Source of the DNA: Patescibacteria group bacterium
Lineage (GTDB): Bacteria; Patescibacteriota; Minisyncoccia; Phycocordibacterales; JACZSL01
DNA: 53,688 nucleotides
NCBI GenBank assembly: GCA_022574205.1
Contig: JACZSL010000004.1
Location: forward strand, 1-53,688
Direction of reading: 5' to 3'
Shown: piece by piece, positions 1 through 53,688 of the stretch
How the letters are laid out: every line of letters starts with the position of its first letter
Numbering within the stretch: position 1 is the stretch's first letter
The notes under the pieces: model-generated
The model's database searches: none
What the model was told of the DNA's origin: nothing
What the model saw: only the letters and a program-made list of their open reading frames with translations
Translations under genes and position numbers: made by a program

Positions 1-239
1 TGCGCATAGGTGGAACAACGTCAATAGATGTAACAAAAAAAGGGATTGATAAGGCATACGGTATTCAGAAAATTGAGAAAAGTTTAAACATTCGTAGAGA
101 TAATATGCTTTTTATAGGTGATGCAGTATTCCCTGGGGGAAACGACTATTCTGTAAAAGAGGCCGGGGTAAAGACGATTCAGGTGTCGGGACCTGAGGAA
201 ACGAAAGAAATTATCCGTGAACTTCTCAAAATAAAATAG
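1..239 (+). CDS. HAD-superfamily phosphatase/phosphomannomutase-like, C-terminal part
   Basis: The frame is open from base 3 to a TAG at 237-239 and is cut by the window edge, so only about 78 C-terminal residues are visible. It contains GGTTSIDVTKKG and, further on, IGDAVFPGGND, which match motif IV of Cof/HAD-IIB phosphatases and of eukaryotic-type phosphomannomutases (the GDA..GGND loop binds Mg2+). The two genes that follow act on mannose phosphates or mannosides, so a phosphomannomutase or mannose-phosphate phosphatase role is plausible. The substrate cannot be fixed from the fragment. Confidence 0.75.
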   Translation, partial: RIGGTTSIDVTKKGIDKAYGIQKIEKSLNIRRDNMLFIGDAVFPGGNDYSVKEAGVKTIQVSGPEETKEIIRELLKIK

Positions 240-279
240 TAGTTGTGCCGCTCTATCTGTCATATATAATCTAATACGT

Positions 280-624
280 ATGAAATCAATCAAGCATACT
301 CGCCCATGGGGATCATTTATAGAGTTTACTAGAAACGAACAGTCAACAATAAAAATTCTTGTCGTTAATCCAGGCGAAGAGTTTAGTTTGCAGTATCATA
401 AAGATCGAGAAGAGTTTTGGCACGTGCTCTCCGGAACCCCAACTATCATTATAGGCAACGAAGAATTTACTGCTCGTCAAGGCGACGAGTTTATCGTGAA
501 AAAGGGTGAGAAGCATCGAATTAGGGCAAAAGGTGCGGAGGCGCGAGTTCTTGAAATATCTTTTGGGAAATTTAGTGAAGACGATATCGCGAGAATTGAA
601 GATAAGTACGGACGTACTAATTAG
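280..624 (+). CDS. Cupin-type mannose-6-phosphate isomerase (stand-alone PMI II C-terminal domain)
   Basis: This is a 114-residue single-domain cupin. It begins with the RPWGSF motif typical of the C-terminal domain of type II phosphomannose isomerase/GDP-mannose pyrophosphorylase. The first cupin motif (QYHKDREEFWHVLSG) supplies the metal-binding His and Glu, and the second (QGDEFIVKKGEKHRI) supplies the last His. Stand-alone versions of about 115 residues are known and interconvert mannose-6-P and fructose-6-P. It lies between a HAD phosphatase fragment and a GH130 enzyme, which fits a small mannose-salvage operon. The start is the ATG at 280; no clear ribosome binding site is seen. Confidence 0.85.
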   Translation: MKSIKHTRPWGSFIEFTRNEQSTIKILVVNPGEEFSLQYHKDREEFWHVLSGTPTIIIGNEEFTARQGDEFIVKKGEKHRIRAKGAEARVLEISFGKFSEDDIARIEDKYGRTN

Positions 625-635
625 CCAAATCAGAT

Positions 636-1673
636 ATGATTGAATTAAAAAGAGCAAAGGAGAATCCAATTCTGTCGCCCAATAGAGATATTGTGTGGGA
701 GTCAGAAGCTGTTTTTAATCCTGGCGCTATATTAAAAGACGATAAGGTTTACCTACTATACCGCGCGATCGGAGAATATGACACGTACATTTCACGCATC
801 GGATTAGCAACAAGCCGAGATGGCATACACTTTGAAAGGAAAAACAGAGATCCGGTAATAGAGCCACGGGATAGTTACGACAGGTGGGCCTGCGAGGATC
901 CACGCATAACTCAGATAGGTGACATATTTTATATCACATATGTTGCCCTTTCTCAGAGAATAAGAGAAGGGGGGAAGCCTACTTATGAAATAATACATAA
1001 TTTGAATTCTCAAACTGCACTTGTTACCACTAAAGATTTTGTGAAATTTCAGCGACATGGAATTATTACTCCAAAAAATTCTGACAATCGAGACGTAGTG
1101 ATTTTTCCGGAAAAGATTGACGGTAAGTTTGTAATCCTGCACAGACCTCATCGCTGGTGCAAAAACTGGTTCAAAAGTCCGAAATTTAAAAAAATTGATA
1201 TTGGTATTTCAATATCTTTTGAGAAATTACCTCAGAGACCTGCAACTTGGATTTCATATTCGTATGATCTTAAGAACTGGTTTGACCATACATTACTCAT
1301 TCGTTCCAGTCATGAGAGTGATGAAAAAACAGGCCCCGGAGTGCCTCCCATCAGGACAGATAAAGGCTGGCTTTTAATTTACCACCATGTGGAAAAAGAT
1401 GTAAAGAACAGGATCATATATACAGCTAAAGCCGCTCTTCTAGATTTGAGAGATCCTTCAAAAATTATTGCTAAGATCCCATACATGATTTTGTCACCTA
1501 AAGAGAAGTACGAAATTAGCGGAGATGTGGATAATGTTGTTTTTCCCACTGGTGCTTTAGTCAAAAATGATGATCTCTTTGTGTATTATGGAGCGGCGGA
1601 TAAAAATTGCGGATTAGCAACTATTAAACTAAATGAGATCATGGATGAATTTCTAAGATATAGTAATGTCTGA
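636..1673 (+). CDS. GH130 family glycosidase/phosphorylase (beta-mannoside type)
   Basis: The 345-residue product opens with KRAKENPILSP and continues with FNPGAI, YLLYRAIGEYD, IGLATSRDGIHFE and WACEDPRIT, the repeated blade motifs of the five-bladed propeller GH130 family. The Asp of the EDPR motif corresponds to the catalytic acid. Family members phosphorolyse beta-1,4- or beta-1,2-mannosides, releasing mannose-1-phosphate; some hydrolyse instead. Upstream neighbours would convert mannose phosphates to fructose-6-P, so the three genes make a coherent mannoside-use pathway. The gene follows the cupin by 11 bp and ends just before a terminator hairpin. No signal peptide is seen, so it should act in the cytoplasm. 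Confidence 0.88.
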   Translation: MIELKRAKENPILSPNRDIVWESEAVFNPGAILKDDKVYLLYRAIGEYDTYISRIGLATSRDGIHFERKNRDPVIEPRDSYDRWACEDPRITQIGDIFYITYVALSQRIREGGKPTYEIIHNLNSQTALVTTKDFVKFQRHGIITPKNSDNRDVVIFPEKIDGKFVILHRPHRWCKNWFKSPKFKKIDIGISISFEKLPQRPATWISYSYDLKNWFDHTLLIRSSHESDEKTGPGVPPIRTDKGWLLIYHHVEKDVKNRIIYTAKAALLDLRDPSKIIAKIPYMILSPKEKYEISGDVDNVVFPTGALVKNDDLFVYYGAADKNCGLATIKLNEIMDEFLRYSNV

Positions 1674-1710
1674 ACGATAAATGTTTACGTGTTGCCTATC
1701 CAACCAACTG

Positions 1711-1740
1711 AAAACCCACCTATGTGGGTTTTCCTCTTTT
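1711..1740 (+). terminator. Rho-independent terminator after the GH130 gene
   Basis: AAAACCCAC and GTGGGTTTT form a 9-bp stem around a 4-base loop, followed by a T-rich tract. It lies 37 bp after the GH130 stop codon and closes the mannose operon. Confidence 0.85.
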
Positions 1741-1770
1741 ACACCCCACCACAGAGGCCGTTCAGGTCAT

Positions 1771-1924
1771 TCCGACTCTGAGAGTCGTCAGACTCGAATG
1801 AGCTCCCTCGGGACTGAGTCCTCGGGACGAATGTCTGAGGAGCCCTCAGGTCGTTCAGACTCTGAAGAGTCTTCAGACTCGACGAGCTCGATGAGTTCGA
1901 ACGTTCCGCCAAAGGCGGACAGGC
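1771..1924. repeat. Cluster of short adjacent hairpins (GACTC/GAGTC-rich)
   Basis: At least five compact inverted repeats lie side by side: GACTC-TGA-GAGTC (1774-1786), GGACT-G-AGTCC (1811-1821), CTGAGG-AGC-CCTCAG (1835-1849), GACTC-TGAA-GAGTC (1858-1871) and TCCGCC-AAA-GGCGGA (1905-1919). The block is visibly richer in G+C than its flanks. The frames open across it on both strands are low-complexity Ser/Glu/Arg runs and look spurious. The function is unknown. Confidence 0.7.
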
Positions 1925-2080
1925 GGTACACTCGGGGGAGTCCCTCACATTTTAAGACATATACAATTATTACTTTGACTATACGTAGTAATATTATATA
2001 TTCAATATACCAATTAAAAATGTAACTCTTTATCCTATATACGAAAATAATCGGTATTTCTTTCAACTTTACCATATATT

Positions 2081-2953
2081 ATGCAATGGCTACTACTTGC
2101 ACTCATTTCCGCAGTCTTTGCTTCAGCGGCGCTTCTTATTGAAAAAAAGACATTAGCTCGCGAACATGCGATGGAATTCTCCGCAGCGCTGGCTTTTTTT
2201 AATTTGATACTTTCTGTACCTTTTCTCTTTTTTGTGGATTATTCCAGACTTCAAATAATCCCGCTTGTCTACATCTTTTTTCTTATGATATTGGTTGCGA
2301 TGGCGTTCCTGCTTATAGCGAAAAGCATACGGCATATGGAAGTAAGTGCGGTCGCACCATTTCTCGCTCTTACGCCGGCAGTTACCGCAATATTCGCTTT
2401 TATGTTTTTTAATGAAGCGCTTGGCCCGATTCAAATTTTAGGAATTGCACTAATCTTAATAGGAGCATATGTACTGGAGTTGCATAGTGCACACAATCTT
2501 CTTGAGCCATTTAGAATTATTCTAAAGTCAAAGTACGTCCACTTCGTTATTTTGGGAGTTGTTATATACGGCGTGTCTGCTTCCTTCGACAGGATGATTC
2601 TTTCTAAGTACGATTTTCAACCTCTTGCATATTTAGTCTTTGCGAATATTTTTTTGGCGTTCCATTTTTCTATAATGATGAGCATGTTTCATGACGGCTT
2701 TCGCGGATTAAGAAAAAGCATCAATAAATTTGGATGGATGCTCCTGCTGCTTTCAGTTTTTACGATTGCTTATAGACTTTCAATGTTTGAGGCACTCAAA
2801 GTTGAATTTGCCGGACTTGTTGTTTCGGTACAAAAGATGTCCGTCTTTTTTGCCGTTGTAATAGGAGGCGGGATTTTCAAGGAAAGGAGCATTTTAAGAA
2901 AAGCAGTAGCGTCCTTAATAATGATAGGAGGAATGTTGTTTATTATTTTGTAA
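2081..2953 (+). CDS. EamA-family (DMT superfamily) transporter
   Basis: This is a 290-residue, almost entirely hydrophobic protein with about ten predicted membrane helices in two halves, the arrangement of EamA/DMT permeases. Recognisable pieces are LLIAKSIRHMEVSAVAPF near the end of helix 3-4 and LTPAVTAIFAFMFFNEALGPIQILGIALILIGAYVLE, which matches the conserved end of an EamA repeat; a second repeat ends with IGGGIFKERSILRKAVASLIMIGG. Family members export or import metabolites such as amino acids or nucleotide-linked sugars. The substrate cannot be predicted here. It stands alone after the hairpin cluster. Confidence 0.85.
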   Translation: MQWLLLALISAVFASAALLIEKKTLAREHAMEFSAALAFFNLILSVPFLFFVDYSRLQIIPLVYIFFLMILVAMAFLLIAKSIRHMEVSAVAPFLALTPAVTAIFAFMFFNEALGPIQILGIALILIGAYVLELHSAHNLLEPFRIILKSKYVHFVILGVVIYGVSASFDRMILSKYDFQPLAYLVFANIFLAFHFSIMMSMFHDGFRGLRKSINKFGWMLLLLSVFTIAYRLSMFEALKVEFAGLVVSVQKMSVFFAVVIGGGIFKERSILRKAVASLIMIGGMLFIIL

Positions 2954-3009
2954 ACCCCAGCATCAATTGTTACAAAACAGAGGGTTCGAACTTTTGGTAT
3001 ACTTAAAGT

Positions 3010-3225
3010 ATGAGTCTCCTAACATTATTTGGTTTAGTGGCAGTTTCGCTGATGGTTTTATTTTATGCGCTCGAAAAGAAATCCACTCTTTTTATTTTTG
3101 CTTTCGCAATTGCCTGTTTATTAGCATCAGCTTACGGTTTCCTTGTAGGAGCTTGGCCTTTTGGAATCGCAGAGATAATATGGTCAGGAATTGCATTTCG
3201 ACGATGGTGGTCAGTTCGAACTTGA
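3010..3225 (+). CDS. Small membrane protein, two or three helices
   Basis: This 71-residue protein begins MSLLTLFGLVAVSLMVLFYALEKKS and continues with a second hydrophobic stretch and the phrase YGFLVGAWPFGIAEIIWSGIAFRRWW. I recognise this overall pattern from small membrane proteins found widely in bacteria, but know no function for it. An overlapping frame starting at 2967 is a shadow. The start is the ATG at 3010. Confidence 0.7.
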   Translation: MSLLTLFGLVAVSLMVLFYALEKKSTLFIFAFAIACLLASAYGFLVGAWPFGIAEIIWSGIAFRRWWSVRT

Positions 3226-3603
3226 TAATTTTTACATAATAGAGGTTTCCGCCGAACTTGCCCTATTACAAGAAGGGGCGGACAGGCACGTAGATAGGGA
3301 TCAAATTATGGTGTAAAAAAAGTCTACAAACACGGGCTAATAATTTTTTATTGCCTTTCTTTTTTATTGCTTTTCTTTATTGATTGCGGTTAGATTGTCA
3401 TAGGTGTTTGCATCATCTTTTCGGGTTCTTCAACTACAACCATCGGAGCATTTTTAATTTCAGCAGCACTGATAAATTAATAAAACGCCTTAGTAAAACG
3501 GGCAAGAAACGGCTTAAAATATGTTATTTCACACCCCTTTATGTTCATAGGCAATTTTCTATATTACAATATACAGGCGACTATCAATATAACATAGAGT
3601 GAC
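3226..3603. other. Intergenic stretch before nrdJ, with a hairpin and a possible gene remnant
   Basis: A hairpin with TCCGCC (3248-3253) and GGCGGA (3277-3282) arms follows the small membrane gene. Bases 3394-3480 read as 28 hydrophobic residues (beginning IVIGVCIIFSGSS) with no start codon and a stop just upstream, which may be the tail of a decayed membrane gene. No cobalamin riboswitch or other leader could be recognised before the B12-dependent reductase. Confidence 0.4.
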
Positions 3604-5913
3604 ATGAAGAAGATTTCCACTAAGTCTACTGTTTTAAGTAGTGAGATTATTAAAAGAGACGGTTCAATAGTTCCGTTTGATTTGAGAAAAATAGAGAACG
3701 CAATATACAAAGCAATGATTGTTGCCAGAGAATTTAAAACAGGAGCTCCGTTAAAAATTTCAAAAAAAATTCTTGAAAAATTGGTAGCAGAAAAAAAGCG
3801 TAACAATAAACTCACTCCCACAGTAGAGTACATACAGGATTTGGTTGAAGAGGAACTTATGATGCAAAAATTTCCTGCTACAGCAAAAGCGTACATTCTC
3901 TACAGAAGGCAGCATGCAGACCTTAGAAAAAAAGAATTAAAAGTCTCTCCACAAATCCGTTCTCTTGTTAAGGAAAATAAGAAACATTTTAAAAACCAAC
4001 TTTCAGAGTTTATTTTTTACAGTACATACTCAAGATGGCTCCCTGATAAAGGAAGAAGAGAGGCGTGGAGCGAAACAGTGGACAGGTACATGTCGTTTAT
4101 GAAAGAAAATTTAGGCGACAAACTTAAAAAGAGTGAATACAATGAACTTCGCGAGTATATAATAGAAATGAAAGCTCTTGGATCCATGCGACTTTTGTGG
4201 AGTTCCGGAGCACCTGCGCGCAAAAGTAATGTATGCGTTTATAATTGTGCATTCATCGCTCCTGCGTCATGGCAAGATTTTGCAGAGATAATGTATATAT
4301 CAATGTGCGGTACCGGAGTAGGTTTTTCGGTTGAAAGACATACTATTGAGACACTTCCGGTAATAGAAAGACAAACAGGTAAAAAATTACGCAAGTTTGT
4401 GATACCTGACAGTAAAGAGGGGTGGGGCGATGCCTTGTCTTTTGGTATGAGTACTTGGGCGAAAGGAGATGATGTTGAATTTGATTACGGTAAAATTAGA
4501 CCACAAGGAAGTAGGCTTAAAGTAATGGGGGGGAGAGCCTCGGGTCCAGAGCCCCTTAGGAGTTTACTGAACTTTACACGGGAAAAGATGCTTTTAAGAC
4601 AGGGTAGACGTATCACAACTCTGGACGTCCATGATATAGTATGCAAAATTGGGGAAATTGTTGTTGCCGGAGGTGTCAGACGGAGTGCTTTAATCTCACT
4701 TTCTGATTTGGATGACATAGAGATGCGTGAAGCAAAAAATGGACAATTTTACTACACAAACCCTCAACGTATGATGGCAAACAACTCTGCTATTTACAAT
4801 GAAAAGCCGACAATGGAGCAGTTTCTTGACGAATGGCACAATCTTGTTATAAGCGGCACAGGTGAAAGAGGGATCTTTAATAGGGGGAGCCTTAAGAAAC
4901 AAATGCCGACAAGACGTTGGGGTATTTTTAAGAAAGATTTTTGGACTTCCGGACTTAATCCGTGTGGCGAAATTATTCTCAAATCAAAACAATTCTGTAA
5001 TTTGAGCGAAGTGGTTGTTCGCCCTGAAGACACAGAAGAGTCATTGATGGAAAAGATACGCGTGGCGACTATTTTGGGAACGTACCAGGCATCTCTTGTT
5101 AAGTTTCCCTATCTTTCAAAAAAGTGGAAAAAGAACTGTGAAGAAGAAGCTCTTCTTGGGGTATCCATGACAGGGCAGTGGGACAATGAAGCTGTGCGAG
5201 ACCCGCAGGTTATGCGAAGATTGAAAGAAGTTGCAATAGAAACTAATAGAAAGTACGCAAAACGCTTCGGTATAAATCCATCAACAAGTATTACGTGCGT
5301 TAAGCCGTCTGGCAATGGTTCTCAACTTTTTGATTGTGCGTCAGGAATGCATCCAAGGCATGCAAAATACTACATAAGACGAATACGAATAGAGGCTCAT
5401 AATCCGTTGAAAAAATTACTGGAGGATGAGGGTGTACCATTTCATCCGGAAGTGGGACAAGTACGTGACTCCGCAACAACTTGGGTTTTTGAGTTTCCTG
5501 TAAAAGCTCCTAAGAAAGCGGTTACGAGAAATGACTTATCAGCACACAAACAACTTGAGTATTGGAAAAGATTAAAAGAAAATTATTGTGAACATAATCC
5601 GTCGGCAACCATCTCCGTAGAATCTGATGAGTGGCTGGAAGTCGGCAACTGGGTATACACCAATTGGAATATAATTGGAGGACTTTCTTTTCTTCCAAAA
5701 AGCGACCATGTATATCAATTGGCGCCGTATGAAGAAATTTCCCGAGAAAGATACGAAGAGCTTCTTTCAGAATTTCCGAAAATAGACTTCGCCAAATTAG
5801 TTCTATATGAAAATAATGACCAAACGGAAGGAGCTAAAGAGTATGCATGCGTTGGGGGCATGTGCGAGGTTGATGTTGTTGAATCAGATCTTAAGATAAA
5901 AGCGGTAGATTAA
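3604..5913 (+). CDS. nrdJ: Adenosylcobalamin-dependent (class II) ribonucleotide reductase
   Basis: The 769-residue protein makes deoxyribonucleotides using adenosylcobalamin as radical source. An N-terminal ATP-cone (about residues 10-100, IIKRDGSIVPFDLRKIENAIYKA) gives allosteric control. The barrel carries VCVYNCAF (one partner of the redox Cys pair), MCGTGVGFS, and NPCGEI, whose Cys is the thiyl-radical residue. CVKPSGNGSQLFDCASGMHPRHAKYYIRR is a strong class II RTPR signature. The C-terminal CVGGMC pair probably relays electrons from thioredoxin or glutaredoxin. The adenosyltransferase gene begins 4 bp after the stop, so the two are almost certainly co-transcribed. No class I or III reductase genes are visible. 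Confidence 0.95.
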   Translation: MKKISTKSTVLSSEIIKRDGSIVPFDLRKIENAIYKAMIVAREFKTGAPLKISKKILEKLVAEKKRNNKLTPTVEYIQDLVEEELMMQKFPATAKAYILYRRQHADLRKKELKVSPQIRSLVKENKKHFKNQLSEFIFYSTYSRWLPDKGRREAWSETVDRYMSFMKENLGDKLKKSEYNELREYIIEMKALGSMRLLWSSGAPARKSNVCVYNCAFIAPASWQDFAEIMYISMCGTGVGFSVERHTIETLPVIERQTGKKLRKFVIPDSKEGWGDALSFGMSTWAKGDDVEFDYGKIRPQGSRLKVMGGRASGPEPLRSLLNFTREKMLLRQGRRITTLDVHDIVCKIGEIVVAGGVRRSALISLSDLDDIEMREAKNGQFYYTNPQRMMANNSAIYNEKPTMEQFLDEWHNLVISGTGERGIFNRGSLKKQMPTRRWGIFKKDFWTSGLNPCGEIILKSKQFCNLSEVVVRPEDTEESLMEKIRVATILGTYQASLVKFPYLSKKWKKNCEEEALLGVSMTGQWDNEAVRDPQVMRRLKEVAIETNRKYAKRFGINPSTSITCVKPSGNGSQLFDCASGMHPRHAKYYIRRIRIEAHNPLKKLLEDEGVPFHPEVGQVRDSATTWVFEFPVKAPKKAVTRNDLSAHKQLEYWKRLKENYCEHNPSATISVESDEWLEVGNWVYTNWNIIGGLSFLPKSDHVYQLAPYEEISRERYEELLSEFPKIDFAKLVLYENNDQTEGAKEYACVGGMCEVDVVESDLKIKAVD

Positions 5914-5917
5914 CGTC

Positions 5918-6445
5918 ATGTTTTATACTCGAAAAGGAGATGACGGAAAGTCCAGTCTTTTCGGCTCCGGCAATCGTGTATCAAAAGACGATGTTCGCTT
6001 TGAGGCTCTAGGAGATTTAGACGAGCTCAATTCCTTTCTTGGAGTTTGCAGAGCGTTAATCGAAGATGACAATAATGTTATGGCTCTTACAAAAGATGTA
6101 CAGGAGTGTTTGTTCATTGCGCAGGCAGAGGTAGCAGGAAGTGAAAAATCACTGAATTCAAAACACACAAAAAGATTAGAGGACTCTATTGAGAAAATAG
6201 AAGTAAAAATAAAGTTGCCGAAAGCTTTTGTGATTTCTGGCGAAACAAAGCTTTCAGCTTTGTTTGATTATGCCCGTGCAATGTCGAGAAGGACAGAGAG
6301 GAGTGTAGTAAAAGTTTCCAAAGTAATAAATATATGCAAAGAAACTTTGATGTACTTAAATCGTTTGTCGAGTTTTCTGTACATTGTTGCAAGATATTTT
6401 GCAAACCGTGGTAGCGCGAAAGAAGATTCGCCGACATACGAGTGA
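5918..6445 (+). CDS. Cob(I)alamin adenosyltransferase, PduO type
   Basis: The 175-residue product starts FYTRKGDDGKSSLFGSGNRVSKDD, the ATP-binding N-terminus of PduO-type ATP:cob(I)alamin adenosyltransferases. It continues with ALGDLDELNSFLG and the C-terminal ARAMSRRTERSVV, which contains the conserved Arg residues at the subunit interface. It transfers adenosyl to cob(I)alamin, giving the cofactor used by the reductase encoded immediately upstream. No other cobalamin biosynthesis gene is present, so cobalamin is presumably scavenged. The length fits the family. Confidence 0.92.
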   Translation: MFYTRKGDDGKSSLFGSGNRVSKDDVRFEALGDLDELNSFLGVCRALIEDDNNVMALTKDVQECLFIAQAEVAGSEKSLNSKHTKRLEDSIEKIEVKIKLPKAFVISGETKLSALFDYARAMSRRTERSVVKVSKVINICKETLMYLNRLSSFLYIVARYFANRGSAKEDSPTYE

Positions 6446-6478
6446 TAAGACATTCATGTAATTACGACTTAAATATTC

Positions 6479-6504
6479 CACGGTTATCCTCGCGGACAAC
6501 CGTG
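6479..6504 (+). terminator. Hairpin after the adenosyltransferase gene
   Basis: CACGGTT and AACCGTG form a 7-bp stem with a small internal TCC/GGA stem. There is no long T run, so its use as a terminator is uncertain. Confidence 0.5.
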
Positions 6505-6594
6505 AAATCTATTCACGACCATGCGGAAAATTGACCTCCAAGTTATTTAGTATTTTCATACGATATATCGTATGAAAGTGAACGAGATCGGATC

Positions 6595-6855
6595 TTGCTC
6601 TACCCATCGCCCGCCAGCGCGTCTACCTGTGCGTTGCACGCAGACAGAGAGCAAATTGTAAATGTAAAAGTGGAGCCCTTACACATTTATTTGTGTGATC
6701 ATGAAGTTTACGGCGAAGATTTTGAAGTTCGGATGAATACGCTTAAACCTCATTACGGTGAGGCTCATGCTGATGTAATGAAAGACCCAAGCAAAGGAAA
6801 GGAGGACATGGGAAAATGGATGGCTGGAAATAAGGTAAGGTTTGAAGCTGCCTAG
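6595..6855 (+). CDS. Hypothetical protein, start uncertain
   Basis: The open frame runs to a TAG at 6853-6855, just before a strong terminator, but its start is unclear. The upstream part lies in a palindromic repeat (6626-6647), so residues before about position 25 are doubtful. Downstream the sequence looks protein-like: VKVEPLHIYLCDHEVYGEDF, then a Lys/Asp/Gly-rich tail ending NKVRFEAA. The internal ATG at 6733 would give only 40 residues. I recognise no family. Confidence 0.35.
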   Translation: MLYPSPASASTCALHADREQIVNVKVEPLHIYLCDHEVYGEDFEVRMNTLKPHYGEAHADVMKDPSKGKEDMGKWMAGNKVRFEAA

Positions 6856-6875
6856 GTAAATATATATATAAACAA

Positions 6876-6912
6876 GTTAAAATCCCTCCGCCGCCTGCGG
6901 AGGGATTTTAAC
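6876..6912. terminator. Strong bidirectional terminator
   Basis: GTTAAAATCCCTCCGC and GCGGAGGGATTTTAAC are perfect 16-base arms around a 5-base loop. Flanking A and T tracts suit termination in both directions, serving the rightward hypothetical gene and the leftward DUF2914 operon. Confidence 0.9.
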
Positions 6913-7962
6913 TTACTTTATTTCTGCGACAAGTGGGGGTATGTCATCTGCCGCTACGACGCGGAAGTTTTTTCGTCCCAAGATCTGGTCGCGCTCGGTT
7001 ACCACATCAACTCGCCATTGCCCTGGAAACACGTTCTTCTTAACGCTGTAGCCGCGATAGCCGCCATCCCTACCTCCGGTTATAGGAAAGGATATTTGGG
7101 CCAAAAGTATCCATGACTCGCTTTCTTCATCAAAATAAGACCACTTGTGTGTTATTTGCTCAGTTAGCCGTGTTGGCGCAAATACAGCGCTAAAGCTCGA
7201 TAGAGGTTCTCCGTCAATGTGTTGATACGTGTTTCTTTTGTAAAACTCAAACCACTTTGTGTCTTCAGAATATACAATGTAGTTTTGACCCTCACGCTCT
7301 ACTGCATAATGAACATCAAGCTCTTTCAGCGAGAGTGGAATCGGCGGAATGATGTTTGTAAAGTACAACAGGTTGAACGCAAGAAATATGCCAACGATTG
7401 AAGCTTTCATTTTGCCCTGATAAGCTTTTGTCGCGCCACTAGTTAGAAGCGCGAGAAGTTTTATAAAAAGCCAAATTACCAAAAGGCTTGTTGCACCACT
7501 TAAGAGAAAAATAGACGCCCCCATTTCACCTATGACTACAGGTAAGAAGAAGATCAAGAAAGAAAAGACGGCAACAAAAAAGATGCTCATCTGGAAGATC
7601 AACCGCTGGTAGCGCTCTTTAAAGAATTCATTTCCAAGGAGGAGAATTGCGAGCATGACTATAAACGGCCAACTGCCGGCAAGCGTCGCACTCTTAGAGT
7701 AGAATATGACATAGCCTGAAAAGAGCCCACCAAAGGCAAACTGCATGGCGTAAGGTATCCAGCGTTCGACAAACGGTCGTCTCCACGTATTTATAAGTAT
7801 TATTGAAAAGCCGGCGACCAGAAGATAAGAGAAGAGAATAATGTTGTCGAGCCAAAGATCGATACGCGAGAGGGTAAAATTGTCCACTAGAAAACCGGAA
7901 AGGAGTGCGCCAAAAGAAAGCTGCTGTTCGTGTGTTGCTACAAAGTCTTTGATTTTTTGCAT
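6913..7962 (-). CDS. Multi-pass membrane protein with C-terminal DUF2914 domain
   Basis: The 349-residue protein has about seven hydrophobic helices between residues 15 and 215, followed by a soluble C-terminal domain of about 120 residues. That domain contains WSYFDEESESWILLAQISFPITGGRDGGYRGYS and PGQWRVDVVTERDQILGR, which match the DUF2914 pattern often found at the end of such membrane proteins in CPR and proteobacterial genomes. The function is unknown. It is the last gene of a three-gene leftward operon and begins 3 bp after the stop of a Nudix gene. Confidence 0.8.
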   Translation of the reverse strand: MQKIKDFVATHEQQLSFGALLSGFLVDNFTLSRIDLWLDNIILFSYLLVAGFSIILINTWRRPFVERWIPYAMQFAFGGLFSGYVIFYSKSATLAGSWPFIVMLAILLLGNEFFKERYQRLIFQMSIFFVAVFSFLIFFLPVVIGEMGASIFLLSGATSLLVIWLFIKLLALLTSGATKAYQGKMKASIVGIFLAFNLLYFTNIIPPIPLSLKELDVHYAVEREGQNYIVYSEDTKWFEFYKRNTYQHIDGEPLSSFSAVFAPTRLTEQITHKWSYFDEESESWILLAQISFPITGGRDGGYRGYSVKKNVFPGQWRVDVVTERDQILGRKNFRVVAADDIPPLVAEIK

Positions 7963-7965
7963 GTA

Positions 7966-8433
7966 CTATTCTACATCACGTAAATCAAACTTTAGTATTT
8001 TGTTCCCATGAGCATTGAAATGAAACTCTCCTTCAATTCTTTGATCTCCAAGTGCTTTCGGAAGCCAATACTTGTCACCTATCCACATATCGTCATAAGG
8101 AAGGCTATCTTTCTTGTACCATTTGGGTTCCATTTCGTCCGACTCCTTAGGCTCACCACGCCACTTCCTAATAAAGAATATATGCATGTGTTGGCTAAAG
8201 TCAGGCTTTCCATTGAAACTGAACCGAATATTTCCCATATTTTTCATGTGCTCTTCGTCTGTTTCAACTCCGATTTCTTCCCTAAGCTCTCGTAACGCAG
8301 CTTGCTTTATAGACTCTCCCTCTTCAACTTTACCACCAACACCGTTCCACTTACCTTGGCCAAAACCACGTTTCTTCATGGCGAGACATACACTATCTCC
8401 GTCTATTAGAAAGCAAAGAGTTACATTTCTCAT
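7966..8433 (-). CDS. Nudix hydrolase, MTH1/8-oxo-dGTP diphosphatase-like
   Basis: The 155-residue protein carries a complete Nudix box, GKVEEGESIKQAALRELREEIGV, which binds the catalytic Mg2+ ions. The N-terminus (TLCFLIDGDSVCLAMKKRGFGQGKWNGVGGK) closely resembles NUDT1/MTH1 enzymes that clean oxidised purine nucleotides from the pool. Further MTH1-like features are MHIFFIRKWRGEPKESDEMEPKWY and the DDMWIGDKYWLP stretch. It lies between a second Nudix gene (12 bp upstream) and the DUF2914 gene. The substrate is inferred from family resemblance only. Confidence 0.88.
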   Translation of the reverse strand: MRNVTLCFLIDGDSVCLAMKKRGFGQGKWNGVGGKVEEGESIKQAALRELREEIGVETDEEHMKNMGNIRFSFNGKPDFSQHMHIFFIRKWRGEPKESDEMEPKWYKKDSLPYDDMWIGDKYWLPKALGDQRIEGEFHFNAHGNKILKFDLRDVE

Positions 8434-8445
8434 ATTTTTATCTTG

Positions 8446-8946
8446 TTATTTAAACCGCGCCCACTCTGATTTCTTACCTTTTCTTTGATTATCAGCCATG
8501 ACAAGCTCGTCGTATATACCATCAATAAGGTCGTAGCTCTTTGCTTCCTCGAGGCTTACCCACTCGAACCTGTCTGCCTCTCCGTCTTTTAACTTTATTT
8601 CACCGCTGTCATAGTCCGCCATACACGAAACCACAAGGGACGGCGCGCCGTCCTTGTGCACTGTTGCTAAGCTCGTGACGTACTCTATATCTTTGATTTT
8701 TAAATTTACTTCTTCTAGCACTTCTCGTTTCAGGACCCGCTCTAGAACGTTGTACCAGTAGTGCTCGGTGTCTTTTGGAAGATTTATGTAATCGTCGGTT
8801 TCAAGCTTTCCGCCGGGGATGGTCCACATAGAGGCAAATCGCTTTTTGTTTGGCGACCGCCTCGTCAGCAGATACTTGCCGTCCTTCACAATAATTGCAG
8901 TTACCACAACTTCGTGAAGATGCTGATTTTCGGGTTTTGTCGACAT
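8446..8946 (-). CDS. Nudix hydrolase with an insertion in the Nudix box
   Basis: The 166-residue protein reads TAIIVKDGKYLLTRRSPNKK and MWTIPGGKLE, then the Nudix box is interrupted by about 20 residues (containing YINLPKDTEHYWYNVL) before resuming as REVLEEVNLKI. The metal-binding REVLEE core is intact, but the usual Gly after it is replaced by Asn. This resembles NTP-pyrophosphohydrolase-type Nudix enzymes with an extended helix-preceding loop. It is the first gene of the leftward operon. The substrate is unknown. Confidence 0.82.
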   Translation of the reverse strand: MSTKPENQHLHEVVVTAIIVKDGKYLLTRRSPNKKRFASMWTIPGGKLETDDYINLPKDTEHYWYNVLERVLKREVLEEVNLKIKDIEYVTSLATVHKDGAPSLVVSCMADYDSGEIKLKDGEADRFEWVSLEEAKSYDLIDGIYDELVMADNQRKGKKSEWARFK

Positions 8947-8994
8947 AGAAACATGTTAGCACAAGAAACGACGTTAAAAGACCAAAAGTACCGT

Positions 8995-9035
8995 AAAAAA
9001 AAGAATCCTTGTTTTAAAGCAAGGATTCTTTTTTA
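8995..9035. terminator. Terminator-like hairpin between divergent genes
   Basis: AAAAAAGAATCCTTG pairs with CAAGGATTCTTTTTT around a short loop, giving a long A/T-flanked stem that looks like a bidirectional terminator. It lies between two divergently transcribed genes, where no transcript would be expected to end. It may close an unannotated short transcript or insulate the two promoters. Confidence 0.75.
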
Positions 9036-9108
9036 TATATTTTATTTATATTTCACCACGTGACAGACTACAAATTAAAATAAGTTTCCCACAGGATGGA
9101 AAGCCTGA

Positions 9109-9192
9109 AACCGTGCGGTCCTTGGCCCGCCAAACCTGCCTGCCGGTCTATGCGCCGTGGCCTGCCTGCCGGCAGGCAGGCGTGCACGGATT
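9109..9192. repeat. GC-rich nested palindrome
   Basis: The core CCTGCCTGCCGGCAGGCAGG (about 9162-9181) is a perfect 20-base palindrome. It is nested within outer CCGTGC/GCACGG arms at 9111-9116 and 9184-9189, with a second CCTGCCTGCCGG at about 9136. It lies upstream of the M23 gene in an otherwise AT-rich region. Such GC-rich palindromes recur in Parcubacteria genomes in my recollection; the function is unknown. Nothing else is seen in 8947-9246. Confidence 0.7.
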
Positions 9193-9246
9193 GCTTTTTG
9201 TTAGAAATCTTTTCATGATTTTACAAAAAGGGAATATACTTAATAA

Positions 9247-10569
9247 ATGAAATTCCGCACTAATATTGCTCTTATTTTTGCACTCACATCACTAGTGTGG
9301 CCTAGCGCTTTGATTGCCGAGACGCGCAATATTGTGTTCCCCGTTGCCGGAAAATCGACTTTTCGGAATGATTTTCGTGAACCACGAGATGGTGGCGCAC
9401 GGGAGCATCTTGGGAACGACATTATCGCTGCTAAAATGACACCACTGGTTTCTACAGTCGATGGTGTTGTGAGCTATGTAGTACGACCAGAGGCCGTGTG
9501 GGGGTATTCGATCACCATAAACGACACGGACGGATATCAATATAGATATTTACATTTGAACAACGACTCTCCTGGGACAGACGATGGCAAGGGGGGCGAG
9601 GCGAATGCGTATGCCCCTGGTATGAAAAGAGGAACCGAAGTGAAGGCAGGACAGGTCATAGGTTTCGTTGGAGATAGCGGGAATGCAGAAAATACCGTGC
9701 CGCATCTTCACTTTGAGATTCGTGCGCCATCAAGAGTTCCAATAAATCCCTATGACAGTTTAGTTGCGTCTGCACCTCCAGGAAGTATACAAGTCACGGG
9801 AGTTGGTGTGTCTCACAAAAGTTCCGGTGAAGCAGGTGTAGCAGAGGCGGGGTTTGTATTTGTTACCGAACTTAAAGAAGAAATGCGGGGAACCGCAATT
9901 CGCGAGCTCCAGTCACGTCTCAAGAATGAGGGGCATTTTACATTTTATCTCACCAAATATTTTGGACCAATAACAAAAACAGCTTTAAAAAAATATCAGC
10001 GGGCCAATCACATAGCACCAACTGGCGTGCTGGGGTTTGAAACTCGAGCACTCCTAAACAACGAGCTGCCTCTGGGCGGAGGGAAACTACGTCTCGAGGA
10101 GGAGTTGTTTGAAGGAATGAAAGGAGAAGCAGTACAGCAGGTACAGTTGAAGCTTGAAGCGCTAGGACACTACAGTGGGCCGATTACGGGTAGCTACGAC
10201 GACATTATGCGCGAGGCAGTACGCCGCTTTCAAGTTGCAAAAGGCGTTACACCCTCTGGGCATGTAAGTTTTAATACGTGGAATAAGTTGAATGAAGCAT
10301 ACTCGCTAGTCCCAATTCCACAAGTCGGTGGTGAACTTCCACCAGCATATGCTTTTACTCGAGCACTATCGATAGGCTCCATAGGCGAGGAAGTTAAGAT
10401 GCTACAGAAAGAACTCCAGGGGCTGGGCTTTTTTAGTGCGTCGGTATCTTTAACTGAATATTTTGGTCCTATCACTCACGCCGCTGTGGCAGAGTTTCAA
10501 GCGATAAACGGGATTGAGTCTATAGGTATCGTAGGCCCAAAGACCAGAGCGGCCTTAAACGCACTATAA
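9247..10569 (+). CDS. Secreted M23 metallopeptidase with three peptidoglycan-binding domains
   Basis: The 440-residue protein starts with a signal peptide (about residues 1-24, ending SALIA). The M23 endopeptidase domain has the zinc ligands His54 and Asp58 (HLGND), the YLHL motif at about 101-104 and HLHFE at about 153-157. Three PG_binding_1 repeats follow at about 210-275, 278-345 and 365-440, each with the pattern ...V..LQ..L...G.F...G..T..A...FQ...G...G. Such enzymes cut peptide cross-links in the cell wall during growth or separation. The first and third binding repeats share YFGPIT, suggesting internal duplication. Confidence 0.92.
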   Translation: MKFRTNIALIFALTSLVWPSALIAETRNIVFPVAGKSTFRNDFREPRDGGAREHLGNDIIAAKMTPLVSTVDGVVSYVVRPEAVWGYSITINDTDGYQYRYLHLNNDSPGTDDGKGGEANAYAPGMKRGTEVKAGQVIGFVGDSGNAENTVPHLHFEIRAPSRVPINPYDSLVASAPPGSIQVTGVGVSHKSSGEAGVAEAGFVFVTELKEEMRGTAIRELQSRLKNEGHFTFYLTKYFGPITKTALKKYQRANHIAPTGVLGFETRALLNNELPLGGGKLRLEEELFEGMKGEAVQQVQLKLEALGHYSGPITGSYDDIMREAVRRFQVAKGVTPSGHVSFNTWNKLNEAYSLVPIPQVGGELPPAYAFTRALSIGSIGEEVKMLQKELQGLGFFSASVSLTEYFGPITHAAVAEFQAINGIESIGIVGPKTRAALNAL

Positions 10570-10640
10570 TCAACAAGATATAAAATTCCTTAGTTTTTGC
10601 TATACTAAATGCATATTAAACAAAATAACTAATCATATTT

Positions 10641-10946
10641 ATGTCAGAAAATAAAAGAATAAATGATCGCGTCATGTGGATTATTGTCGCGCTGCTCAGT
10701 TTTATTTTAATTGTCCTAGTCTTTAAGGCTGGAGTATTAGTGGGAGGTGGAAAGTCACATTTCTCTTCGCACAGGTCCAGTGGTTATAGTAAGAGTATTG
10801 GCGGAGATCATTTTTTTGGATCAAAAAAGTCTATGATGGTGGATAGGAAAGCAATGTTTGAAGCATTCCAGAAAGAAGCTCAAGCCAGTGGTATGACTAT
10901 CGAAGAATACAAAAAATCCCTACTTGACCAAAAAACAGCTAATTAA
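10641..10946 (+). CDS. Small membrane-anchored hypothetical protein
   Basis: The 101-residue protein has a single N-terminal hydrophobic helix (about residues 11-36, VMWIIVALLSFILIVLVFKA). A Gly/Ser/His-rich linker and a charged C-terminal helix (DRKAMFEAFQKEAQASGMTIEEYKKSLLDQ) follow. The topology is probably N-in with the tail outside. No family was recognised. It follows the M23 gene by 71 bp and ends before a hairpin terminator. Confidence 0.65.
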   Translation: MSENKRINDRVMWIIVALLSFILIVLVFKAGVLVGGGKSHFSSHRSSGYSKSIGGDHFFGSKKSMMVDRKAMFEAFQKEAQASGMTIEEYKKSLLDQKTAN

Positions 10947-10980
10947 CTAAACAAGCTGTATAGCGACATTGTTTTGTAAC

Positions 10981-11024
10981 GCAAGGCACGCACGCAAGGC
11001 ACGCACGTCAGGACGTGCGTTTTG
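10981..11024 (+). terminator. Terminator preceded by a 13-bp tandem duplication
   Basis: ACGCACGT-CAGG-ACGTGCGT followed by TTT (11001-11023) forms a terminator hairpin. Immediately before it GCAAGGCACGCAC occurs twice in tandem (10981-10993 and 10994-11006), so the left arm lies at the end of the second copy. Confidence 0.75.
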
Positions 11025-11030
11025 GTACCA

Positions 11031-11513
11031 CTATTTTTTCTGTGAAGCTAATTTTTCTGGAGAAGGCTTCCCGTTTTCGACGTAATACTTAAGGTCGTCC
11101 AATATTTGATCTATGACTTTGTTTAATTGCATTTTAATCATTGGAGACATTAATGTTCCGATGAAAGTTAGTTCAATCTGAGGAGTTATCATAACCGTCG
11201 TCGTATTTTCGTCTACTTGCGTCAATTCGTTTGTACTTATGAGACTTTTAAACATTTTGGAGTCAAAGATGCCCTTAAAGCTAAGACTCATTTTGTCATC
11301 GTCATAAGCAGTAAATTCTTCTGATACATCTCCGAAGCTCGTGTTGCATACACGACCTCCAACAGGGGAGTTGTTCACGCGAGCAGCCTCGGTGTTAGGA
11401 GCAGAATGAGCTACGGACCTGGACCAGACACCAATATTTGCGAAATCACGACCTAAAACATCCCACACTTTTTGGGCCGGTGCATTTATGGTAACTTGTT
11501 TTGAAAATTTCAT
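11031..11513 (-). CDS. SRPBCC-fold (polyketide cyclase/START-like) protein
   Basis: The 160-residue protein begins KFSKQVTINAPAQKVWDVLGRDFANIGVWSRSV, the typical opening of SRPBCC/polyketide cyclase family 2 proteins. The strand-rich middle ends in a long C-terminal helix. Family members have a deep hydrophobic pocket and bind small lipophilic ligands; the ligand here is unknown. It is leftward and separated from the rightward 10641 gene by the terminator at about 11001. Confidence 0.8.
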   Translation of the reverse strand: MKFSKQVTINAPAQKVWDVLGRDFANIGVWSRSVAHSAPNTEAARVNNSPVGGRVCNTSFGDVSEEFTAYDDDKMSLSFKGIFDSKMFKSLISTNELTQVDENTTTVMITPQIELTFIGTLMSPMIKMQLNKVIDQILDDLKYYVENGKPSPEKLASQKK

Positions 11514-11593
11514 AGCGATCAGTATACTATTAAACCCATGTCCACATCATGTCAAAGACGGTGTTGGACAAGCACGCACACGTGTGCAAACAC

Positions 11594-12229
11594 TTATAAT
11601 CGCTTCACCGCCTCAAGAGGATTCTCTGATTGAGTAATTGGTCTACCAATTACTAAATAATCTGCCCCAGCAGATATAGCTTCTTTTGGTGTTGTGGTGC
11701 GAATTTGATCATCTGCTTCCGCATACCACGAAGGTCGTATTGCAGGAACAATCTTTAGCTTAGATTTCATTTCCGGAATTTTGCTAATAACTTGTAATTC
11801 GTGACTAGAGCACACTATTCCATCCACCCCGGCCTCCAACGCCTCCTCAGCAAGTCGCAGCACTTTCTTTTCCGCGTTTAAGGATCTCAATGAGGTAAGA
11901 ACAGTAACTGCAATAATTTTGCTATCTCCGGCTTTTTCCTTTGCCGCCTTCATCATATCGATTCCTCCAGAGGCGTGAACTGTAATCATATCAACTCCCT
12001 TGAGGGATAGACGACGAACTGTATTCGAAACAGTATTGGGAATATCATGAAGTTTTACATCAACAAAGACACGGCCAAGCTTCTTTAGCTGATCAATAAT
12101 TGAAAGATTCTCATATAAAATATCATTAACCTTAAATCCCCACACATATTCTTTGAGTGAGTTAGCAATCTCCAGCAACTTCTCTGTGGTAATTCCATCA
12201 AGAGCAACGATAATTTTATTACTTAGCAT
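11594..12229 (-). CDS. pyrF: Orotidine 5'-phosphate decarboxylase
   Basis: The start is taken as the ATG at 12229 (MLSNKIIVALD), because the open frame upstream to 12286 does not look like family sequence. The resulting protein of about 211 residues has the catalytic FVDVKLHDIPNTV (D-x-K-x-x-D array), an early KVN (Lys for phosphate/UMP binding), and C-terminal VPAIRPSW and YLVIGRPIT, matching the phosphate-gripping loop. It catalyses the last step of UMP synthesis. No other pyr gene is nearby, so UMP synthesis may be dispersed or partial. Confidence 0.93.
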   Translation of the reverse strand: MLSNKIIVALDGITTEKLLEIANSLKEYVWGFKVNDILYENLSIIDQLKKLGRVFVDVKLHDIPNTVSNTVRRLSLKGVDMITVHASGGIDMMKAAKEKAGDSKIIAVTVLTSLRSLNAEKKVLRLAEEALEAGVDGIVCSSHELQVISKIPEMKSKLKIVPAIRPSWYAEADDQIRTTTPKEAISAGADYLVIGRPITQSENPLEAVKRL

Positions 12230-12496
12230 AATATTGTAATTATACCACTTGGTAGTGTAGAGATCTCCAACATACCTGCACGCCACAGGCAGGGTCGGAC
12301 AAGTGAAGTTTGGACTAGAGCAAGCTATTAAGGGACTGGCTTTGCCAACATGACATTGGTGGACCTTGACACCAGAATCAAGTTATGGCAAGATAGCACT
12401 AATCAAATCAGGTCTGTTCTGTAAGGGGAACGAAGTCGCGTTTTATCGTGCAGGATTCTGTGTTTGACTGTTTATTCACATAGTTTTTCTTACACG
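12230..12496. other. Divergent spacer between pyrF and the cold-shock gene
   Basis: This stretch holds an imperfect palindrome, CCTGCACGCCACAGGCAGG (about 12273-12291), and otherwise what looks like a long 5' leader for the cold-shock gene. Long structured leaders are known for cspA-type genes, but I could not derive a convincing fold by eye. Confidence 0.4.
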
Positions 12497-12697
12497 ATGA
12501 AAGAAGGAACAATCGCTCGTCTAACAGACCGAGGATTCGGATTCATCTCTCAGGAGGGCGAGGAAAAAGATCTCTTTTTCCACTCAAACGAACTTCAGGG
12601 AGTTGAGTACAGTGATCTTCGCGAAGGTGACAAAGTCACTTTCGAGGTAGGTGAGGGTCCAAAAGGCCCTAACGCCACAAACGTAAAACGAGTATAA
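12497..12697 (+). CDS. Cold-shock domain protein (CspA family)
   Basis: The ATG at 12497 gives a 66-residue protein of standard CspA length (MKEGTIARLTDRGFGFI); the upstream extension to 12464 is not family-like. RNP1 is DRGFGFIS and RNP2 is KDLFFHSNEL, the aromatic patches that bind single-stranded RNA or DNA. It acts as an RNA chaperone that melts structures at low temperature. In a genome with many structured leaders such a protein may be relevant to leader folding, but that is speculation. A strong terminator follows 7 bp after the stop. Confidence 0.93.
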   Translation: MKEGTIARLTDRGFGFISQEGEEKDLFFHSNELQGVEYSDLREGDKVTFEVGEGPKGPNATNVKRV

Positions 12698-12703
12698 ACG
12701 TTT

Positions 12704-12732
12704 CAAGAACCCCCGCTTCGCGGGGGTTCTTG
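12704..12732 (+). terminator. Terminator of the cold-shock gene
   Basis: AAGAACCCCCGC and GCGGGGGTTCTT pair around a TTC loop, followed by a short T-rich run. Confidence 0.9.
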
Positions 12733-12785
12733 CTTTATATATAGAAATTTATTTCTATATCAGCAAATAGTGTATAATCATATCC

Positions 12786-12905
12786 ATGGCAAAACGAAGT
12801 ACAGGAGTGGGAAAGATGAGAACATCGCGCTCTAAAAAAACAAAAAAACGACTAGCAATAAAGCGTGAAATGCTGGCAAAAAAAGCCAGTAAACGACGCA
12901 AATAG
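12786..12905 (+). CDS. Very small, highly basic protein
   Basis: An uninterrupted 39-codon frame runs from the ATG at 12786 to the TAG at 12903. The product is about half Lys/Arg (MAKRSTGVGKMRTSRSKKTK, then RLAIKREMLAKKASKRRK) and would bind nucleic acid, probably rRNA. It recalls small basic ribosome-associated proteins and the AURKAIP1/COX24-type C-terminus, but I cannot assign a family. It lies between the csp terminator and the stop of the leftward gene, so it is expressed alone from a short upstream promoter region (TATAATCATAT at about 12773). Confidence 0.6.
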   Translation: MAKRSTGVGKMRTSRSKKTKKRLAIKREMLAKKASKRRK

Positions 12906-12907
12906 AT

Positions 12908-14722
12908 CTATTGTATTTGTAGAGAAACCGACGGCAGATAAATGCCTAGTCGTTCGCGTTTCCATATAGAACCATCAACACTGCGTTCGTCTCTGTTGGT
13001 AAATTTGTAATCATAGAGTATCGCACGTACAAATGTTGGTGGCTTTTCGGTAAGTTCATTTGTCACAAGGAGCGAAAGCACAGGCTCTGACCCCTCGAGA
13101 AGACGTGTCGCAAGATTAACGATCCATGGAGCATTCTGATAGTTTCCTCTCAGCCCCGCAAACCACATTTGCCAGTCAAGACGTGGTTGATGTGGTGCCA
13201 CAATAGGAAGTGGGCGATCGAGAGCACCTGCTTTGTACTTAAACTCATACGCAATCCATTCCTCTCCATCATATGAGCCTTCGATAATAATCTCGGGCCG
13301 ACTCGTCGTCATATGTGTAAAAAGTCCATAAGTGTTTGAAATGTGAAAAGGTGCAATGACTCTTGCTATAGCGCGCCCGGAAGGAGACATTACTCCCGTA
13401 TATTTTTCAACAATTTGGGCAATACCCACAAATACCAGTAAGAACGACATAACGCCAATCACTAAATGGCCAAAAATAGATAATACTTTTTCCTTCCTCT
13501 CTAGAATATAATTGCGCACTCTACGAGGTAGCACATATCGTATAAATCGAATTGCCCGATCGTCAAACAAAAGAAGTATTAGTGCGATCGTCAGTAGATT
13601 GAAGAAGTTATAATTTCCAGTCAGCAATATAAGCACCTCAAGAAAGACGAATACATACCCCGCGAAATGTCGAAGTCGACGGGGCGCGAAAATGAAGAAA
13701 GGGATTATAAGCTGACTTATAAAAATAAATACTACTCCTATTTCATGAAACCAAACAGGCAACTGATGCGCATACCAGGCAAGCGGCATTGGAAGAGGCT
13801 GTGTCTCATAGTGATAGATAAGTGCAGTAAAGTTTTGCCATGTTGGCCCACCACTGAAAAATTTGCCAATTCCCGAGAGGATCACAAATTTAAATAGGAG
13901 GAAACGGAAGAGCCAAATAACGCTTGTGGCAAATGAAAAAAGAATTGCCAAAAATCCAATTTCAAGAAGGAACGCGTCCCACTGGTAGGACATAAAAAGT
14001 TGACCAGCAGAAACCAGCGAAAGATAAACTATAAAAAGCACGACAAGGTTTGTGCGCTCGAAGACACCTATAAGAAGAAGAATTGAGCTTATTAAGCCAA
14101 CAATAAAAACAAGGTTAAGAAACACATTACTTGCAGAGATCCAAAACAGGCTTGGAAGAAGTAAATATCCACCCGTACCAACCCGCTCTAACACTGTATC
14201 GAAAAATTGCTGCGCGGGAAGAATACCCTCCGAGCCAATGAGTCCCGCCATTTGTACGCCAAAGGATAAAATTGCAAGAAAATAAACTAGTCCCAAAAGA
14301 CGAAAAAACACCCATCGCAATGACTTGTACGAAGACGGCGCTAGACGTTTCCCGATAAACAAACGCGTAAACCAATATGCAAGCTCGCGGTTGGATGCTA
14401 CGAATCGATATCCTATTTCAGAAAAAAAGTTAAACCCAGGAACATGCTTATATAGCCACAAAAGAAATTTATATTGCGGGTTGTACGCAAGAGTGCTAAA
14501 TGTCGCATGAGCGCCGCTGTATATTTCACCTTTGGTCGTAATAAGCTTAACACTGCGTTTAAATTCATTTAGCGGAATATTTGGAAACTCACCAGCAACC
14601 TTCTGGAATGACTCGTAGTGAACCTTATCTCCGGTGACTTTCCTAGAGTAATCAACCCACATAGAGCAGAATCGACACTCACCATCATAAACAAAAAATG
14701 GTTTCCCTTTAGTAGTTTCCAT
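12908..14722 (-). CDS. DUF393 (DCC) domain fused to lipase maturation factor-like membrane protein
   Basis: The ATG at 14722 is chosen because METTKGKPFFVYDGECRFC opens with the DUF393 signature; an 18-residue upstream extension is not family-like. Residues 1-110 form the thioredoxin-like DUF393 domain with the CRFC redox motif. The rest contains many membrane helices and the LMF-like pattern (VYFLAILSFGVQMAGLIG, YQWDAFLLEIGFLAI, GPTWQNFTALIYHYETQPLP). A C-terminal lumenal-type domain follows (EIIIEGSYDGEEWIAYEFKYKAG, QPRLDWQMWFAGLR). Lipase maturation factors help secreted proteins fold; this one probably acts on disulfides in exported proteins. Length is about 604 residues. Confidence 0.85.
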   Translation of the reverse strand: METTKGKPFFVYDGECRFCSMWVDYSRKVTGDKVHYESFQKVAGEFPNIPLNEFKRSVKLITTKGEIYSGAHATFSTLAYNPQYKFLLWLYKHVPGFNFFSEIGYRFVASNRELAYWFTRLFIGKRLAPSSYKSLRWVFFRLLGLVYFLAILSFGVQMAGLIGSEGILPAQQFFDTVLERVGTGGYLLLPSLFWISASNVFLNLVFIVGLISSILLLIGVFERTNLVVLFIVYLSLVSAGQLFMSYQWDAFLLEIGFLAILFSFATSVIWLFRFLLFKFVILSGIGKFFSGGPTWQNFTALIYHYETQPLPMPLAWYAHQLPVWFHEIGVVFIFISQLIIPFFIFAPRRLRHFAGYVFVFLEVLILLTGNYNFFNLLTIALILLLFDDRAIRFIRYVLPRRVRNYILERKEKVLSIFGHLVIGVMSFLLVFVGIAQIVEKYTGVMSPSGRAIARVIAPFHISNTYGLFTHMTTSRPEIIIEGSYDGEEWIAYEFKYKAGALDRPLPIVAPHQPRLDWQMWFAGLRGNYQNAPWIVNLATRLLEGSEPVLSLLVTNELTEKPPTFVRAILYDYKFTNRDERSVDGSIWKRERLGIYLPSVSLQIQ

Positions 14723-14800
14723 AATGAGTATTATACAAAGTAATACACTCGATTGTGTAGGGATTAATGCAGACAAGCTGTTCGCAGTGCGTATTTGGTA

Positions 14801-14829
14801 TTGACATAATTGTGTTGTGAGAGCATTAT
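14801..14829 (+). promoter_or_regulatory. Probable sigma70-type promoter of the DUF1861 gene
   Basis: TTGACA at 14801 and CATTAT at 14824 are separated by 17 bp, with a TG-rich spacer. It lies in the divergent spacer upstream of the gene at 14887, which also has a purine-rich ribosome site (GGGGACGGGGAA) directly before its ATG. Confidence 0.6.
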
Positions 14830-14886
14830 ATTTCTTAGATTTTCAGTTTTTTACACCATATCACATCACAACACGGGGACGGGGAA

Positions 14887-15855
14887 ATGAGAGCACTAAC
14901 TTACGACGAAATGGAAGCGAAATTTATTAAAAAACATCCAAATCATCGGCATTCTGACGGAGGTAAGCTGTGTTTCGAGGGGGTTTGGAAAGGTGCGGCG
15001 CCACACAACCCGTCTGCACCAGTATGGCTCCAGGTAAGGCCAGAGGAAAAAGAGAGACTTGTTATGGCTGTCAGGTTTGAGCCGACTGAAGAAAAAATGA
15101 CATCTGTGATCCACTTTTGTGAGCAGTCTGATACAGACGAGTCAGTCTGGCATCCGATTCCGTTGGTTCATGCTCGAGCTATAGGCGGCGAAGATCCATT
15201 CATCACAACAATACACGGAGAGATCATTGTAGCGACGAAATATGCTCTTCCTGTGAGCAAAGGGTTTGGGGGTAGCGTGCCTTGTTGCACCGTGCTGTTT
15301 AAGGGAAAGACTCTTACGTCCTTGAAAATGTGCTCGGTTTGGAATGAAGTGAACTGTGCTCGCCCCATTGAATTGCGATCAGGAAAAATAGGTGTCTTCA
15401 CACGAACAAGGAATGAAGTCTCCGGACACTGTGTTCTTGAGTGGCGTGTGGTTGAAAAGATCCAAGATATTTCGCCAGAGGGTTTAGCACGTGTTGATAT
15501 GATAGAACTCAATGTTTTTGCCCCCGGAGAATGGGGTTCAGTAAATGAGCCAAATCTATGCTCTGACGGTACCATTACCGCGATTGGGCACGTTGCTAAG
15601 CATGTTACTAAGGATGATGTGAAGTACGCAATAATTGAGTTGAATTTTGATCCGGAAACCGGAGAACACCATCAGCCTACAATAATTGCGACAAGAGAAT
15701 CCTTTCTAGACGGAAAAGCAAAAAGTAAAAGAGTTTCTAATGTGGCGTATCCAGCAGGAATTCGCTTCATTGATGGAAGAGCTATTCTTTACGCCGGGAC
15801 AAGTGACGCTGAAGTCCAAACCACAGACGTCACAGGGCGCATGGATTTCCACTGA
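14887..15855 (+). CDS. DUF1861-like predicted glycosidase/propeller protein
   Basis: This 322-residue soluble protein shows repeated beta-propeller-like segments: AIGGEDPFITTIHGEIIVATKYA, NCARPIELRSGKIGVFTRTRNEVSGH, SVNEPNLCSDGTITAIGHVAK and NVAYPAGIRFIDGRAILYAGTSDAEV. These match the DUF1861 pattern, which is structurally related to GH43/GH130-type enzymes. The substrate is unknown. It has one of the few obvious purine-rich ribosome sites in the window, and Cys content is higher than in its neighbours. It stands alone with its own promoter and terminator. Confidence 0.7.
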   Translation: MRALTYDEMEAKFIKKHPNHRHSDGGKLCFEGVWKGAAPHNPSAPVWLQVRPEEKERLVMAVRFEPTEEKMTSVIHFCEQSDTDESVWHPIPLVHARAIGGEDPFITTIHGEIIVATKYALPVSKGFGGSVPCCTVLFKGKTLTSLKMCSVWNEVNCARPIELRSGKIGVFTRTRNEVSGHCVLEWRVVEKIQDISPEGLARVDMIELNVFAPGEWGSVNEPNLCSDGTITAIGHVAKHVTKDDVKYAIIELNFDPETGEHHQPTIIATRESFLDGKAKSKRVSNVAYPAGIRFIDGRAILYAGTSDAEVQTTDVTGRMDFH

Positions 15856-15888
15856 AGAATGACCTACCACATTCAGAAATTAAAAAAC

Positions 15889-15924
15889 AATCGCCTGCGC
15901 AGGAGGAGCGGGCGATTTTCTTTT
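15889..15924 (+). terminator. Terminator of the DUF1861 gene
   Basis: AATCGCC (15889) and GGCGATT (15911-15917) enclose a GC-rich inner segment, followed by TTCTTTT. Confidence 0.8.
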
Positions 15925-15956
15925 ACTTGCAATCAAAAAGGGAATATACTTTAGCT

Positions 15957-16148
15957 ATGGATACAGCGAACTTAACGTGCCCGCACTGTGATCACGTACA
16001 GAAAGTGGGCATCCCACAAACCGGTTGTCTTGCGTTCCACAAATGCGAAAAGTGTGAAAAGCTTATTTCGGTACCAAAGGACAGCAAAAACTGCTGCGTC
16101 ATTTGTGAATACTCTGACAAAAAATGTCCGGTTTCCCATTTAAAGTAG
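15957..16148 (+). CDS. GDCCVxC-type small zinc/redox protein
   Basis: The ATG at 15957 gives 63 residues; the frame extends further upstream but without family character. There are seven or more Cys, including LTCPHCD, HKCEKCEK and NCCVICEYSDKKCP. The last matches the GDCCVxC domain seen in small (seleno)proteins near mercury or thiol-stress genes. A zinc-ribbon-like fold is likely. It precedes a PEBP protein and a glutaredoxin, which suggests a thiol-related neighbourhood. The precise function is unknown. Confidence 0.75.
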   Translation: MDTANLTCPHCDHVQKVGIPQTGCLAFHKCEKCEKLISVPKDSKNCCVICEYSDKKCPVSHLK

Positions 16149-16217
16149 GTTAATACAAATTGGTTGAGAAAAGGGTGTTTACGGTTTTGCGTAAAAAAGT
16201 GAAAAAAACAGACCACC

Positions 16218-16805
16218 ATGAAAAAAGCCTATAGTGTCACTGGAATTGTACTTATCTTAATCATCGGTGCGTTTTTTATTTTACGTGGGGAGGGTGATAT
16301 AATAGAGTCAACTAACATTATGGCAGAGTTATCTTTAACTAGTTCGGCGTTTAGTGTTGGCGAAAGTATTCCAACCGTGTACACATGTGACGGCGACAAC
16401 ACAAGTCCGCCGCTTGAGATCTCTGGAGTGAGTGATAATGCTAAGTCACTCGTGTTGATAATGGATGATCCTGATATTCCAGAAGTTGTGAAGACCTCGC
16501 GTGGTATCGAAAAGTTTGATCATTGGGTGTTGTTTAATCTTCCTACAAACACAACAGCTCTAGCTCCAAATTATAGTGGGGAAGGAGTGTTGGGTATTAA
16601 CTCTGCTGGAGAAGCAAAATATACTGGTCCGTGTCCGCCAACTGAATATGAGCCGACACAGCATCGCTACATTTTCCAACTATATGAACTTGATACCGAA
16701 TTGGACTTAACTTCCAAAGCTACACAAGAGGAAGTTCGTAATGCCATGAGAGGACACATCCTTCAAAAGGTGGAACTTATGGGTTTATATGATCGTAGTA
16801 ATTAG
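16218..16805 (+). CDS. PEBP/YbhB-YbcL family protein, membrane-anchored
   Basis: The 195-residue protein begins with an uncleaved-looking hydrophobic helix (about residues 6-24, VTGIVLILIIGAFFIL). A phosphatidylethanolamine-binding-like domain follows: IPTVYTCDGDNTSPPLEISGV, LIMDDPDIP, FDHWVLFNLP and YTGPCPPTEYEPTQHRYIFQLYELD. Bacterial YbhB/YbcL proteins bind anionic small ligands, but their role is unclear. The domain would face outside the cell. It stands 41 bp before the glutaredoxin gene. Confidence 0.9.
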   Translation: MKKAYSVTGIVLILIIGAFFILRGEGDIIESTNIMAELSLTSSAFSVGESIPTVYTCDGDNTSPPLEISGVSDNAKSLVLIMDDPDIPEVVKTSRGIEKFDHWVLFNLPTNTTALAPNYSGEGVLGINSAGEAKYTGPCPPTEYEPTQHRYIFQLYELDTELDLTSKATQEEVRNAMRGHILQKVELMGLYDRSN

Positions 16806-16846
16806 TATAATCTGTAGAAGTTATTAAACATAAGTAAAAATAATAT

Positions 16847-17101
16847 ATGTTAACAATGTATGTAAAAACCGGGTGCCCATATTGCGCACTTGCAATAGGC
16901 AAGGTCGATGATCTCGGCCTTAAAGTGGAGTATAAAAACATTGCTGATGATGCAGTTGCTGCTGAGTTGGTAGAGCGAGGCGGTAAACGAATGGTACCTT
17001 ATCTTGTCGATGAGGAGCGCAGCGTTGAGATGTATGAATCTAGCGACATTGTTGATTATCTGAACAAAAATTACTCAAGCAAAGATTCAACGGATGGGTA
17101 A
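16847..17101 (+). CDS. Glutaredoxin
   Basis: The 84-residue protein has the dithiol active site CPYC at residues 9-12 (YVKTGCPYCALA). The conserved MVPYLVD cis-Pro segment and a C-terminal YESSDIVDYLNKNY helix follow. Glutaredoxins reduce disulfides and can deliver electrons to ribonucleotide reductase. The last 8 bp overlap the next gene, so translation of the two is coupled. Confidence 0.93.
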   Translation: MLTMYVKTGCPYCALAIGKVDDLGLKVEYKNIADDAVAAELVERGGKRMVPYLVDEERSVEMYESSDIVDYLNKNYSSKDSTDG

Positions 17102-17324
17102 AATGCTCATGAAAGTCAAGGTTAAAGCCGGTGCTGGAAGGGAAGTTGTAGAAGAGAAAGACCCCATAACACTACACGTATCGGTAAAGGAGAAGGCAAA
17201 AGGGAACTATGCGAACTTTAGAGTCAGACAGATTATAAGTGAGCACTACAAGATTCCTCTTGAACGTGTCCGGATGATAAAGGGTTTTCAAATACCAAGC
17301 AAAATGTTTGAAATCTTAGACTAA
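17094..17324 (+). CDS. DUF167 (YggU) family protein
   Basis: The 76-residue protein matches DUF167: KVKVKAGAGREVVEEKD, then LHVSVKEKAKGNYANFRVRQIISEHYKI and the end RMIKGFQIPSKMFEI. The family has a small alpha/beta fold of unknown function. The start could be the ATG at 17094 or the third-codon-spaced ATGs at 17103 and 17109; 17094 overlaps the glutaredoxin frame. The HPF gene begins 4 bp after its stop, so the three genes form one operon. Confidence 0.82.
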   Translation: MGKMLMKVKVKAGAGREVVEEKDPITLHVSVKEKAKGNYANFRVRQIISEHYKIPLERVRMIKGFQIPSKMFEILD

Positions 17325-17328
17325 ACAA

Positions 17329-17706
17329 ATGGACATAAGAATAAAAGCTACAAACACGAACCTTACACAAGGCATAACTGACTATGTAGAAAAACGGTTG
17401 TCGGTTTTTGAGAAATACATTGATCCTCAAGATACAAGCGTTCACTGTTATGTCGAAGTTGGAAGGACTACAAAACATCATAAGCAGGGTGACATACTTC
17501 GAGCAGAGATAAACTTACATATTTCTGGGCAAGATTTTAGATCAGTGTCGGAGACAAGTAGTCTTCACGGCGCCATTGATGAAGCAAAGGATGAAATGGT
17601 CCGTACATTACGCAAGCATAAACAAAAACAATCACAGCAAGTAAAAAGAGGCGGAGCACAAATGAAGAGCTTTCTTAAGAAATCCCCCAAAAGGTTCAGG
17701 AAGTAA
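17329..17706 (+). CDS. hpf: Ribosome hibernation-promoting factor (HPF/RaiA family)
   Basis: The 125-residue protein has the beta-alpha-beta-beta-beta-alpha pattern of HPF/YfiA: MDIRIKATNTNLTQGITDYVEKRLSVFEKYI, then CYVEVGRTTKHHKQGDILRAEINLHISG and a second helix (SSLHGAIDEAKDEMVRTLRKHKQK). Its basic C-terminal tail replaces the dimerisation domain of long HPF, making it a short-form protein. It binds the decoding centre of idle ribosomes. It ends the grx-DUF167-hpf operon. Confidence 0.93.
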   Translation: MDIRIKATNTNLTQGITDYVEKRLSVFEKYIDPQDTSVHCYVEVGRTTKHHKQGDILRAEINLHISGQDFRSVSETSSLHGAIDEAKDEMVRTLRKHKQKQSQQVKRGGAQMKSFLKKSPKRFRK

Positions 17707-17780
17707 CAAGACGAGCCTCTAGAAAAATTATAAACCTCTGTTATAATATTCAAACCACTTAGAGTGCCTCCGACCCGCTG

Positions 17781-17855
17781 TCCGCCCATAGCTCAGTTGG
17801 TAGAGCAGCGGCCTCTTAAGCCGACGGTCGTAGGTTCGAATCCTACTGGGCGGAC
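17781..17855 (+). tRNA. tRNA-Lys (CUU)
   Basis: The acceptor stem is TCCGCCC/GGGCGGA. The D-arm is GCTCAGTTGGTAGAGC, the anticodon loop is CTCTTAA with anticodon CTT, and the T-arm is GTAGGTTCGAATCCTAC. CCA is not encoded. Confidence 0.95.
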
Positions 17856-17920
17856 AGCTGGCCGGAAAAATTATGCCCATAGCGAAAGTGGTGGAGATTA
17901 GCAGTGCTGGGAGCACTTAT

Positions 17921-18005
17921 GCCGGGGTGGTGAAATTGGTAGACACGTGTGGTTTAGGACCACATGCCGCAAGGCGTGGAGGTTCAAGTCCTCTCCCCGG
18001 CACCA
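17921..18005 (+). tRNA. tRNA-Leu (UAG)
   Basis: The acceptor stem is GCCGGGG/CCCCGGC. The anticodon loop is TTTAGGA (anticodon TAG), the variable arm TGCCGCAAGGCGT is long, and the T-arm is GAGGTTCAAGTCCTC. CCA is encoded directly after the discriminator A, unlike in tRNA-Lys. Confidence 0.95.
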
Positions 18006-18044
18006 CACCAAAAATACCTGACAAAAGTCAGGTATTTTTGGTGT
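18005..18044 (+). terminator. Terminator after the tRNA pair
   Basis: ACACCAAAAATACCTGAC and GTCAGGTATTTTTGGTGT form a perfect 18-bp stem with an AAAA loop. The left arm starts on the last base of the tRNA-Leu CCA end. It can work in both directions and also serves the leftward thioredoxin gene. Confidence 0.92.
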
Positions 18045-18073
18045 CTCTCTTCAGGGGTTTGAAGGGCAGAGTT

Positions 18074-19234
18074 TTATCCAAATGTAAATGCGAAGGCAGA
18101 CACACCGCCTTCAAGAAAACGAATCTCAAGCAAGTGTTCGCCATACTGTCCCTTAAGATCAATTAAATTGTATAGATCGTGTCCCTCAAACAACACTGTT
18201 CCGTCCTTTACATCCGAACCAGCACTCATTGAGTCAACAAGTTTGCCATCAATATAAATTTCCGCTCGTGAGGCGTCTTTCGCTCCAGCGACCAGATTCA
18301 CTTTGCTTGCGGAAAATTGAATAAATATTGACCCACCAATGCTTTCAAGAGATGTCTTCTCTGGTTTCGTATTCCACGTGCCTCTAAGCGAATAGGTATT
18401 TAAACGTAGAGTTAGAGATGAGTCATGATTAAATTCACATGCAGAGCTTAGACAGCTTTGCTGCGGTAAGTTGCTCAAATATTGAATACGCGAAGAGCCA
18501 AGATATATTTCCAGCGTCTTTACACCACCCGCCTTCACAATATCAACATTCTCCGGAAGACCTTCTTTTTTCGATATTACATCCTCACCCGCTCGTGCCT
18601 TGAGTTCGTTTAGCGCGCTAACGATACGTGCCTCCGTTTCAGCATACCCACCTTCTCCAATGTGGTCATAAACTATAAAGCCATCAGCGTCGATTAAATA
18701 TTTTCTCGGCCAATATCTATTGCGATACGCGTTCCACGTAGAGTAATCGTTATCAAGCACAACTGGATATGTAACACCCCATTTCTCCACCGCACGCGAA
18801 ACGTTTGCGTAATCCTTTTCAAATTCAAATTCAGGAGTGTGAAGGCCTATTATTACCAAACCCTCATCCGCATATTTTTTGTGCCACGATACAAGATACG
18901 GTAAAGTCCTCTGGCAGTTGATGCAGGAGTACGTCCAAAAATCTATAAGAATTACTTTATTGCCAATGAGATCCGCAATGTTAATGCCGTCTTGCACTCC
19001 GTCACCGTCGAAGTCAGTGTTGATAAAACCATCTGGACTTGAAATTTCCTTTGCACTCTCATATATTTTTGCCTTTTCCTTTTTCGGCATTGTGTTTAAT
19101 TCAATATTAATATCTTGAAGTATTCCTTCCGTTGGTTTTATACGATCCGGCTTTCTCATCTCTAAAACAACAATTGCTCCAACCACGAATAGCATGATAA
19201 CAAAACCAACAGTTTTTCTATATGTCTCGCTCAT
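18074..19234 (-). CDS. Membrane-anchored TlpA/DipZ-type thioredoxin
   Basis: The 386-residue protein has one N-terminal membrane helix (about 8-25). A short linker with a Ca-binding-like DFDGDGVQDG follows (74-83), then a redoxin domain with active site YSCINCQR (Cys104, Cys107) and VILIDFWTYS, IGLHTPEFEFEKDYANV and VVLDNDYSTWNAYRNRYWPRKYLID. These are typical of the thioredoxin domain of DipZ. The C-terminal 140 residues form a beta-rich domain like the DipZ C-terminus. It should act outside the membrane as a disulfide reductase fed by CcdA, whose stop codon directly abuts this start (TAA-ATG). Confidence 0.9.
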   Translation of the reverse strand: MSETYRKTVGFVIMLFVVGAIVVLEMRKPDRIKPTEGILQDINIELNTMPKKEKAKIYESAKEISSPDGFINTDFDGDGVQDGINIADLIGNKVILIDFWTYSCINCQRTLPYLVSWHKKYADEGLVIIGLHTPEFEFEKDYANVSRAVEKWGVTYPVVLDNDYSTWNAYRNRYWPRKYLIDADGFIVYDHIGEGGYAETEARIVSALNELKARAGEDVISKKEGLPENVDIVKAGGVKTLEIYLGSSRIQYLSNLPQQSCLSSACEFNHDSSLTLRLNTYSLRGTWNTKPEKTSLESIGGSIFIQFSASKVNLVAGAKDASRAEIYIDGKLVDSMSAGSDVKDGTVLFEGHDLYNLIDLKGQYGEHLLEIRFLEGGVSAFAFTFG

Positions 19235-19945
19235 TTATTTAAGAAGTAAAGTGTTGAGAAGACTGAAATTAGCAACAAGATTTAAACTTTGCGTAAATAC
19301 AAGCACTCCCAAAGCAATGAGTATCACGCCAAATGCAATATTTACATATTTCAGCACATGCGCATATTTATTGATAATCACAACGGACTGTGCCGCAAAA
19401 AGTCCAACTAAAAGAAACGGCACACCAAGCCCTATTGAGTATGCGAGCAAAAGCGAAAACGCAGAACCGGGATTTGATGCGGCAAGTCCTAAAATAGCGC
19501 CAAGCGCCGCGCCCACACACGGAGTCCATCCGGCGGCAAAAGCAGAACCAAATGCAAATGAGGTCGCATACTGCGAACTAAATTTTCTCTTTACGGCAAA
19601 TTTGTGTTCACGGTTAAGAAATCCTACTTTTATCACACCGACAAGATATAAGCCAAAGAAAATAATGATTGCACCTCCAATGCGGGATAGCCACGCTTGT
19701 GCCTCGTATGCAACGGATTCAAGGAGTGTGTTCAAGAGCACGCCAAGAATCGCAAAAATAATGGAGAATCCTAAAACGAAAAACACACTATTTAGAAAAA
19801 TATTCAATCTTTTTCCCTCACCACCTCGGCTAAGCGATGTGCCCGAAAGATACGCCAAAAATCCCGGAATAATTGGCAGTACACACGGAGACAAAAACGA
19901 CACAAGTCCTCCAACAAACGCAATTAATAGTCCTACATCAGTCAT
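19235..19945 (-). CDS. ccdA: CcdA/DsbD-type transmembrane electron carrier
   Basis: The 236-residue protein has six membrane helices. The two conserved Cys-Pro motifs are SFLSPCVLPIIPGFL in helix 1 and AGWTPCVGAALG in helix 4. Together these carry electrons from cytoplasmic thioredoxin across the membrane. It is co-transcribed with the external thioredoxin that follows without a gap. The fusion of the two functions exists elsewhere as DipZ, which supports the pairing. Confidence 0.94.
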   Translation of the reverse strand: MTDVGLLIAFVGGLVSFLSPCVLPIIPGFLAYLSGTSLSRGGEGKRLNIFLNSVFFVLGFSIIFAILGVLLNTLLESVAYEAQAWLSRIGGAIIIFFGLYLVGVIKVGFLNREHKFAVKRKFSSQYATSFAFGSAFAAGWTPCVGAALGAILGLAASNPGSAFSLLLAYSIGLGVPFLLVGLFAAQSVVIINKYAHVLKYVNIAFGVILIALGVLVFTQSLNLVANFSLLNTLLLK

Positions 19946-19995
19946 ACGCCAATCATATCTATAGTGATTGTGTAAAATTTAGAAATCACCATTCC

Positions 19996-20280
19996 TTACA
20001 AAGACGTTTTTTCCATTACGTCTGCGTCTTCTTTCATCATCTCTTCGTCACCCCCCATCATTTCTTTTCCTTCTTTCACCATCTTTTCACCATCCTCCAT
20101 CATCGCTTCACCCTCTTTCATTATTTTATCTCCTTCTTCCATCATATCTTCTGCCTTTTGTTCCACCATGTTCTCAGCAGATGTTGTATTTGCGTACCAC
20201 ACAGCACCTACAAGTAGAATTACTGCAATGATAGCTATTATTGCCGATGTTGCGATTCCACGCGTGTATATATTCTTCAT
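19996..20280 (-). CDS. Membrane-anchored Met/Glu/Lys-rich repeat protein
   Basis: The 94-residue protein has one N-terminal helix (about 10-30). About 55 extracellular residues follow, made of a degenerate 7-8 residue repeat rich in Met, Glu and Lys (EEGDKIMKEGEAMMEDGEKM and similar units), with about 14 Met in the tail. It is probably helical. Met-rich external segments often bind copper, so a metal-handling role is possible but not shown. It lies 50 bp upstream of ccdA in the same direction, with the promoter/operator at 20343 before it. Confidence 0.7.
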   Translation of the reverse strand: MKNIYTRGIATSAIIAIIAVILLVGAVWYANTTSAENMVEQKAEDMMEEGDKIMKEGEAMMEDGEKMVKEGKEMMGGDEEMMKEDADVMEKTSL

Positions 20281-20319
20281 AAAATTATCTATTTATAGTA
20301 AAAAACTATTAATTTATTT

Positions 20320-20362
20320 AATTGTATTTCAATAGTTTTAAATGTCAAGTGTACTTTACATC
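20320..20362 (-). promoter_or_regulatory. Promoter with XRE operator copy 1
   Basis: On the minus strand TTGACA is followed after 16 bp by TACAAT, a near-consensus promoter reading into the Met-rich gene. The 18-bp near-palindrome TGTCAAGTGTACTTTACA (20343-20360, plus strand) covers the -35 box. It differs in one base from the copy upstream of the XRE gene, so both promoters are probably bound by that protein. Confidence 0.75.
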
Positions 20363-20391
20363 ATTTATCCGCGGAAAATGTTATTTTCTAT

Positions 20392-20757
20392 TTATCTATG
20401 CCACTTTGCCCATATATGACTCAGTGCTTTAACAATAACCATAATTGCTAATGTCCCTGCAAGCCACGGGTCAGCATGATTATAAATAGCTTGATATGAC
20501 ACACCAATTAAAAGTACTATTATGCCTGCGAAGTACGCAGTTCTACTTGCAAATAAAAGATGGGCTTCTTCACGCTCATCTTGCGAAACACTTTTAAACA
20601 CAAGTCCTGCGAAAAAACTCGCTAGAACAAATAACGCCATGACAGACGCGTATGTGATCACCTCAGGCATCCAAAAATTCCATGGGTTCACAAGTAAAAG
20701 CAATAACACTCCAAACGATACCGCAACTATAACCTCATTTATAATGTTTTCTCGCAT
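20392..20757 (-). CDS. Four-helix membrane protein paired with an XRE regulator
   Basis: The 121-residue protein has four hydrophobic segments and a short charged loop, KSVSQDEREEAHLLFASRTAYFAG. This loop is typical of DUF2178-like or similar small membrane proteins encoded next to YozG-type regulators. It begins 4 bp after the XRE stop codon, so the two are one operon. Such pairs are common in Firmicutes and archaea; the partner's function is unknown. Confidence 0.75.
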   Translation of the reverse strand: MRENIINEVIVAVSFGVLLLLLVNPWNFWMPEVITYASVMALFVLASFFAGLVFKSVSQDEREEAHLLFASRTAYFAGIIVLLIGVSYQAIYNHADPWLAGTLAIMVIVKALSHIWAKWHR

Positions 20758-20761
20758 AATA

Positions 20762-20968
20762 TTATCTCTTTATAGTAAAAATTTTTTCTACAGGCTCTTT
20801 AAAAAATACAGCAATATTCAACGCCAAAAAAACAGATGGAGTATAGTTACCACCCTCTAGCGCAATAATCGTTTGTCTTGTAACACCAACAGCTTTCCCA
20901 AGTTCTTCCTGAGTAATACCTTTCTCATCTCGAAACCGCTGTACTTTATTTAAAACCACCCCATTCAT
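20762..20968 (-). CDS. XRE-family HTH repressor (YozG-like)
   Basis: The 68-residue protein is a single helix-turn-helix domain: VQRFRDEKGITQEELGKAVGVTRQTIIALEGGNYTPSVFLALNIAVFF. The recognition helix is VTRQTIIALE. A near-palindrome that fits a dimeric XRE site overlaps the -35 box of its own promoter, suggesting autorepression. The same site precedes the Met-rich/ccdA/thioredoxin operon, its likely second target. Confidence 0.92.
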   Translation of the reverse strand: MNGVVLNKVQRFRDEKGITQEELGKAVGVTRQTIIALEGGNYTPSVFLALNIAVFFKEPVEKIFTIKR

Positions 20969-20975
20969 TCATGTA

Positions 20976-21016
20976 TTCTATATTTCTCACTGTTATATTG
21001 TCAAGTATACTTTACA
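20976..21016 (-). promoter_or_regulatory. Promoter with XRE operator copy 2
   Basis: TGTCAAGTATACTTTACA (20999-21016) is palindromic at 16 of its 18 positions. Read on the minus strand it supplies TTGACA as the -35 box, and TATAGA lies 16 bp downstream as the -10 box, before the XRE start at 20968. Confidence 0.78.
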
Positions 21017-21108
21017 TAAATAAGGCACACTAAGCCAAGTTCAATGTATTTAATGTTGTGCCCGAGTGCACGGCACTTTAGGGCACCAGAACAGAGAAAA
21101 TTTCATTA

Positions 21109-22137
21109 TTATTTTTTATTTTTCTGCAAACGCAATTTATTTATAGGTCTTCTTATTGTGTCCAGGGAAATACCTTCTTTGATTGCAGCCACCACTCCAG
21201 CTGCTTCCAAATAATTTTCAACTACAATGAATTTATCAGGTATATGATCATGTAGCACCGTCCGGTTTTCTTTTACCACAATAACTGGAATGTTCTTTTT
21301 CAAACACGCGGAATGCGGTCTGCCGACACAGCCAAGTGGAGTAATTAAAAAGTCTATATCATCAACGGTAAAACCAGGGCCAACACGTGGGGCTTTATGC
21401 AAACCCTTTAAAACACTTACCACATAGCAGGAAGATATTGCTTCCGGCGCTATGCGGGGATCAACAGTTTCATTATAGACTATCTTAATTAATTCTTCGT
21501 TTTCTTTTGTTTTATCATCTTCAACAGGAGCATGCGCTACCGGTTTATTTAGTACTTCCGATATTTTTCTGGAAACAATTGCCTCTATGCCACCCCAAGG
21601 ATTAACGCCTCCGTTTCGGAAATAATTTAACGCCACACCATCTGGTACATCAATTTCTGTAGCAACTGCTAAAGCATCAAATTCATATTTTTTTGTATGT
21701 GATATTAATTCTTCTATACCCGACACATCTCCAGTGGCTACATCGTTTTCAATTCTTCCATTCATTTTTAAAGGTTTATCAAGAACAGAAATTGAAATGT
21801 CTATTCCAAGAGTAACCCTTGCAGCCTCGGCGGCATTTATGGTTTCTGCATGCGGAGGTGGGTTCACCACTAATAAAATTTTATTGTTTTTAACCGGACG
21901 TAAGTTGATTTTACCTTCTAAAAACCTATCAAGCATGCTTCCCTCCACATATAGCATATTATCAGTCATCTCATTGATGTCTGACGCATTAACTACGTTA
22001 GGGTGAACTATGAGTTCATCACACACACCGGAAATTAAACGCGCTGATGGTGTAGCGTCGCCGGCGTGTCCTCCTATTTCACACCCTATACCAGTTGGGA
22101 TTATGAACACACCTATTGTCTTATTATGGTTGTACAT
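21109..22137 (-). CDS. DUF3326 family protein
   Basis: The 342-residue soluble protein reads IGVFIIPTGIGCEIGGHAGDATP at its start, then VVNPPPHAETINAAEAARVTLG, ALAVATEIDVPDGVA, NPWGGIEAIVSR and TPLGCVGRPHSACLKKNIPVIVV. I match this to DUF3326, a family of unknown function from cyanobacteria and others. Conserved Asp, His and Cys residues suggest an enzyme. Its first 25 bp overlap the AdoMetDC-like gene, and in my recollection these families often occur together, which hints at a joint metabolic step. Confidence 0.72.
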   Translation of the reverse strand: MYNHNKTIGVFIIPTGIGCEIGGHAGDATPSARLISGVCDELIVHPNVVNASDINEMTDNMLYVEGSMLDRFLEGKINLRPVKNNKILLVVNPPPHAETINAAEAARVTLGIDISISVLDKPLKMNGRIENDVATGDVSGIEELISHTKKYEFDALAVATEIDVPDGVALNYFRNGGVNPWGGIEAIVSRKISEVLNKPVAHAPVEDDKTKENEELIKIVYNETVDPRIAPEAISSCYVVSVLKGLHKAPRVGPGFTVDDIDFLITPLGCVGRPHSACLKKNIPVIVVKENRTVLHDHIPDKFIVVENYLEAAGVVAAIKEGISLDTIRRPINKLRLQKNKK

Positions 22138-22484
22138 GAAATTATCTCACCTTTAAACCAGATTTTACTTATACTGGTTGCTTTCTGCGCATTAAAATCT
22201 TTACAGGAGAAAATATTTAAATAGACTCTTTTTAAACGATCAAGGGTGTGAATAGTAATATTGCTTGTCCTAATAAATTGTACCGCTGATGTTCCTACCA
22301 AATGTGGCTCTGTTTCACGTTCTTTTTGTGGGGTATATAAATCATCCCACCATACAAGCTTTTCTGGTTGCATATTAATCTCCCGACAAATAAATCTAAA
22401 ATATTTTTTTATAGACTTACGATTAAAAGTGTTTGGGTTACACTTGTGCAAGTCAATAATAAGCTCTTTCCCGTAATTCTTCAT
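22113..22484 (-). CDS. S-adenosylmethionine decarboxylase-like protein
   Basis: The 123-residue protein has GKELIIDLHKC at its start and HLVGTSAVQFIRTSNITIHTLD, where TSNITIHT aligns with the SHISIHT segment of prokaryotic AdoMet decarboxylase (SpeH). There the Ser is cleaved to make the pyruvoyl group and the His assists. YLNIFSCKDF matches the segment with the catalytic Cys. No speE or other polyamine gene is visible, so it may act on another substrate with the DUF3326 protein. It overlaps that gene by 25 bp. Confidence 0.75.
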   Translation of the reverse strand: MKNYGKELIIDLHKCNPNTFNRKSIKKYFRFICREINMQPEKLVWWDDLYTPQKERETEPHLVGTSAVQFIRTSNITIHTLDRLKRVYLNIFSCKDFNAQKATSISKIWFKGEIISCTTIIRQ

Positions 22485-22563
22485 AAAGATAAAAATAACT
22501 TTAATTTATGAAAGTAAAATTAAATTCTGAATAATTACTATAGCATAAATATATAAAATACTA

Positions 22564-22755
22564 CATTTGTGCCCGGGGCGGGAGTCGGCCCAAGTCACTA
22601 ATTCGCTTCGCTCATAAGTGCTTGCGGCCCCGGCTCGCTATTGTAGAGCGATATGCTCCGCCTTTCGACTCCCGACGAAAGCAAAGCAGTTTGCTTTCTC
22701 CCCGGACTAAAAACACAATATTCGATGCACCAAAGTGCACCGAATATTGCATTTG
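22564..22755 (-). repeat. Structured element with tRNA-Leu 3'-end copies
   Basis: Read leftward from tRNA-Leu, there is a hairpin (AATATTCGGTGCAC.../CGAATATT, about 22721-22750), then an inverted T-arm copy (CGGGAGTCGAAAGG, about 22665-22678). A GC-rich segment with TTATGAGCGAAGCGAATTAG follows, and finally a direct copy of the tRNA 3' end. The 24-base CATTTGTGCCCGGGGCGGGAGTCG string occurs at both 22564-22587 and 22750-22773. Confidence 0.7.
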
Positions 22756-22837
22756 TGCCCGGGGCGGGAGTCGAACCCGCATGTCTTGCGACACAAAATT
22801 TTAAGTCTTGCGTGTATACCAATTCCACCACCCGGGC
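22756..22837 (-). tRNA. tRNA-Leu (UAA)
   Basis: The acceptor stem is GCCCGGG/CCCGGGC. The anticodon loop is CTTAAAA (anticodon TAA). The long variable arm TTTGTGTCGCAAGACA and T-arm GCGGGTTCGACTCCCGC complete a standard tRNA-Leu. CCA is not encoded. Confidence 0.95.
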
Positions 22838-22845
22838 GTATTATT

Positions 22846-23025
22846 AGGGGAATCGACCTCCAAGTCACTAAATATATTATTTCACTACGCTCATAATCTA
22901 TTAAGTACTCGTGGGCTCGGCTCGGCGCTTAATCGTCCCAAGGACACGAGCCTGTGCCTGTTCGATTCCCACTCTGCTTCTTACAGAACACATAGCCATA
23001 GAAAACAGGGCGATGTGTTCTGTTG
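22846..23025 (-). repeat. Structured element with tRNA-Cys T-arm copies
   Basis: Leftward from tRNA-Cys there is a terminator-like hairpin (ACAGAACACAT.../ATGTGTTCTGT, about 22983-23023). An inverted T-arm copy follows (GAGTGGGAATCGAACAGG, about 22959-22976), then a segment with TTATGAGCGTAGTGAAATAA and TTAGTGACTTGG, and a direct copy (GAGGTCGATTCCCCT, about 22846-22860). The inner strings are shared with the element after tRNA-Leu. Confidence 0.65.
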
Positions 23026-23097
23026 AGGCCTGAGGGGGAATCGAACCCCCGCATGGAGGATTTGCAGTCCTCAGTGTTACCACTTCACCATCAGGCC
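23026..23097 (-). tRNA. tRNA-Cys (GCA)
   Basis: The acceptor stem is GGCCTGA/TCAGGCC. The anticodon loop is CTGCAAA (anticodon GCA) and the T-arm is GGGGGTTCGATTCCCCC. Confidence 0.95.
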
Positions 23098-23104
23098 TAT
23101 TCAT

Positions 23105-23222
23105 CCCGTTAGAGATAGTCCGCCTCAGGCGGACGTTGATTAACTACTGATAATAAATATACACATATCTTTTTTTGTCTTTTGCTTGATTTGGTATACA
23201 TAACTGTTTAATCTTTAACGGG
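23105..23222 (-). repeat. CCCG...CGGG inverted-repeat element between rbfA and tRNA-Cys
   Basis: On the minus strand the left arm CCCGTTAAAGATTA pairs with the right arm CTATCTCTAACGGG, and both ends are flanked by ATGAAT (23223-23228 and 23099-23104). The left arm overlaps the last codons of rbfA and provides its TAA stop. A perfect GTCCGCCTCAGGCGGAC palindrome (23118-23134) lies inside next to the right arm. No coding sequence starts at the right ATG; tRNA-Cys follows. Confidence 0.75.
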
Positions 23223-23541
23223 ATTCATTTAATAACTCATCGATGCGCCTACGATTCTTTTCTCCTTCATCAATGGCAAAATCAAAGTAGGGTAGTCGCT
23301 TTAGTCTCGAGTTCTTTTTAACGTAACTCCTAAAATCCGAACGCTTTCTCTTTACAAAGTTAAGAGCATTTTGAGATGCATCTACTGGCATAACACTTAT
23401 TAATATTGTAGCTTTTTTGCCATCCATTGAGAGATCTACACCAGTTACTGTAATGAGGCTGGTGCGATTTGATTCTACACTCAGATATTGTGCAGCTAAC
23501 TGGCGCAGTATTTCCGAAGCTCTTCCACCTCTATCAGTCAT
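23215..23541 (-). CDS. rbfA: Ribosome-binding factor A
   Basis: The 108-residue protein has the KH-like RbfA pattern: RASEILRQLAAQYLSVESN, LITVTGVDLSMDGKKATILISVMP and LKRLPYFDFAIDEGEKNRRRIDELL. It helps mature the 3'/5' ends of 16S rRNA in the 30S subunit. It lies 6 bp after infB, the usual neighbour. Its last two codons and stop lie in the left arm of an inverted-repeat element, so insertion of that element may have reshaped the C-terminus. Confidence 0.93.
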   Translation of the reverse strand: MTDRGGRASEILRQLAAQYLSVESNRTSLITVTGVDLSMDGKKATILISVMPVDASQNALNFVKRKRSDFRSYVKKNSRLKRLPYFDFAIDEGEKNRRRIDELLNESR

Positions 23542-23547
23542 ATTATA

Positions 23548-25098
23548 TTACATTTTAACGTGGACAAACCCCACGAGTTCATCACCCTCTGAAACATCGA
23601 CAGATGATTGTATTTCAGCGCCAAACTCGTTGCCCTCCACGACAACTTTTGTAGCAGTTTTTTGTATTTGAAGACTTGTTACTTTTCCCATACCTATTAG
23701 AGACGCACTTCGCAGAATTTTTACTTGTTCACCAAGTTTTAACGAACCCTCTGTCACACTACCACCAATGATTGACTTATCCTTTGTTCGACTAAATTTC
23801 TTTAAGACTTTAACTTTTCCAGTAGTTTCCTCAACATCGATTTTTGGAGTACGTGACTTAATAGCCGCAAGAAGCCACTCTGCAAGCTCATAAATAATCG
23901 TAAATGTCTTAATTTCGATACCTAGGCGCTCTGCCATCTCCTTTGCACGAGCGTCAACGCTGACATTAAAGCCTACAACAATCGTGTTTTTGTTTCCCCC
24001 GGCAGTCTTAATGTCACCCTCGCTTATTGTACCGACACCACTCAATACAATTTTTACATCAACACGCTCGGTGTCAATCTTTTGAATCTCATGTTGTATT
24101 GCTTCAATTGTTCCGGAGACATCAGTCTTTATAATGACCGGAATTGTCACTTTTCCATCTTCAACATCTTCGTTGTCACCATGGCTACGTGGAGCTTTTT
24201 TCGAAATTTTATAAGCGAGAACGGCAGCCTCGGCTTCTTTCTTTGTGTCAAATGCGGCAAAAGTGGAGCCAGCACTTGGCACATCGCTAAACCCGATGAC
24301 GCGAGCCGGAGTTCCTAATTTGGCCTCCTTAATGCTTTTACCCTGGAAATCTTCCATAATCCGAACTGGTGCAATACATTCTCCAACAACAACACTCTGC
24401 CCACTTTTCAACGTACCATCTTTTATTACAAGTGTTGCTGAGATTCCTTTTCTAGGTTCAACGTGAGATTCAACAACAACACCCTCTGCATTTTTACTTG
24501 GGTCTCCTGTAAGTTCTTCAAGGTCGGTCGCAAGGAGTAAAAGGTCAAGGAGCTCCTTCACACCTTCACCAGTCTTTGCGGAAATAGTTGCATATGGTAC
24601 GCTACCGCCCATTCCTTCAAGATAGATTTCGTTTTCAACGAGACTACTCTTTGTTCGTTCAATGTCAGCGCCAGGTAGATCAATTTTATTTATTGCAACA
24701 ATATAAGGAAGGTTGGCATTTTCGATTGACTTTAGCGCTTCGATCGTTTGAGTTTTTACACCGTCCTCTGCAGACACGATAAGGATTGCGATGTCAGCGG
24801 CTTGTACCCCCCGCAAACGCATACCAGCAAACGCTTCATGTCCCGGAGTATCAAGAAATGTTATTTTACGCACCTTTCCATCTTCCCCAATATGTTCAAC
24901 TTCATATGAAGAAATGTGCTGAGTGATGCCGCCCACCTCACGCTCAACCACATTTGTCTTTCGGATATAATCAAGAAGTTTTGATTTACCGTGATCTATA
25001 TGACCCATCACAGCCACAACCGGCTGACGCACCACAAGAACCCCAGTACTCGCTGGTTTTGTATCTCGAATCGAATTGTTCGCGTGTGTTTTTGTCAT
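23548..25098 (-). CDS. infB: Translation initiation factor IF-2 (short form)
   Basis: The ATG at 25098 (MTKTHANNSIRD) is preferred over a TTG four codons earlier. The protein of about 516 residues lacks the long N-terminal region of E. coli IF-2 and begins almost directly with the GTPase. G1 is GHIDHGKSKLLDYIRK, where the usual GKT is GKS. G2 is GGITQHISSYEV, G3 is DTPGHEAF and G4 is NKIDL. Domains II, III and the C-terminal fMet-tRNA-binding domain follow, ending GDELVGFVHVKM. Short IF-2 is common in reduced genomes. rbfA follows in the same operon. Confidence 0.95.
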   Translation of the reverse strand: MTKTHANNSIRDTKPASTGVLVVRQPVVAVMGHIDHGKSKLLDYIRKTNVVEREVGGITQHISSYEVEHIGEDGKVRKITFLDTPGHEAFAGMRLRGVQAADIAILIVSAEDGVKTQTIEALKSIENANLPYIVAINKIDLPGADIERTKSSLVENEIYLEGMGGSVPYATISAKTGEGVKELLDLLLLATDLEELTGDPSKNAEGVVVESHVEPRKGISATLVIKDGTLKSGQSVVVGECIAPVRIMEDFQGKSIKEAKLGTPARVIGFSDVPSAGSTFAAFDTKKEAEAAVLAYKISKKAPRSHGDNEDVEDGKVTIPVIIKTDVSGTIEAIQHEIQKIDTERVDVKIVLSGVGTISEGDIKTAGGNKNTIVVGFNVSVDARAKEMAERLGIEIKTFTIIYELAEWLLAAIKSRTPKIDVEETTGKVKVLKKFSRTKDKSIIGGSVTEGSLKLGEQVKILRSASLIGMGKVTSLQIQKTATKVVVEGNEFGAEIQSSVDVSEGDELVGFVHVKM

Positions 25099-25258
25099 AA
25101 GAGTAAGCAAACGCTCGTAACAGAGCGGAGTGTGTCTTTTGATTATTGGTCATTTCACTATGTGTGTGAATTGGTTTGGATTATACATTGAAATCACATT
25201 TTTGCAAAAACATTTTTTGGTATAATATGAACATAATAACTTTAGCTATCCGTAGTGT

Positions 25259-26455
25259 ATGAATAAAAAAGATAGTCGCATCTACCTAGATTATGCTGCT
25301 TCTACACCTGTTGATGAGCAGGTGGTTTTAGCAATGAAGCCATATTGGAGTGAGAATTTTGGAAACCCTGGCTCTATCCACAAGGAGGGAGTACGTGCAA
25401 AGGCGGCAATTGACATATCCCGCAAGAGCATTGCTGCTACACTTTGCGCGAAAGAAGATGAAATTATTTTCACAGGGAATGGAACTGAAGCAAATAATCT
25501 GGCAATATATGGCGTCGCCAATTATCTTGTCCACCAAAAACGAGATTTGAGTAAAATGCATTTTATTACGAGCCAAATTGAACATCCATCAGTTCTAAAC
25601 TTGTTTCAAGATCTTGAAGCTCGTGGCGCTCATGTGACATATATAGAAGTGACACCGGAAGGTAGTGTACGCCCTACTGATGTTATGGACGTTCTCAAGG
25701 AAGACACCGTCCTTGTTTCAATAATGTTTGCAAACAATGAAATTGGCACTATAAACCAGATAGCAAACATAGCAAAGCTTATCAAAGCGTTTAGAAAACA
25801 AAATACTAACGCAGCTTATCCATATTTTCATACTGACGCAAGCCAAGCACTTATTTTTTCCCCGATTAATGTAGAAAAACTTGGTGTCGATCTCTTAACC
25901 ATAGACGCACAGAAAATCTACGGTCCAAAAGGGATTGGAGCTCTTTACAAAAAACGAAACACTAATATTGTTCAAGTTATTATTGGTGGAAACCAAGAGT
26001 TTGGACTTCGATCTGGAACAGAGAGTGTCCCGCTCATTGTTGGGTTCGCGAAAGCTCTAGAAATCGTTGAAAAAGACAGAGAGCGAGAGGTGGAAAGATT
26101 GAAGGGGCTGCGCGACCATTTTTTAAATCTTTTGGAGTCACTTAAATCAAAAATTGAAATAAACGGCGACTTAGAGAACAGAGCGTCAAACAATGTGAAT
26201 ATTTCAATTCCAGGTATTGAAAGCGAATACGCTGTTGTGCTTTTGGATAATATGGGAATTGCGTGTGGGTCACGGAGCTCATGTGTTAGTAACGATAGCA
26301 AAGAATCTTATGTAGTGGAGGCGCTTGGTAAAAGCAAGGAGATCGCATTGAGCTCATTAAGGTTTACGTTTGGTAAGGACACTTCAAAGGAGGACATAGA
26401 CTACACTTTCTCGTGTATAAAGAAAATCATCGCTAATTTTGACAAGAGCAAATAG
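25259..26455 (+). CDS. Cysteine desulfurase (NifS/IscS-like)
   Basis: The 398-residue PLP enzyme opens IYLDYAASTPVDEQV, with FTGNGTEANNLAIYG for PLP binding and FHTDASQA. IDAQKIYGPKGIGALY holds the PLP lysine; the usual SxHK is DAQK here, so the conserved His beside the Lys is Gln. The catalytic Cys lies in CGSRSSCVSND. It would supply sulfur for Fe-S clusters or tRNA thiolation. No iscU or other partner is nearby. It is divergent from infB with a 160-bp spacer. Confidence 0.93.
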   Translation: MNKKDSRIYLDYAASTPVDEQVVLAMKPYWSENFGNPGSIHKEGVRAKAAIDISRKSIAATLCAKEDEIIFTGNGTEANNLAIYGVANYLVHQKRDLSKMHFITSQIEHPSVLNLFQDLEARGAHVTYIEVTPEGSVRPTDVMDVLKEDTVLVSIMFANNEIGTINQIANIAKLIKAFRKQNTNAAYPYFHTDASQALIFSPINVEKLGVDLLTIDAQKIYGPKGIGALYKKRNTNIVQVIIGGNQEFGLRSGTESVPLIVGFAKALEIVEKDREREVERLKGLRDHFLNLLESLKSKIEINGDLENRASNNVNISIPGIESEYAVVLLDNMGIACGSRSSCVSNDSKESYVVEALGKSKEIALSSLRFTFGKDTSKEDIDYTFSCIKKIIANFDKSK

Positions 26456-26550
26456 TAGTGCTATTATTTTTACTCAAGCTTAAAACGATACCGATTTACG
26501 GCGCCTATACAGCTTGATCTACACTAATCTAAACAGTATTATATTGATAT

Positions 26551-26703
26551 ATGGATTCAGATGGTTATCACCTGTCTGCGTGCTCGCACATGCAGACCAA
26601 AGCTATAGCTACTATCATTGAAATCATGAACGTAAAGGTTGAATCATTATTTATAAGCAATAATACAAACCAGCTGTGCTTTGTAGCGATGGCAGGCGGG
26701 TAA
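26551..26703 (+). CDS. Possible leader ORF upstream of the HtrA-like gene
   Basis: A 50-codon frame from the ATG at 26551 (MDSDGYHLSACSH...) runs through the whole inverted-repeat element and ends with the TAA at 26701, 8 bp before the start of the next gene. An internal ATG at 26626 would give 24 residues, and that part (ending NQLCFVAMAGG) is also open in the second copy of this leader before the LOG gene. Only two of eight base differences between the two copies are silent, so there is no clear sign of selection on the peptide. Confidence 0.35.
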   Translation: MDSDGYHLSACSHMQTKAIATIIEIMNVKVESLFISNNTNQLCFVAMAGG

Positions 26704-26711
26704 CTATCGGG
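26557..26711 (+). promoter_or_regulatory. CCCG...CGGG-type inverted-repeat leader of the HtrA-like gene
   Basis: The degenerate left arm TCAGATGGTTATC (26557-26569) pairs with GGTAACTATCGGG (26699-26711) through Watson-Crick and G-U pairs. A CTGTCTGCGTG-type hairpin follows the left arm (26571-26598). A 116-base core (26599-26714) is 93% identical to 46108-46223. The flanks are ATGGAT and ATGGAG. The right flank is the start codon. Confidence 0.75.
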
Positions 26712-27596
26712 ATGGAGCTTGAAGAGCTGAATAAAACACAAATAGTCTTACTAACACTGCTAATTAGCTTTGTCACTAGCATTGCCACCGGTATTGTCAC
26801 GGTAACACTTCTCGACCAAGCTCCACAGGGTGTGACTCGAACAATTAACCGTGTCGTTGAACGCACGATTGAACGTGTTGTTCCTGCTGAAAACAGCGGC
26901 AAGGAGATCATAGAAAGGGAAATAACAATTGTTGTGAAAGAAGATGATCTCATCAGTGAATCTATCGAACAAAACAGTAGAAACATCGTACGGCTTCACC
27001 GAGTTATAAGAAACATCGGAGAGTTAGTATTTGATGATGATGGGTTCCTTTCACTTGGTACTTTCGTAGGGATTGGTATTGTCGCGACCGCCGAAGGTCT
27101 AATTTTTATTGACTCAGCGCTTATAGCGGATAACAAAGATATAATTGTTCGGTTATCGACTGGTGAGCGTCTACTTGGCATTGTTGTTGATAAAAGCGAG
27201 GAAAACTCATTTACCCTTGTACAAGTACCGCTCCCCGAGGATGGATCAATACACTTAAAACCCGCCACGTTTACTACGGATGGAAGCCTAAAGCTTGGGC
27301 AGACCATGATTTCACTTAGCGGTGAAGAGAGGACAAGTGTCTCCATCGGAATCATTTCTTCGCTCATAATAAGCGATGAGAACGAAGAGGGTGAGACGAA
27401 ACTCGACACCATTGTTACCAACATCACGACTCGTGTACTTGTGGGTAGTCCGCTGATTAATATTTTTGGAGAAGTTATAGGAGTAAAAATAACAGGAAAC
27501 GCAATAGGGTCATTTTCTCCTGTCTCCACGCTACGCGTGCAAATAAGCAAATACGAATCGTCGCTCATTCCACCTACGGAAGAAGAAATAGAGTAG
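26712..27596 (+). CDS. Membrane-anchored trypsin/HtrA-like protein lacking a catalytic triad
   Basis: The ATG at 26712 abuts the right arm of an inverted repeat and gives 294 residues. One membrane helix (about 9-32) is followed by an Arg/Glu-rich coiled region (TRTINRVVERTIERVV) and a chymotrypsin-like double barrel. The segments FVGIGIVATAEGLIFIDSALIA, VVDKSEENSFTLVQV and RVLVGSPLINIFGEVIGVK match the three catalytic blocks of HtrA proteases. However, the His of TNxHVV, the Asp and the GNSGGP serine loop are not conserved. It is probably a non-catalytic chaperone or scaffold outside the membrane. ClpB follows downstream. Confidence 0.7.
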   Translation: MELEELNKTQIVLLTLLISFVTSIATGIVTVTLLDQAPQGVTRTINRVVERTIERVVPAENSGKEIIEREITIVVKEDDLISESIEQNSRNIVRLHRVIRNIGELVFDDDGFLSLGTFVGIGIVATAEGLIFIDSALIADNKDIIVRLSTGERLLGIVVDKSEENSFTLVQVPLPEDGSIHLKPATFTTDGSLKLGQTMISLSGEERTSVSIGIISSLIISDENEEGETKLDTIVTNITTRVLVGSPLINIFGEVIGVKITGNAIGSFSPVSTLRVQISKYESSLIPPTEEEIE

Positions 27597-27642
27597 CGTG
27601 ATAGCGTACACACTATAAGTATTTTTTAGTAAAACAAAATTT

Positions 27643-30339
27643 ATGACACCATTCGGAAATTTTACAACAAAAGCAAAAGAAGCAGTTCGCAAAGCACACG
27701 AACTGGCTATTGAACGTGGACAAAACCATGTTAATCCAGTTCATTTGCTAGCCGCTCTAGTACTCCAAGATGAGAGTGCAGTATTTTCCATACTAGAACG
27801 ACTTGAAGTTGACACTGTTTTACTTACAGACTCGCTTCTTGAGGCAATTGAAGCCACAGACAGTTCTTCGGTATTATCGTCATCATACCAATTGTATTTG
27901 ACGCCAGAACTTGCACATATTTTTGAAACAAGCGGAAAAATCGCAACGAGCCTCAACAATTCATTTGTTTCAACCGAACATCTCTTCTTGGCTACATTTG
28001 ATCAGCCGGGACAAGCACGTGAGATTCTAAATCGTTTTAGACTAGATCGAGACCGCATCCTGCAGCTTTTGAAAGAACAGCAGGGAAGTCAGATTACTGA
28101 CGTCAGTCAACCCCAAAAATATCGTTTTATTTCGAAGTATACAAGAAGTCTTACGCAACTTTCCCGTGAAAATAAACTTGATCCAGTTATAGGCCGAGAT
28201 TTTGAAATTAGTCGCGTCATACAAATTTTAAGCCGCCGCACAAAGAACAATCCAATCCTCATCGGAGAAGCTGGGGTAGGAAAGACAGCAATTGCAGAGG
28301 GTTTAGCGCAGAAAATGGCGACTTCAGATGTCCCAGAGAGCCTTAAAGAAAAAGAGCTTGTATCACTAGATCTCGGGCTTTTAATAGCAGGAACAAAATA
28401 TCGCGGTGAATTTGAGGAACGCTTGAAAAATATTATGAAAGAGATCGAACGTTCCGAAGGGAAAATAATTCTATTTATCGATGAAATTCACACTATTGTT
28501 GGGGCAGGCGCGGCTGAAGGAGCAATGGATGCCTCAAATATGTTAAAGCCCGCGCTTTCAACGGGTGACCTTCGTGTCATTGGCGCCACAACACTTAAGG
28601 AGTATCAGAAGCACATTGAGAGAGATCCAGCACTCACACGACGTTTCCAACCAGTTCATGTTCTTGAACCGTCACTTGAAGATGCAATAGCAATTCTTCG
28701 CGGACTTAAAGAAAAGTATGAAATTTTCCATGGCGTGCACATAACGGACGACGCCAATATTGCGGCAGTTAATCTAAGCTCTCGCTACATAACCGATAGA
28801 TTTTTGCCGGACAAAGCAATTGACCTTATAGATGAATCAGCTTCAGCTCTTCGTATATCTTTAGAGAACAAGCCGCCAATACTTGAAGACGCACACAGGA
28901 AAATAGTACGCCTCGAAATAGAAAAACACGCACTTGCGAAAGACGCGGAAAATAAAGACAATAAAAGCGCTAGAGCTCGTATTAAAAAAATTGATAAAGA
29001 AATCGCCGATCTTCGAGAAAAAACCTCAGAGTTAGAACTAAAATGGAAAAATGAGAAAGATACTTTAGCTTCAATAAAAAAAATTAAAAAAGAACTTGAA
29101 ACACGGCGTATTGAGGCTGAGGCGGCTGAAGCTACTGCAGATCTTGTTAAGGCCGCGGAAATTCGGTATGCATCTATACCAAATCTTGAAAAGGAACTTA
29201 AGGTAAAAACAAGACGATTAAAGAAACTTCAGAGTTCGAGGCGGATTTTGAAAGAAGAGATCACTGAAGAAGATATTGCTGACATCGTATCACGTTGGAC
29301 CAGTATTCCCGTGACGCGCATGATTGAGGAGGAGGCAGAAAAACTTTCACGTATGGAAGAGGAACTCAGAAAACGACTTGTAGGTCAAGATGAATCGATA
29401 AAACTCGTCTCTGACGCTGTAAAACGCTCCAGAGTAGGTATTGCAGACCCAAATAGACCAATTGGCTCGTTCTTGTTTCTTGGTCCGTCTGGAGTGGGAA
29501 AGACCGAACTTACAAAAGCGCTTGCAGAATTTATGTTTGACGACGAGAAGGCACTAATCCGTGTCGATATGAGTGAATATATGGAAAAGCACGCCGTGTC
29601 AAAAATCATCGGTGCGCCTCCTGGATATGTTGGATACGAAGAGGGTGGAAGCCTTACCGAAACAATTCGTCACAGGCCGTATTCCGTTGTTCTTTTTGAT
29701 GAAATTGAAAAAGCACATCCCGAAGTCTTTAATATTCTTCTACAGGTCCTAGACAATGGGCATTTAACTGATGCTAAAGGAAGAGTTGTGAACTTCAAAA
29801 ACACTATCATAATTTTGACCTCAAACATCGGTTCAGAACACATTTCTAAAATGGAAAGGATGGGGTTTGCGACGGCCAACGAAGACAAACATAAGTACGA
29901 AATTGCCAAAGAAAAAGTACTCGATAGATTAAAAGAACGTTTCCGACCAGAATTCCTAAACCGACTCGACGAGACAATTATATTCAACATTCTTTCACCA
30001 AGTGCGATTAGGAAAATAGTTGATCTTCAAATTCAACAGGTGAAGGAGAGGCTTCTCGCAAAAGAGATTGAGCTGAACATTTCGCCAAAGGCACTAGAAC
30101 ATCTTGCCAAAATCGGGTACGAGCCTAAGTTTGGCGCTCGTCCATTAAAGCGGAGTATTCAAAATAAGATTCTCACTCCAGTTGCGTCGTTAATGATTTT
30201 AAATGGTATGATGGCTGGTGGAAAAGTGGATATTGATATCAAGGGAGGAGAGTTTATTTTTGATGTCAAAAAGAAAGCTGCTCGAAAAAAGACAAAAAAA
30301 GCGAAAGCTTCAAGGAAAAAAGAAAAGGTGTTAGCATAA
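27643..30339 (+). CDS. clpB: ClpB-type AAA+ disaggregase
   Basis: The 898-residue protein has the Clp N-domain repeats (about 5-150). A first AAA module follows with Walker A GEAGVGKTAIAEG, Walker B IILFIDEIHT and sensor IGATTLKEYQKHIERDPALTRRFQPV. A coiled-coil middle domain (about 405-540, ending ADLVKAAEIRYASIPNLEKEL) and a second AAA module (GPSGVGKTELTKA, VVLFDEIEKAHPEVFNILLQ) complete it. The long middle domain and RYASIPNLEKEL indicate ClpB rather than ClpC/ClpA. The last 23 residues are an unusual Lys-rich tail. It rescues aggregated proteins, usually with DnaK. Confidence 0.92.
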   Translation: MTPFGNFTTKAKEAVRKAHELAIERGQNHVNPVHLLAALVLQDESAVFSILERLEVDTVLLTDSLLEAIEATDSSSVLSSSYQLYLTPELAHIFETSGKIATSLNNSFVSTEHLFLATFDQPGQAREILNRFRLDRDRILQLLKEQQGSQITDVSQPQKYRFISKYTRSLTQLSRENKLDPVIGRDFEISRVIQILSRRTKNNPILIGEAGVGKTAIAEGLAQKMATSDVPESLKEKELVSLDLGLLIAGTKYRGEFEERLKNIMKEIERSEGKIILFIDEIHTIVGAGAAEGAMDASNMLKPALSTGDLRVIGATTLKEYQKHIERDPALTRRFQPVHVLEPSLEDAIAILRGLKEKYEIFHGVHITDDANIAAVNLSSRYITDRFLPDKAIDLIDESASALRISLENKPPILEDAHRKIVRLEIEKHALAKDAENKDNKSARARIKKIDKEIADLREKTSELELKWKNEKDTLASIKKIKKELETRRIEAEAAEATADLVKAAEIRYASIPNLEKELKVKTRRLKKLQSSRRILKEEITEEDIADIVSRWTSIPVTRMIEEEAEKLSRMEEELRKRLVGQDESIKLVSDAVKRSRVGIADPNRPIGSFLFLGPSGVGKTELTKALAEFMFDDEKALIRVDMSEYMEKHAVSKIIGAPPGYVGYEEGGSLTETIRHRPYSVVLFDEIEKAHPEVFNILLQVLDNGHLTDAKGRVVNFKNTIIILTSNIGSEHISKMERMGFATANEDKHKYEIAKEKVLDRLKERFRPEFLNRLDETIIFNILSPSAIRKIVDLQIQQVKERLLAKEIELNISPKALEHLAKIGYEPKFGARPLKRSIQNKILTPVASLMILNGMMAGGKVDIDIKGGEFIFDVKKKAARKKTKKAKASRKKEKVLA

Positions 30340-30431
30340 AGACTCGCTCGTTATTGCTTTTAAAAACCCAGACCCAAGCCCAACCGTTTCAAAAGCACTA
30401 ACTCGCTCGCTTACGGATAATATAAGTGAAA

Positions 30432-30516
30432 TGCGTCGGTACTCAAGCGGTCAACGAGGACGGACTGTAAATCCGTTGAACATGTTCTACGCAGGTTCGA
30501 ATCCTGCCCGGCGCAC
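30432..30516 (+). tRNA. tRNA-Tyr (GUA)
   Basis: The acceptor stem is TGCGTCG/CGGCGCA. The anticodon loop is CTGTAAA (anticodon GTA), the variable arm is long, as in bacterial tRNA-Tyr, and the T-arm is GCAGGTTCGAATCCTGC. CCA is not encoded. Confidence 0.93.
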
Positions 30517-30524
30517 AGCTTGGT

Positions 30525-30552
30525 CAAAAACAACCCGAATGGGTTGTTTTTG
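30525..30552 (+). terminator. Terminator after tRNA-Tyr
   Basis: CAAAAACAACCC and GGGTTGTTTTTG form a perfect 12-bp stem with a GAAT loop. Confidence 0.9.
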
Positions 30553-30565
30553 TTACCAGCTGTAG

Positions 30566-30768
30566 TGTTCGGCAGGATTCGAAAAGCTTTTGAGATAGAT
30601 TTGAGTCGAAGACGAAAATATATCCAAAAGGTGAGACGCGATTTTATGAGCGTCGCAAGGCTCATTGAGGGCTTTTATGAAGCGGCGAAATAAAAGACCC
30701 AATGAGTGGACAGCCTCTGTAAGAGGTACTGCTCCTGTAATGAGAGAAATTCTTACCCGACGCACATA
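30566..30768 (+). repeat. Structured element with tRNA-Tyr 3'-end copies
   Basis: It begins with an inverted T-arm copy (TTCGGCAGGATTCGAA, about 30568-30583) and ends with a diverged direct copy of the tRNA-Tyr 3' end (ATTCTTACCCGACGCACA, about 30749-30766). Inside are TTTTATGAGCGTCGC and TTTTATGAAGCGGCGAAATA, like the core strings of the elements after tRNA-Leu and tRNA-Cys. A reverse frame across it (30553-30765) is treated as spurious. Confidence 0.65.
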
Positions 30769-30771
30769 GAC

Positions 30772-30802
30772 AAAAAACTTTAGCTTTCCGCTAAAGTTTT
30801 TT
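30772..30802 (+). terminator. Terminator after the tRNA-Tyr-derived element
   Basis: AAAAAACTTTAGC and GCTAAAGTTTTTT pair perfectly around a small loop, suggesting that the element at 30566-30768 is transcribed and ended here. Confidence 0.88.
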
Positions 30803-30817
30803 GCTCTATATGCCTAT

Positions 30818-30910
30818 GCAGGATTCGAATACACTTAGCAAATTACTGCGATATATCGCAGTAATTTGATTTGGTGAAGGGTGACCGAATCCTACCCCCG
30901 TGGATAACTG
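30818..30910 (+). repeat. Second T-arm-bounded element with a 30-bp perfect palindrome
   Basis: GCAGGATTCGAAT (30818-30830) and CCGAATCCTACC (about 30895-30906) are inverted T-arm-like ends. Between them 30839-30868 is a perfect palindrome with half-site CAAATTACTGCGATA. The same CGATATATCG centre lies in a palindrome at about 6558-6580. The rest of the 30340-31152 gap is covered by other entries here. Confidence 0.6.
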
Positions 30911-30949
30911 TTCCAAAGAGCATTTCTTAGTTACAATAAGGATATGAAT

Positions 30950-31152
30950 CCCGTTAGAGATAGTTAATAGTTACGTATGATCTCAACGAACAAAATAAGT
31001 AAAATAAGTAAATGTACACCAAAGATAAAAAATAACTTACGGAAACGCCCCAATAGGCACAACACCCAGGTCGATGAAAAGATTTTTAGAAAATAATAAA
31101 CTTGGAGATGCTATTTTAACTTCGTTATTTGGCGTTTCCTATCTCTAACGGG
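30950..31152 (+). promoter_or_regulatory. Inverted-repeat leader of the pilin gene
   Basis: ATCCCGTTAGAGATAG (30948-30963) and CTATCTCTAACGGGAT (31139-31154) are perfect 16-base arms. The start codon ATG follows the right GGG directly. Flanking direct repeats ATGAAT occur at 30944-30949 and 31153-31158. The right arm holds TAA 4 bp before the start. Confidence 0.85.
31074..31148 (+). CDS. Possible 24-residue leader ORF before the pilin gene
   Basis: A frame from the ATG at 31074 (MKRFLENNKLGDAILTSLFG...) ends with the TAA inside the right arm at 31146, 4 bp before the pilin start. Bases before its ATG include a weak AGG. The spacing would allow termination-reinitiation coupling. No homologue is known to me. 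Confidence 0.4.
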   Translation: MKRFLENNKLGDAILTSLFGVSYL

Positions 31153-31602
31153 ATGAATATTTTTTCAACATATCGAAACTTTTTAAGCTTAGGCGGCATC
31201 CTTGCCACATTTGTTGTTCTCGTTATGTTTTTGATGCCATTTGTTGGACTTGCGCAAGATATTCCAGGCCTAGACACAACAATTGTTCCATCGTGCGAGC
31301 ACCCAGACACACCAGGATGTAATTTTTGTGATCTAGTACAACTAAGTCAAAATATAATCAATTTCTTAGTCGGTTTTGCAATCTTTGTCGCTGTGCTTCT
31401 TTTCGTATATGCCGGCTTCCTTTATCTTTCTGCTGGTGCTAACGAAGAGAATGTAAAAAGGGCACACAAGCTCTTTGGGTCAGTCTTTATTGGATTTATT
31501 CTCGTCCTTGCATCGTGGCTTATTATCGACACGATTATGAAAGCTTTTGTAGGCGACAATCCAAGCTTTGGTCCATGGAATAACCTTGGATGCGGCGGTT
31601 GA
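31153..31602 (+). CDS. VirB2/TrbC-like pilin or membrane protein
   Basis: The ATG at 31153 abuts the inverted repeat and gives 149 residues; an upstream in-frame extension to 31129 runs through the repeat arm and is rejected. The N-terminal hydrophobic segment ends like a signal peptide (FVGLAQDIPG). A Cys-rich linker (PSCEHPDTPGCNFCDL) follows, then two long membrane helices (IINFLVGFAIFVAVLLFVYAGFLYLSAG and LFGSVFIGFILVLASWLIIDTIM). This is the two-helix TrbC/VirB2 pattern common in CPR genomes. It may form a surface pilus or channel. No other type IV secretion gene is nearby. Confidence 0.78.
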   Translation: MNIFSTYRNFLSLGGILATFVVLVMFLMPFVGLAQDIPGLDTTIVPSCEHPDTPGCNFCDLVQLSQNIINFLVGFAIFVAVLLFVYAGFLYLSAGANEENVKRAHKLFGSVFIGFILVLASWLIIDTIMKAFVGDNPSFGPWNNLGCGG

Positions 31603-31643
31603 TTTTTCCCTTCGAATCGGGTAGGATAGCCACATCATGAAGT

Positions 31644-31705
31644 CCCGTTAGAAATTTCGGGAATTCATCGTGGGATTAAGCGTTATTATTTAATTTACTA
31701 ATGGG
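31644..31705 (+). promoter_or_regulatory. Short inverted-repeat leader of rplU
   Basis: TCCCGTTAGAAATT (31643-31656) pairs with AATTTACTAATGGGA (31692-31706) with one bulge and one G-U pair. The right arm contains TAA 4 bp before the rplU ATG. At 62 bp this is the smallest member. Left flank ATGAAGT resembles the ATGNNT flanks of other copies. Confidence 0.75.
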
Positions 31706-32026
31706 ATGGGCGAATTTGCTGTTATAGAAACAGGGGGTAAACAATATCAAGTTGCCAAGGGCGACATTGTTAAGATTGAAAAGTTATCTGGCGAATATAA
31801 AGAGGGGGACAAAGTTACGTTTGACCGTGTGCTTTTAGTCGATAATGGGCATGATACTACGATAGGAACACCATATATTGACGGAGCAAAGGTTATGGGG
31901 ACTCTACAGGAGTCAGGCCGCGATAGGAAACTCCATGTCATTAAATTTAAATCAAAAAGTCGCTACCATAAAAAACGCGGCCACAGACAACCCTATTTTA
32001 AAGTTCATATTGACTCTCTAAAATAA
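31706..32026 (+). CDS. rplU: 50S ribosomal protein bL21
   Basis: The 106-residue protein reads FAVIETGGKQYQVAKGDIVKIEKL, VLLVDNGHDTTIGTPYIDGAKV and KFKSKSRYHKKRGHRQPYFKVHID, standard bL21 motifs. It contacts 23S rRNA in the large subunit. bL27 is encoded about 7.5 kb away rather than next to it, which departs from the usual rplU-rpmA operon. The ATG at 31706 follows the right arm of the leader. Confidence 0.96.
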   Translation: MGEFAVIETGGKQYQVAKGDIVKIEKLSGEYKEGDKVTFDRVLLVDNGHDTTIGTPYIDGAKVMGTLQESGRDRKLHVIKFKSKSRYHKKRGHRQPYFKVHIDSLK

Positions 32027-32029
32027 ACC

Positions 32030-32065
32030 AAAAACCATTTTTTCTGAAAAGAAAAATGGTTTTTG
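32030..32065 (+). terminator. Terminator of rplU
   Basis: AAAAACCATTTTT and AAAAATGGTTTTT form a stem around a short TTCTGAAAAG-type loop; bidirectional, also near the recR stop on the minus strand. Confidence 0.85.
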
Positions 32066-32096
32066 TAAAACACTTTTTCAAATAAGAGGTGTCTTG

Positions 32097-32702
32097 TTAT
32101 TTTCTACTGTTTAGTGCATTTTTTATTGTTTCAGAGTCTGAATATTCTAGCTCACTTCCCGTCGACAACCCGCGACCGAGGTGCGATATTGTAATTTTCT
32201 TTGTCTTTGCGAGTTCGTTAATTTTGTCGCATACGTACTTTTCAGTATTTTCTCCGTCTGTTGTGGCTGACATTGCAAGTATTATTTCTTTTAAACCATC
32301 GCTCTTGATTCTTGTAATCAGTTCGTTGATGCGAATTTTTGTCTCTGGATTTTTCTCCAAGATAGGAACAATACCGCCAAGAACGAAATATAGGCCATCA
32401 TATATTTTGCCACGTTCAACATTGTCTAGGTCAACATCATTCCCAAGAACCATTAGTGACGTTTGAACTCTTTTTTTATCTCCACAAATTACGCATGAAT
32501 TAGACACCCCAACGGGTGTAAAGTAGCGCATACAGCGATTGCATACGTTTATCTCTTTTCCCAACTTAGCAATAATAGTTGCAAGGTTCTTATGATACGG
32601 TGAGGGTTGTCTTAGCAGGAAGTAGACAAATCGTTTTGCCTGGCGTGGTCCAATGCCGGGGAATCGAGTGAAATATTCAGTTAGTTTATTGATTGTGTCC
32701 AT
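32097..32702 (-). CDS. recR: Recombination mediator RecR
   Basis: The 201-residue protein shows an N-terminal HhH motif (FTRFPGIGPRQAKRFVYFLL), a four-Cys zinc finger (CNRCMRYFTPVGVSNSCVIC), and a Toprim domain (SLMVLGNDVDLDNVERGKIYDGLYFVLGG). RecR loads RecA at gaps with RecO. The start codon ATG at 32702 is preceded by TAATGGG, the right arm of an inverted repeat. A 14-codon ORF ends at that TAA. Confidence 0.95.
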   Translation of the reverse strand: MDTINKLTEYFTRFPGIGPRQAKRFVYFLLRQPSPYHKNLATIIAKLGKEINVCNRCMRYFTPVGVSNSCVICGDKKRVQTSLMVLGNDVDLDNVERGKIYDGLYFVLGGIVPILEKNPETKIRINELITRIKSDGLKEIILAMSATTDGENTEKYVCDKINELAKTKKITISHLGRGLSTGSELEYSDSETIKNALNSRK

Positions 32703-32706
32703 CCCA

Positions 32707-32751
32707 TTAGAACATTATTCTTTTAATATTTGAGCGTAATAATATATTCAT
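32707..32751 (-). CDS. Possible 14-residue leader ORF before recR
   Basis: The ATG after the right arm of the inner element (32751) opens the frame MNILLRSNIKRIMF, ending at the TAA in the outer arm, 4 bp before the recR ATG. The arrangement would suit translational coupling. The peptide is too short for family assignment. Confidence 0.45.
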   Translation of the reverse strand: MNILLRSNIKRIMF

Positions 32752-32862
32752 CCCGATAGTAATAGGACACGGACATTAACTACCATTGCCATGAATTTAA
32801 ACTTTTGTAATTGTTCGACTTTCTCTTCATATTATATTCTAGTGTCCGTGATTACTATCGGG
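32752..32862 (-). promoter_or_regulatory. Inner inverted-repeat element nested in the recR leader
   Basis: ATCCCGATAGTAAT(AGGA)CACGGACA at 32750-32775 is complementary to TGTCCGTGATTACTATCGGGAT at 32843-32864, 22 paired bases with a 4-base bulge. The layout matches the element before the ROK gene (48241-48351), including the bulge and CACGGACA. One base pair is changed on both sides (GTTAT/ATAAC there, GTAAT/ATTAC here). Confidence 0.85.
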
Positions 32863-32937
32863 ATTAACCTTGTTATCGTTACATATATTCATAATCCAGA
32901 CTATCTTTAATGTCTAACGGGACAGGTCCCGTAAATT

Positions 32938-34338
32938 TTAGAAATCGTCAGTTACCTCTTGCGCAACAGCATTGGAATCATCAAGACTACTTTTCTCCAT
33001 ACTTTGGAAAGTTACCTTATCCTGATTAAAGTAGAGTTCTACATAGCCCGTTGGTCCATTTCGGTGTTTCTCGATAAGTATTTCAGCAATATTTGGCTTT
33101 TCACTTGCTTCGTTATACTTATCGTCACGGTGAATAAACATGACCACATCAGCATCTTGTTCTATAGATCCTGAATCCCTAAGATCAGAGAGGCGTGGTT
33201 TGCCACGTCGCTGTTCAATAGCCCGTGAAAGCTGAGAAAGTGCTAGTACCGGAATGTCGAGCTCCCTAGCAAGATTTTTAAGTGAACGTGATATTTCAGT
33301 TATTTGCTGTACTAATGATTCCTGGGCGCGACTTGATTGTGGTGACATCATTTGAAGATAATCAACAATAATAAGGTCAAGACCACGCTCACGTTTGAGA
33401 CGACGAGCAACAGTGCGCATATTCATGACGGTATTTCCCGGTTTATCGTCAATGTAGATAGGTGCTTTCGAAAGATCATTCATTGCATTCCTAATCATCT
33501 CATATTCTTCCTCCTTAATATTTTTTCCAGTACGTAATTTCCACGCGTCAACACGCGATTGCGCCGAGAGCATACGATCGACAAGTTGCTGTTCACTCAT
33601 TTCAAGTGAAAAAATACCTACAGTCGTCCCGTGGTGTATGGCGCTTTGACGCGCAATGTCGAGTGCTAGGGCAGTTTTTCCCATTGAGGGTCTTGCCGCA
33701 AGAATAATCAAATCTGATTTCTGGAAACCTGAAAGAATGTTGTCGAGACCTGAAAATCCAGTTCGGATACCACGGATACCGTCCCCGGAAGCGTTAAGTG
33801 TTTCAAATCTATCCCAGGCCTCAGTGAGGGTTTCGCTCAAGGAAACAAACTTGTGCAGAGACGGTGACTCGGTAACTTCGTAAATTTTCTTTTCAGCTCT
33901 ATCGAGCAAATCCTCGATCTCTTGGGCCTCATCATATCCTAACTCTGAAATATAATCAGCGGCAGAAATAAGGTTTCGCATCATTGCCATTTTTTGCACA
34001 ACTTCTGCGTAGTGTTTCACATTCGATGCGCTTGGAACAGCATTAACCAACTCAGCAAGAAAACTTGAACCTCCCGCTTGGTCTAGTTGTTTTTTCTGTT
34101 TTAGACGTGTTGAAAGAGAAAGCAAATCAATCGGTTCATTTTTTGAAAACAAACTTAGCATAGCGTCATAGATGATGCGATGCTTTGGGGCATAGAAAGA
34201 GTCTACAGAGATGATGTCAGTGATTTCATTCATGACATCTGGTTTAATCATAATTGACCCAAGGAGCGCCTTTTCAAGATCGATATTCTGAGGTGGAACC
34301 CTAAGTCCACTTACCTTCCTGCCTGTGTTTTTCACCAT
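32938..34338 (-). CDS. dnaB: Replicative DNA helicase DnaB
   Basis: The 466-residue protein has the N-terminal primase-interaction domain (PPQNIDLEKALLGSIMI). The RecA-like motor follows, with Walker A LAARPSMGKTALALDIA, Walker B LDLIIVDYLQMM and the DnaB motifs ALSQLSRAIEQR and LSDLRDSGSIEQDADVVMFIHRD. It unwinds DNA at the fork as a hexamer. The C-terminal tail is acidic. It is leftward between cysS and recR. Confidence 0.97.
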   Translation of the reverse strand: MVKNTGRKVSGLRVPPQNIDLEKALLGSIMIKPDVMNEITDIISVDSFYAPKHRIIYDAMLSLFSKNEPIDLLSLSTRLKQKKQLDQAGGSSFLAELVNAVPSASNVKHYAEVVQKMAMMRNLISAADYISELGYDEAQEIEDLLDRAEKKIYEVTESPSLHKFVSLSETLTEAWDRFETLNASGDGIRGIRTGFSGLDNILSGFQKSDLIILAARPSMGKTALALDIARQSAIHHGTTVGIFSLEMSEQQLVDRMLSAQSRVDAWKLRTGKNIKEEEYEMIRNAMNDLSKAPIYIDDKPGNTVMNMRTVARRLKRERGLDLIIVDYLQMMSPQSSRAQESLVQQITEISRSLKNLARELDIPVLALSQLSRAIEQRRGKPRLSDLRDSGSIEQDADVVMFIHRDDKYNEASEKPNIAEILIEKHRNGPTGYVELYFNQDKVTFQSMEKSSLDDSNAVAQEVTDDF

Positions 34339-34429
34339 AAAGGCATTGTATCACAGGAGCATGGATGTAAATCTGCCAACTTTTGTATATTTGTGCAAAC
34401 GCATTGGCACAATATGTGGCAAGGCTGTG

Positions 34430-34543
34430 GAAAACTCTATTAGCGACGTAGAGCGAGAGAAGTGCCAAGCCCTCAGGCTTGAGCATTTCTGAGCCGAGGA
34501 GCTAATAAAGGTTAACACCTCGAAGGCCTGCATCGAGGAACCT
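34430..34543 (-). terminator. Two adjacent long interrupted hairpins between cysS and dnaB
   Basis: AAAGGTT...CCTCGA / TCGAGG...AACCTTT (about 34507-34543) forms a stem at the cysS stop. Next to it TATTAGC (about 34438) and GCTAATA (about 34500) enclose AGAAGTGC/GCATTTCT and AAGCC-CTCA-GGCTT stems. No T run follows, so termination is unproven. Confidence 0.55.
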
Positions 34544-36025
34544 TTATTTCCCCTTCACAAGCTTAGGACCTTTTCTATCATCCACTATTTTATAGCCCAT
34601 AGAGCTAATTTCATCACGAATACGGTCAGCCTCGACCCAGTTCTTATCCTCACGAGCTCGATTTCTCATCTCTAGCAGTTTCTGAACTTTTTTGGTCGCT
34701 TCATCCAGGGTAATTTGCTTCTCGCCAGAAAGATTCTCAACAAGTTGTTTGTCGGACTCACCAAACCCAATACCAAGTACAAGATCAAAATTGAGAAATG
34801 TAGCTCGCTTGTCTTCATTTGAAACAGTTTCATCCCCCATAATGTCATGCAAAAGTGAAACTGCTCGTGGTGTATCAAGATCGTCGTTGATATATTCATG
34901 AAATTTTACCTGATAAGCTTGGAGAACATTGCCATTCTTCCTCCCAAGGTCTTCAATAAAAAATCGATGCAATCTAAAAAGTGCAGTTTTCGCCCCATCC
35001 AACGCACTCCATGTAAAGTTAATTTTCGAGCGATAATGAGAAGTCATTAGCCAATATCGATATGCGAGCGGCGAGATGCCACGTTTTTTAAGGTCGCGTA
35101 TATAAATACTATTTCCTAGCGACTTCGAAATCCTCTTACCGTCAATCATTATAAATTCATTGTGTAGCCAATATCTGACAAATTTTTCTCCGGTAACACT
35201 TTCAGTCTGTGCAATTTCATTATTGTGGTGTGTTGGGATATGATCAATACCTCCAGTATGAATATCAAGCTTACGCCCCAAGAGTTTTAATGCCATTGCT
35301 GAACACTCCAGATGCCACCCAGGGAAACCAACACCCCACGGGGACTTCCACTCTTGTTGTCGGTTTTCATTGGGACGCGAAAATTTCCAAAGCGCAAAGT
35401 CAGTTTGATTTAGTTTTTCCGGATTTTCGGGCACTCTGGCGCCTTCCCTTAACCCTTCAATATCGACGTTGCCCAGTTTTCCATAGTTAATAAATTTACT
35501 TGTATCAAAGTAGATACCATCACTTATCTCATACGTATACCCTTTTTCTTCAAGGGTTTTTACAAATGCAATTTGCTCATTAATATAGTCAGTTGCTTTT
35601 GGAAACTCTGTTTGGCTCCATTTTGCGTTTAGACTCTTGAGATTGTCGAAAAATACTTTTGTACTTTTCCTCACAATATCTTTAACACTACTCCCAACCT
35701 CTCGTGCTCTTTTCTCGAGTTTGTCTTCACCTTCATCAGCATCACTCGTTAGATGGCCAACATCGGTAATATTCATTACTTGTTTGACCTCATAACCGTT
35801 GTATGCAAGCACACGCCTAAGGACATCGGCAAAAATGAATGAGCGAAAATTTCCGATGTGCGGGTAATTGTAGACTGTGGGCCCACAGTTATACATCCGA
35901 ACTTCACCCGGCTTTATTGGTTTAAAGAGCTCCTTCTCCCTAGAATATGTATTAAAAAAGTAAAGTGCTTTCCCTGGAGCCTCTTCATTATATGGCTTAA
36001 ATAAACGGCTAAATAGATTTTGCAT
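34544..36025 (-). CDS. cysS: Cysteinyl-tRNA synthetase
   Basis: The 493-residue class I synthetase has the HIGH-type motif YNYPHIGNFRS and the KMSKS-type motif GKRISKSLGN. Zinc and substrate residues are visible in YNCGPTVYN, WHLECSAMA and GIDHIPTHHNNEIAQTE. The N-terminus carries about 20 extra residues before the catalytic core. The C-terminal helical anticodon-binding part ends EISSMGYKIVDDRKGPKLVKG. It charges tRNA-Cys, whose gene is at 23026. It precedes dnaB on the minus strand and begins 5 bp after corA. Confidence 0.97.
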   Translation of the reverse strand: MQNLFSRLFKPYNEEAPGKALYFFNTYSREKELFKPIKPGEVRMYNCGPTVYNYPHIGNFRSFIFADVLRRVLAYNGYEVKQVMNITDVGHLTSDADEGEDKLEKRAREVGSSVKDIVRKSTKVFFDNLKSLNAKWSQTEFPKATDYINEQIAFVKTLEEKGYTYEISDGIYFDTSKFINYGKLGNVDIEGLREGARVPENPEKLNQTDFALWKFSRPNENRQQEWKSPWGVGFPGWHLECSAMALKLLGRKLDIHTGGIDHIPTHHNNEIAQTESVTGEKFVRYWLHNEFIMIDGKRISKSLGNSIYIRDLKKRGISPLAYRYWLMTSHYRSKINFTWSALDGAKTALFRLHRFFIEDLGRKNGNVLQAYQVKFHEYINDDLDTPRAVSLLHDIMGDETVSNEDKRATFLNFDLVLGIGFGESDKQLVENLSGEKQITLDEATKKVQKLLEMRNRAREDKNWVEADRIRDEISSMGYKIVDDRKGPKLVKGK

Positions 36026-36030
36026 AAACT

Positions 36031-36948
36031 TTAGAGCCAGTTCTTGTATTTAAAGAAAGTGAAAAGCAAAAGCATGGTAAAACTCATAATACCAATAATT
36101 ATCCAAAAGTCATTTTCCATTCCTATAAGTGGCAATGTTTGTGTATTCATACCAAAGATCGCGGCGATTAAGGAAAGTGGGAAAGTCACAAACGCCATAA
36201 TAGTAAGTGTCTTCATTATCTCATTTTGCTTTGTTGAGAGAAGTGAATTATTTGTCTCACGTAACTCGCCCACAGAACCCAACAGTTCATCAATCTCGTT
36301 ATGTACTTTGTAGTACTCGCTCATGATTGTTCGTAGGTGATGCGTAAAGTCGACTCCAAAAAATTGATTCCCCGCCTTTTCAAAACTTTCCAAAACACCA
36401 CGATGAACACTTATTGCCTGTTTAAAATCAAGGAGGTTTCGACTTAAATGAGAAATCGCAAGCACCATGATTTTTTCACGCCCATCAAAGATTTCATTTT
36501 CAATTTCCACCTGCTTGTCTCGGATAAACGAGAGCTCATGCTCGATCGCACCGTACAATTTCTTGATCATATAAAAGAACAGGTATCCTGCGTGATTGCC
36601 CATATCGCTTCTATCAAGAATTGAATTTACCTCAAAAACCTTTGAGAATTTATGTAGTGGATCAATAGTATCGTAATGAACAGTGATAATGAATTTTTTT
36701 CCAATAATAAAATCCACCTCCTGATTTTGCCTACCCTCCGAATGCGTATGTCGGATTGCAGGGAAGTGTAGGATCAAATAAATATATTCTTTATAAAAAT
36801 CAACTTTAGGCTTTAAGGTTGGTGAAGTAAGTTCGTCTGCCACAAGGGGGTTTAAGTCAAACTCATCCATTATGAGTCGTATCTCTTCGTTTGTCGGATT
36901 CTCCATGTCGACCCACGTAAGATTTCTGTGTCTATAGCGATTGATCAT
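36031..36948 (-). CDS. corA: CorA-type magnesium transporter
   Basis: The 305-residue protein has a large cytoplasmic N-domain (DFIIGKKFIITVHYD, and the long helix AISHLSRNLLDFKQAISVHRGVLESFEKAG). Two C-terminal membrane helices follow, with the signature FGMNTQTLPLI (GMN motif) between them and a short Lys-rich end. CorA forms a pentameric Mg2+/Co2+ channel; Co uptake could matter for B12 use, but this is speculation. cysS follows by 5 bp. Confidence 0.94.
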   Translation of the reverse strand: MINRYRHRNLTWVDMENPTNEEIRLIMDEFDLNPLVADELTSPTLKPKVDFYKEYIYLILHFPAIRHTHSEGRQNQEVDFIIGKKFIITVHYDTIDPLHKFSKVFEVNSILDRSDMGNHAGYLFFYMIKKLYGAIEHELSFIRDKQVEIENEIFDGREKIMVLAISHLSRNLLDFKQAISVHRGVLESFEKAGNQFFGVDFTHHLRTIMSEYYKVHNEIDELLGSVGELRETNNSLLSTKQNEIMKTLTIMAFVTFPLSLIAAIFGMNTQTLPLIGMENDFWIIIGIMSFTMLLLFTFFKYKNWL

Positions 36949-37060
36949 ATTTAAAGTATAAATGAAAAAGTACGAAGATTAAAGAGCGCCGGATTATGGC
37001 AAAAGTAATTTGACGTCGCAAAGGCATTTTGCGATAATTGGCGAACTCCAAACAAAACTT

Positions 37061-38305
37061 ATGGACAAATTTTTTACAGAAAGAACAAACGCAAAGAATG
37101 TACTTCTCGCACTCGTGGTCATAATTATTATTGGACTTCCTGCGTATTTTCTTGGAGCAAACAGCGAATCCTCAAATTATAATGGTGTCATTTCTACCCC
37201 TATACTTGAGGGTGGTAGCAACCTTGAACCTGCGGAGGTGGATTTTTCGCCTGTATGGAAAGCTTGGAATGTCTTGAACAAAAAGTATGTACCGTTGTCA
37301 ACATCAACGATCACGTCTTCCGAAGATAAAATATGGGGAATGATAAAGGGCTTGACCTCTTCACTTGAGGACCCATACACAGTTTTTCTACCACCAGTTC
37401 AAGCAGAAATATTCGCAGAGGATATTAGTGGAAACTTTGAGGGTGTTGGAATGGAGATCGGCATTCGTGATCAAGTGTTGACGGTCATTGCACCACTTCA
37501 AGGGACACCCGCCCAACTAGCAGGACTCAAAAGCGGTGACAATATATTGCGTATTGATGGAGAAATAACCAAGTCAATTACAATTGATGAAGCTGTTAAT
37601 CGCATCCGAGGAGAGCGCGGTACGGAAGTAGTTTTTACTGTTGCTCGTGATGGCGATGGAGAACTTCTGGAAATTAAAGTCATTCGAGATGTTATTGAGA
37701 TTCCAACGATTACAAGTGAACTTAGAAGTGACAACGTGTTTGTTATAGAACTCTTTAATTTTTCTGCGGTGTCAGCAAATCTTTTTCGCAGCGCACTCCG
37801 TGAATTTATTGTAAGTGGAACTAATAAACTTATTGTTGATCTTCGCGGGAATCCAGGCGGTTTCCTTGAAGCAGCTGTTGATATGGCAAGCTGGTTTTTA
37901 CCGGCCGGTAAAATTGTGCTTCAGGAAGACTTTGGTGGAGGCGCAAAACCTAAAATATACAGAAGTAGGGGATACGACGTTTTTAGTGATAATCTGGAGA
38001 TGGTAGTACTAATCGACGGTGGAAGCGCCAGCGCGTCTGAGATTCTCGCCGGTGCGCTTAATGAACACGGCGTGGCAACTCTCGTTGGTGGTACATCATT
38101 TGGTAAGGGGTCTGTACAGGAACTGGTGAAAATCACAAGTGACACATACCTCAAGGTGACTATTGCTCGTTGGCTAACTCCACTGGGTACGTCAATTTCT
38201 CACGGGGGATTAACACCAGATATCCTTGTAGAAGTTACATCAGAGGATATTGCGGAAGGTAGAGACCCACAACTTGAAAGGGCGTTACAATTATTGTTAA
38301 ATTAG
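37061..38305 (+). CDS. Carboxyl-terminal processing protease (S41 family)
   Basis: The ATG at 37061 (MDKFFTERTNAKNVLLALV) is chosen over 37010, whose extra 17 residues precede the membrane helix without family likeness. One N-terminal helix (about 12-32) anchors the protein. A PDZ domain (GVGMEIGIRDQVLTVIAPLQGTPAQLAGLKSGDNILRIDG) follows, then the protease domain with catalytic Ser in GGSASASEILAGAL and Lys in GGTSFGKGSVQEL. It trims or degrades exported proteins from the C-terminus. It is 414 residues long and divergent from corA. Confidence 0.94.
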   Translation: MDKFFTERTNAKNVLLALVVIIIIGLPAYFLGANSESSNYNGVISTPILEGGSNLEPAEVDFSPVWKAWNVLNKKYVPLSTSTITSSEDKIWGMIKGLTSSLEDPYTVFLPPVQAEIFAEDISGNFEGVGMEIGIRDQVLTVIAPLQGTPAQLAGLKSGDNILRIDGEITKSITIDEAVNRIRGERGTEVVFTVARDGDGELLEIKVIRDVIEIPTITSELRSDNVFVIELFNFSAVSANLFRSALREFIVSGTNKLIVDLRGNPGGFLEAAVDMASWFLPAGKIVLQEDFGGGAKPKIYRSRGYDVFSDNLEMVVLIDGGSASASEILAGALNEHGVATLVGGTSFGKGSVQELVKITSDTYLKVTIARWLTPLGTSISHGGLTPDILVEVTSEDIAEGRDPQLERALQLLLN

Positions 38306-38369
38306 GTATTAAGTATATAGTATCAGGTATTAAGTATAAGTGATGGCTAATTCTCTAAAGGGGACCTGT

Positions 38370-38500
38370 CCCGTTAGTAGTTACCTGTCTGCGTGTGGGC
38401 ACGCACAGGCAAACGATTAGTCTGTAGAATTGAGACATGTGACGAGGACAAACTTTACAAAATTTGACCACAAATATTAACAGAATAATTATCTAATGGG
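38370..38500 (+). promoter_or_regulatory. Inverted-repeat leader of rplI
   Basis: TCCCGTTAGTAGTTA (38369-38383) pairs with TAATTATCTAATGGGA (about 38486-38501). A CCTGTCTGCGTG-TGGG-CACGCACAGG hairpin follows the left arm (38384-38409). TAA in the right arm is 4 bp before the start ATG at 38501. Upstream TTCTCTAAAGGGGACCTG looks like the right end of a lost earlier copy. Two direct GGTATTAAGTATA strings lie at about 38306 and 38326. Confidence 0.78.
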
Positions 38501-38944
38501 ATGAAAATTATCTTACTTCAAGACGTAAAGAAAATAGGCCTAAAACACACTGTTAAGGATGTGGCTTCAGGCTATGCGCACAATTTCCTTATCCCGCGCG
38601 GTTTAGCCGAAAACGCAACAAAGGATAAGCTACGCAAGCTCGAGGCACTTAAGCTTAAGATTGATGTAGAGCGGAAGGTTCAAAATGATCTTTTGGCTAA
38701 GAATCTCAAGACTTTGAAAGGTGCAAAAATAGAAATATATGCAAAAGCAAACGAAAAAGGATATTTATTTAAAGGTATTCACACTGATGAAATTGTTAAA
38801 GCACTCAAAGAGAAGGGGCATGTTGATATTGCCGAAGATATGATAGATGCCAACACACCTTTAAAAGAGGTTGGTGAATTTAAAATTAATGTTGTGGCGG
38901 ACGAAGAGAGAGCAACCTTCACGCTCACTATCAAAGCAAGTTAG
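38501..38944 (+). CDS. rplI: 50S ribosomal protein bL9
   Basis: The 147-residue protein begins MKIILLQDVKKIGLKHTVKDVASGYAHNFLIPRGLA, the classic bL9 N-domain. A connecting helix and C-domain (GYLFKGIHTDEIVKAL, EVGEFKINVVADEERATFTLTI) follow. bL9 restrains ribosome movement and is reported missing in some CPR lineages, so its presence is useful for placing the organism. The start at 38501 directly follows the leader's right arm. Confidence 0.96.
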   Translation: MKIILLQDVKKIGLKHTVKDVASGYAHNFLIPRGLAENATKDKLRKLEALKLKIDVERKVQNDLLAKNLKTLKGAKIEIYAKANEKGYLFKGIHTDEIVKALKEKGHVDIAEDMIDANTPLKEVGEFKINVVADEERATFTLTIKAS

Positions 38945-38963
38945 AATTATAGAATCAAAACAC

Positions 38964-38988
38964 AAAAAGCCCCTTTCATGGGCTTTTT
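38964..38988 (+). terminator. Terminator of rplI
   Basis: AAAAAGCCC and GGGCTTTTT form a 9-bp stem around a 7-base loop. Confidence 0.9.
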
Positions 38989-39117
38989 GCGTTCGGCTGG
39001 GCTTACTCATTGTGTGGCATTAGATTCCGCAATGTTTTATATTTTGTGTCTAGGTGACTGAAACATATAGTTTCCGCCTATACCGACACTTATTTTATTT
39101 ATTAGATCGGAATTTTT

Positions 39118-39240
39118 ATGCCACATTTCAATTGGAGCAAACTCAATGTAATTATCTTATTGGTGTTTTTACTCGTCAACACATGTCAAGTTCCAAAACA
39201 GGGGGAAAATTGTGAATATACTGTTGATAAGCCTGTTTAA
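39118..39240 (+). CDS. Possible 40-residue membrane peptide
   Basis: A frame from the ATG at 39118 to the TAA at 39238 encodes a short hydrophilic start (MPHFNWSKLN), one hydrophobic helix (VIILLVFLLVNTC) and a polar tail with a second Cys (QVPKQGENCEYTVDKPV). It could be a small lipoprotein or membrane peptide (VNTC is lipobox-like). No homologue was recognised. Nothing else is seen in 38989-39393. Confidence 0.4.
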   Translation: MPHFNWSKLNVIILLVFLLVNTCQVPKQGENCEYTVDKPV

Positions 39241-39393
39241 AAGCAGTTCCAATATAATTGATAAGTTAGTTAATGTTAAAGTGATGTAAAAATACGCCCA
39301 TATATAAGGGCGAATTGCTATTGTAATATTTCAGACTACTTCTCCACACATTTACAACTTTTGCAGTCAAACCTGTGGAAATCTCAAGCTCAT

Positions 39394-39666
39394 TTAGAGA
39401 ACACTCACTGTCTTCTTCACAACTGTCTTTCCGTCGTATCTAACTTTTCGTCTGTGACCATAATTTACTTTTCCATTAGTCAAAGCAAAAAGTGTGTGGT
39501 CACGCCCAACACCAACATTTTTACCAGCCTCAATCTTTGTACCTCGCTGTCGTACAATGACCGAACCCACCTTTGCAACCTCCCCGTCATAAAGTTTAAC
39601 CCCAAGGTATTTTGGGTTTGAATCTCGTAAGTTTTTTGCTGATCCGCCAGCCTTCCTGTGTGCCAT
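39394..39666 (-). CDS. rpmA: 50S ribosomal protein bL27
   Basis: The 90-residue protein reads [45 protein letters not shown], typical bL27. The N-terminal tail reaches the peptidyl transferase centre; here it begins MAHRKAGG without a leader that would need Firmicute-type cleavage. It is on the opposite strand from rplI and far from rplU. Confidence 0.96.
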
Positions 39667-39676
39667 GATACGATAG

Positions 39677-39765
39677 TATAAAGTGAAAAGTAGAAAGTGT
39701 AAAGTATAGTGGAAAGTAGACTTAATAACTCAGCCCTTAACCTTCAACTTTTGACTTTCAACTAA
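39677..39765. repeat. AAAGTAGAAAGT-type simple repeat
   Basis: GAAAAGTAGAAAGTGTAAAGTA and GGAAAGTAGAC (39680-39720) face CAACTTTTGACTTTCAACT (about 39742-39762), forming a loose inverted repeat of AAAGT-like units. It lies between the divergent rpmA and 39879 genes. Confidence 0.5.
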
Positions 39766-39782
39766 TTTTTAACTACATGAGT

Positions 39783-39878
39783 CCCGTACGAAATTAACCT
39801 TTAGATTACAAAATAGGATACAATAATAAACTATAAGACAGTAACTGACCAACTATTATCAATGTAATTTCGTACTGG
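39783..39878 (+). promoter_or_regulatory. Inverted-repeat leader of the Ada-like membrane protein gene
   Basis: CCCGTACGAAATTA (39783-39796) pairs with TAATTTCGTACTGG (39865-39878), one mismatch in 14. The flanks are identical, ATGAGT (39777-39782 and 39879-39884). The arm sequence differs from the CGTTAG/CGATAG copies yet keeps internal pairing. Confidence 0.8.
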
Positions 39879-40256
39879 ATGAGTATAAAAGAAGTAGGTA
39901 CAAAAATCAAGGACTCTATACATCTCTCATACGGCGACCTAGTCGTGACACTTATTATAATTTTTGTGGGTCTAAGCGGTTTTGGACTAGGTAGATTATC
40001 TGTTGATACAAACCAAAACAGTGAAATCAGGTTAATTAACAAATTAGACGAGCAGAGTGCTACGGTAGCGCTACCACAGGGTTTTGATGAAAAATTCGGA
40101 CTCATCGTAGCTTCCAAAGGCGGCACCAAGTATCATTATCCCTGGTGCTCTGGACCAAATCGTATGAAGGAGGAAAATAAGATTTGGTTTAATTCCATTG
40201 AGGAGGCTCGTAGGGCAGGTTACACTCCAGCGGCAAACTGCAAGGGGCTCAAGTAG
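39879..40256 (+). CDS. Membrane protein with C-terminal Ada-like Cys domain
   Basis: The 125-residue protein has one membrane helix (about 20-40, LVVTLIIIFVGLSGFGLG). A C-terminal Me-Ada-like metal-binding segment follows: ASKGGTKYHYPWCSGPNRMKEENKIWFNSIEEARRAGYTPAANCKGL. The Cys residues at PWC and NCKG and the His before them resemble zinc-ligand spacing in the Ada N-terminal domain. Such short proteins are frequent in CPR genomes; the function is unknown. The first codon abuts the right arm of the leader repeat. Confidence 0.8.
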   Translation: MSIKEVGTKIKDSIHLSYGDLVVTLIIIFVGLSGFGLGRLSVDTNQNSEIRLINKLDEQSATVALPQGFDEKFGLIVASKGGTKYHYPWCSGPNRMKEENKIWFNSIEEARRAGYTPAANCKGLK

Positions 40257-40257
40257 T

Positions 40258-40338
40258 CAAAAGTAGAAAGTCGAAAGTTTAAAGTAAAAAGGTTAGTTTA
40301 TTTCGCTTTCCGCTTTCCACTTTCTACTTTTCATTTTA
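40258..40338. repeat. AAAGTAGAAAGT inverted simple repeat
   Basis: CAAAAGTAGAAAGTCGAAAG (about 40259-40278) is complementary to CTTTCCACTTTCTACTTTTC (about 40312-40331). It forms a long imperfect hairpin that may end transcription after the Ada-like gene. The left arm matches the repeat before that gene. Confidence 0.6.
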
Positions 40339-40349
40339 TACTATCTTTT

Positions 40350-40940
40350 ATGATCATAGTAGACTTAGAAGCAAGCGGAACAGAGTATTACAAACATTCA
40401 ATTGTAAGTATTGGAGCGCTTGAGCTGGAAAACCCAAAAGATCGTTTTTACCTTGAATGCAAAATTTGGGATGGAGCGCATATAATGCCTGAATCTCTCG
40501 AGGTCAACGGATTTACCAAAGAAGAAATTTGTGATCCGAGCAAAAAAGAAGAAAGCGAACTTGTTCAGGAATTTCTCGATTGGATAAGCACTAAAAATGA
40601 TCACACACTTGTTGGACAAAACGTTTCTTTTGATCGCGACTTTTTAAAAGCAGCAGCTCTAAGGGCACATATAAATTGGCCGCTTGCATATAGAACCATC
40701 GACACACACACGCTTTGTTATATGCATATAATTAAAAGAAAATTAAACATTCCTAAAGTAAACAAACGTTCTGCGTTAGATTTCGATTCCGTTTTAAATT
40801 ACGTCGGTATTCCTAATGAACCAACGCCGCACAATGCGCTAACTGGTGCGCTTAGCCACGCAGAAGTTACGTATAGATTATTGTACGACGAAAAACTTTT
40901 ACCAGAGTTTGAAGAGTTTCCGATTCCATGGAAGAAGTAA
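40350..40940 (+). CDS. DEDD-family 3'-5' exonuclease
   Basis: The 196-residue protein has Exo I IIVDLEASGT (D-x-E), Exo II TLVGQNVSFDRDFL, and Exo III PHNALTGALSHAEVTYRL. In Exo III the His is kept, but the Asp normally four or five residues after it is Gly (HNALTGA), with Glu further on (SHAE) as a possible substitute. It resembles DnaQ-like nucleases that trim RNA or DNA 3' ends. It is not linked to polymerase genes here. Confidence 0.85.
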   Translation: MIIVDLEASGTEYYKHSIVSIGALELENPKDRFYLECKIWDGAHIMPESLEVNGFTKEEICDPSKKEESELVQEFLDWISTKNDHTLVGQNVSFDRDFLKAAALRAHINWPLAYRTIDTHTLCYMHIIKRKLNIPKVNKRSALDFDSVLNYVGIPNEPTPHNALTGALSHAEVTYRLLYDEKLLPEFEEFPIPWKK

Positions 40941-41102
40941 TACACACAATATCCACAAAAAATAGAAGCTATGGTGTAGAAAAGGGCATATAATAAAGTA
41001 ACATTAATACGCGAGGGCGTATTACTGTACACTACTTTAGGGCGGGGAACGAGGGAGTTTTCTTGAGCCTCAATGTTTAAGTGAACATTAAAACGTCGCA
41101 CA

Positions 41103-41423
41103 ATGACGGAGTACACTTTTCAAAGAATCAAGCAGTCAATTGCAAGTGACAGAGTGTGGAAAAATGGTCTCTACGCTTCTTTTGGTGCGTTAGCTGACCC
41201 AACCAGATATTCGATTTTCCAGACCCTTGTGATACATAAGGGTTTTTGTGTGAGCGATCTTGCAGAGCTTGTTGGGGTGAGCGTTGCTTCTGCTTCTCAA
41301 CACTTAAAATTCCTCGAAAAACAAAGACTTGTGGTTCGCGAACGAAAAGGCCGAAAAATTTGTTACAAAGTCAATTATCACAACGACATTACAATATTGT
41401 TTATTCAAATGATAAATGTATGA
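41103..41423 (+). CDS. ArsR-family HTH regulator
   Basis: The 106-residue protein has a winged helix-turn-helix: GALADPTRYSIFQTLVIHKGFCVSDLAELVGVSVASASQHLKFLEKQRLVVRERKGRKICYKVN. No Cys-rich metal site is obvious. Its stop overlaps the start of the glycosyltransferase gene (ATGA at 41420-41423), so it is the first gene of the carbohydrate operon and probably regulates it. Confidence 0.9.
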   Translation: MTEYTFQRIKQSIASDRVWKNGLYASFGALADPTRYSIFQTLVIHKGFCVSDLAELVGVSVASASQHLKFLEKQRLVVRERKGRKICYKVNYHNDITILFIQMINV

Positions 41424-42643
41424 GTTACGTTAGCACAAGAAAAGTACTCATGCTTGGATGGGAATTCCCACCATTTCATATAGGAGGACTCGGTGTCGCG
41501 AGTAAGGGGCTTGCGGAAGCTTTAGTGCGCAGAGGTTCGCAAATAACATTTGTACTTCCACATAAAGTAAACATAAACCATCCAAACATACGTTTTCTTT
41601 TTGCGAATGTTCCAAAAGAAAACAATGATTCCTTTCATCCATATAATGCATCAAATCAAAAGCGGGTTTGCGATTTGTTAAAAAACACACGCTTTTATGG
41701 ACAGGTGTTTGACCACATATTACTTTTTGCCATACAAGCAGCAGAATTAACCGCCCATGAAGATTTTGATATTATTCATGCGCACGACTGGTGGACATAT
41801 AGCGCAGGAATTGTGATCAGGGAACAAAGTGGAAAACCGCTTATATTGCATGTACATGCTACAAGTTTTGATCAAGCCGGAAGAGGACATGTGAATCCAC
41901 AGCAGTACGCAATGGAGCGAAAGGCGTATCATGCAGCTGATTCGATTATCGCGGTGTCGCAATTTACGAAGGACACTATAGTTGAGAAATATGATGTGTC
42001 AGAGGCAAAAATATTTGTTGTACATAATGCTGCACAGACGCATGCAACAGATCTAGAGCCAATAGTCGGTATTGAGAAGTTGAAAGCACAAGGGAATAAA
42101 ATTGTATTATATCTTGGACGCTTCACTATTCAGAAAGGTCCCGACTATTTTATAAAAGCGGCAAAATGCGTACTAGATTATTATAAAAATGTATACTTTA
42201 TTATGAACGGGACCGGTGATATGCGAGGACAGATTGTCACGCAAGCTGCGGAGCTTGGAATTTCGGATCGTGTAATTTTCACTGAAGGGTTTGGTCGTGA
42301 GGCGTCCAGACTTTATAATGTAGCTGATCTATACGTTATGCCAAGTGTGTCAGAACCGTTTGGAATTACTTCCCTTGAAGCACAGCTCGCGCACACACCG
42401 GTTATTATTTCAAAACAGTCGGGAGCTTCGGAGGTTATAAAATATGGTTTAAAGGTTGATTTTTGGGACATAGAAGAAATGACAAATAAGATTGTCGCTG
42501 TTCTCCAAAATGAGCCTTTGTCACATTTTTTGTCAGAAGAGGGGTTTGTCGAAGCGATACAACACACTTGGGAGAAAGCAGCAGCGAAGTGCGAAAGTGT
42601 CTACGATGATATTATAAATTTATTTAAGAGAGGCCCATCATAA
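41420..42643 (+). CDS. Glycogen synthase-like glycosyltransferase (GT4/GT5)
   Basis: The ATG at 41420, overlapping the regulator stop, gives 407 residues; the frame extends back to 41246 but only as a shadow of the regulator. It begins KVLMLGWEFPPFHIGGLGVASKGLAEAL, the GlgA/GT4-type N-terminus (K-x-GGLG-like). FDIIHAHDWW is present, and the C-terminal donor domain has VLYLGRFTIQKGPDYFIKA and MPSVSEPFGITSLEAQLAHTPVI (E-x7-E). It likely makes alpha-glucan from a sugar nucleotide. The GH57 and GH15 genes follow at 11 and 2 bp. Confidence 0.88.
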   Translation: MSYVSTRKVLMLGWEFPPFHIGGLGVASKGLAEALVRRGSQITFVLPHKVNINHPNIRFLFANVPKENNDSFHPYNASNQKRVCDLLKNTRFYGQVFDHILLFAIQAAELTAHEDFDIIHAHDWWTYSAGIVIREQSGKPLILHVHATSFDQAGRGHVNPQQYAMERKAYHAADSIIAVSQFTKDTIVEKYDVSEAKIFVVHNAAQTHATDLEPIVGIEKLKAQGNKIVLYLGRFTIQKGPDYFIKAAKCVLDYYKNVYFIMNGTGDMRGQIVTQAAELGISDRVIFTEGFGREASRLYNVADLYVMPSVSEPFGITSLEAQLAHTPVIISKQSGASEVIKYGLKVDFWDIEEMTNKIVAVLQNEPLSHFLSEEGFVEAIQHTWEKAAAKCESVYDDIINLFKRGPS

Positions 42644-42654
42644 GTCATAAACAC

Positions 42655-43941
42655 ATGCTTTCAATTTGCCCTTATTTTCATGTCCATCAACCATACCGTA
42701 TTAAAAAGTACAGGGTTTTTGATATTGGCCAAGACAGTGAGTATTTTAACGCTTCGGATGAGACAGATCTAAACAATCTTAAAGTTTTGAAAAAAGTTGC
42801 AAGAAAATCCTATCTTCCAGCAAACGAAACACTTTTGGGTCTCCTGAAAAAACACCCAGAGTTCTGCTTTGCGTTATCTTTCTCTGGAGTATTACTCGAA
42901 CAAATAGAAGAGCATTTACCGGAAGTGCTCGATTCGTTTAAAAAACTTGTACACACCGGGCGCGTCGAGTTACTCGCCGACACTTACTATCACTCTCTTG
43001 CATTCTTCTATTCAAGGCGTGAGTTTGAACGCCAAGTTAAACAGCACGAAAGATTATTAAAGCGTATTTTTAATGTAACACCGAAAGTGTTCCGTCACAC
43101 CGAATTGTCGTATAACAACGACATGGCCAAGTGGGCGGAGCGCCATGGGTACTTGGGTATTATGGCAGAGGGATGGGAGCCCGTTCTTGGATGGAGAAGC
43201 CCCAATTTTATTTACAGTCCTAAAGACTGTAAAAAAATAAAAGTTCTTCTTAAGAACTACAAACTTTCGGACGACATCGCTTTTCGTTTTTCTGAGAGAA
43301 GTTGGGCGGGTTGGCCGTTGGATGCAAATAAGTTTGCAGGTTGGGTTTCAAATCATCATGGAAATGGCAATACAATTAATCTTTTTATGGATTTTGAGAC
43401 ATTCGGAGAGCACCAGTGGGAGAGCACTGGCATATTTCATTTCCTTGAGGCTTTACCTGGCGCGCTTTTAGCAAACCCTGACACCACCTTCATGACACCA
43501 ACTGAAACAATCGAGAACTATGAAAGCGTTGGAGAGATTGATGTGCCTCACGTACTTACATGGGCTGATACGGAGCGTGATTTAACTGCGTGGACTGGAA
43601 ATGAAATACAACGCTACGCCCTCAGTTCTCTCTATGATCTCGAAAAAGATGTTTTGGTCTTAAAGGACAAGAAATTAACTTCTGATTGGCGCAAACTTCA
43701 GACATCTGACCACTTCTATTACATGTGTACTAAATGGTCACAGGATGGCGATGTGCATAAATACTTTAGCCCATATGAATCGCCATACGACGCGCACATT
43801 TCATTTATGAATATACTTCAAGATGTAAGACTTAGAATTAAAGAAGCAAAAAAGAAAAAAAGAAAGCAAAGGATTTCAAAGAAATATCAAAATATTAACC
43901 AGAACGCTCCTCGTACGAGCTTGTCTAATTCAAATTCATAG
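42655..43941 (+). CDS. GH57 alpha-amylase/glucanotransferase
   Basis: The 428-residue protein begins ICPYFHVHQPYRIKKYRVFDIG (GH57 motif 1, HQPYR). Motif 3 FRHTELSYNND holds the catalytic Glu nucleophile and motif 4 LFMDFETFGEHQW holds the Asp acid. It splits or rearranges alpha-1,4-glucans in the cytoplasm. The C-terminal 30 residues are Lys-rich and polar, outside the barrel. It is translated closely with the GT upstream and the GH15 gene 2 bp downstream. Confidence 0.92.
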   Translation: MLSICPYFHVHQPYRIKKYRVFDIGQDSEYFNASDETDLNNLKVLKKVARKSYLPANETLLGLLKKHPEFCFALSFSGVLLEQIEEHLPEVLDSFKKLVHTGRVELLADTYYHSLAFFYSRREFERQVKQHERLLKRIFNVTPKVFRHTELSYNNDMAKWAERHGYLGIMAEGWEPVLGWRSPNFIYSPKDCKKIKVLLKNYKLSDDIAFRFSERSWAGWPLDANKFAGWVSNHHGNGNTINLFMDFETFGEHQWESTGIFHFLEALPGALLANPDTTFMTPTETIENYESVGEIDVPHVLTWADTERDLTAWTGNEIQRYALSSLYDLEKDVLVLKDKKLTSDWRKLQTSDHFYYMCTKWSQDGDVHKYFSPYESPYDAHISFMNILQDVRLRIKEAKKKKRKQRISKKYQNINQNAPRTSLSNSNS

Positions 43942-43943
43942 AT

Positions 43944-45923
43944 ATGCCAAAAGCATTTACTCTAGGAAACGGAAAAATCCTCATATGCTTCGACAAGTAC
44001 GCACAAGTGCGTGATTTTTACTTTCCACGTGTCGGATTGGAGAATCACGTAAGCGGACACCACGTACACCGGATTGGCATATGGGCTGATGGCTCTATGA
44101 AGTGGTTTGAGGATCCTTCATGGAATATTTCGATGACGTGTAATATTGATACAGGAACGTGTGATGTCACAGCAGTAAATAATGGTCTTAAAGTTTTGGT
44201 AACTTTAAATGACATTATTTACAACGAAGAAAATATTTTCGTACGAAAAGTTACAGTAAAAAATCTGCAGGACAACGATAGAGAAATTAAAATGTTCTTT
44301 GCACAACAATTCCAGATATCTGAGTCAAGGCGTGGCGATACTGCTTATTATGATCCCCGTTGCCGTGCACTAATCCACTACAAGGGGTCACGTGTGTTTC
44401 TAATCAACACACAGTACGGAACAAAAAGTTTTGATGACTACACAACCGGACTCTTTGAAATTGAAGGAAAAGAGGGAAGTCATTTGGACGCACTCGACGG
44501 GCAACTCTCGAAAAACCCTATAGAACACGGTTCGGCTGATTCCGTTCTCGGCATGACTTTAGAGATTTCTGGGAGAGGTTCCGAAACGTTCCACTATTGG
44601 ATCGCAGTAGCAAAGTCTATAAGTGAAGTACGTGAACTCAATACGTACGTATTAAAGAAAACCCCAGATCACCTAATGACGACGACAAAGGATTATTGGA
44701 ACGCTTGGGTCAATCGTAAGAACTTTAGTTTCCATGGGCTAAGCGATGAGATTCAGCATCTATTTAAGCAGTCCCTTCTCATTGTGCGCAGTCACGAGGA
44801 TGAGAGTGGTGCAATCATAGCAAGCGGTGACTCTGACATGCTTCAGCATGGGCGCGACACATACAGCTATATGTGGCCTCGAGACGGGGCATTTGCCGCC
44901 CTCGCTCTCGCCCGTGCCGGAAGTTTAAGCAGCGCAAGACGATTCTTTGAATTCTGCAATCGTGTAATTTCGGACGAAGGATATTTTATGCATAAATATC
45001 TCGCCGATGGATCTCTTGGAAGTTCATGGCATCCATGGATTAGAGATGGAAAACCGGAACTTCCTATACAAGAAGACGAGACAGCGTCAGTACTTTATGC
45101 CTTATGGGAATATTACCGCTTTTCAAAAGATTTGGAGTTTATTGAAAGTATTTACTCGTCTCTTATAGAAAGTGCTGCTGACTTCCTAATACACTACACA
45201 TATCGGGACACCAACCTTCCGTATCCAAGTTACGATTTGTGGGAAGAAAAATATGGTGTTTCAACGTACACATGCAGCGCTGTTTACGGCGCACTTATGG
45301 CAGCAGCAAATTTCGCTAAACTCTTAGGAAAACATGGGGCAGAAAAACGTTATCTTAGTAGCGCTGAAAAGATAAAAAAGGCCATCATAAAATACCTCTA
45401 TTGTGACGACATTAATATGTTTTGCAAACTCACCCAAATTGAGGGGAATAAAATAAATCACGACAAGACTATTGATATGAGCAGTTTTTACGGTATTTTC
45501 CAATTCGGTGTCCTAGATGTATTCGATCCTAAAATGCAAAAATGCATACAGACAATTGAAAAAGAACTGTGTCTCCACAACAACATCACAGGGGTGCCTC
45601 GCTATGTCGGGGACAAATATTATAGAATAAATGATGATGCCCCTTCGAATCCGTGGTTTATCACCACACTCTGGCTTGCACAATTTTACATTAGAGAAGC
45701 CAAGAGCGAGAAGGATCTCAAGGTAGTTAAGGCGTGTTTCGACTGGGTGCAAAAATATTCACTACCAAGCGGTATTCTTTCAGAACAACTAAATCCGTTT
45801 ACTGGTGAGCAGGTGTCGTCAGCACCTCTTACGTGGAGTCATGCAACTTTTGTCACAACAGTAATTGACTATTTGGAAAAGCTAGAAAAACTCGGTATAT
45901 GCGATGCGTCAAATACGGTGTAA
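43944..45923 (+). CDS. GH15 glucoamylase/glucodextranase-like enzyme
   Basis: The 659-residue protein has an N-terminal beta-domain (about 1-250, ending near ISEVRELNTYVLK) and an alpha6/alpha6 catalytic barrel. GH15 motifs are HGRDTYSYMWPRDGAFAALALARAG, LPIQEDETASVLYALWEYY, YDLWEEKYGVSTYTCSAVYGAL (first catalytic Glu) and GILSEQLNPFTGEQVSSAPLTWSHATFV (second Glu). It releases glucose from the ends of alpha-glucans. No signal peptide is seen, so it works in the cell on the product of its operon partners. Confidence 0.92.
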   Translation: MPKAFTLGNGKILICFDKYAQVRDFYFPRVGLENHVSGHHVHRIGIWADGSMKWFEDPSWNISMTCNIDTGTCDVTAVNNGLKVLVTLNDIIYNEENIFVRKVTVKNLQDNDREIKMFFAQQFQISESRRGDTAYYDPRCRALIHYKGSRVFLINTQYGTKSFDDYTTGLFEIEGKEGSHLDALDGQLSKNPIEHGSADSVLGMTLEISGRGSETFHYWIAVAKSISEVRELNTYVLKKTPDHLMTTTKDYWNAWVNRKNFSFHGLSDEIQHLFKQSLLIVRSHEDESGAIIASGDSDMLQHGRDTYSYMWPRDGAFAALALARAGSLSSARRFFEFCNRVISDEGYFMHKYLADGSLGSSWHPWIRDGKPELPIQEDETASVLYALWEYYRFSKDLEFIESIYSSLIESAADFLIHYTYRDTNLPYPSYDLWEEKYGVSTYTCSAVYGALMAAANFAKLLGKHGAEKRYLSSAEKIKKAIIKYLYCDDINMFCKLTQIEGNKINHDKTIDMSSFYGIFQFGVLDVFDPKMQKCIQTIEKELCLHNNITGVPRYVGDKYYRINDDAPSNPWFITTLWLAQFYIREAKSEKDLKVVKACFDWVQKYSLPSGILSEQLNPFTGEQVSSAPLTWSHATFVTTVIDYLEKLEKLGICDASNTV

Positions 45924-45965
45924 GATGTGAAGAATTATTGGGGTCAGATTTAAGTAAATATAAAT

Positions 45966-46220
45966 CCCGATAGTTATCGCCTGTCTGTGTGCGGACACGT
46001 ACAGACAGACGGACGCAAAATAAAAACTATTTTAAAAAGTCGAAAAATTATAAACATTTTAAATATTGGGATGAGGACAGTATTAGTCCGCGTCCTACCT
46101 GCCCGCTAAAGCTATAGCTATTATCATTGAAACTATGAACGTAAAGGTTGATCCATTATTTATAAGTAATAATACAAACCCGCTGTGCTTTGTAGCGATG
46201 GCAGGTGGGTAACTATCGGG
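45966..46220 (+). promoter_or_regulatory. Inverted-repeat leader of the LOG gene (second copy of the 116-base core)
   Basis: CCCGATAGTTATCGCCTGTC (45966-45985) pairs with GGCAGGTGGGTAACTATCGGG (46200-46220). A CCTGTCTGTGTG hairpin follows the left arm (45980-46008). Bases 46108-46223 repeat the core at 26599-26714 (108 of 116 identical, no gaps). Compared with the first copy there is an extra segment of about 90 bp bounded by GGACGC and GCGTCC. A 24-codon frame from 46135 ends at the TAA in the right arm. Confidence 0.82.
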
Positions 46221-46931
46221 ATGAAAGGAATAGACATAGAGAGGAAAAAACCTCGAATAAACGTGGAACTACAGGATGACGCTTCTGATGAGGCTAATTC
46301 CAAGCGGGTCCAAAGAATTGTAAATGAATTTGAAAAAGGTTTTGATTTCATCTCAAATTACCGCTTAGCCGCAACGATATTTGGCTCTTCACGCTGTAAT
46401 ATGAAGGATAGAATTTATGAAAAGGCAACAGAACTTTCGCGTAAGCTATCTAAAAGCGGTTTCGCAATCCTGACTGGTGGTGGAGGTGGCATAATGGAGG
46501 CAGGAAACAAGGGGGCGTTTGAGGCGGGAGGTGATTCTGTCGGCCTCAATATCGATCTTCCTGACGAAGAAGCACGCAATAAGTACGTTAAAGACGCACT
46601 CGCATTTAAGTATTTCTTTATCAGAAAGGTAATGCTTTCGTTTGCTTCTGACGTATATATATTTTTCCCGGGAGGATTTGGAACACTCGATGAGTTTTTT
46701 GAAATTATCACGTTGATAAAAACAAATAAAATTAAACACATTCCAGTTGTTCTGGTGGGCAAAGATTTCTGGGAGCCAATCTTGAACATGATAGAGAACA
46801 GTCTCTACAAAAAGTACCACACTATTAGTAAAGAGGACATGGATATCTATCATCTCGTTGACGATGTCGATGAGGCACACAATCTTATTGTGAACTTGGT
46901 TGAAAAGTATTGTCTGGAAGTGGGCTGTTAA
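46221..46931 (+). CDS. LOG family (Rossmann) nucleotide-binding protein
   Basis: The ATG at 46221 directly follows the right arm and gives 236 residues; the frame extends 12 codons further through the repeat, which is rejected. Motifs are TIFGSSRC, GFAILTGGGGGIMEAGNKGAFEAGG and FFPGGFGTLDEFFEIITL, the GGGxGIM and PGGxGTxxE signatures of LOG/TIGR00730 proteins. Many cleave cytokinin-type nucleotide monophosphates (AMP phosphoribohydrolase activity); others act on different nucleotides. It precedes pgi by 4 bp, so the two share a transcript. Confidence 0.92.
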   Translation: MKGIDIERKKPRINVELQDDASDEANSKRVQRIVNEFEKGFDFISNYRLAATIFGSSRCNMKDRIYEKATELSRKLSKSGFAILTGGGGGIMEAGNKGAFEAGGDSVGLNIDLPDEEARNKYVKDALAFKYFFIRKVMLSFASDVYIFFPGGFGTLDEFFEIITLIKTNKIKHIPVVLVGKDFWEPILNMIENSLYKKYHTISKEDMDIYHLVDDVDEAHNLIVNLVEKYCLEVGC

Positions 46932-46935
46932 ATTT

Positions 46936-48228
46936 ATGGAATTTCACTACAAAGATTCAGCGTGTGTATCGGACGATGAGATAAAAGCCCTATCTTCAAG
47001 CCTGTCTTCCTATATTGAACATCTTCGTGAAATAGCAGAGCACGACACATATGACGAGCCTGAATGCTCAATCTTTCTTCCATACGACAATGATCTATAT
47101 GAGCAAATAATCCGAGCGAAAGAGGAAAAAATATCATCGAGGCTTAAATATGTTGTTGTGGTTGGCATAGGTGGTTCAAATCTCGGGACAAAGGCAGTCT
47201 ATGATGCTCTCAAAGGACATTTAGAAACTCTGAACCCAAACCAATTTCCTAAACTACTTTTTGCAGACACAACAGACCCAGAGTCAATATCGTACCTTTC
47301 CAACTTACTCACGACAGAGACAAAGGACTTTTCAGAGATTGTAATAAACATTATAAGCAAGAGCGGAGAGACTTTAGAAACAATAGTAAACGCGGAAGCC
47401 ATTCTCCAACATTTGAAGGCAAAATTTGGGGAGAACATCATACATCGCATTGTCATAACATGCGGGATTGATTCGCCGTTGTGGAAGAGTGCTAAGGAAC
47501 AGAACATTACAATTTTAGGCATTCCAGAGACAGTGGGTGGACGTTTTTCGGTTATGAGTGCGGTTGGGCTTTTTCCACTATCTGCTATCGGCTTTGATAT
47601 CGACAAGCTCCGTATGGGGGCTCAAGATATGCGTAAGACGTGTCTGAACAAAGAAATGAGCGAGAATCCCGCACTACTTTCGGCCACTATTCTTTTTAAG
47701 CAGGCAAAAGATGGCCGAACAATCAATACAAATTTTATTTTCAATCCAAGACTTGAATCACTCGGAAAATGGTATCGACAACTTTTAGCCGAGAGTATTG
47801 GAAAGAATGGAATTGGATTAACCCCAACAGTACTGATCGGATCTACAGATCTTCATTCAGTTGCTCAATTACATTTAGATGGACCCAAGGATAAAGTTGT
47901 TACATTTATTTCGGCGAAAACGGACTCAAATGAATCAGTTCCCAACGAACGCATTTTCCCAAACATTAGAATTGAAGTAACAGGTAAAAAGCTTAGTGAT
48001 ATTGTTAGCGCCACACTTGAATCAACAAAAGAAGTTTATAAAAAGAAAAAGATTCCGTACACAGAGGTTGTGTTGCAAAATATTTCAGAATCATCCCTTG
48101 GAGCCTTCTTACAATTCAAAATGCTTGAAATTATGTATCTTGGAAAACTCTTTGGTGTAAATGCGTTTGATCAACCGGCTGTAGAATCATACAAGACTGC
48201 AACAATTGATCGCCTAAAACAAGAATAG
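46936..48228 (+). CDS. pgi: Glucose-6-phosphate isomerase
   Basis: The ATG at 46936 gives 430 residues; an earlier in-frame start overlaps the LOG gene. Motifs are VVVVGIGGSNLGTKAVYDAL (SIS domain sugar-phosphate loop), INIISKSGETLETIVNAE, TVGGRFSVMSAVGLFPLSAIGFDI and FEQPAVE-like NAFDQPAVESYK near the end. It converts glucose-6-P to fructose-6-P, linking the glucan operon and the glucokinase that follows to glycolysis. It is somewhat shorter than E. coli Pgi, as in many short bacterial and archaeal-type PGI forms. Confidence 0.95.
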   Translation: MEFHYKDSACVSDDEIKALSSSLSSYIEHLREIAEHDTYDEPECSIFLPYDNDLYEQIIRAKEEKISSRLKYVVVVGIGGSNLGTKAVYDALKGHLETLNPNQFPKLLFADTTDPESISYLSNLLTTETKDFSEIVINIISKSGETLETIVNAEAILQHLKAKFGENIIHRIVITCGIDSPLWKSAKEQNITILGIPETVGGRFSVMSAVGLFPLSAIGFDIDKLRMGAQDMRKTCLNKEMSENPALLSATILFKQAKDGRTINTNFIFNPRLESLGKWYRQLLAESIGKNGIGLTPTVLIGSTDLHSVAQLHLDGPKDKVVTFISAKTDSNESVPNERIFPNIRIEVTGKKLSDIVSATLESTKEVYKKKKIPYTEVVLQNISESSLGAFLQFKMLEIMYLGKLFGVNAFDQPAVESYKTATIDRLKQE

Positions 48229-48240
48229 AATGATATGTAT

Positions 48241-48351
48241 CCCGATAGTTATCACGGACACTATGACAAACAACAAAACAAAGTCAAATTTTAATAGAAA
48301 TGTAACATTTAGCGTAGGGATAGTTCCTGTCCGTGCCCTATAACTATCGGG
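48241..48351 (+). promoter_or_regulatory. Inverted-repeat leader of the ROK kinase gene
   Basis: CCCGATAGTTATCACGGACA (48241-48260) pairs with TGTCCGTG(CCCT)ATAACTATCGGG (48328-48351), 20 paired bases with a 4-base bulge. Flanks are ATGTAT and ATGTAC. The right arm has TAA 8 bp before the start codon. Confidence 0.85.
48263..48343 (+). CDS. Possible 26-residue leader ORF before the ROK kinase gene
   Basis: A frame from the ATG at 48263 (MTNNKTKSNFNRNVTFSVGI...) runs through the element loop and right arm and ends at TAA 48341-48343, 8 bp before the ROK start. It is Asn/Lys-rich at first and hydrophobic later. Confidence 0.4.
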   Translation: MTNNKTKSNFNRNVTFSVGIVPVRAL

Positions 48352-49200
48352 ATGTACATCACGTTTGACATCGGTGGAACCAAAATGCGCGTTGGTGCTT
48401 CGGTTGATTTAAAGTCTTTTATTTGTGACCCGAAGATTATACCAACACCAAGAGAATTTGATGAAGGAATAAACACGCTCGAGACAATTGTCCTAAATAT
48501 GACAAAAGGTGCGAAGGTGAAAGCAGTTGCCGGAGGTATTGCTGGGATAATGAATGAAGAAAAAACGGAGCTTTCCTATTCACCGAACCGAAAACTTAGA
48601 GGATGGGAGAAACGACCACTAAAAGGAGAGCTTGCAAAGCGACTTGGTTGCAACGTGGACATCGCAAACGATACTGCTGTTGTGGGTCTTGGCGAAGCGC
48701 ATAGGGGTGCGGGTATTGGCTACAACATCGTTACATATATTACAGTGAGTACAGGTGTCGGCGGTACTCGTATTGTTGACGGTCGAATTGACCGTCGTAT
48801 TTATGGGTTTGAGCCTGGACATCAGACCATTGATATTGACAACTCTGTATGGGAGGGAAGTGCAAGCGGCCAGCTCGAGGATCTCATTTCCGGAGGAGCG
48901 CTTGAGAAAAGATTTGGTATGAAGCCCTATGAAATTGAAGATGACGACCTTTGGGAGCGACAACTTCCCGACTTGTTAGCGTGCGGACTTGCAAATACTA
49001 TTATGCACTGGTCACCGGACGTTGTGGTTCTTGGAGGATCTATGATAATCGGAAAACCTGCCATCTCCATCCGTAGCACAAAAGAAGCGCTCACGAAAAT
49101 TCTCACAATGTATCCAAAACTCCCAGAGATTAAAAAGGCCCAGTGCGGTGACTTTGGAGGATTGTACGGAGGTCTTGCACTCATAAAACAACGAATTTAA
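48352..49200 (+). CDS. ROK-family sugar kinase (glucokinase-like) without zinc motif
   Basis: The 282-residue protein opens YITFDIGGTKMRVGAS (ATP phosphate loop). It has VAGGIAGIMNEEKTELSYSPN, VDIANDTAVVGLGEAHRGAG (catalytic Asp), TYITVSTGVGGTRIVDG and FEPGHQTID. The CxCGxxGCxE zinc loop usual after that His is missing (IDNSVWEGSASGQLED). DVVVLGGSMII closes the ATP site. With Pgi directly upstream, phosphorylation of glucose from the GH15 enzyme is the likely job. Some ROK fructokinases and glucokinases from reduced genomes also lack the zinc loop. Confidence 0.88.
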   Translation: MYITFDIGGTKMRVGASVDLKSFICDPKIIPTPREFDEGINTLETIVLNMTKGAKVKAVAGGIAGIMNEEKTELSYSPNRKLRGWEKRPLKGELAKRLGCNVDIANDTAVVGLGEAHRGAGIGYNIVTYITVSTGVGGTRIVDGRIDRRIYGFEPGHQTIDIDNSVWEGSASGQLEDLISGGALEKRFGMKPYEIEDDDLWERQLPDLLACGLANTIMHWSPDVVVLGGSMIIGKPAISIRSTKEALTKILTMYPKLPEIKKAQCGDFGGLYGGLALIKQRI

Positions 49201-49254
49201 AATGACCATTGTAAACAAAAAGCACATTGTTTGACGTTGTGATACTATATAATC

Positions 49255-50001
49255 ATGAGTCCTATCTATATAATTGTAATCGCCATAGGTGTCCTCGTTT
49301 CCGTTATACGGCAAGTTAATCAGTATGAGAAGGGTGTCATGCTTACACTTGGAAAGTTCACTGGTATCAAAGAGCCTGGGTGGCGATTGGTTATCCCGGT
49401 TTTTCAACGAATGATAAAAGTCGATATGCGCATAAAGGCAGTCGATGTGCCGGACCAACGAGCGATTACAAAAGACAACATTTCTGTGGGAGTAAACGCG
49501 GTTATTTATTATAAAGTTTCGGATGCCGCCAAGGCAATACTTGAAGTAGAAGATTTTTTTCATGCTGTTAGTCAGCTCGCACAAACAACAATGCGCAATG
49601 CAGTCGGCCAAGTAGAATTGGACGATCTTTTAAGTAAACGAGACGAAATCTCCGAGAGGATTCGAAAAATTGTTGATCATGCTAGCGATGAGTGGGGAAT
49701 TAAAGTAGATAATCTAGAATTGAAAGACGTCGTGCTTCCTAAGGACATGGAGCGTACGATTGGAAAACAGGCTGAAGCTGAGCGAGAAAAGCGCGCGGTT
49801 ATTATTAAAGCCGAAGGAGAAGTGATTGCCGCCAAGAACATGGCAAAGGCGGCACACACACTTTCATCAGAAGTTGGGGCACTTCACCTTCGCACCCTAC
49901 AGTCGTTGAACGATTTGAGCAGCGACCAATCAAACACTGTTATTTTTGCTGTGCCGCTTGAAATACTTCGGGCGTTTGAAACGTACAATACTAAAAAGTA
50001 G
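49255..50001 (+). CDS. SPFH/slipin (stomatin-like) protein
   Basis: The 248-residue protein has a short N-terminal hydrophobic anchor (SPIYIIVIAIGVLVSVI). A Band 7 domain follows: VNQYEKGVMLTLGKFTGIKEPGWRLVIPVFQRMIKVDMRIKAVDVPDQ and AQTTMRNAVGQVELDDLLSKRDEISERI. A coiled-coil with EAEREKRAVIIKAEGEVIAAKNMAKAA comes next. This is the slipin class of stomatins, which form membrane scaffolds, often with an NfeD protease partner that is not seen here. A small membrane peptide frame starts 2 bp after its stop. Confidence 0.93.
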   Translation: MSPIYIIVIAIGVLVSVIRQVNQYEKGVMLTLGKFTGIKEPGWRLVIPVFQRMIKVDMRIKAVDVPDQRAITKDNISVGVNAVIYYKVSDAAKAILEVEDFFHAVSQLAQTTMRNAVGQVELDDLLSKRDEISERIRKIVDHASDEWGIKVDNLELKDVVLPKDMERTIGKQAEAEREKRAVIIKAEGEVIAAKNMAKAAHTLSSEVGALHLRTLQSLNDLSSDQSNTVIFAVPLEILRAFETYNTKK

Positions 50002-50002
50002 T

Positions 50003-50107
50003 GTGGCCATTAAGGAAAAGTCATTTCGCAATAAACAAAATATTGCTCTTGCTCTTGGTTTTGTGAGCACAGTACTTACACTCATTAATCTATTTCTAAA
50101 CTCTTAA
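50003..50107 (+). CDS. Possible 34-residue membrane peptide after slipin
   Basis: A frame from the GTG at 50003, 1 bp after the slipin stop, to the TAA at 50105 encodes a charged start (AIKEKSFRNKQN) and a hydrophobic helix (IALALGFVSTVLTLINLFL). The tight spacing suggests translational coupling to slipin. No homologue was recognised. Confidence 0.45.
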   Translation: MAIKEKSFRNKQNIALALGFVSTVLTLINLFLNS

Positions 50108-50197
50108 GTACTCATGATTTTATAGTGATTGGATCACGCGCTGGCGTGCTCTTTTTATATACTGGAATTCTATTTCTGCTATAATGGCCACACTTGT

Positions 50198-50298
50198 CCC
50201 GTTAGGAGTTACGAATATGTTATATATGCAGGCGTTTGACGGTGACAAACTACCAACCATATGTCCATAAATATTAAAAGGAATAACTCTCTAATGGG
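50198..50298 (+). promoter_or_regulatory. First of two tandem inverted-repeat elements before dnaX
   Basis: CCCGTTAGGAGTTA (50198-50211) pairs with TAACTCTCTAATGGG (50284-50298) with one bulge and one G-U pair. Flanks are ACTTGT and ACCTGT. Its right end is not a start codon but the junction GGGACCTGTCCCG leading into the second copy. Confidence 0.75.
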
Positions 50299-50304
50299 AC
50301 CTGT

Positions 50305-50404
50305 CCCGTTAGGAGTTACGATTACTCTGCAGAAAGAATAAATGTGACTAGATGGTATAAACACAATTTAATGAAATATTTAAAAGGAATAACTCTCTAA
50401 TGGG
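50305..50404 (+). promoter_or_regulatory. Second tandem inverted-repeat element, abutting dnaX
   Basis: CCCGTTAGGAGTTA (50305-50318) pairs with TAACTCTCTAATGGG (50390-50404), the same arm sequences as in the first copy, and AAATATT(T)AAAAGGAATAAC precedes both right arms. The inner parts otherwise differ. A frame from GTG 50344 (internal ATG 50371) ends at TAA 50398-50400, 4 bp before the dnaX ATG. Confidence 0.8.
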
Positions 50405-51445
50405 ATGAAAGAAGTGCTCTACAGGAAATACCGCCCGAAAAGTTTTAAAGAGATGTTGGGTCAGGACCACATAACAGAAGTACTTGAAGGGTCTATAAGA
50501 CAGGGCAATATTGCACACGCATACCTTTTCTCTGGACCGCGTGGAACTGGAAAGACGAGCATGGCACGCATATTGGCTCTCAGCGCCGGTGTATCACAAA
50601 AGGACCTGTACGAGATTGATGCCGCAAGCAACCGTGGCATCGATGATATTCGTGAACTTCGTGAAGGAGTTAATACTCTTCCATTTGATTCGCCGTATAA
50701 AGTGTACATTATTGATGAGGTGCATATGCTCACAAAAGAAGCATTCAATGCGCTTTTGAAAACTCTTGAGGAGCCCCCAAGCCACGTACTCTTTATTCTC
50801 GCGACAACAGAGTTTGGTAAATTGCCAGAGACAATCATCTCACGTTGTCAGTCATTTACGTTTAAAAAACCTTCCCAAAGCATTTTAAAGAAAATGGTTT
50901 TATCCGTGGCTACAAAAGAGGGTTTTTCCCTTGATGCGCAAGCTGCTGAACTAATAACCTATCTTGCAGACGGATCGTTTAGAGATGCTCACGGTGTACT
51001 GCAGAAAATTATCTCATACTCCACCGATAAAAATGTAAGCGTAGAAGAAGTTGAAAAAGTTACCGGAGCCCCAGCCGGGAAACTTGTAAATGAATGTCTT
51101 TTGGCAATTAACGAGAATAAACTGGATAAAGCGCTATCCGCAGTAAACAACGCAATGAACGCCGGTGGAGACTTAAAGATTTTCTTGAGTCTGCTCCTTC
51201 ACAAAGTTCGATCAATCCTACTTCTTCGCTTCGCGCGTGAACTTAAAAGTATGATTGAGGAACAATTTGGCGAAACCGATTTTAAAATTCTAGAAACAAT
51301 AAGTGCAGAAAAAAACTCAAACATTAACTCAGCTCTCATTATGGAGCTCCTCGAGGCATCTATTAATATGAAGTTTGCTGCAATTCCAAGCCTTCCACTT
51401 GAGCTTGCACTCATGACACATCTATCCGAACAAAAACAAGCTTAA
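50405..51445 (+). CDS. dnaX: DNA polymerase III gamma-type subunit, short and without zinc module
   Basis: The 346-residue clamp-loader ATPase has KYRPKSFKEMLGQDHITEVL, Walker A SGPRGTGKTSMARI, EIDAASNRGIDDIRELRE, Walker B VYIIDEVHMLTKEAFNALLKTLEEPP and the sensor ISRCQSFTFKKP. The four-Cys zinc module normally between Walker A and EIDAASN is absent (ARILALSAGVSQKDLYEID). The C-terminal tau domains are also missing, so only domains I-III remain. The ATG at 50405 directly follows the second leader copy. Confidence 0.93.
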   Translation: MKEVLYRKYRPKSFKEMLGQDHITEVLEGSIRQGNIAHAYLFSGPRGTGKTSMARILALSAGVSQKDLYEIDAASNRGIDDIRELREGVNTLPFDSPYKVYIIDEVHMLTKEAFNALLKTLEEPPSHVLFILATTEFGKLPETIISRCQSFTFKKPSQSILKKMVLSVATKEGFSLDAQAAELITYLADGSFRDAHGVLQKIISYSTDKNVSVEEVEKVTGAPAGKLVNECLLAINENKLDKALSAVNNAMNAGGDLKIFLSLLLHKVRSILLLRFARELKSMIEEQFGETDFKILETISAEKNSNINSALIMELLEASINMKFAAIPSLPLELALMTHLSEQKQA

Positions 51446-51558
51446 AACTCCCTCCACATCGGCTTCGCCCCCGCCTCACGCGAGGCCGGTCAGGATACGG
51501 GGTTGATTATTTTGAATTTCACTGTATAATAAGTACAAGTTGATCTTTGGGAGGGTAA

Positions 51559-51816
51559 ATGATGTATTTTGCTCGTAAGGTTAGATCTGATGCCACACGG
51601 AGGCGCTTTTTTACTCTGCGCGTTAAGCGACGTGAGAAGTCGAAACTTCTTGGGGAACGCAAGGTGAGACACGATTTATACAAAGCTATCGGTAATCTCG
51701 ACAGAGTGCTTGCCAGCAAATGTGACAGTGCTTACGTTGAAGTCTTGACAGACAAGATTGACTTGCACAAACTTGAGCTGAAACTCGTTACAGGTTCGAC
51801 GCGACGCGACTATTAA
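51559..51816 (+). CDS. Basic hypothetical protein with strong ribosome site
   Basis: The 85-residue protein is Arg/Lys-rich at the start (MMYFARKVRSDATRRRFFTL, then RVKRREKSKLLGERKVRHD). A predicted helical middle and a Glu/Leu-rich end (DKIDLHKLELKLVTGSTRRDY) follow. GGGAGGG 5 bp before the ATGATG is a very good Shine-Dalgarno site, rare in this window. A ribosomal or RNA-binding role is plausible, but no family fits; bS21 was considered and rejected. The start could be 51559 or 51562. A terminator follows at once. Confidence 0.65.
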   Translation: MMYFARKVRSDATRRRFFTLRVKRREKSKLLGERKVRHDLYKAIGNLDRVLASKCDSAYVEVLTDKIDLHKLELKLVTGSTRRDY

Positions 51817-51821
51817 ATAAA

Positions 51822-51850
51822 GGGGTCCGAATGGAAGCGGACTCTTTTTT
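51822..51850 (+). terminator. Terminator after the basic hypothetical gene
   Basis: GGGTCCG and CGGACTC pair around an 8-base loop, followed by TTTTTT. Confidence 0.9.
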
Positions 51851-51886
51851 AATTGTCAGGAGTTTTTGTTATACTGCAAACACTAT

Positions 51887-51957
51887 TGCCGGATCGTCTA
51901 ATGGTAGGACGCTGGGTTTTGGTCCCAGAAATCTAGGTTCGAGTCCTAGTCCGGCAG
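51887..51957 (+). tRNA. tRNA-Gln (UUG)
   Basis: The acceptor stem is TGCCGGA/TCCGGCA. The D-arm is CGTCTAATGGTAGGACG, the anticodon loop is TTTTGGT (anticodon TTG) and the T-arm is CTAGGTTCGAGTCCTAG. CCA is not encoded. Confidence 0.95.
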
Positions 51958-52368
51958 CCCTTCTTCCCTTCGGTCATCAGGGCCTACGGCACTGGTGTAT
52001 ATCCGAAAGAAGGCTCTGAGGAGTTTTCGACGAAGAGAAATAAATATGTACTGTACTTACATTCTTCAATGCAGCGACAACCTGTACTGATCCTGTAAGG
52101 ATCGAGACTCCTAGTCCGGCAGCTAGAGCAGTTCCGACTCCGATACGGAGTATCGGGGCGAAACTGGTCTTTGTCCGGCTAGGACTCGAAAGACGGAGCC
52201 GGTTTACGATTTTTCGTAGAAAAATTGTCGGCGAGTCGGGGTCGAGAGTGCTTAGTATTTTAGCACACGGAGTGTGTTAAAATGGTTAGCAACTCGTGAC
52301 CGAGTCCTACTCCGATACGGAGTATCGGGGCGAAACTGGTCTTTGTCCGGCTAGAACTCAAAAAGGTA
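51958..52368 (+). repeat. Array of tRNA-Gln 3'-end copies and a 55-bp direct repeat
   Basis: A direct copy of the tRNA 3' end (GAGACTCCTAGTCCGGCAGC) lies at about 52104-52123. Inverted copies (GTCCGGCTAGGACTCGAA and GTCCGGCTAGAACTCAAA) lie at about 52173-52190 and 52345-52362. A 55-bp segment at 52137-52191 is repeated at 52309-52363 with two changes; each contains the hairpin CCGATAC-GGA-GTATCGG. A direct CCGAGTCCTA copy lies at about 52300. No gene is seen before rlmB. Confidence 0.7.
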
Positions 52369-52369
52369 T

Positions 52370-53122
52370 ATGAAGCAAAATAAAATTTATATTTACGGCA
52401 AACATGCGCTTAAAGAGGCGCTTCTTTATGCGCCGCACGTATTAGACAGGATTTTTATTGCAAAAGGAAGCGGCGATAGGGAACTGCAAGAATTAATAAA
52501 GAACTCAGGCATTAAAGTATCATCTTTAAGTTTAGGTAAAGCGCCCCAGAGTATTAGAGACAGAGAGGTGCATCAGGGTATTATAGGCCGTATATCAATT
52601 GATAAATTAATGCAACCGTATGAGAAGTATATTAATAAACTTGAGATTAACGAAGACACAGCACTTCTTCTCTTGGGAGAAATAGAAGATCCGCACAATG
52701 TCGGAGCGATAATACGCTCTGCTGCAGCTTTCGGTATTTCTGGTGTTCTTATCCCGCGGCACAAACAAGCGCCTGTTACGGGGACGGTGGTCAAGGTTTC
52801 GGCTGGCATGGCGTTTCGTGTTCCGCTTATTGAGATTGGAAATATAAATATGGTTGTTCGTGATCTAAAAGATAAAGGCTTCTGGATTTATGGTCTTGAT
52901 GGTGAATCCAAACATAGTCTTTCCGAGGAAACTTTTAATAAGCCAAGTGTATTTATTCTCGGAAATGAAGCGAGAGGAATTCGTCAAAAGACAGGTGAGC
53001 TTTGCGATGTGCTTTTATCTATACAAATTAATCCAAAATGTGAATCGCTTAATGTGGCAGCGTCTACAGCAGTAACACTTTTTGAATGGAGCTCTCAGCA
53101 CAAAAACGCACTTAAAAAATAA
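52370..53122 (+). CDS. rlmB: TrmH-family 23S rRNA 2'-O-methyltransferase (RlmB-like)
   Basis: The 250-residue SPOUT enzyme has an N-terminal substrate-binding domain (IYIYGKHALKEALLYAPHVLDRIFIAKGS). The knot domain holds motif 1 LLGEIEDPHNVGAIIRSAAAFGISGVL, motif 2 SVFILGNEARGIRQKTGELCD and motif 3 LLSIQINPKCESLNVAASTAVTLFEW. It methylates the ribose of a guanosine in 23S rRNA. Motif 3 reads IQINPK rather than the usual IPMxG, so a related target is possible. It starts 6 bp after the tRNA-derived repeat array, with no other leader. Confidence 0.9.
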   Translation: MKQNKIYIYGKHALKEALLYAPHVLDRIFIAKGSGDRELQELIKNSGIKVSSLSLGKAPQSIRDREVHQGIIGRISIDKLMQPYEKYINKLEINEDTALLLLGEIEDPHNVGAIIRSAAAFGISGVLIPRHKQAPVTGTVVKVSAGMAFRVPLIEIGNINMVVRDLKDKGFWIYGLDGESKHSLSEETFNKPSVFILGNEARGIRQKTGELCDVLLSIQINPKCESLNVAASTAVTLFEWSSQHKNALKK

Positions 53123-53219
53123 ACGTGGTATTTCCTAAAAAAGATTTCCCCCACATTCGTTCGGTTCCTAGACCACCAGCCAATTCAAGTTAGCTCGAGG
53201 AGGCCAGCTATATTAACAA

Positions 53220-53477
53220 ATGAAAAAAAATAGTTATATAATATTATTTGTAGTGCTTGGAGTACTGTTGAGTTTTTTGACTCACGCGCTTATTGAAATC
53301 CCTATAATCATTTTGTTGTTATCTGATTTTGAAAAATGGGGGTTTGGTTTATCGTGGGACGCGTGGTATATGATTCACGCTATCGGAACGGCCGTCCTTC
53401 TTGTGCTCGGAATTTCTATCGGTTTTTGGCAAGGGCGATATTGGTGGGGAGTTATTTATGTAAAAATAAATAACTAA
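53220..53477 (+). CDS. Small two-helix membrane protein
   Basis: The 85-residue protein has helix 1 (about 5-33, SYIILFVVLGVLLSFLTHALIEI) and helix 2 (about 52-68, IHAIGTAVLLVLGISIGFWQG), joined by a Trp-rich loop (KWGFGLSWDAWYM) and ended by RYWWGVIYVKINN. I recall similar proteins in CPR genomes; the function is unknown. A purine-rich GAGGAGG lies about 20 bp before the ATG. Confidence 0.7.
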   Translation: MKKNSYIILFVVLGVLLSFLTHALIEIPIIILLLSDFEKWGFGLSWDAWYMIHAIGTAVLLVLGISIGFWQGRYWWGVIYVKINN

Positions 53478-53564
53478 ATTCGGTATAGGATAACTATCTT
53501 GTGTGAAATGGAGAAATGGGGATAAGTACAATAGAAATTCAAATTTTCATTGTGTAATGTCCTC

Positions 53565-53609
53565 ATGCCAAGAAGGTTTATTCAAAAAAGTTACATGAAG
53601 AAGAAGTAA
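53565..53609 (+). CDS. Possible 14-residue leader ORF
   Basis: A frame from the ATG at 53565 (MPRRFIQKSYMKKK) ends at TAA 53607-53609, one base before the next start codon. It resembles the coupled leader frames in the inverted-repeat elements, but no repeat arms are seen here. Confidence 0.3.
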   Translation: MPRRFIQKSYMKKK

Positions 53610-53610
53610 A

Positions 53611-53688
53611 ATGAATTCACTTTCTGTTGTACAAATTGCGGTTGAGGGTTTTGACGATAATTTTTCGTATTTGATTGTTGATGAGGAG
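53611..53688 (+). CDS. MBL-fold hydrolase, N-terminal part
   Basis: Only 26 residues are in the window (MNSLSVVQIAVEGFDDNFSY, then LIVDEE). The phrase DNFSYLIVDEE matches the first strands of glyoxalase II-like metallo-beta-lactamase-fold hydrolases. The zinc-binding HxHxDH motif would lie beyond the edge, so this call rests on a short match. Confidence 0.6.
   Translation, partial: MNSLSVVQIAVEGFDDNFSYLIVDEE

What the first reader, a model, noticed from the sequence alone, without database searches (positions are those of the whole stretch)
22564..23025. tRNA-Leu and tRNA-Cys are followed by elements ending in copies of their own 3' ends
Downstream of each gene (minus strand) comes a hairpin, then an inverted copy of the T-arm (CGGGAGTCGAAAGG; GTGGGAATCGAACAGG). 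A segment with TTATGAGCG(A/T)AG(C/T)GAA and TTAGTGACTTGG follows, then a direct copy of the T-arm or whole 3' end. The inner strings are common to both, while the ends follow the neighbouring tRNA. Such elements could fold into tRNA-end mimics, act as processing decoys, or mark insertion at tRNA 3' ends.
Basis: partly seen in the sequence, partly recalled or inferred. Interest (0 to 1): 0.76.

Follow-up and report, generated by a model that had tools for sequence, protein, structure and literature searches.

The report
Target-copying structured insertions at tRNA ends
Many tRNA genes in a large group of ultra-small bacteria (Patescibacteria) are followed by a small, ORF-less, foldable DNA element that appears to move around the genome, whose arms are copies of the particular tRNA it sits behind, and in a few genomes copies of it border anti-phage defence genes.

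Summary
Behind tRNA-Leu(TAA) and tRNA-Cys(GCA) lie two copies of a structured element, and a third lies behind tRNA-Gln (52179-52310). A covariance model built from 25 relatives finds it in 162 of 197 genomes of the order and in other classes of the phylum; Rfam shows no match. Of 246 copies, 188 lie behind a tRNA on the same strand and 5 behind tmRNA. All 28 base pairs show changes on both sides.

The best reading is a mobile insertion at the tRNA T-loop, between U55 and C56. The tRNA 3' end is regenerated with a new terminator, the old 3' end is left downstream as the direct copy, and a third, inverted copy forms the closing helix of a three-way junction. Support: occupied and compact versions of the same tRNA cluster, within-genome spread with no isotype lineage, tandem arrays, and copies flanking cargo (Gabija). 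The mobilising enzyme is unknown: reverse transcriptase, tyrosine recombinase and large serine recombinase are each missing from some element-rich genomes. tRNA mimicry or a processing decoy is not supported.

The parts
22755..22837 (-). tRNA-Leu(TAA); its 3' part from C56 (22756-22773) is the template copy 'T'
   Evidence: ARAGORN; Rfam tRNA 58.7 bits
22711..22754 (-). Terminator-like hairpin at the tip of the T:I quasi-palindrome, Leu element
   Evidence: inverted repeat I2
22700..22707 (-). Inverted copy of the acceptor 3' strand (GTCCGGGG), Leu element
   Evidence: sequence
22675..22699 (-). Accessory hairpin P0 (AGAAAGCAAACTGCTTTGCTTTCGT) between acceptor copy and T-arm copy; the CAAACTGCTTTG loop recurs in many relatives
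   Evidence: sequence; relatives
22664..22674 (-). Inverted copy 'I' of the tRNA-Leu T-arm (CGGGAGTCGAA), 5' strand of helix P1
   Evidence: inverted repeat I6, 11/11; model R1
22628..22663 (-). P2 hairpin with GGA/GA internal loop, Leu element
   Evidence: R1 alignment; covariation
22588..22627 (-). P3 hairpin with TTATGAGCGAAGCGAA...TTAGTGACTTG, Leu element
   Evidence: R1 alignment; covariation
22564..22587 (-). Direct copy 'D' of the tRNA-Leu 3' end (displaced old 3' end), 24 nt exact
   Evidence: direct repeats D1/D2
23025..23097 (-). tRNA-Cys(GCA); template copy T 23026-23043
   Evidence: ARAGORN; Rfam tRNA 65.4 bits
22983..23023 (-). Terminator-like hairpin, Cys element (inner part of inverted repeat I1)
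   Evidence: inverted repeat I1 (38-nt arms 22960-22997/23009-23046)
22960..22970 (-). Inverted copy I of the tRNA-Cys T-arm (GGGAATCGAAC)
   Evidence: I1; R1
22919..22959 (-). P2 hairpin, Cys element
   Evidence: R1 alignment
22857..22918 (-). P3 hairpin with TTATGAGCGTAGTGAA and TTAGTGACTTGG, Cys element
   Evidence: R1 alignment
22847..22856 (-). Direct copy D of the tRNA-Cys T-arm (TCGATTCCCC)
   Evidence: repeat D6
51886..51960 (+). tRNA-Gln(TTG) with a tandem array behind it
   Evidence: ARAGORN
51961..52123 (+). Type-B module ending CTGTACTGATCCTGTAAGGATCGAGACTCCTAGTCCGGCAGC, i.e. in a second copy of the tRNA-Gln 3' end (52104-52123)
   Evidence: sequence; same motif in 11 loci
52179..52310 (+). 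Third copy of the main (type-A) element in the window, arms matching tRNA-Gln
   Evidence: R1 66.5 bits
30571..30902 (+). Type-B module (30571-30766) and a further module (30818-30902) behind tRNA-Tyr 30433-30516, each with inverted and direct T-arm copies
   Evidence: sequence; R1 only 11 bits, so not the same core

Best explanation
It is a short, ORF-less, mobile insertion element that uses the T-loop of tRNA genes (between U55 and C56, i.e. GGTT|C) as its main target. On insertion the tRNA keeps nucleotides 1-55, receives an intact 3' end (C56 to the discriminator) followed by a terminator, and the displaced original 3' end ends up on the far side of the element as the direct copy. Between them lies the conserved core (P2, P3), preceded by an inverted copy of the T-arm. 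The inverted copy can pair with the restored tRNA end (long hairpin) or with the displaced end (P1 of a three-way junction). The folded single strand (RNA or single-stranded DNA) is probably what an unknown recombinase or other enzyme recognises. The inverted arm is most simply a copy made from the local tRNA end by fold-back synthesis or intrastrand template switching. Shown: anatomy, conserved fold, target specificity, end-to-tRNA correspondence, variable occupancy of orthologous sites, within-genome spread, cargo between copies. Inferred: active movement, the enzyme, the order of events, how the inverted arm is copied.
For: Family: pattern scan 85 stretches, almost all Paceibacteria; model R1 in 162/197 order relatives, up to about 20 hits per genome; 36/287 across the phylum at a stricter cut-off, again behind tRNAs with matching arms.
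Position: 188/246 copies behind a tRNA on the same strand, mode about 55 nt, plus 5 tmRNAs; in the set found without any T-arm in the query, 62/93 with none antisense-only.
Ends follow the tRNA: own versus other tRNA score 10.8 vs 6.6 (inverted) and 12.7 vs 5.6 (direct), 0/2000 permutations for each; own tRNA beats same-anticodon tRNAs of other genomes in 80-83%; rank 1/37 in complete G107 for 11/14 and 12/14.
Insertion anatomy: T-D identity falls at the tRNA 3' end (0.67 at offset 17, 0.32 at 22) and in the examples each copy has its own terminator. Orthologous rbfA-tRNA-Cys-tRNA-Leu locus: 3-4 nt between the tRNAs in G030/G031, 14 in G004 (no R1 hit in these genomes), 188 in G000 and 269 in G013 with the element.
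Mobility: core identity within a genome behind different tRNAs 0.646, against 0.606 for the same anticodon in other genomes and 0.607 for different anticodons; nearest neighbour in the same genome 29/113 vs same anticodon 8. Identical tandem copies.
Cargo: Gabija (GajA 2e-153, GajB 4e-184) between two 99% identical copies that split tRNA-Ala in G056.
Fold: 28/28 pairs with changes on both sides, 0/500 shuffles; G.T 140 vs A.C 31 in P2/P3.
Against: No insertion event was caught between near-identical genomes and no circular or free form was seen. No mobilising enzyme was identified: RVT_1 is absent from G000 and G001, PF00589 from G107, PF07508 from G000 and G001, all element-rich. No copy was found in viral contigs with the exact pattern. 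An inverted copy of the target inside an insertion is not produced by any textbook site-specific recombination, so the arm-copying step is an added assumption. Vertical retention with decay could explain part of the distribution.
Confidence: 0.62

Rival explanations
1. A cis-acting or small regulatory RNA in the tRNA trailer: the inverted arm competes for the tRNA 3' half or forms a T-arm mimic, controlling termination, 3' processing or tRNA turnover.
For: Strongly conserved single-strand fold with G.U preference in P2/P3; always on the tRNA strand; arms complementary to the own tRNA.
Against: P1 is the least constrained helix and does not drift by compensatory change. The core lies past the terminator. 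Any isotype serves and cores do not group by isotype. Syntenic tRNAs often lack it. Copies lie behind protein genes and cargo.
Confidence: 0.15
2. Recombination-site (att-like) end of gene cassettes or islands: the small elements are empty or decayed versions of cargo-carrying units inserted at GGTT|C of tRNAs by a serine or tyrosine integrase supplied by the cargo element, comparable to cassette arrays.
For: Gabija between direct copies; 361-aa and 354-aa ORFs between copies; array of small ORFs with tRNA-like ends and recurrent GGTTCTAAC in L081; 17.6-kb island with a large serine recombinase between tRNA-Gln and a matching element in G107. This overlaps the best explanation and differs in the agent.
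Against: Most copies carry no cargo. PF07508 is absent from G000 and G001 and present in many genomes without R1 hits. The inverted arm is not needed for such integrases. Integron R-box rules were not examined with a model.
Confidence: 0.3
3. No mobility: inverted copies grow in place behind tRNA terminators by quasi-palindrome template switching, and direct copies arise by local duplication.
For: T:I form one long quasi-palindrome centred on the terminator; I is closer to T than D is (60 vs 113 differences, p 7e-5); repeated fragments in tandem arrays.
Against: Does not create the same P2/P3 core at hundreds of unrelated tRNAs or place it between cargo copies.
Confidence: 0.06
4. Assembly or binning artefact, or tRNA pseudogene debris.
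For: Mostly metagenome-assembled genomes; some copies sit at contig ends; one tRNA-Ser copy in the own genome is a fragment.
Against: Found in single-contig genomes G107, G340, G302 and G430 and in independent studies; every pair of the fold covaries.
Confidence: 0.02

Closest known systems
Integrative elements and genomic islands at tRNA 3' ends (tyrosine-integrase type)
   Same: Insertion point inside the T-arm, restored tRNA 3' end, displaced old 3' end as distal direct repeat, tandem accretion.
   Different: Basic unit is 100-250 nt without ORF; one core uses nearly all isotypes and tmRNA; an additional inverted copy of the target; no tyrosine integrase in the element-rich complete genome G107.
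Integron gene cassettes / attC sites
   Same: Structured single-strand-foldable site, arrays, cargo ORFs, defence genes among cargo.
   Different: Main target is tRNA genes; helix P1 copies the target; the core's right junction is GTGAC|C rather than a GTTRRRY box; no integron integrase was looked for beyond PF00589.
Small palindromic repeats: REP/RAYT, MITEs, Rickettsia palindromic elements, mitochondrial double-hairpin elements
   Same: Short, ORF-less, hairpin-rich, many copies per genome, extragenic.
   Different: These have fixed ends; here the arms match each target site. Known features of these families are from memory.
Quasi-palindrome correction by intrastrand template switching
   Same: Would explain why the inverted arm matches the adjacent tRNA.
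   Different: A mutation mechanism, not an element; gives no shared core.

Membership tests
tRNA-targeting integrative element | Restored tRNA plus displaced 3'-end direct repeat at the far end | tested here: met
   T-D identity covers C56 to the tRNA end and then falls to background
tRNA-targeting integrative element | Encodes its own integrase | tested here: not met
   No ORF of note in the 100-250 nt unit; G107 carries 19 R1 hits (E<=1) and no PF00589 match
tRNA-targeting integrative element | Occupied and empty sites in relatives | tested here: met
   rbfA-Cys-Leu cluster: 3-4 nt in G030/G031, 188 nt in G000, 269 nt in G013; not shown at strain level
Integron attC | R' box GTTRRRY at the recombination point | tested here: not met
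   Right junction is GTGAC|CRANTCC in the alignments; checked by reading, no attC model available
Integron attC | Integron integrase IntI in the genome | tested here: inconclusive
   Only PF00589 counts: G000 one match, G107 none; IntI not separated from Xer
Retroelement | Reverse transcriptase in element or host | tested here: not met
   RVT_1 absent from G000 and G001, both with 14 R1 hits
REP/RAYT or MITE | Fixed terminal sequences or constant inverted repeats | tested here: not met
   Arms follow the adjacent tRNA
REP/RAYT | Y1 (REP) transposase in the genome | not tested
   PF01797 was not searched
Known structured RNA family (Rfam 15) | Score above the family threshold | tested here: not met
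   Only tRNA/tmRNA and chance matches

The most novel reading that the evidence does not exclude
A new class of mobile element whose target-recognition or closing arm is rewritten at every insertion from the local gene end, so that one structured core can settle behind any tRNA (and some protein genes), and which also serves as the end site for capture and exchange of cargo such as anti-phage systems in Patescibacteria.
Probability: 0.35. Interest if true: 0.92.

Novelty: new variant of a known kind. Interest (0 to 1): 0.8.

Why it matters
Patescibacteria have tiny genomes, yet many carry ten or more copies of these elements. If they move, they reshape the 3' ends and terminators of essential tRNA genes and mark insertion sites for cargo in a phylum where gene exchange is poorly understood. 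The arm-copying feature poses a sharp, testable question: how can a 100-nt core acquire a sequence-specific copy of each new target? The family also lets tRNA-end duplications and long palindromes in these genomes be annotated instead of being read as pseudogenes.

Tried and rejected
Rfam scans of the window region and of six further loci found no family. The first MAFFT alignment of five copies misplaced P3; it was replaced by 25 copies of one P3 length. An exact-pattern scan of viral contigs gave 0 hits. Reverse transcriptase, tyrosine recombinase and large serine recombinase as resident mobilisers: each is missing from some element-rich genomes, so none is required in the host. A pre-existing guide arm was considered: it predicts more mismatches in the inverted copy than in the direct copy, but the reverse was found (60 vs 113 at positions 56-63), so copying from the local tRNA is preferred. 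A long target-site duplication was considered: some sites show about 75 nt duplicated (L263; L169 and L120 in a protein gene), but the common boundary is the tRNA end. Hammerhead, HDV-like, group I/II intron, retron and DGR similarity were considered from memory only; no test supported them. Paper searches found no description.

Full report
1. Observation. On the minus strand, tRNA-Cys(GCA) 23025-23097 and tRNA-Leu(TAA) 22755-22837 are each followed by a terminator-like hairpin, an inverted copy of their own T-arm, a shared inner segment, and a direct copy of their own 3' end. The Leu direct copy is 24 nt exact and 31 nt at 94%; the Cys copy is 10 nt. The inner 16-mer is far above expectation in the window (8 matches with up to 3 mismatches, 1.6 expected). 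The 12-mer TTAGTGACTTGG at 2 mismatches is not, but both exact copies sit in the two elements.

2. Same genome. A pattern search found the same arrangement behind tRNA-Ile, behind tRNA-Ser, and behind a tRNA-Ser fragment. With the covariance model, 15 hits (E<=1) occur in the 650-kb genome, three of them in the window: Leu, Cys and one behind tRNA-Gln at 52179-52310. tRNA-Gln and tRNA-Tyr are also followed by related but different modules that have the same T-arm copies and another core with CCTGTAAGG-type hairpins; that motif recurs in 11 fetched loci.

3. Family. A gap-pattern scan of 84,980 species genomes gave 85 stretches, nearly all Paceibacteria (Kaiser-, Yonath-, Lloyd-, Nomura-, Zambryskibacteria and others) plus a few unrelated chance hits. 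Twenty-five copies with the same P3 length were aligned and folded, giving model R1. R1 finds matches in 162 of 197 relatives of the order; only 20 candidates per genome were scored, so counts are lower bounds. Across the phylum it finds 36 of 287 with a stricter cut. Twenty loci were fetched from distant genomes; most again sit behind a tRNA or tmRNA and show the same T / inverted / core / direct layout, with shorter P3 hairpins. Rfam contains nothing similar.

4. Fold. Three-way junction: P1 from the inverted and direct copies, P2 with a GGA/GA internal loop, P3 with varied tips. On 117 distinct rows all 28 pairs have changes on both sides; 712 such cells against 195 in shuffles, 0 of 500 reaching it; sliding the partner by one column drops pairing from 95.9% to 38-39%. 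The alignment was fitted to the model, so these counts lean towards it, but the MAFFT alignment made without the model already shows 14 pairs with changes on both sides. In P2/P3 G.T cells outnumber A.C cells 140 to 31; in P1 only 95 to 64. A double-stranded DNA constraint would give both equally, so the tRNA-sense single strand is what folds, as RNA or single-stranded DNA.

5. Ends and target. Of 246 unique copies 188 have a tRNA upstream on the same strand, mode about 55 nt, and none has only an antisense one; five more follow tmRNA. All kinds of isotypes are used. For 159 elements the inverted copy matches the own tRNA with mean score 10.8 against 6.6 for others, and the direct copy 12.7 against 5.6; no permutation of 2000 reaches either. 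In the complete G107 genome the own tRNA ranks first of 37 for 11 of 14 inverted and 12 of 14 direct copies; the inverted copy occurs downstream of 12 of 37 tRNAs and upstream of none. The two tRNA-Glu copies are exceptions: by eye they carry only the acceptor-end copy.

6. Copy fidelity. At positions 56-65 of 150 elements, tRNA, inverted and direct copy agree in 1057 of 1500 cells. At positions 56-63 the inverted copy alone differs 60 times and the direct copy alone 113 times (p 7e-5). In the T-stem both agree with each other against the tRNA in only 42 of 750 cells, against 220 with shuffled tRNAs. So both arms are copies of the tRNA that decay, rather than a helix held by compensatory change. 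The tRNA-direct identity falls at the tRNA 3' end and, in the examples listed, each copy is followed by its own terminator. This is the picture left by insertion at U55|C56 with restoration of the tRNA.

7. Insertion and spread. rbfA - tRNA-Cys - tRNA-Leu - tRNA-Lys - tRNA-Leu is a conserved block. The Cys-Leu gap is 3-4 nt in G030 and G031 and 14 nt in G004, genomes without R1 hits; it is 188 nt in G000 and 269 nt in G013 with the element; in G002, G006 and G046 (549-573 nt) the gap holds an HNH ORF, and in G040 (277 nt) a GIY-YIG ORF. Cores are more alike within a genome behind different tRNAs (0.646) than between genomes behind the same anticodon (0.606), which equals the different-anticodon value (0.607). 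That is expected for spread within genomes and not for inheritance with a tRNA.

8. Cargo. In G056 two 99% identical copies, 3.8 kb apart in direct orientation, split tRNA-Ala(TGC): the 5' part precedes the first and the matching 3' end follows the second, and between them lies Gabija (GajA E 1.8e-153, GajB E 3.5e-184). No other match to the anticodon-arm pattern was found in this 89% complete genome, so either another copy is missing, or the population is mixed, or something unknown happens. In G001 a 361-aa ORF lies between two 93% identical copies; in L107 a 354-aa ORF lies between two dissimilar copies. In G107 one element matches tRNA-Gln 17.6 kb away across an island with a large serine recombinase, type I restriction-modification and a Cap15/nucleotidyltransferase pair suggestive of CBASS. 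A Shedu-like gene lies near a Ser-type element in G156.

9. Enzyme. No candidate is universal: RVT_1 and PF07508 are absent from the window's genome, PF00589 is absent from G107, all rich in elements. The factor may be another family, supplied in trans, or lost.

10. Verdict. Insertion at tRNA 3' ends is the supported part of the interpretation; decoy or mimic is not. The arm-copying step is the new problem. Membership in integrons, REP/MITE families, retroelements and Rfam families fails on at least one tested feature each or could not be tested; the layout works like that of tRNA-targeting integrative elements.

Noticed in passing
L352 (G056:C1:11500-18500), 1583-5558: Gabija operon flanked by two near-identical elements splitting the only tRNA-Ala(TGC) match found in that genome; how the tRNA is made is unexplained.
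   Followed up: partly
L266, L262, L257 and L255 (rbfA locus of G002, G046, G006, G040): Free-standing HNH (three genomes) or GIY-YIG (one genome) endonuclease-like ORFs between tRNA-Cys and tRNA-Leu at the same syntenic place.
   Followed up: partly
L081 2290-4950: Array of small ORF cassettes each ended by a tRNA-like terminator/inverted/core/direct unit, with recurrent GGTTCTAAC junctions and repeated ~100-nt promoter-like blocks.
   Followed up: partly
L169 (G000:C2 near 51299) and L120 2274-2380: Element inside the 3' end of a protein gene (..IPERCSDKTCPNHNPHK..) with about 75 nt of the gene end duplicated, the copies differing largely at synonymous sites.
   Followed up: partly
L093, L102, L104: Element directly behind a protein gene ending in WSKR, with inverted and direct copies of the gene end.
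   Followed up: no
L005, L006, L007, L012 (own genome): Isolated TGAGCGNAGYGA hairpins flanked by A/T-rich inverted repeats elsewhere in the genome, not at tRNAs.
   Followed up: no
window 23103-23116, 23211-23224, about 30947-30965: Repeated (A)ATCCCGTTAGAGATAG; the same string followed by an inverted copy occurs behind tRNA-Arg(CCT) in G107.
   Followed up: no
G107:C1:714162-732056 (L323/L324): 17.6-kb island between tRNA-Gln(CTG) and an element bearing that tRNA's 3' end: serine recombinase, terminase-like gene, type I restriction-modification, Cap15 and nucleotidyltransferase, LexA-like repressor.
   Followed up: partly
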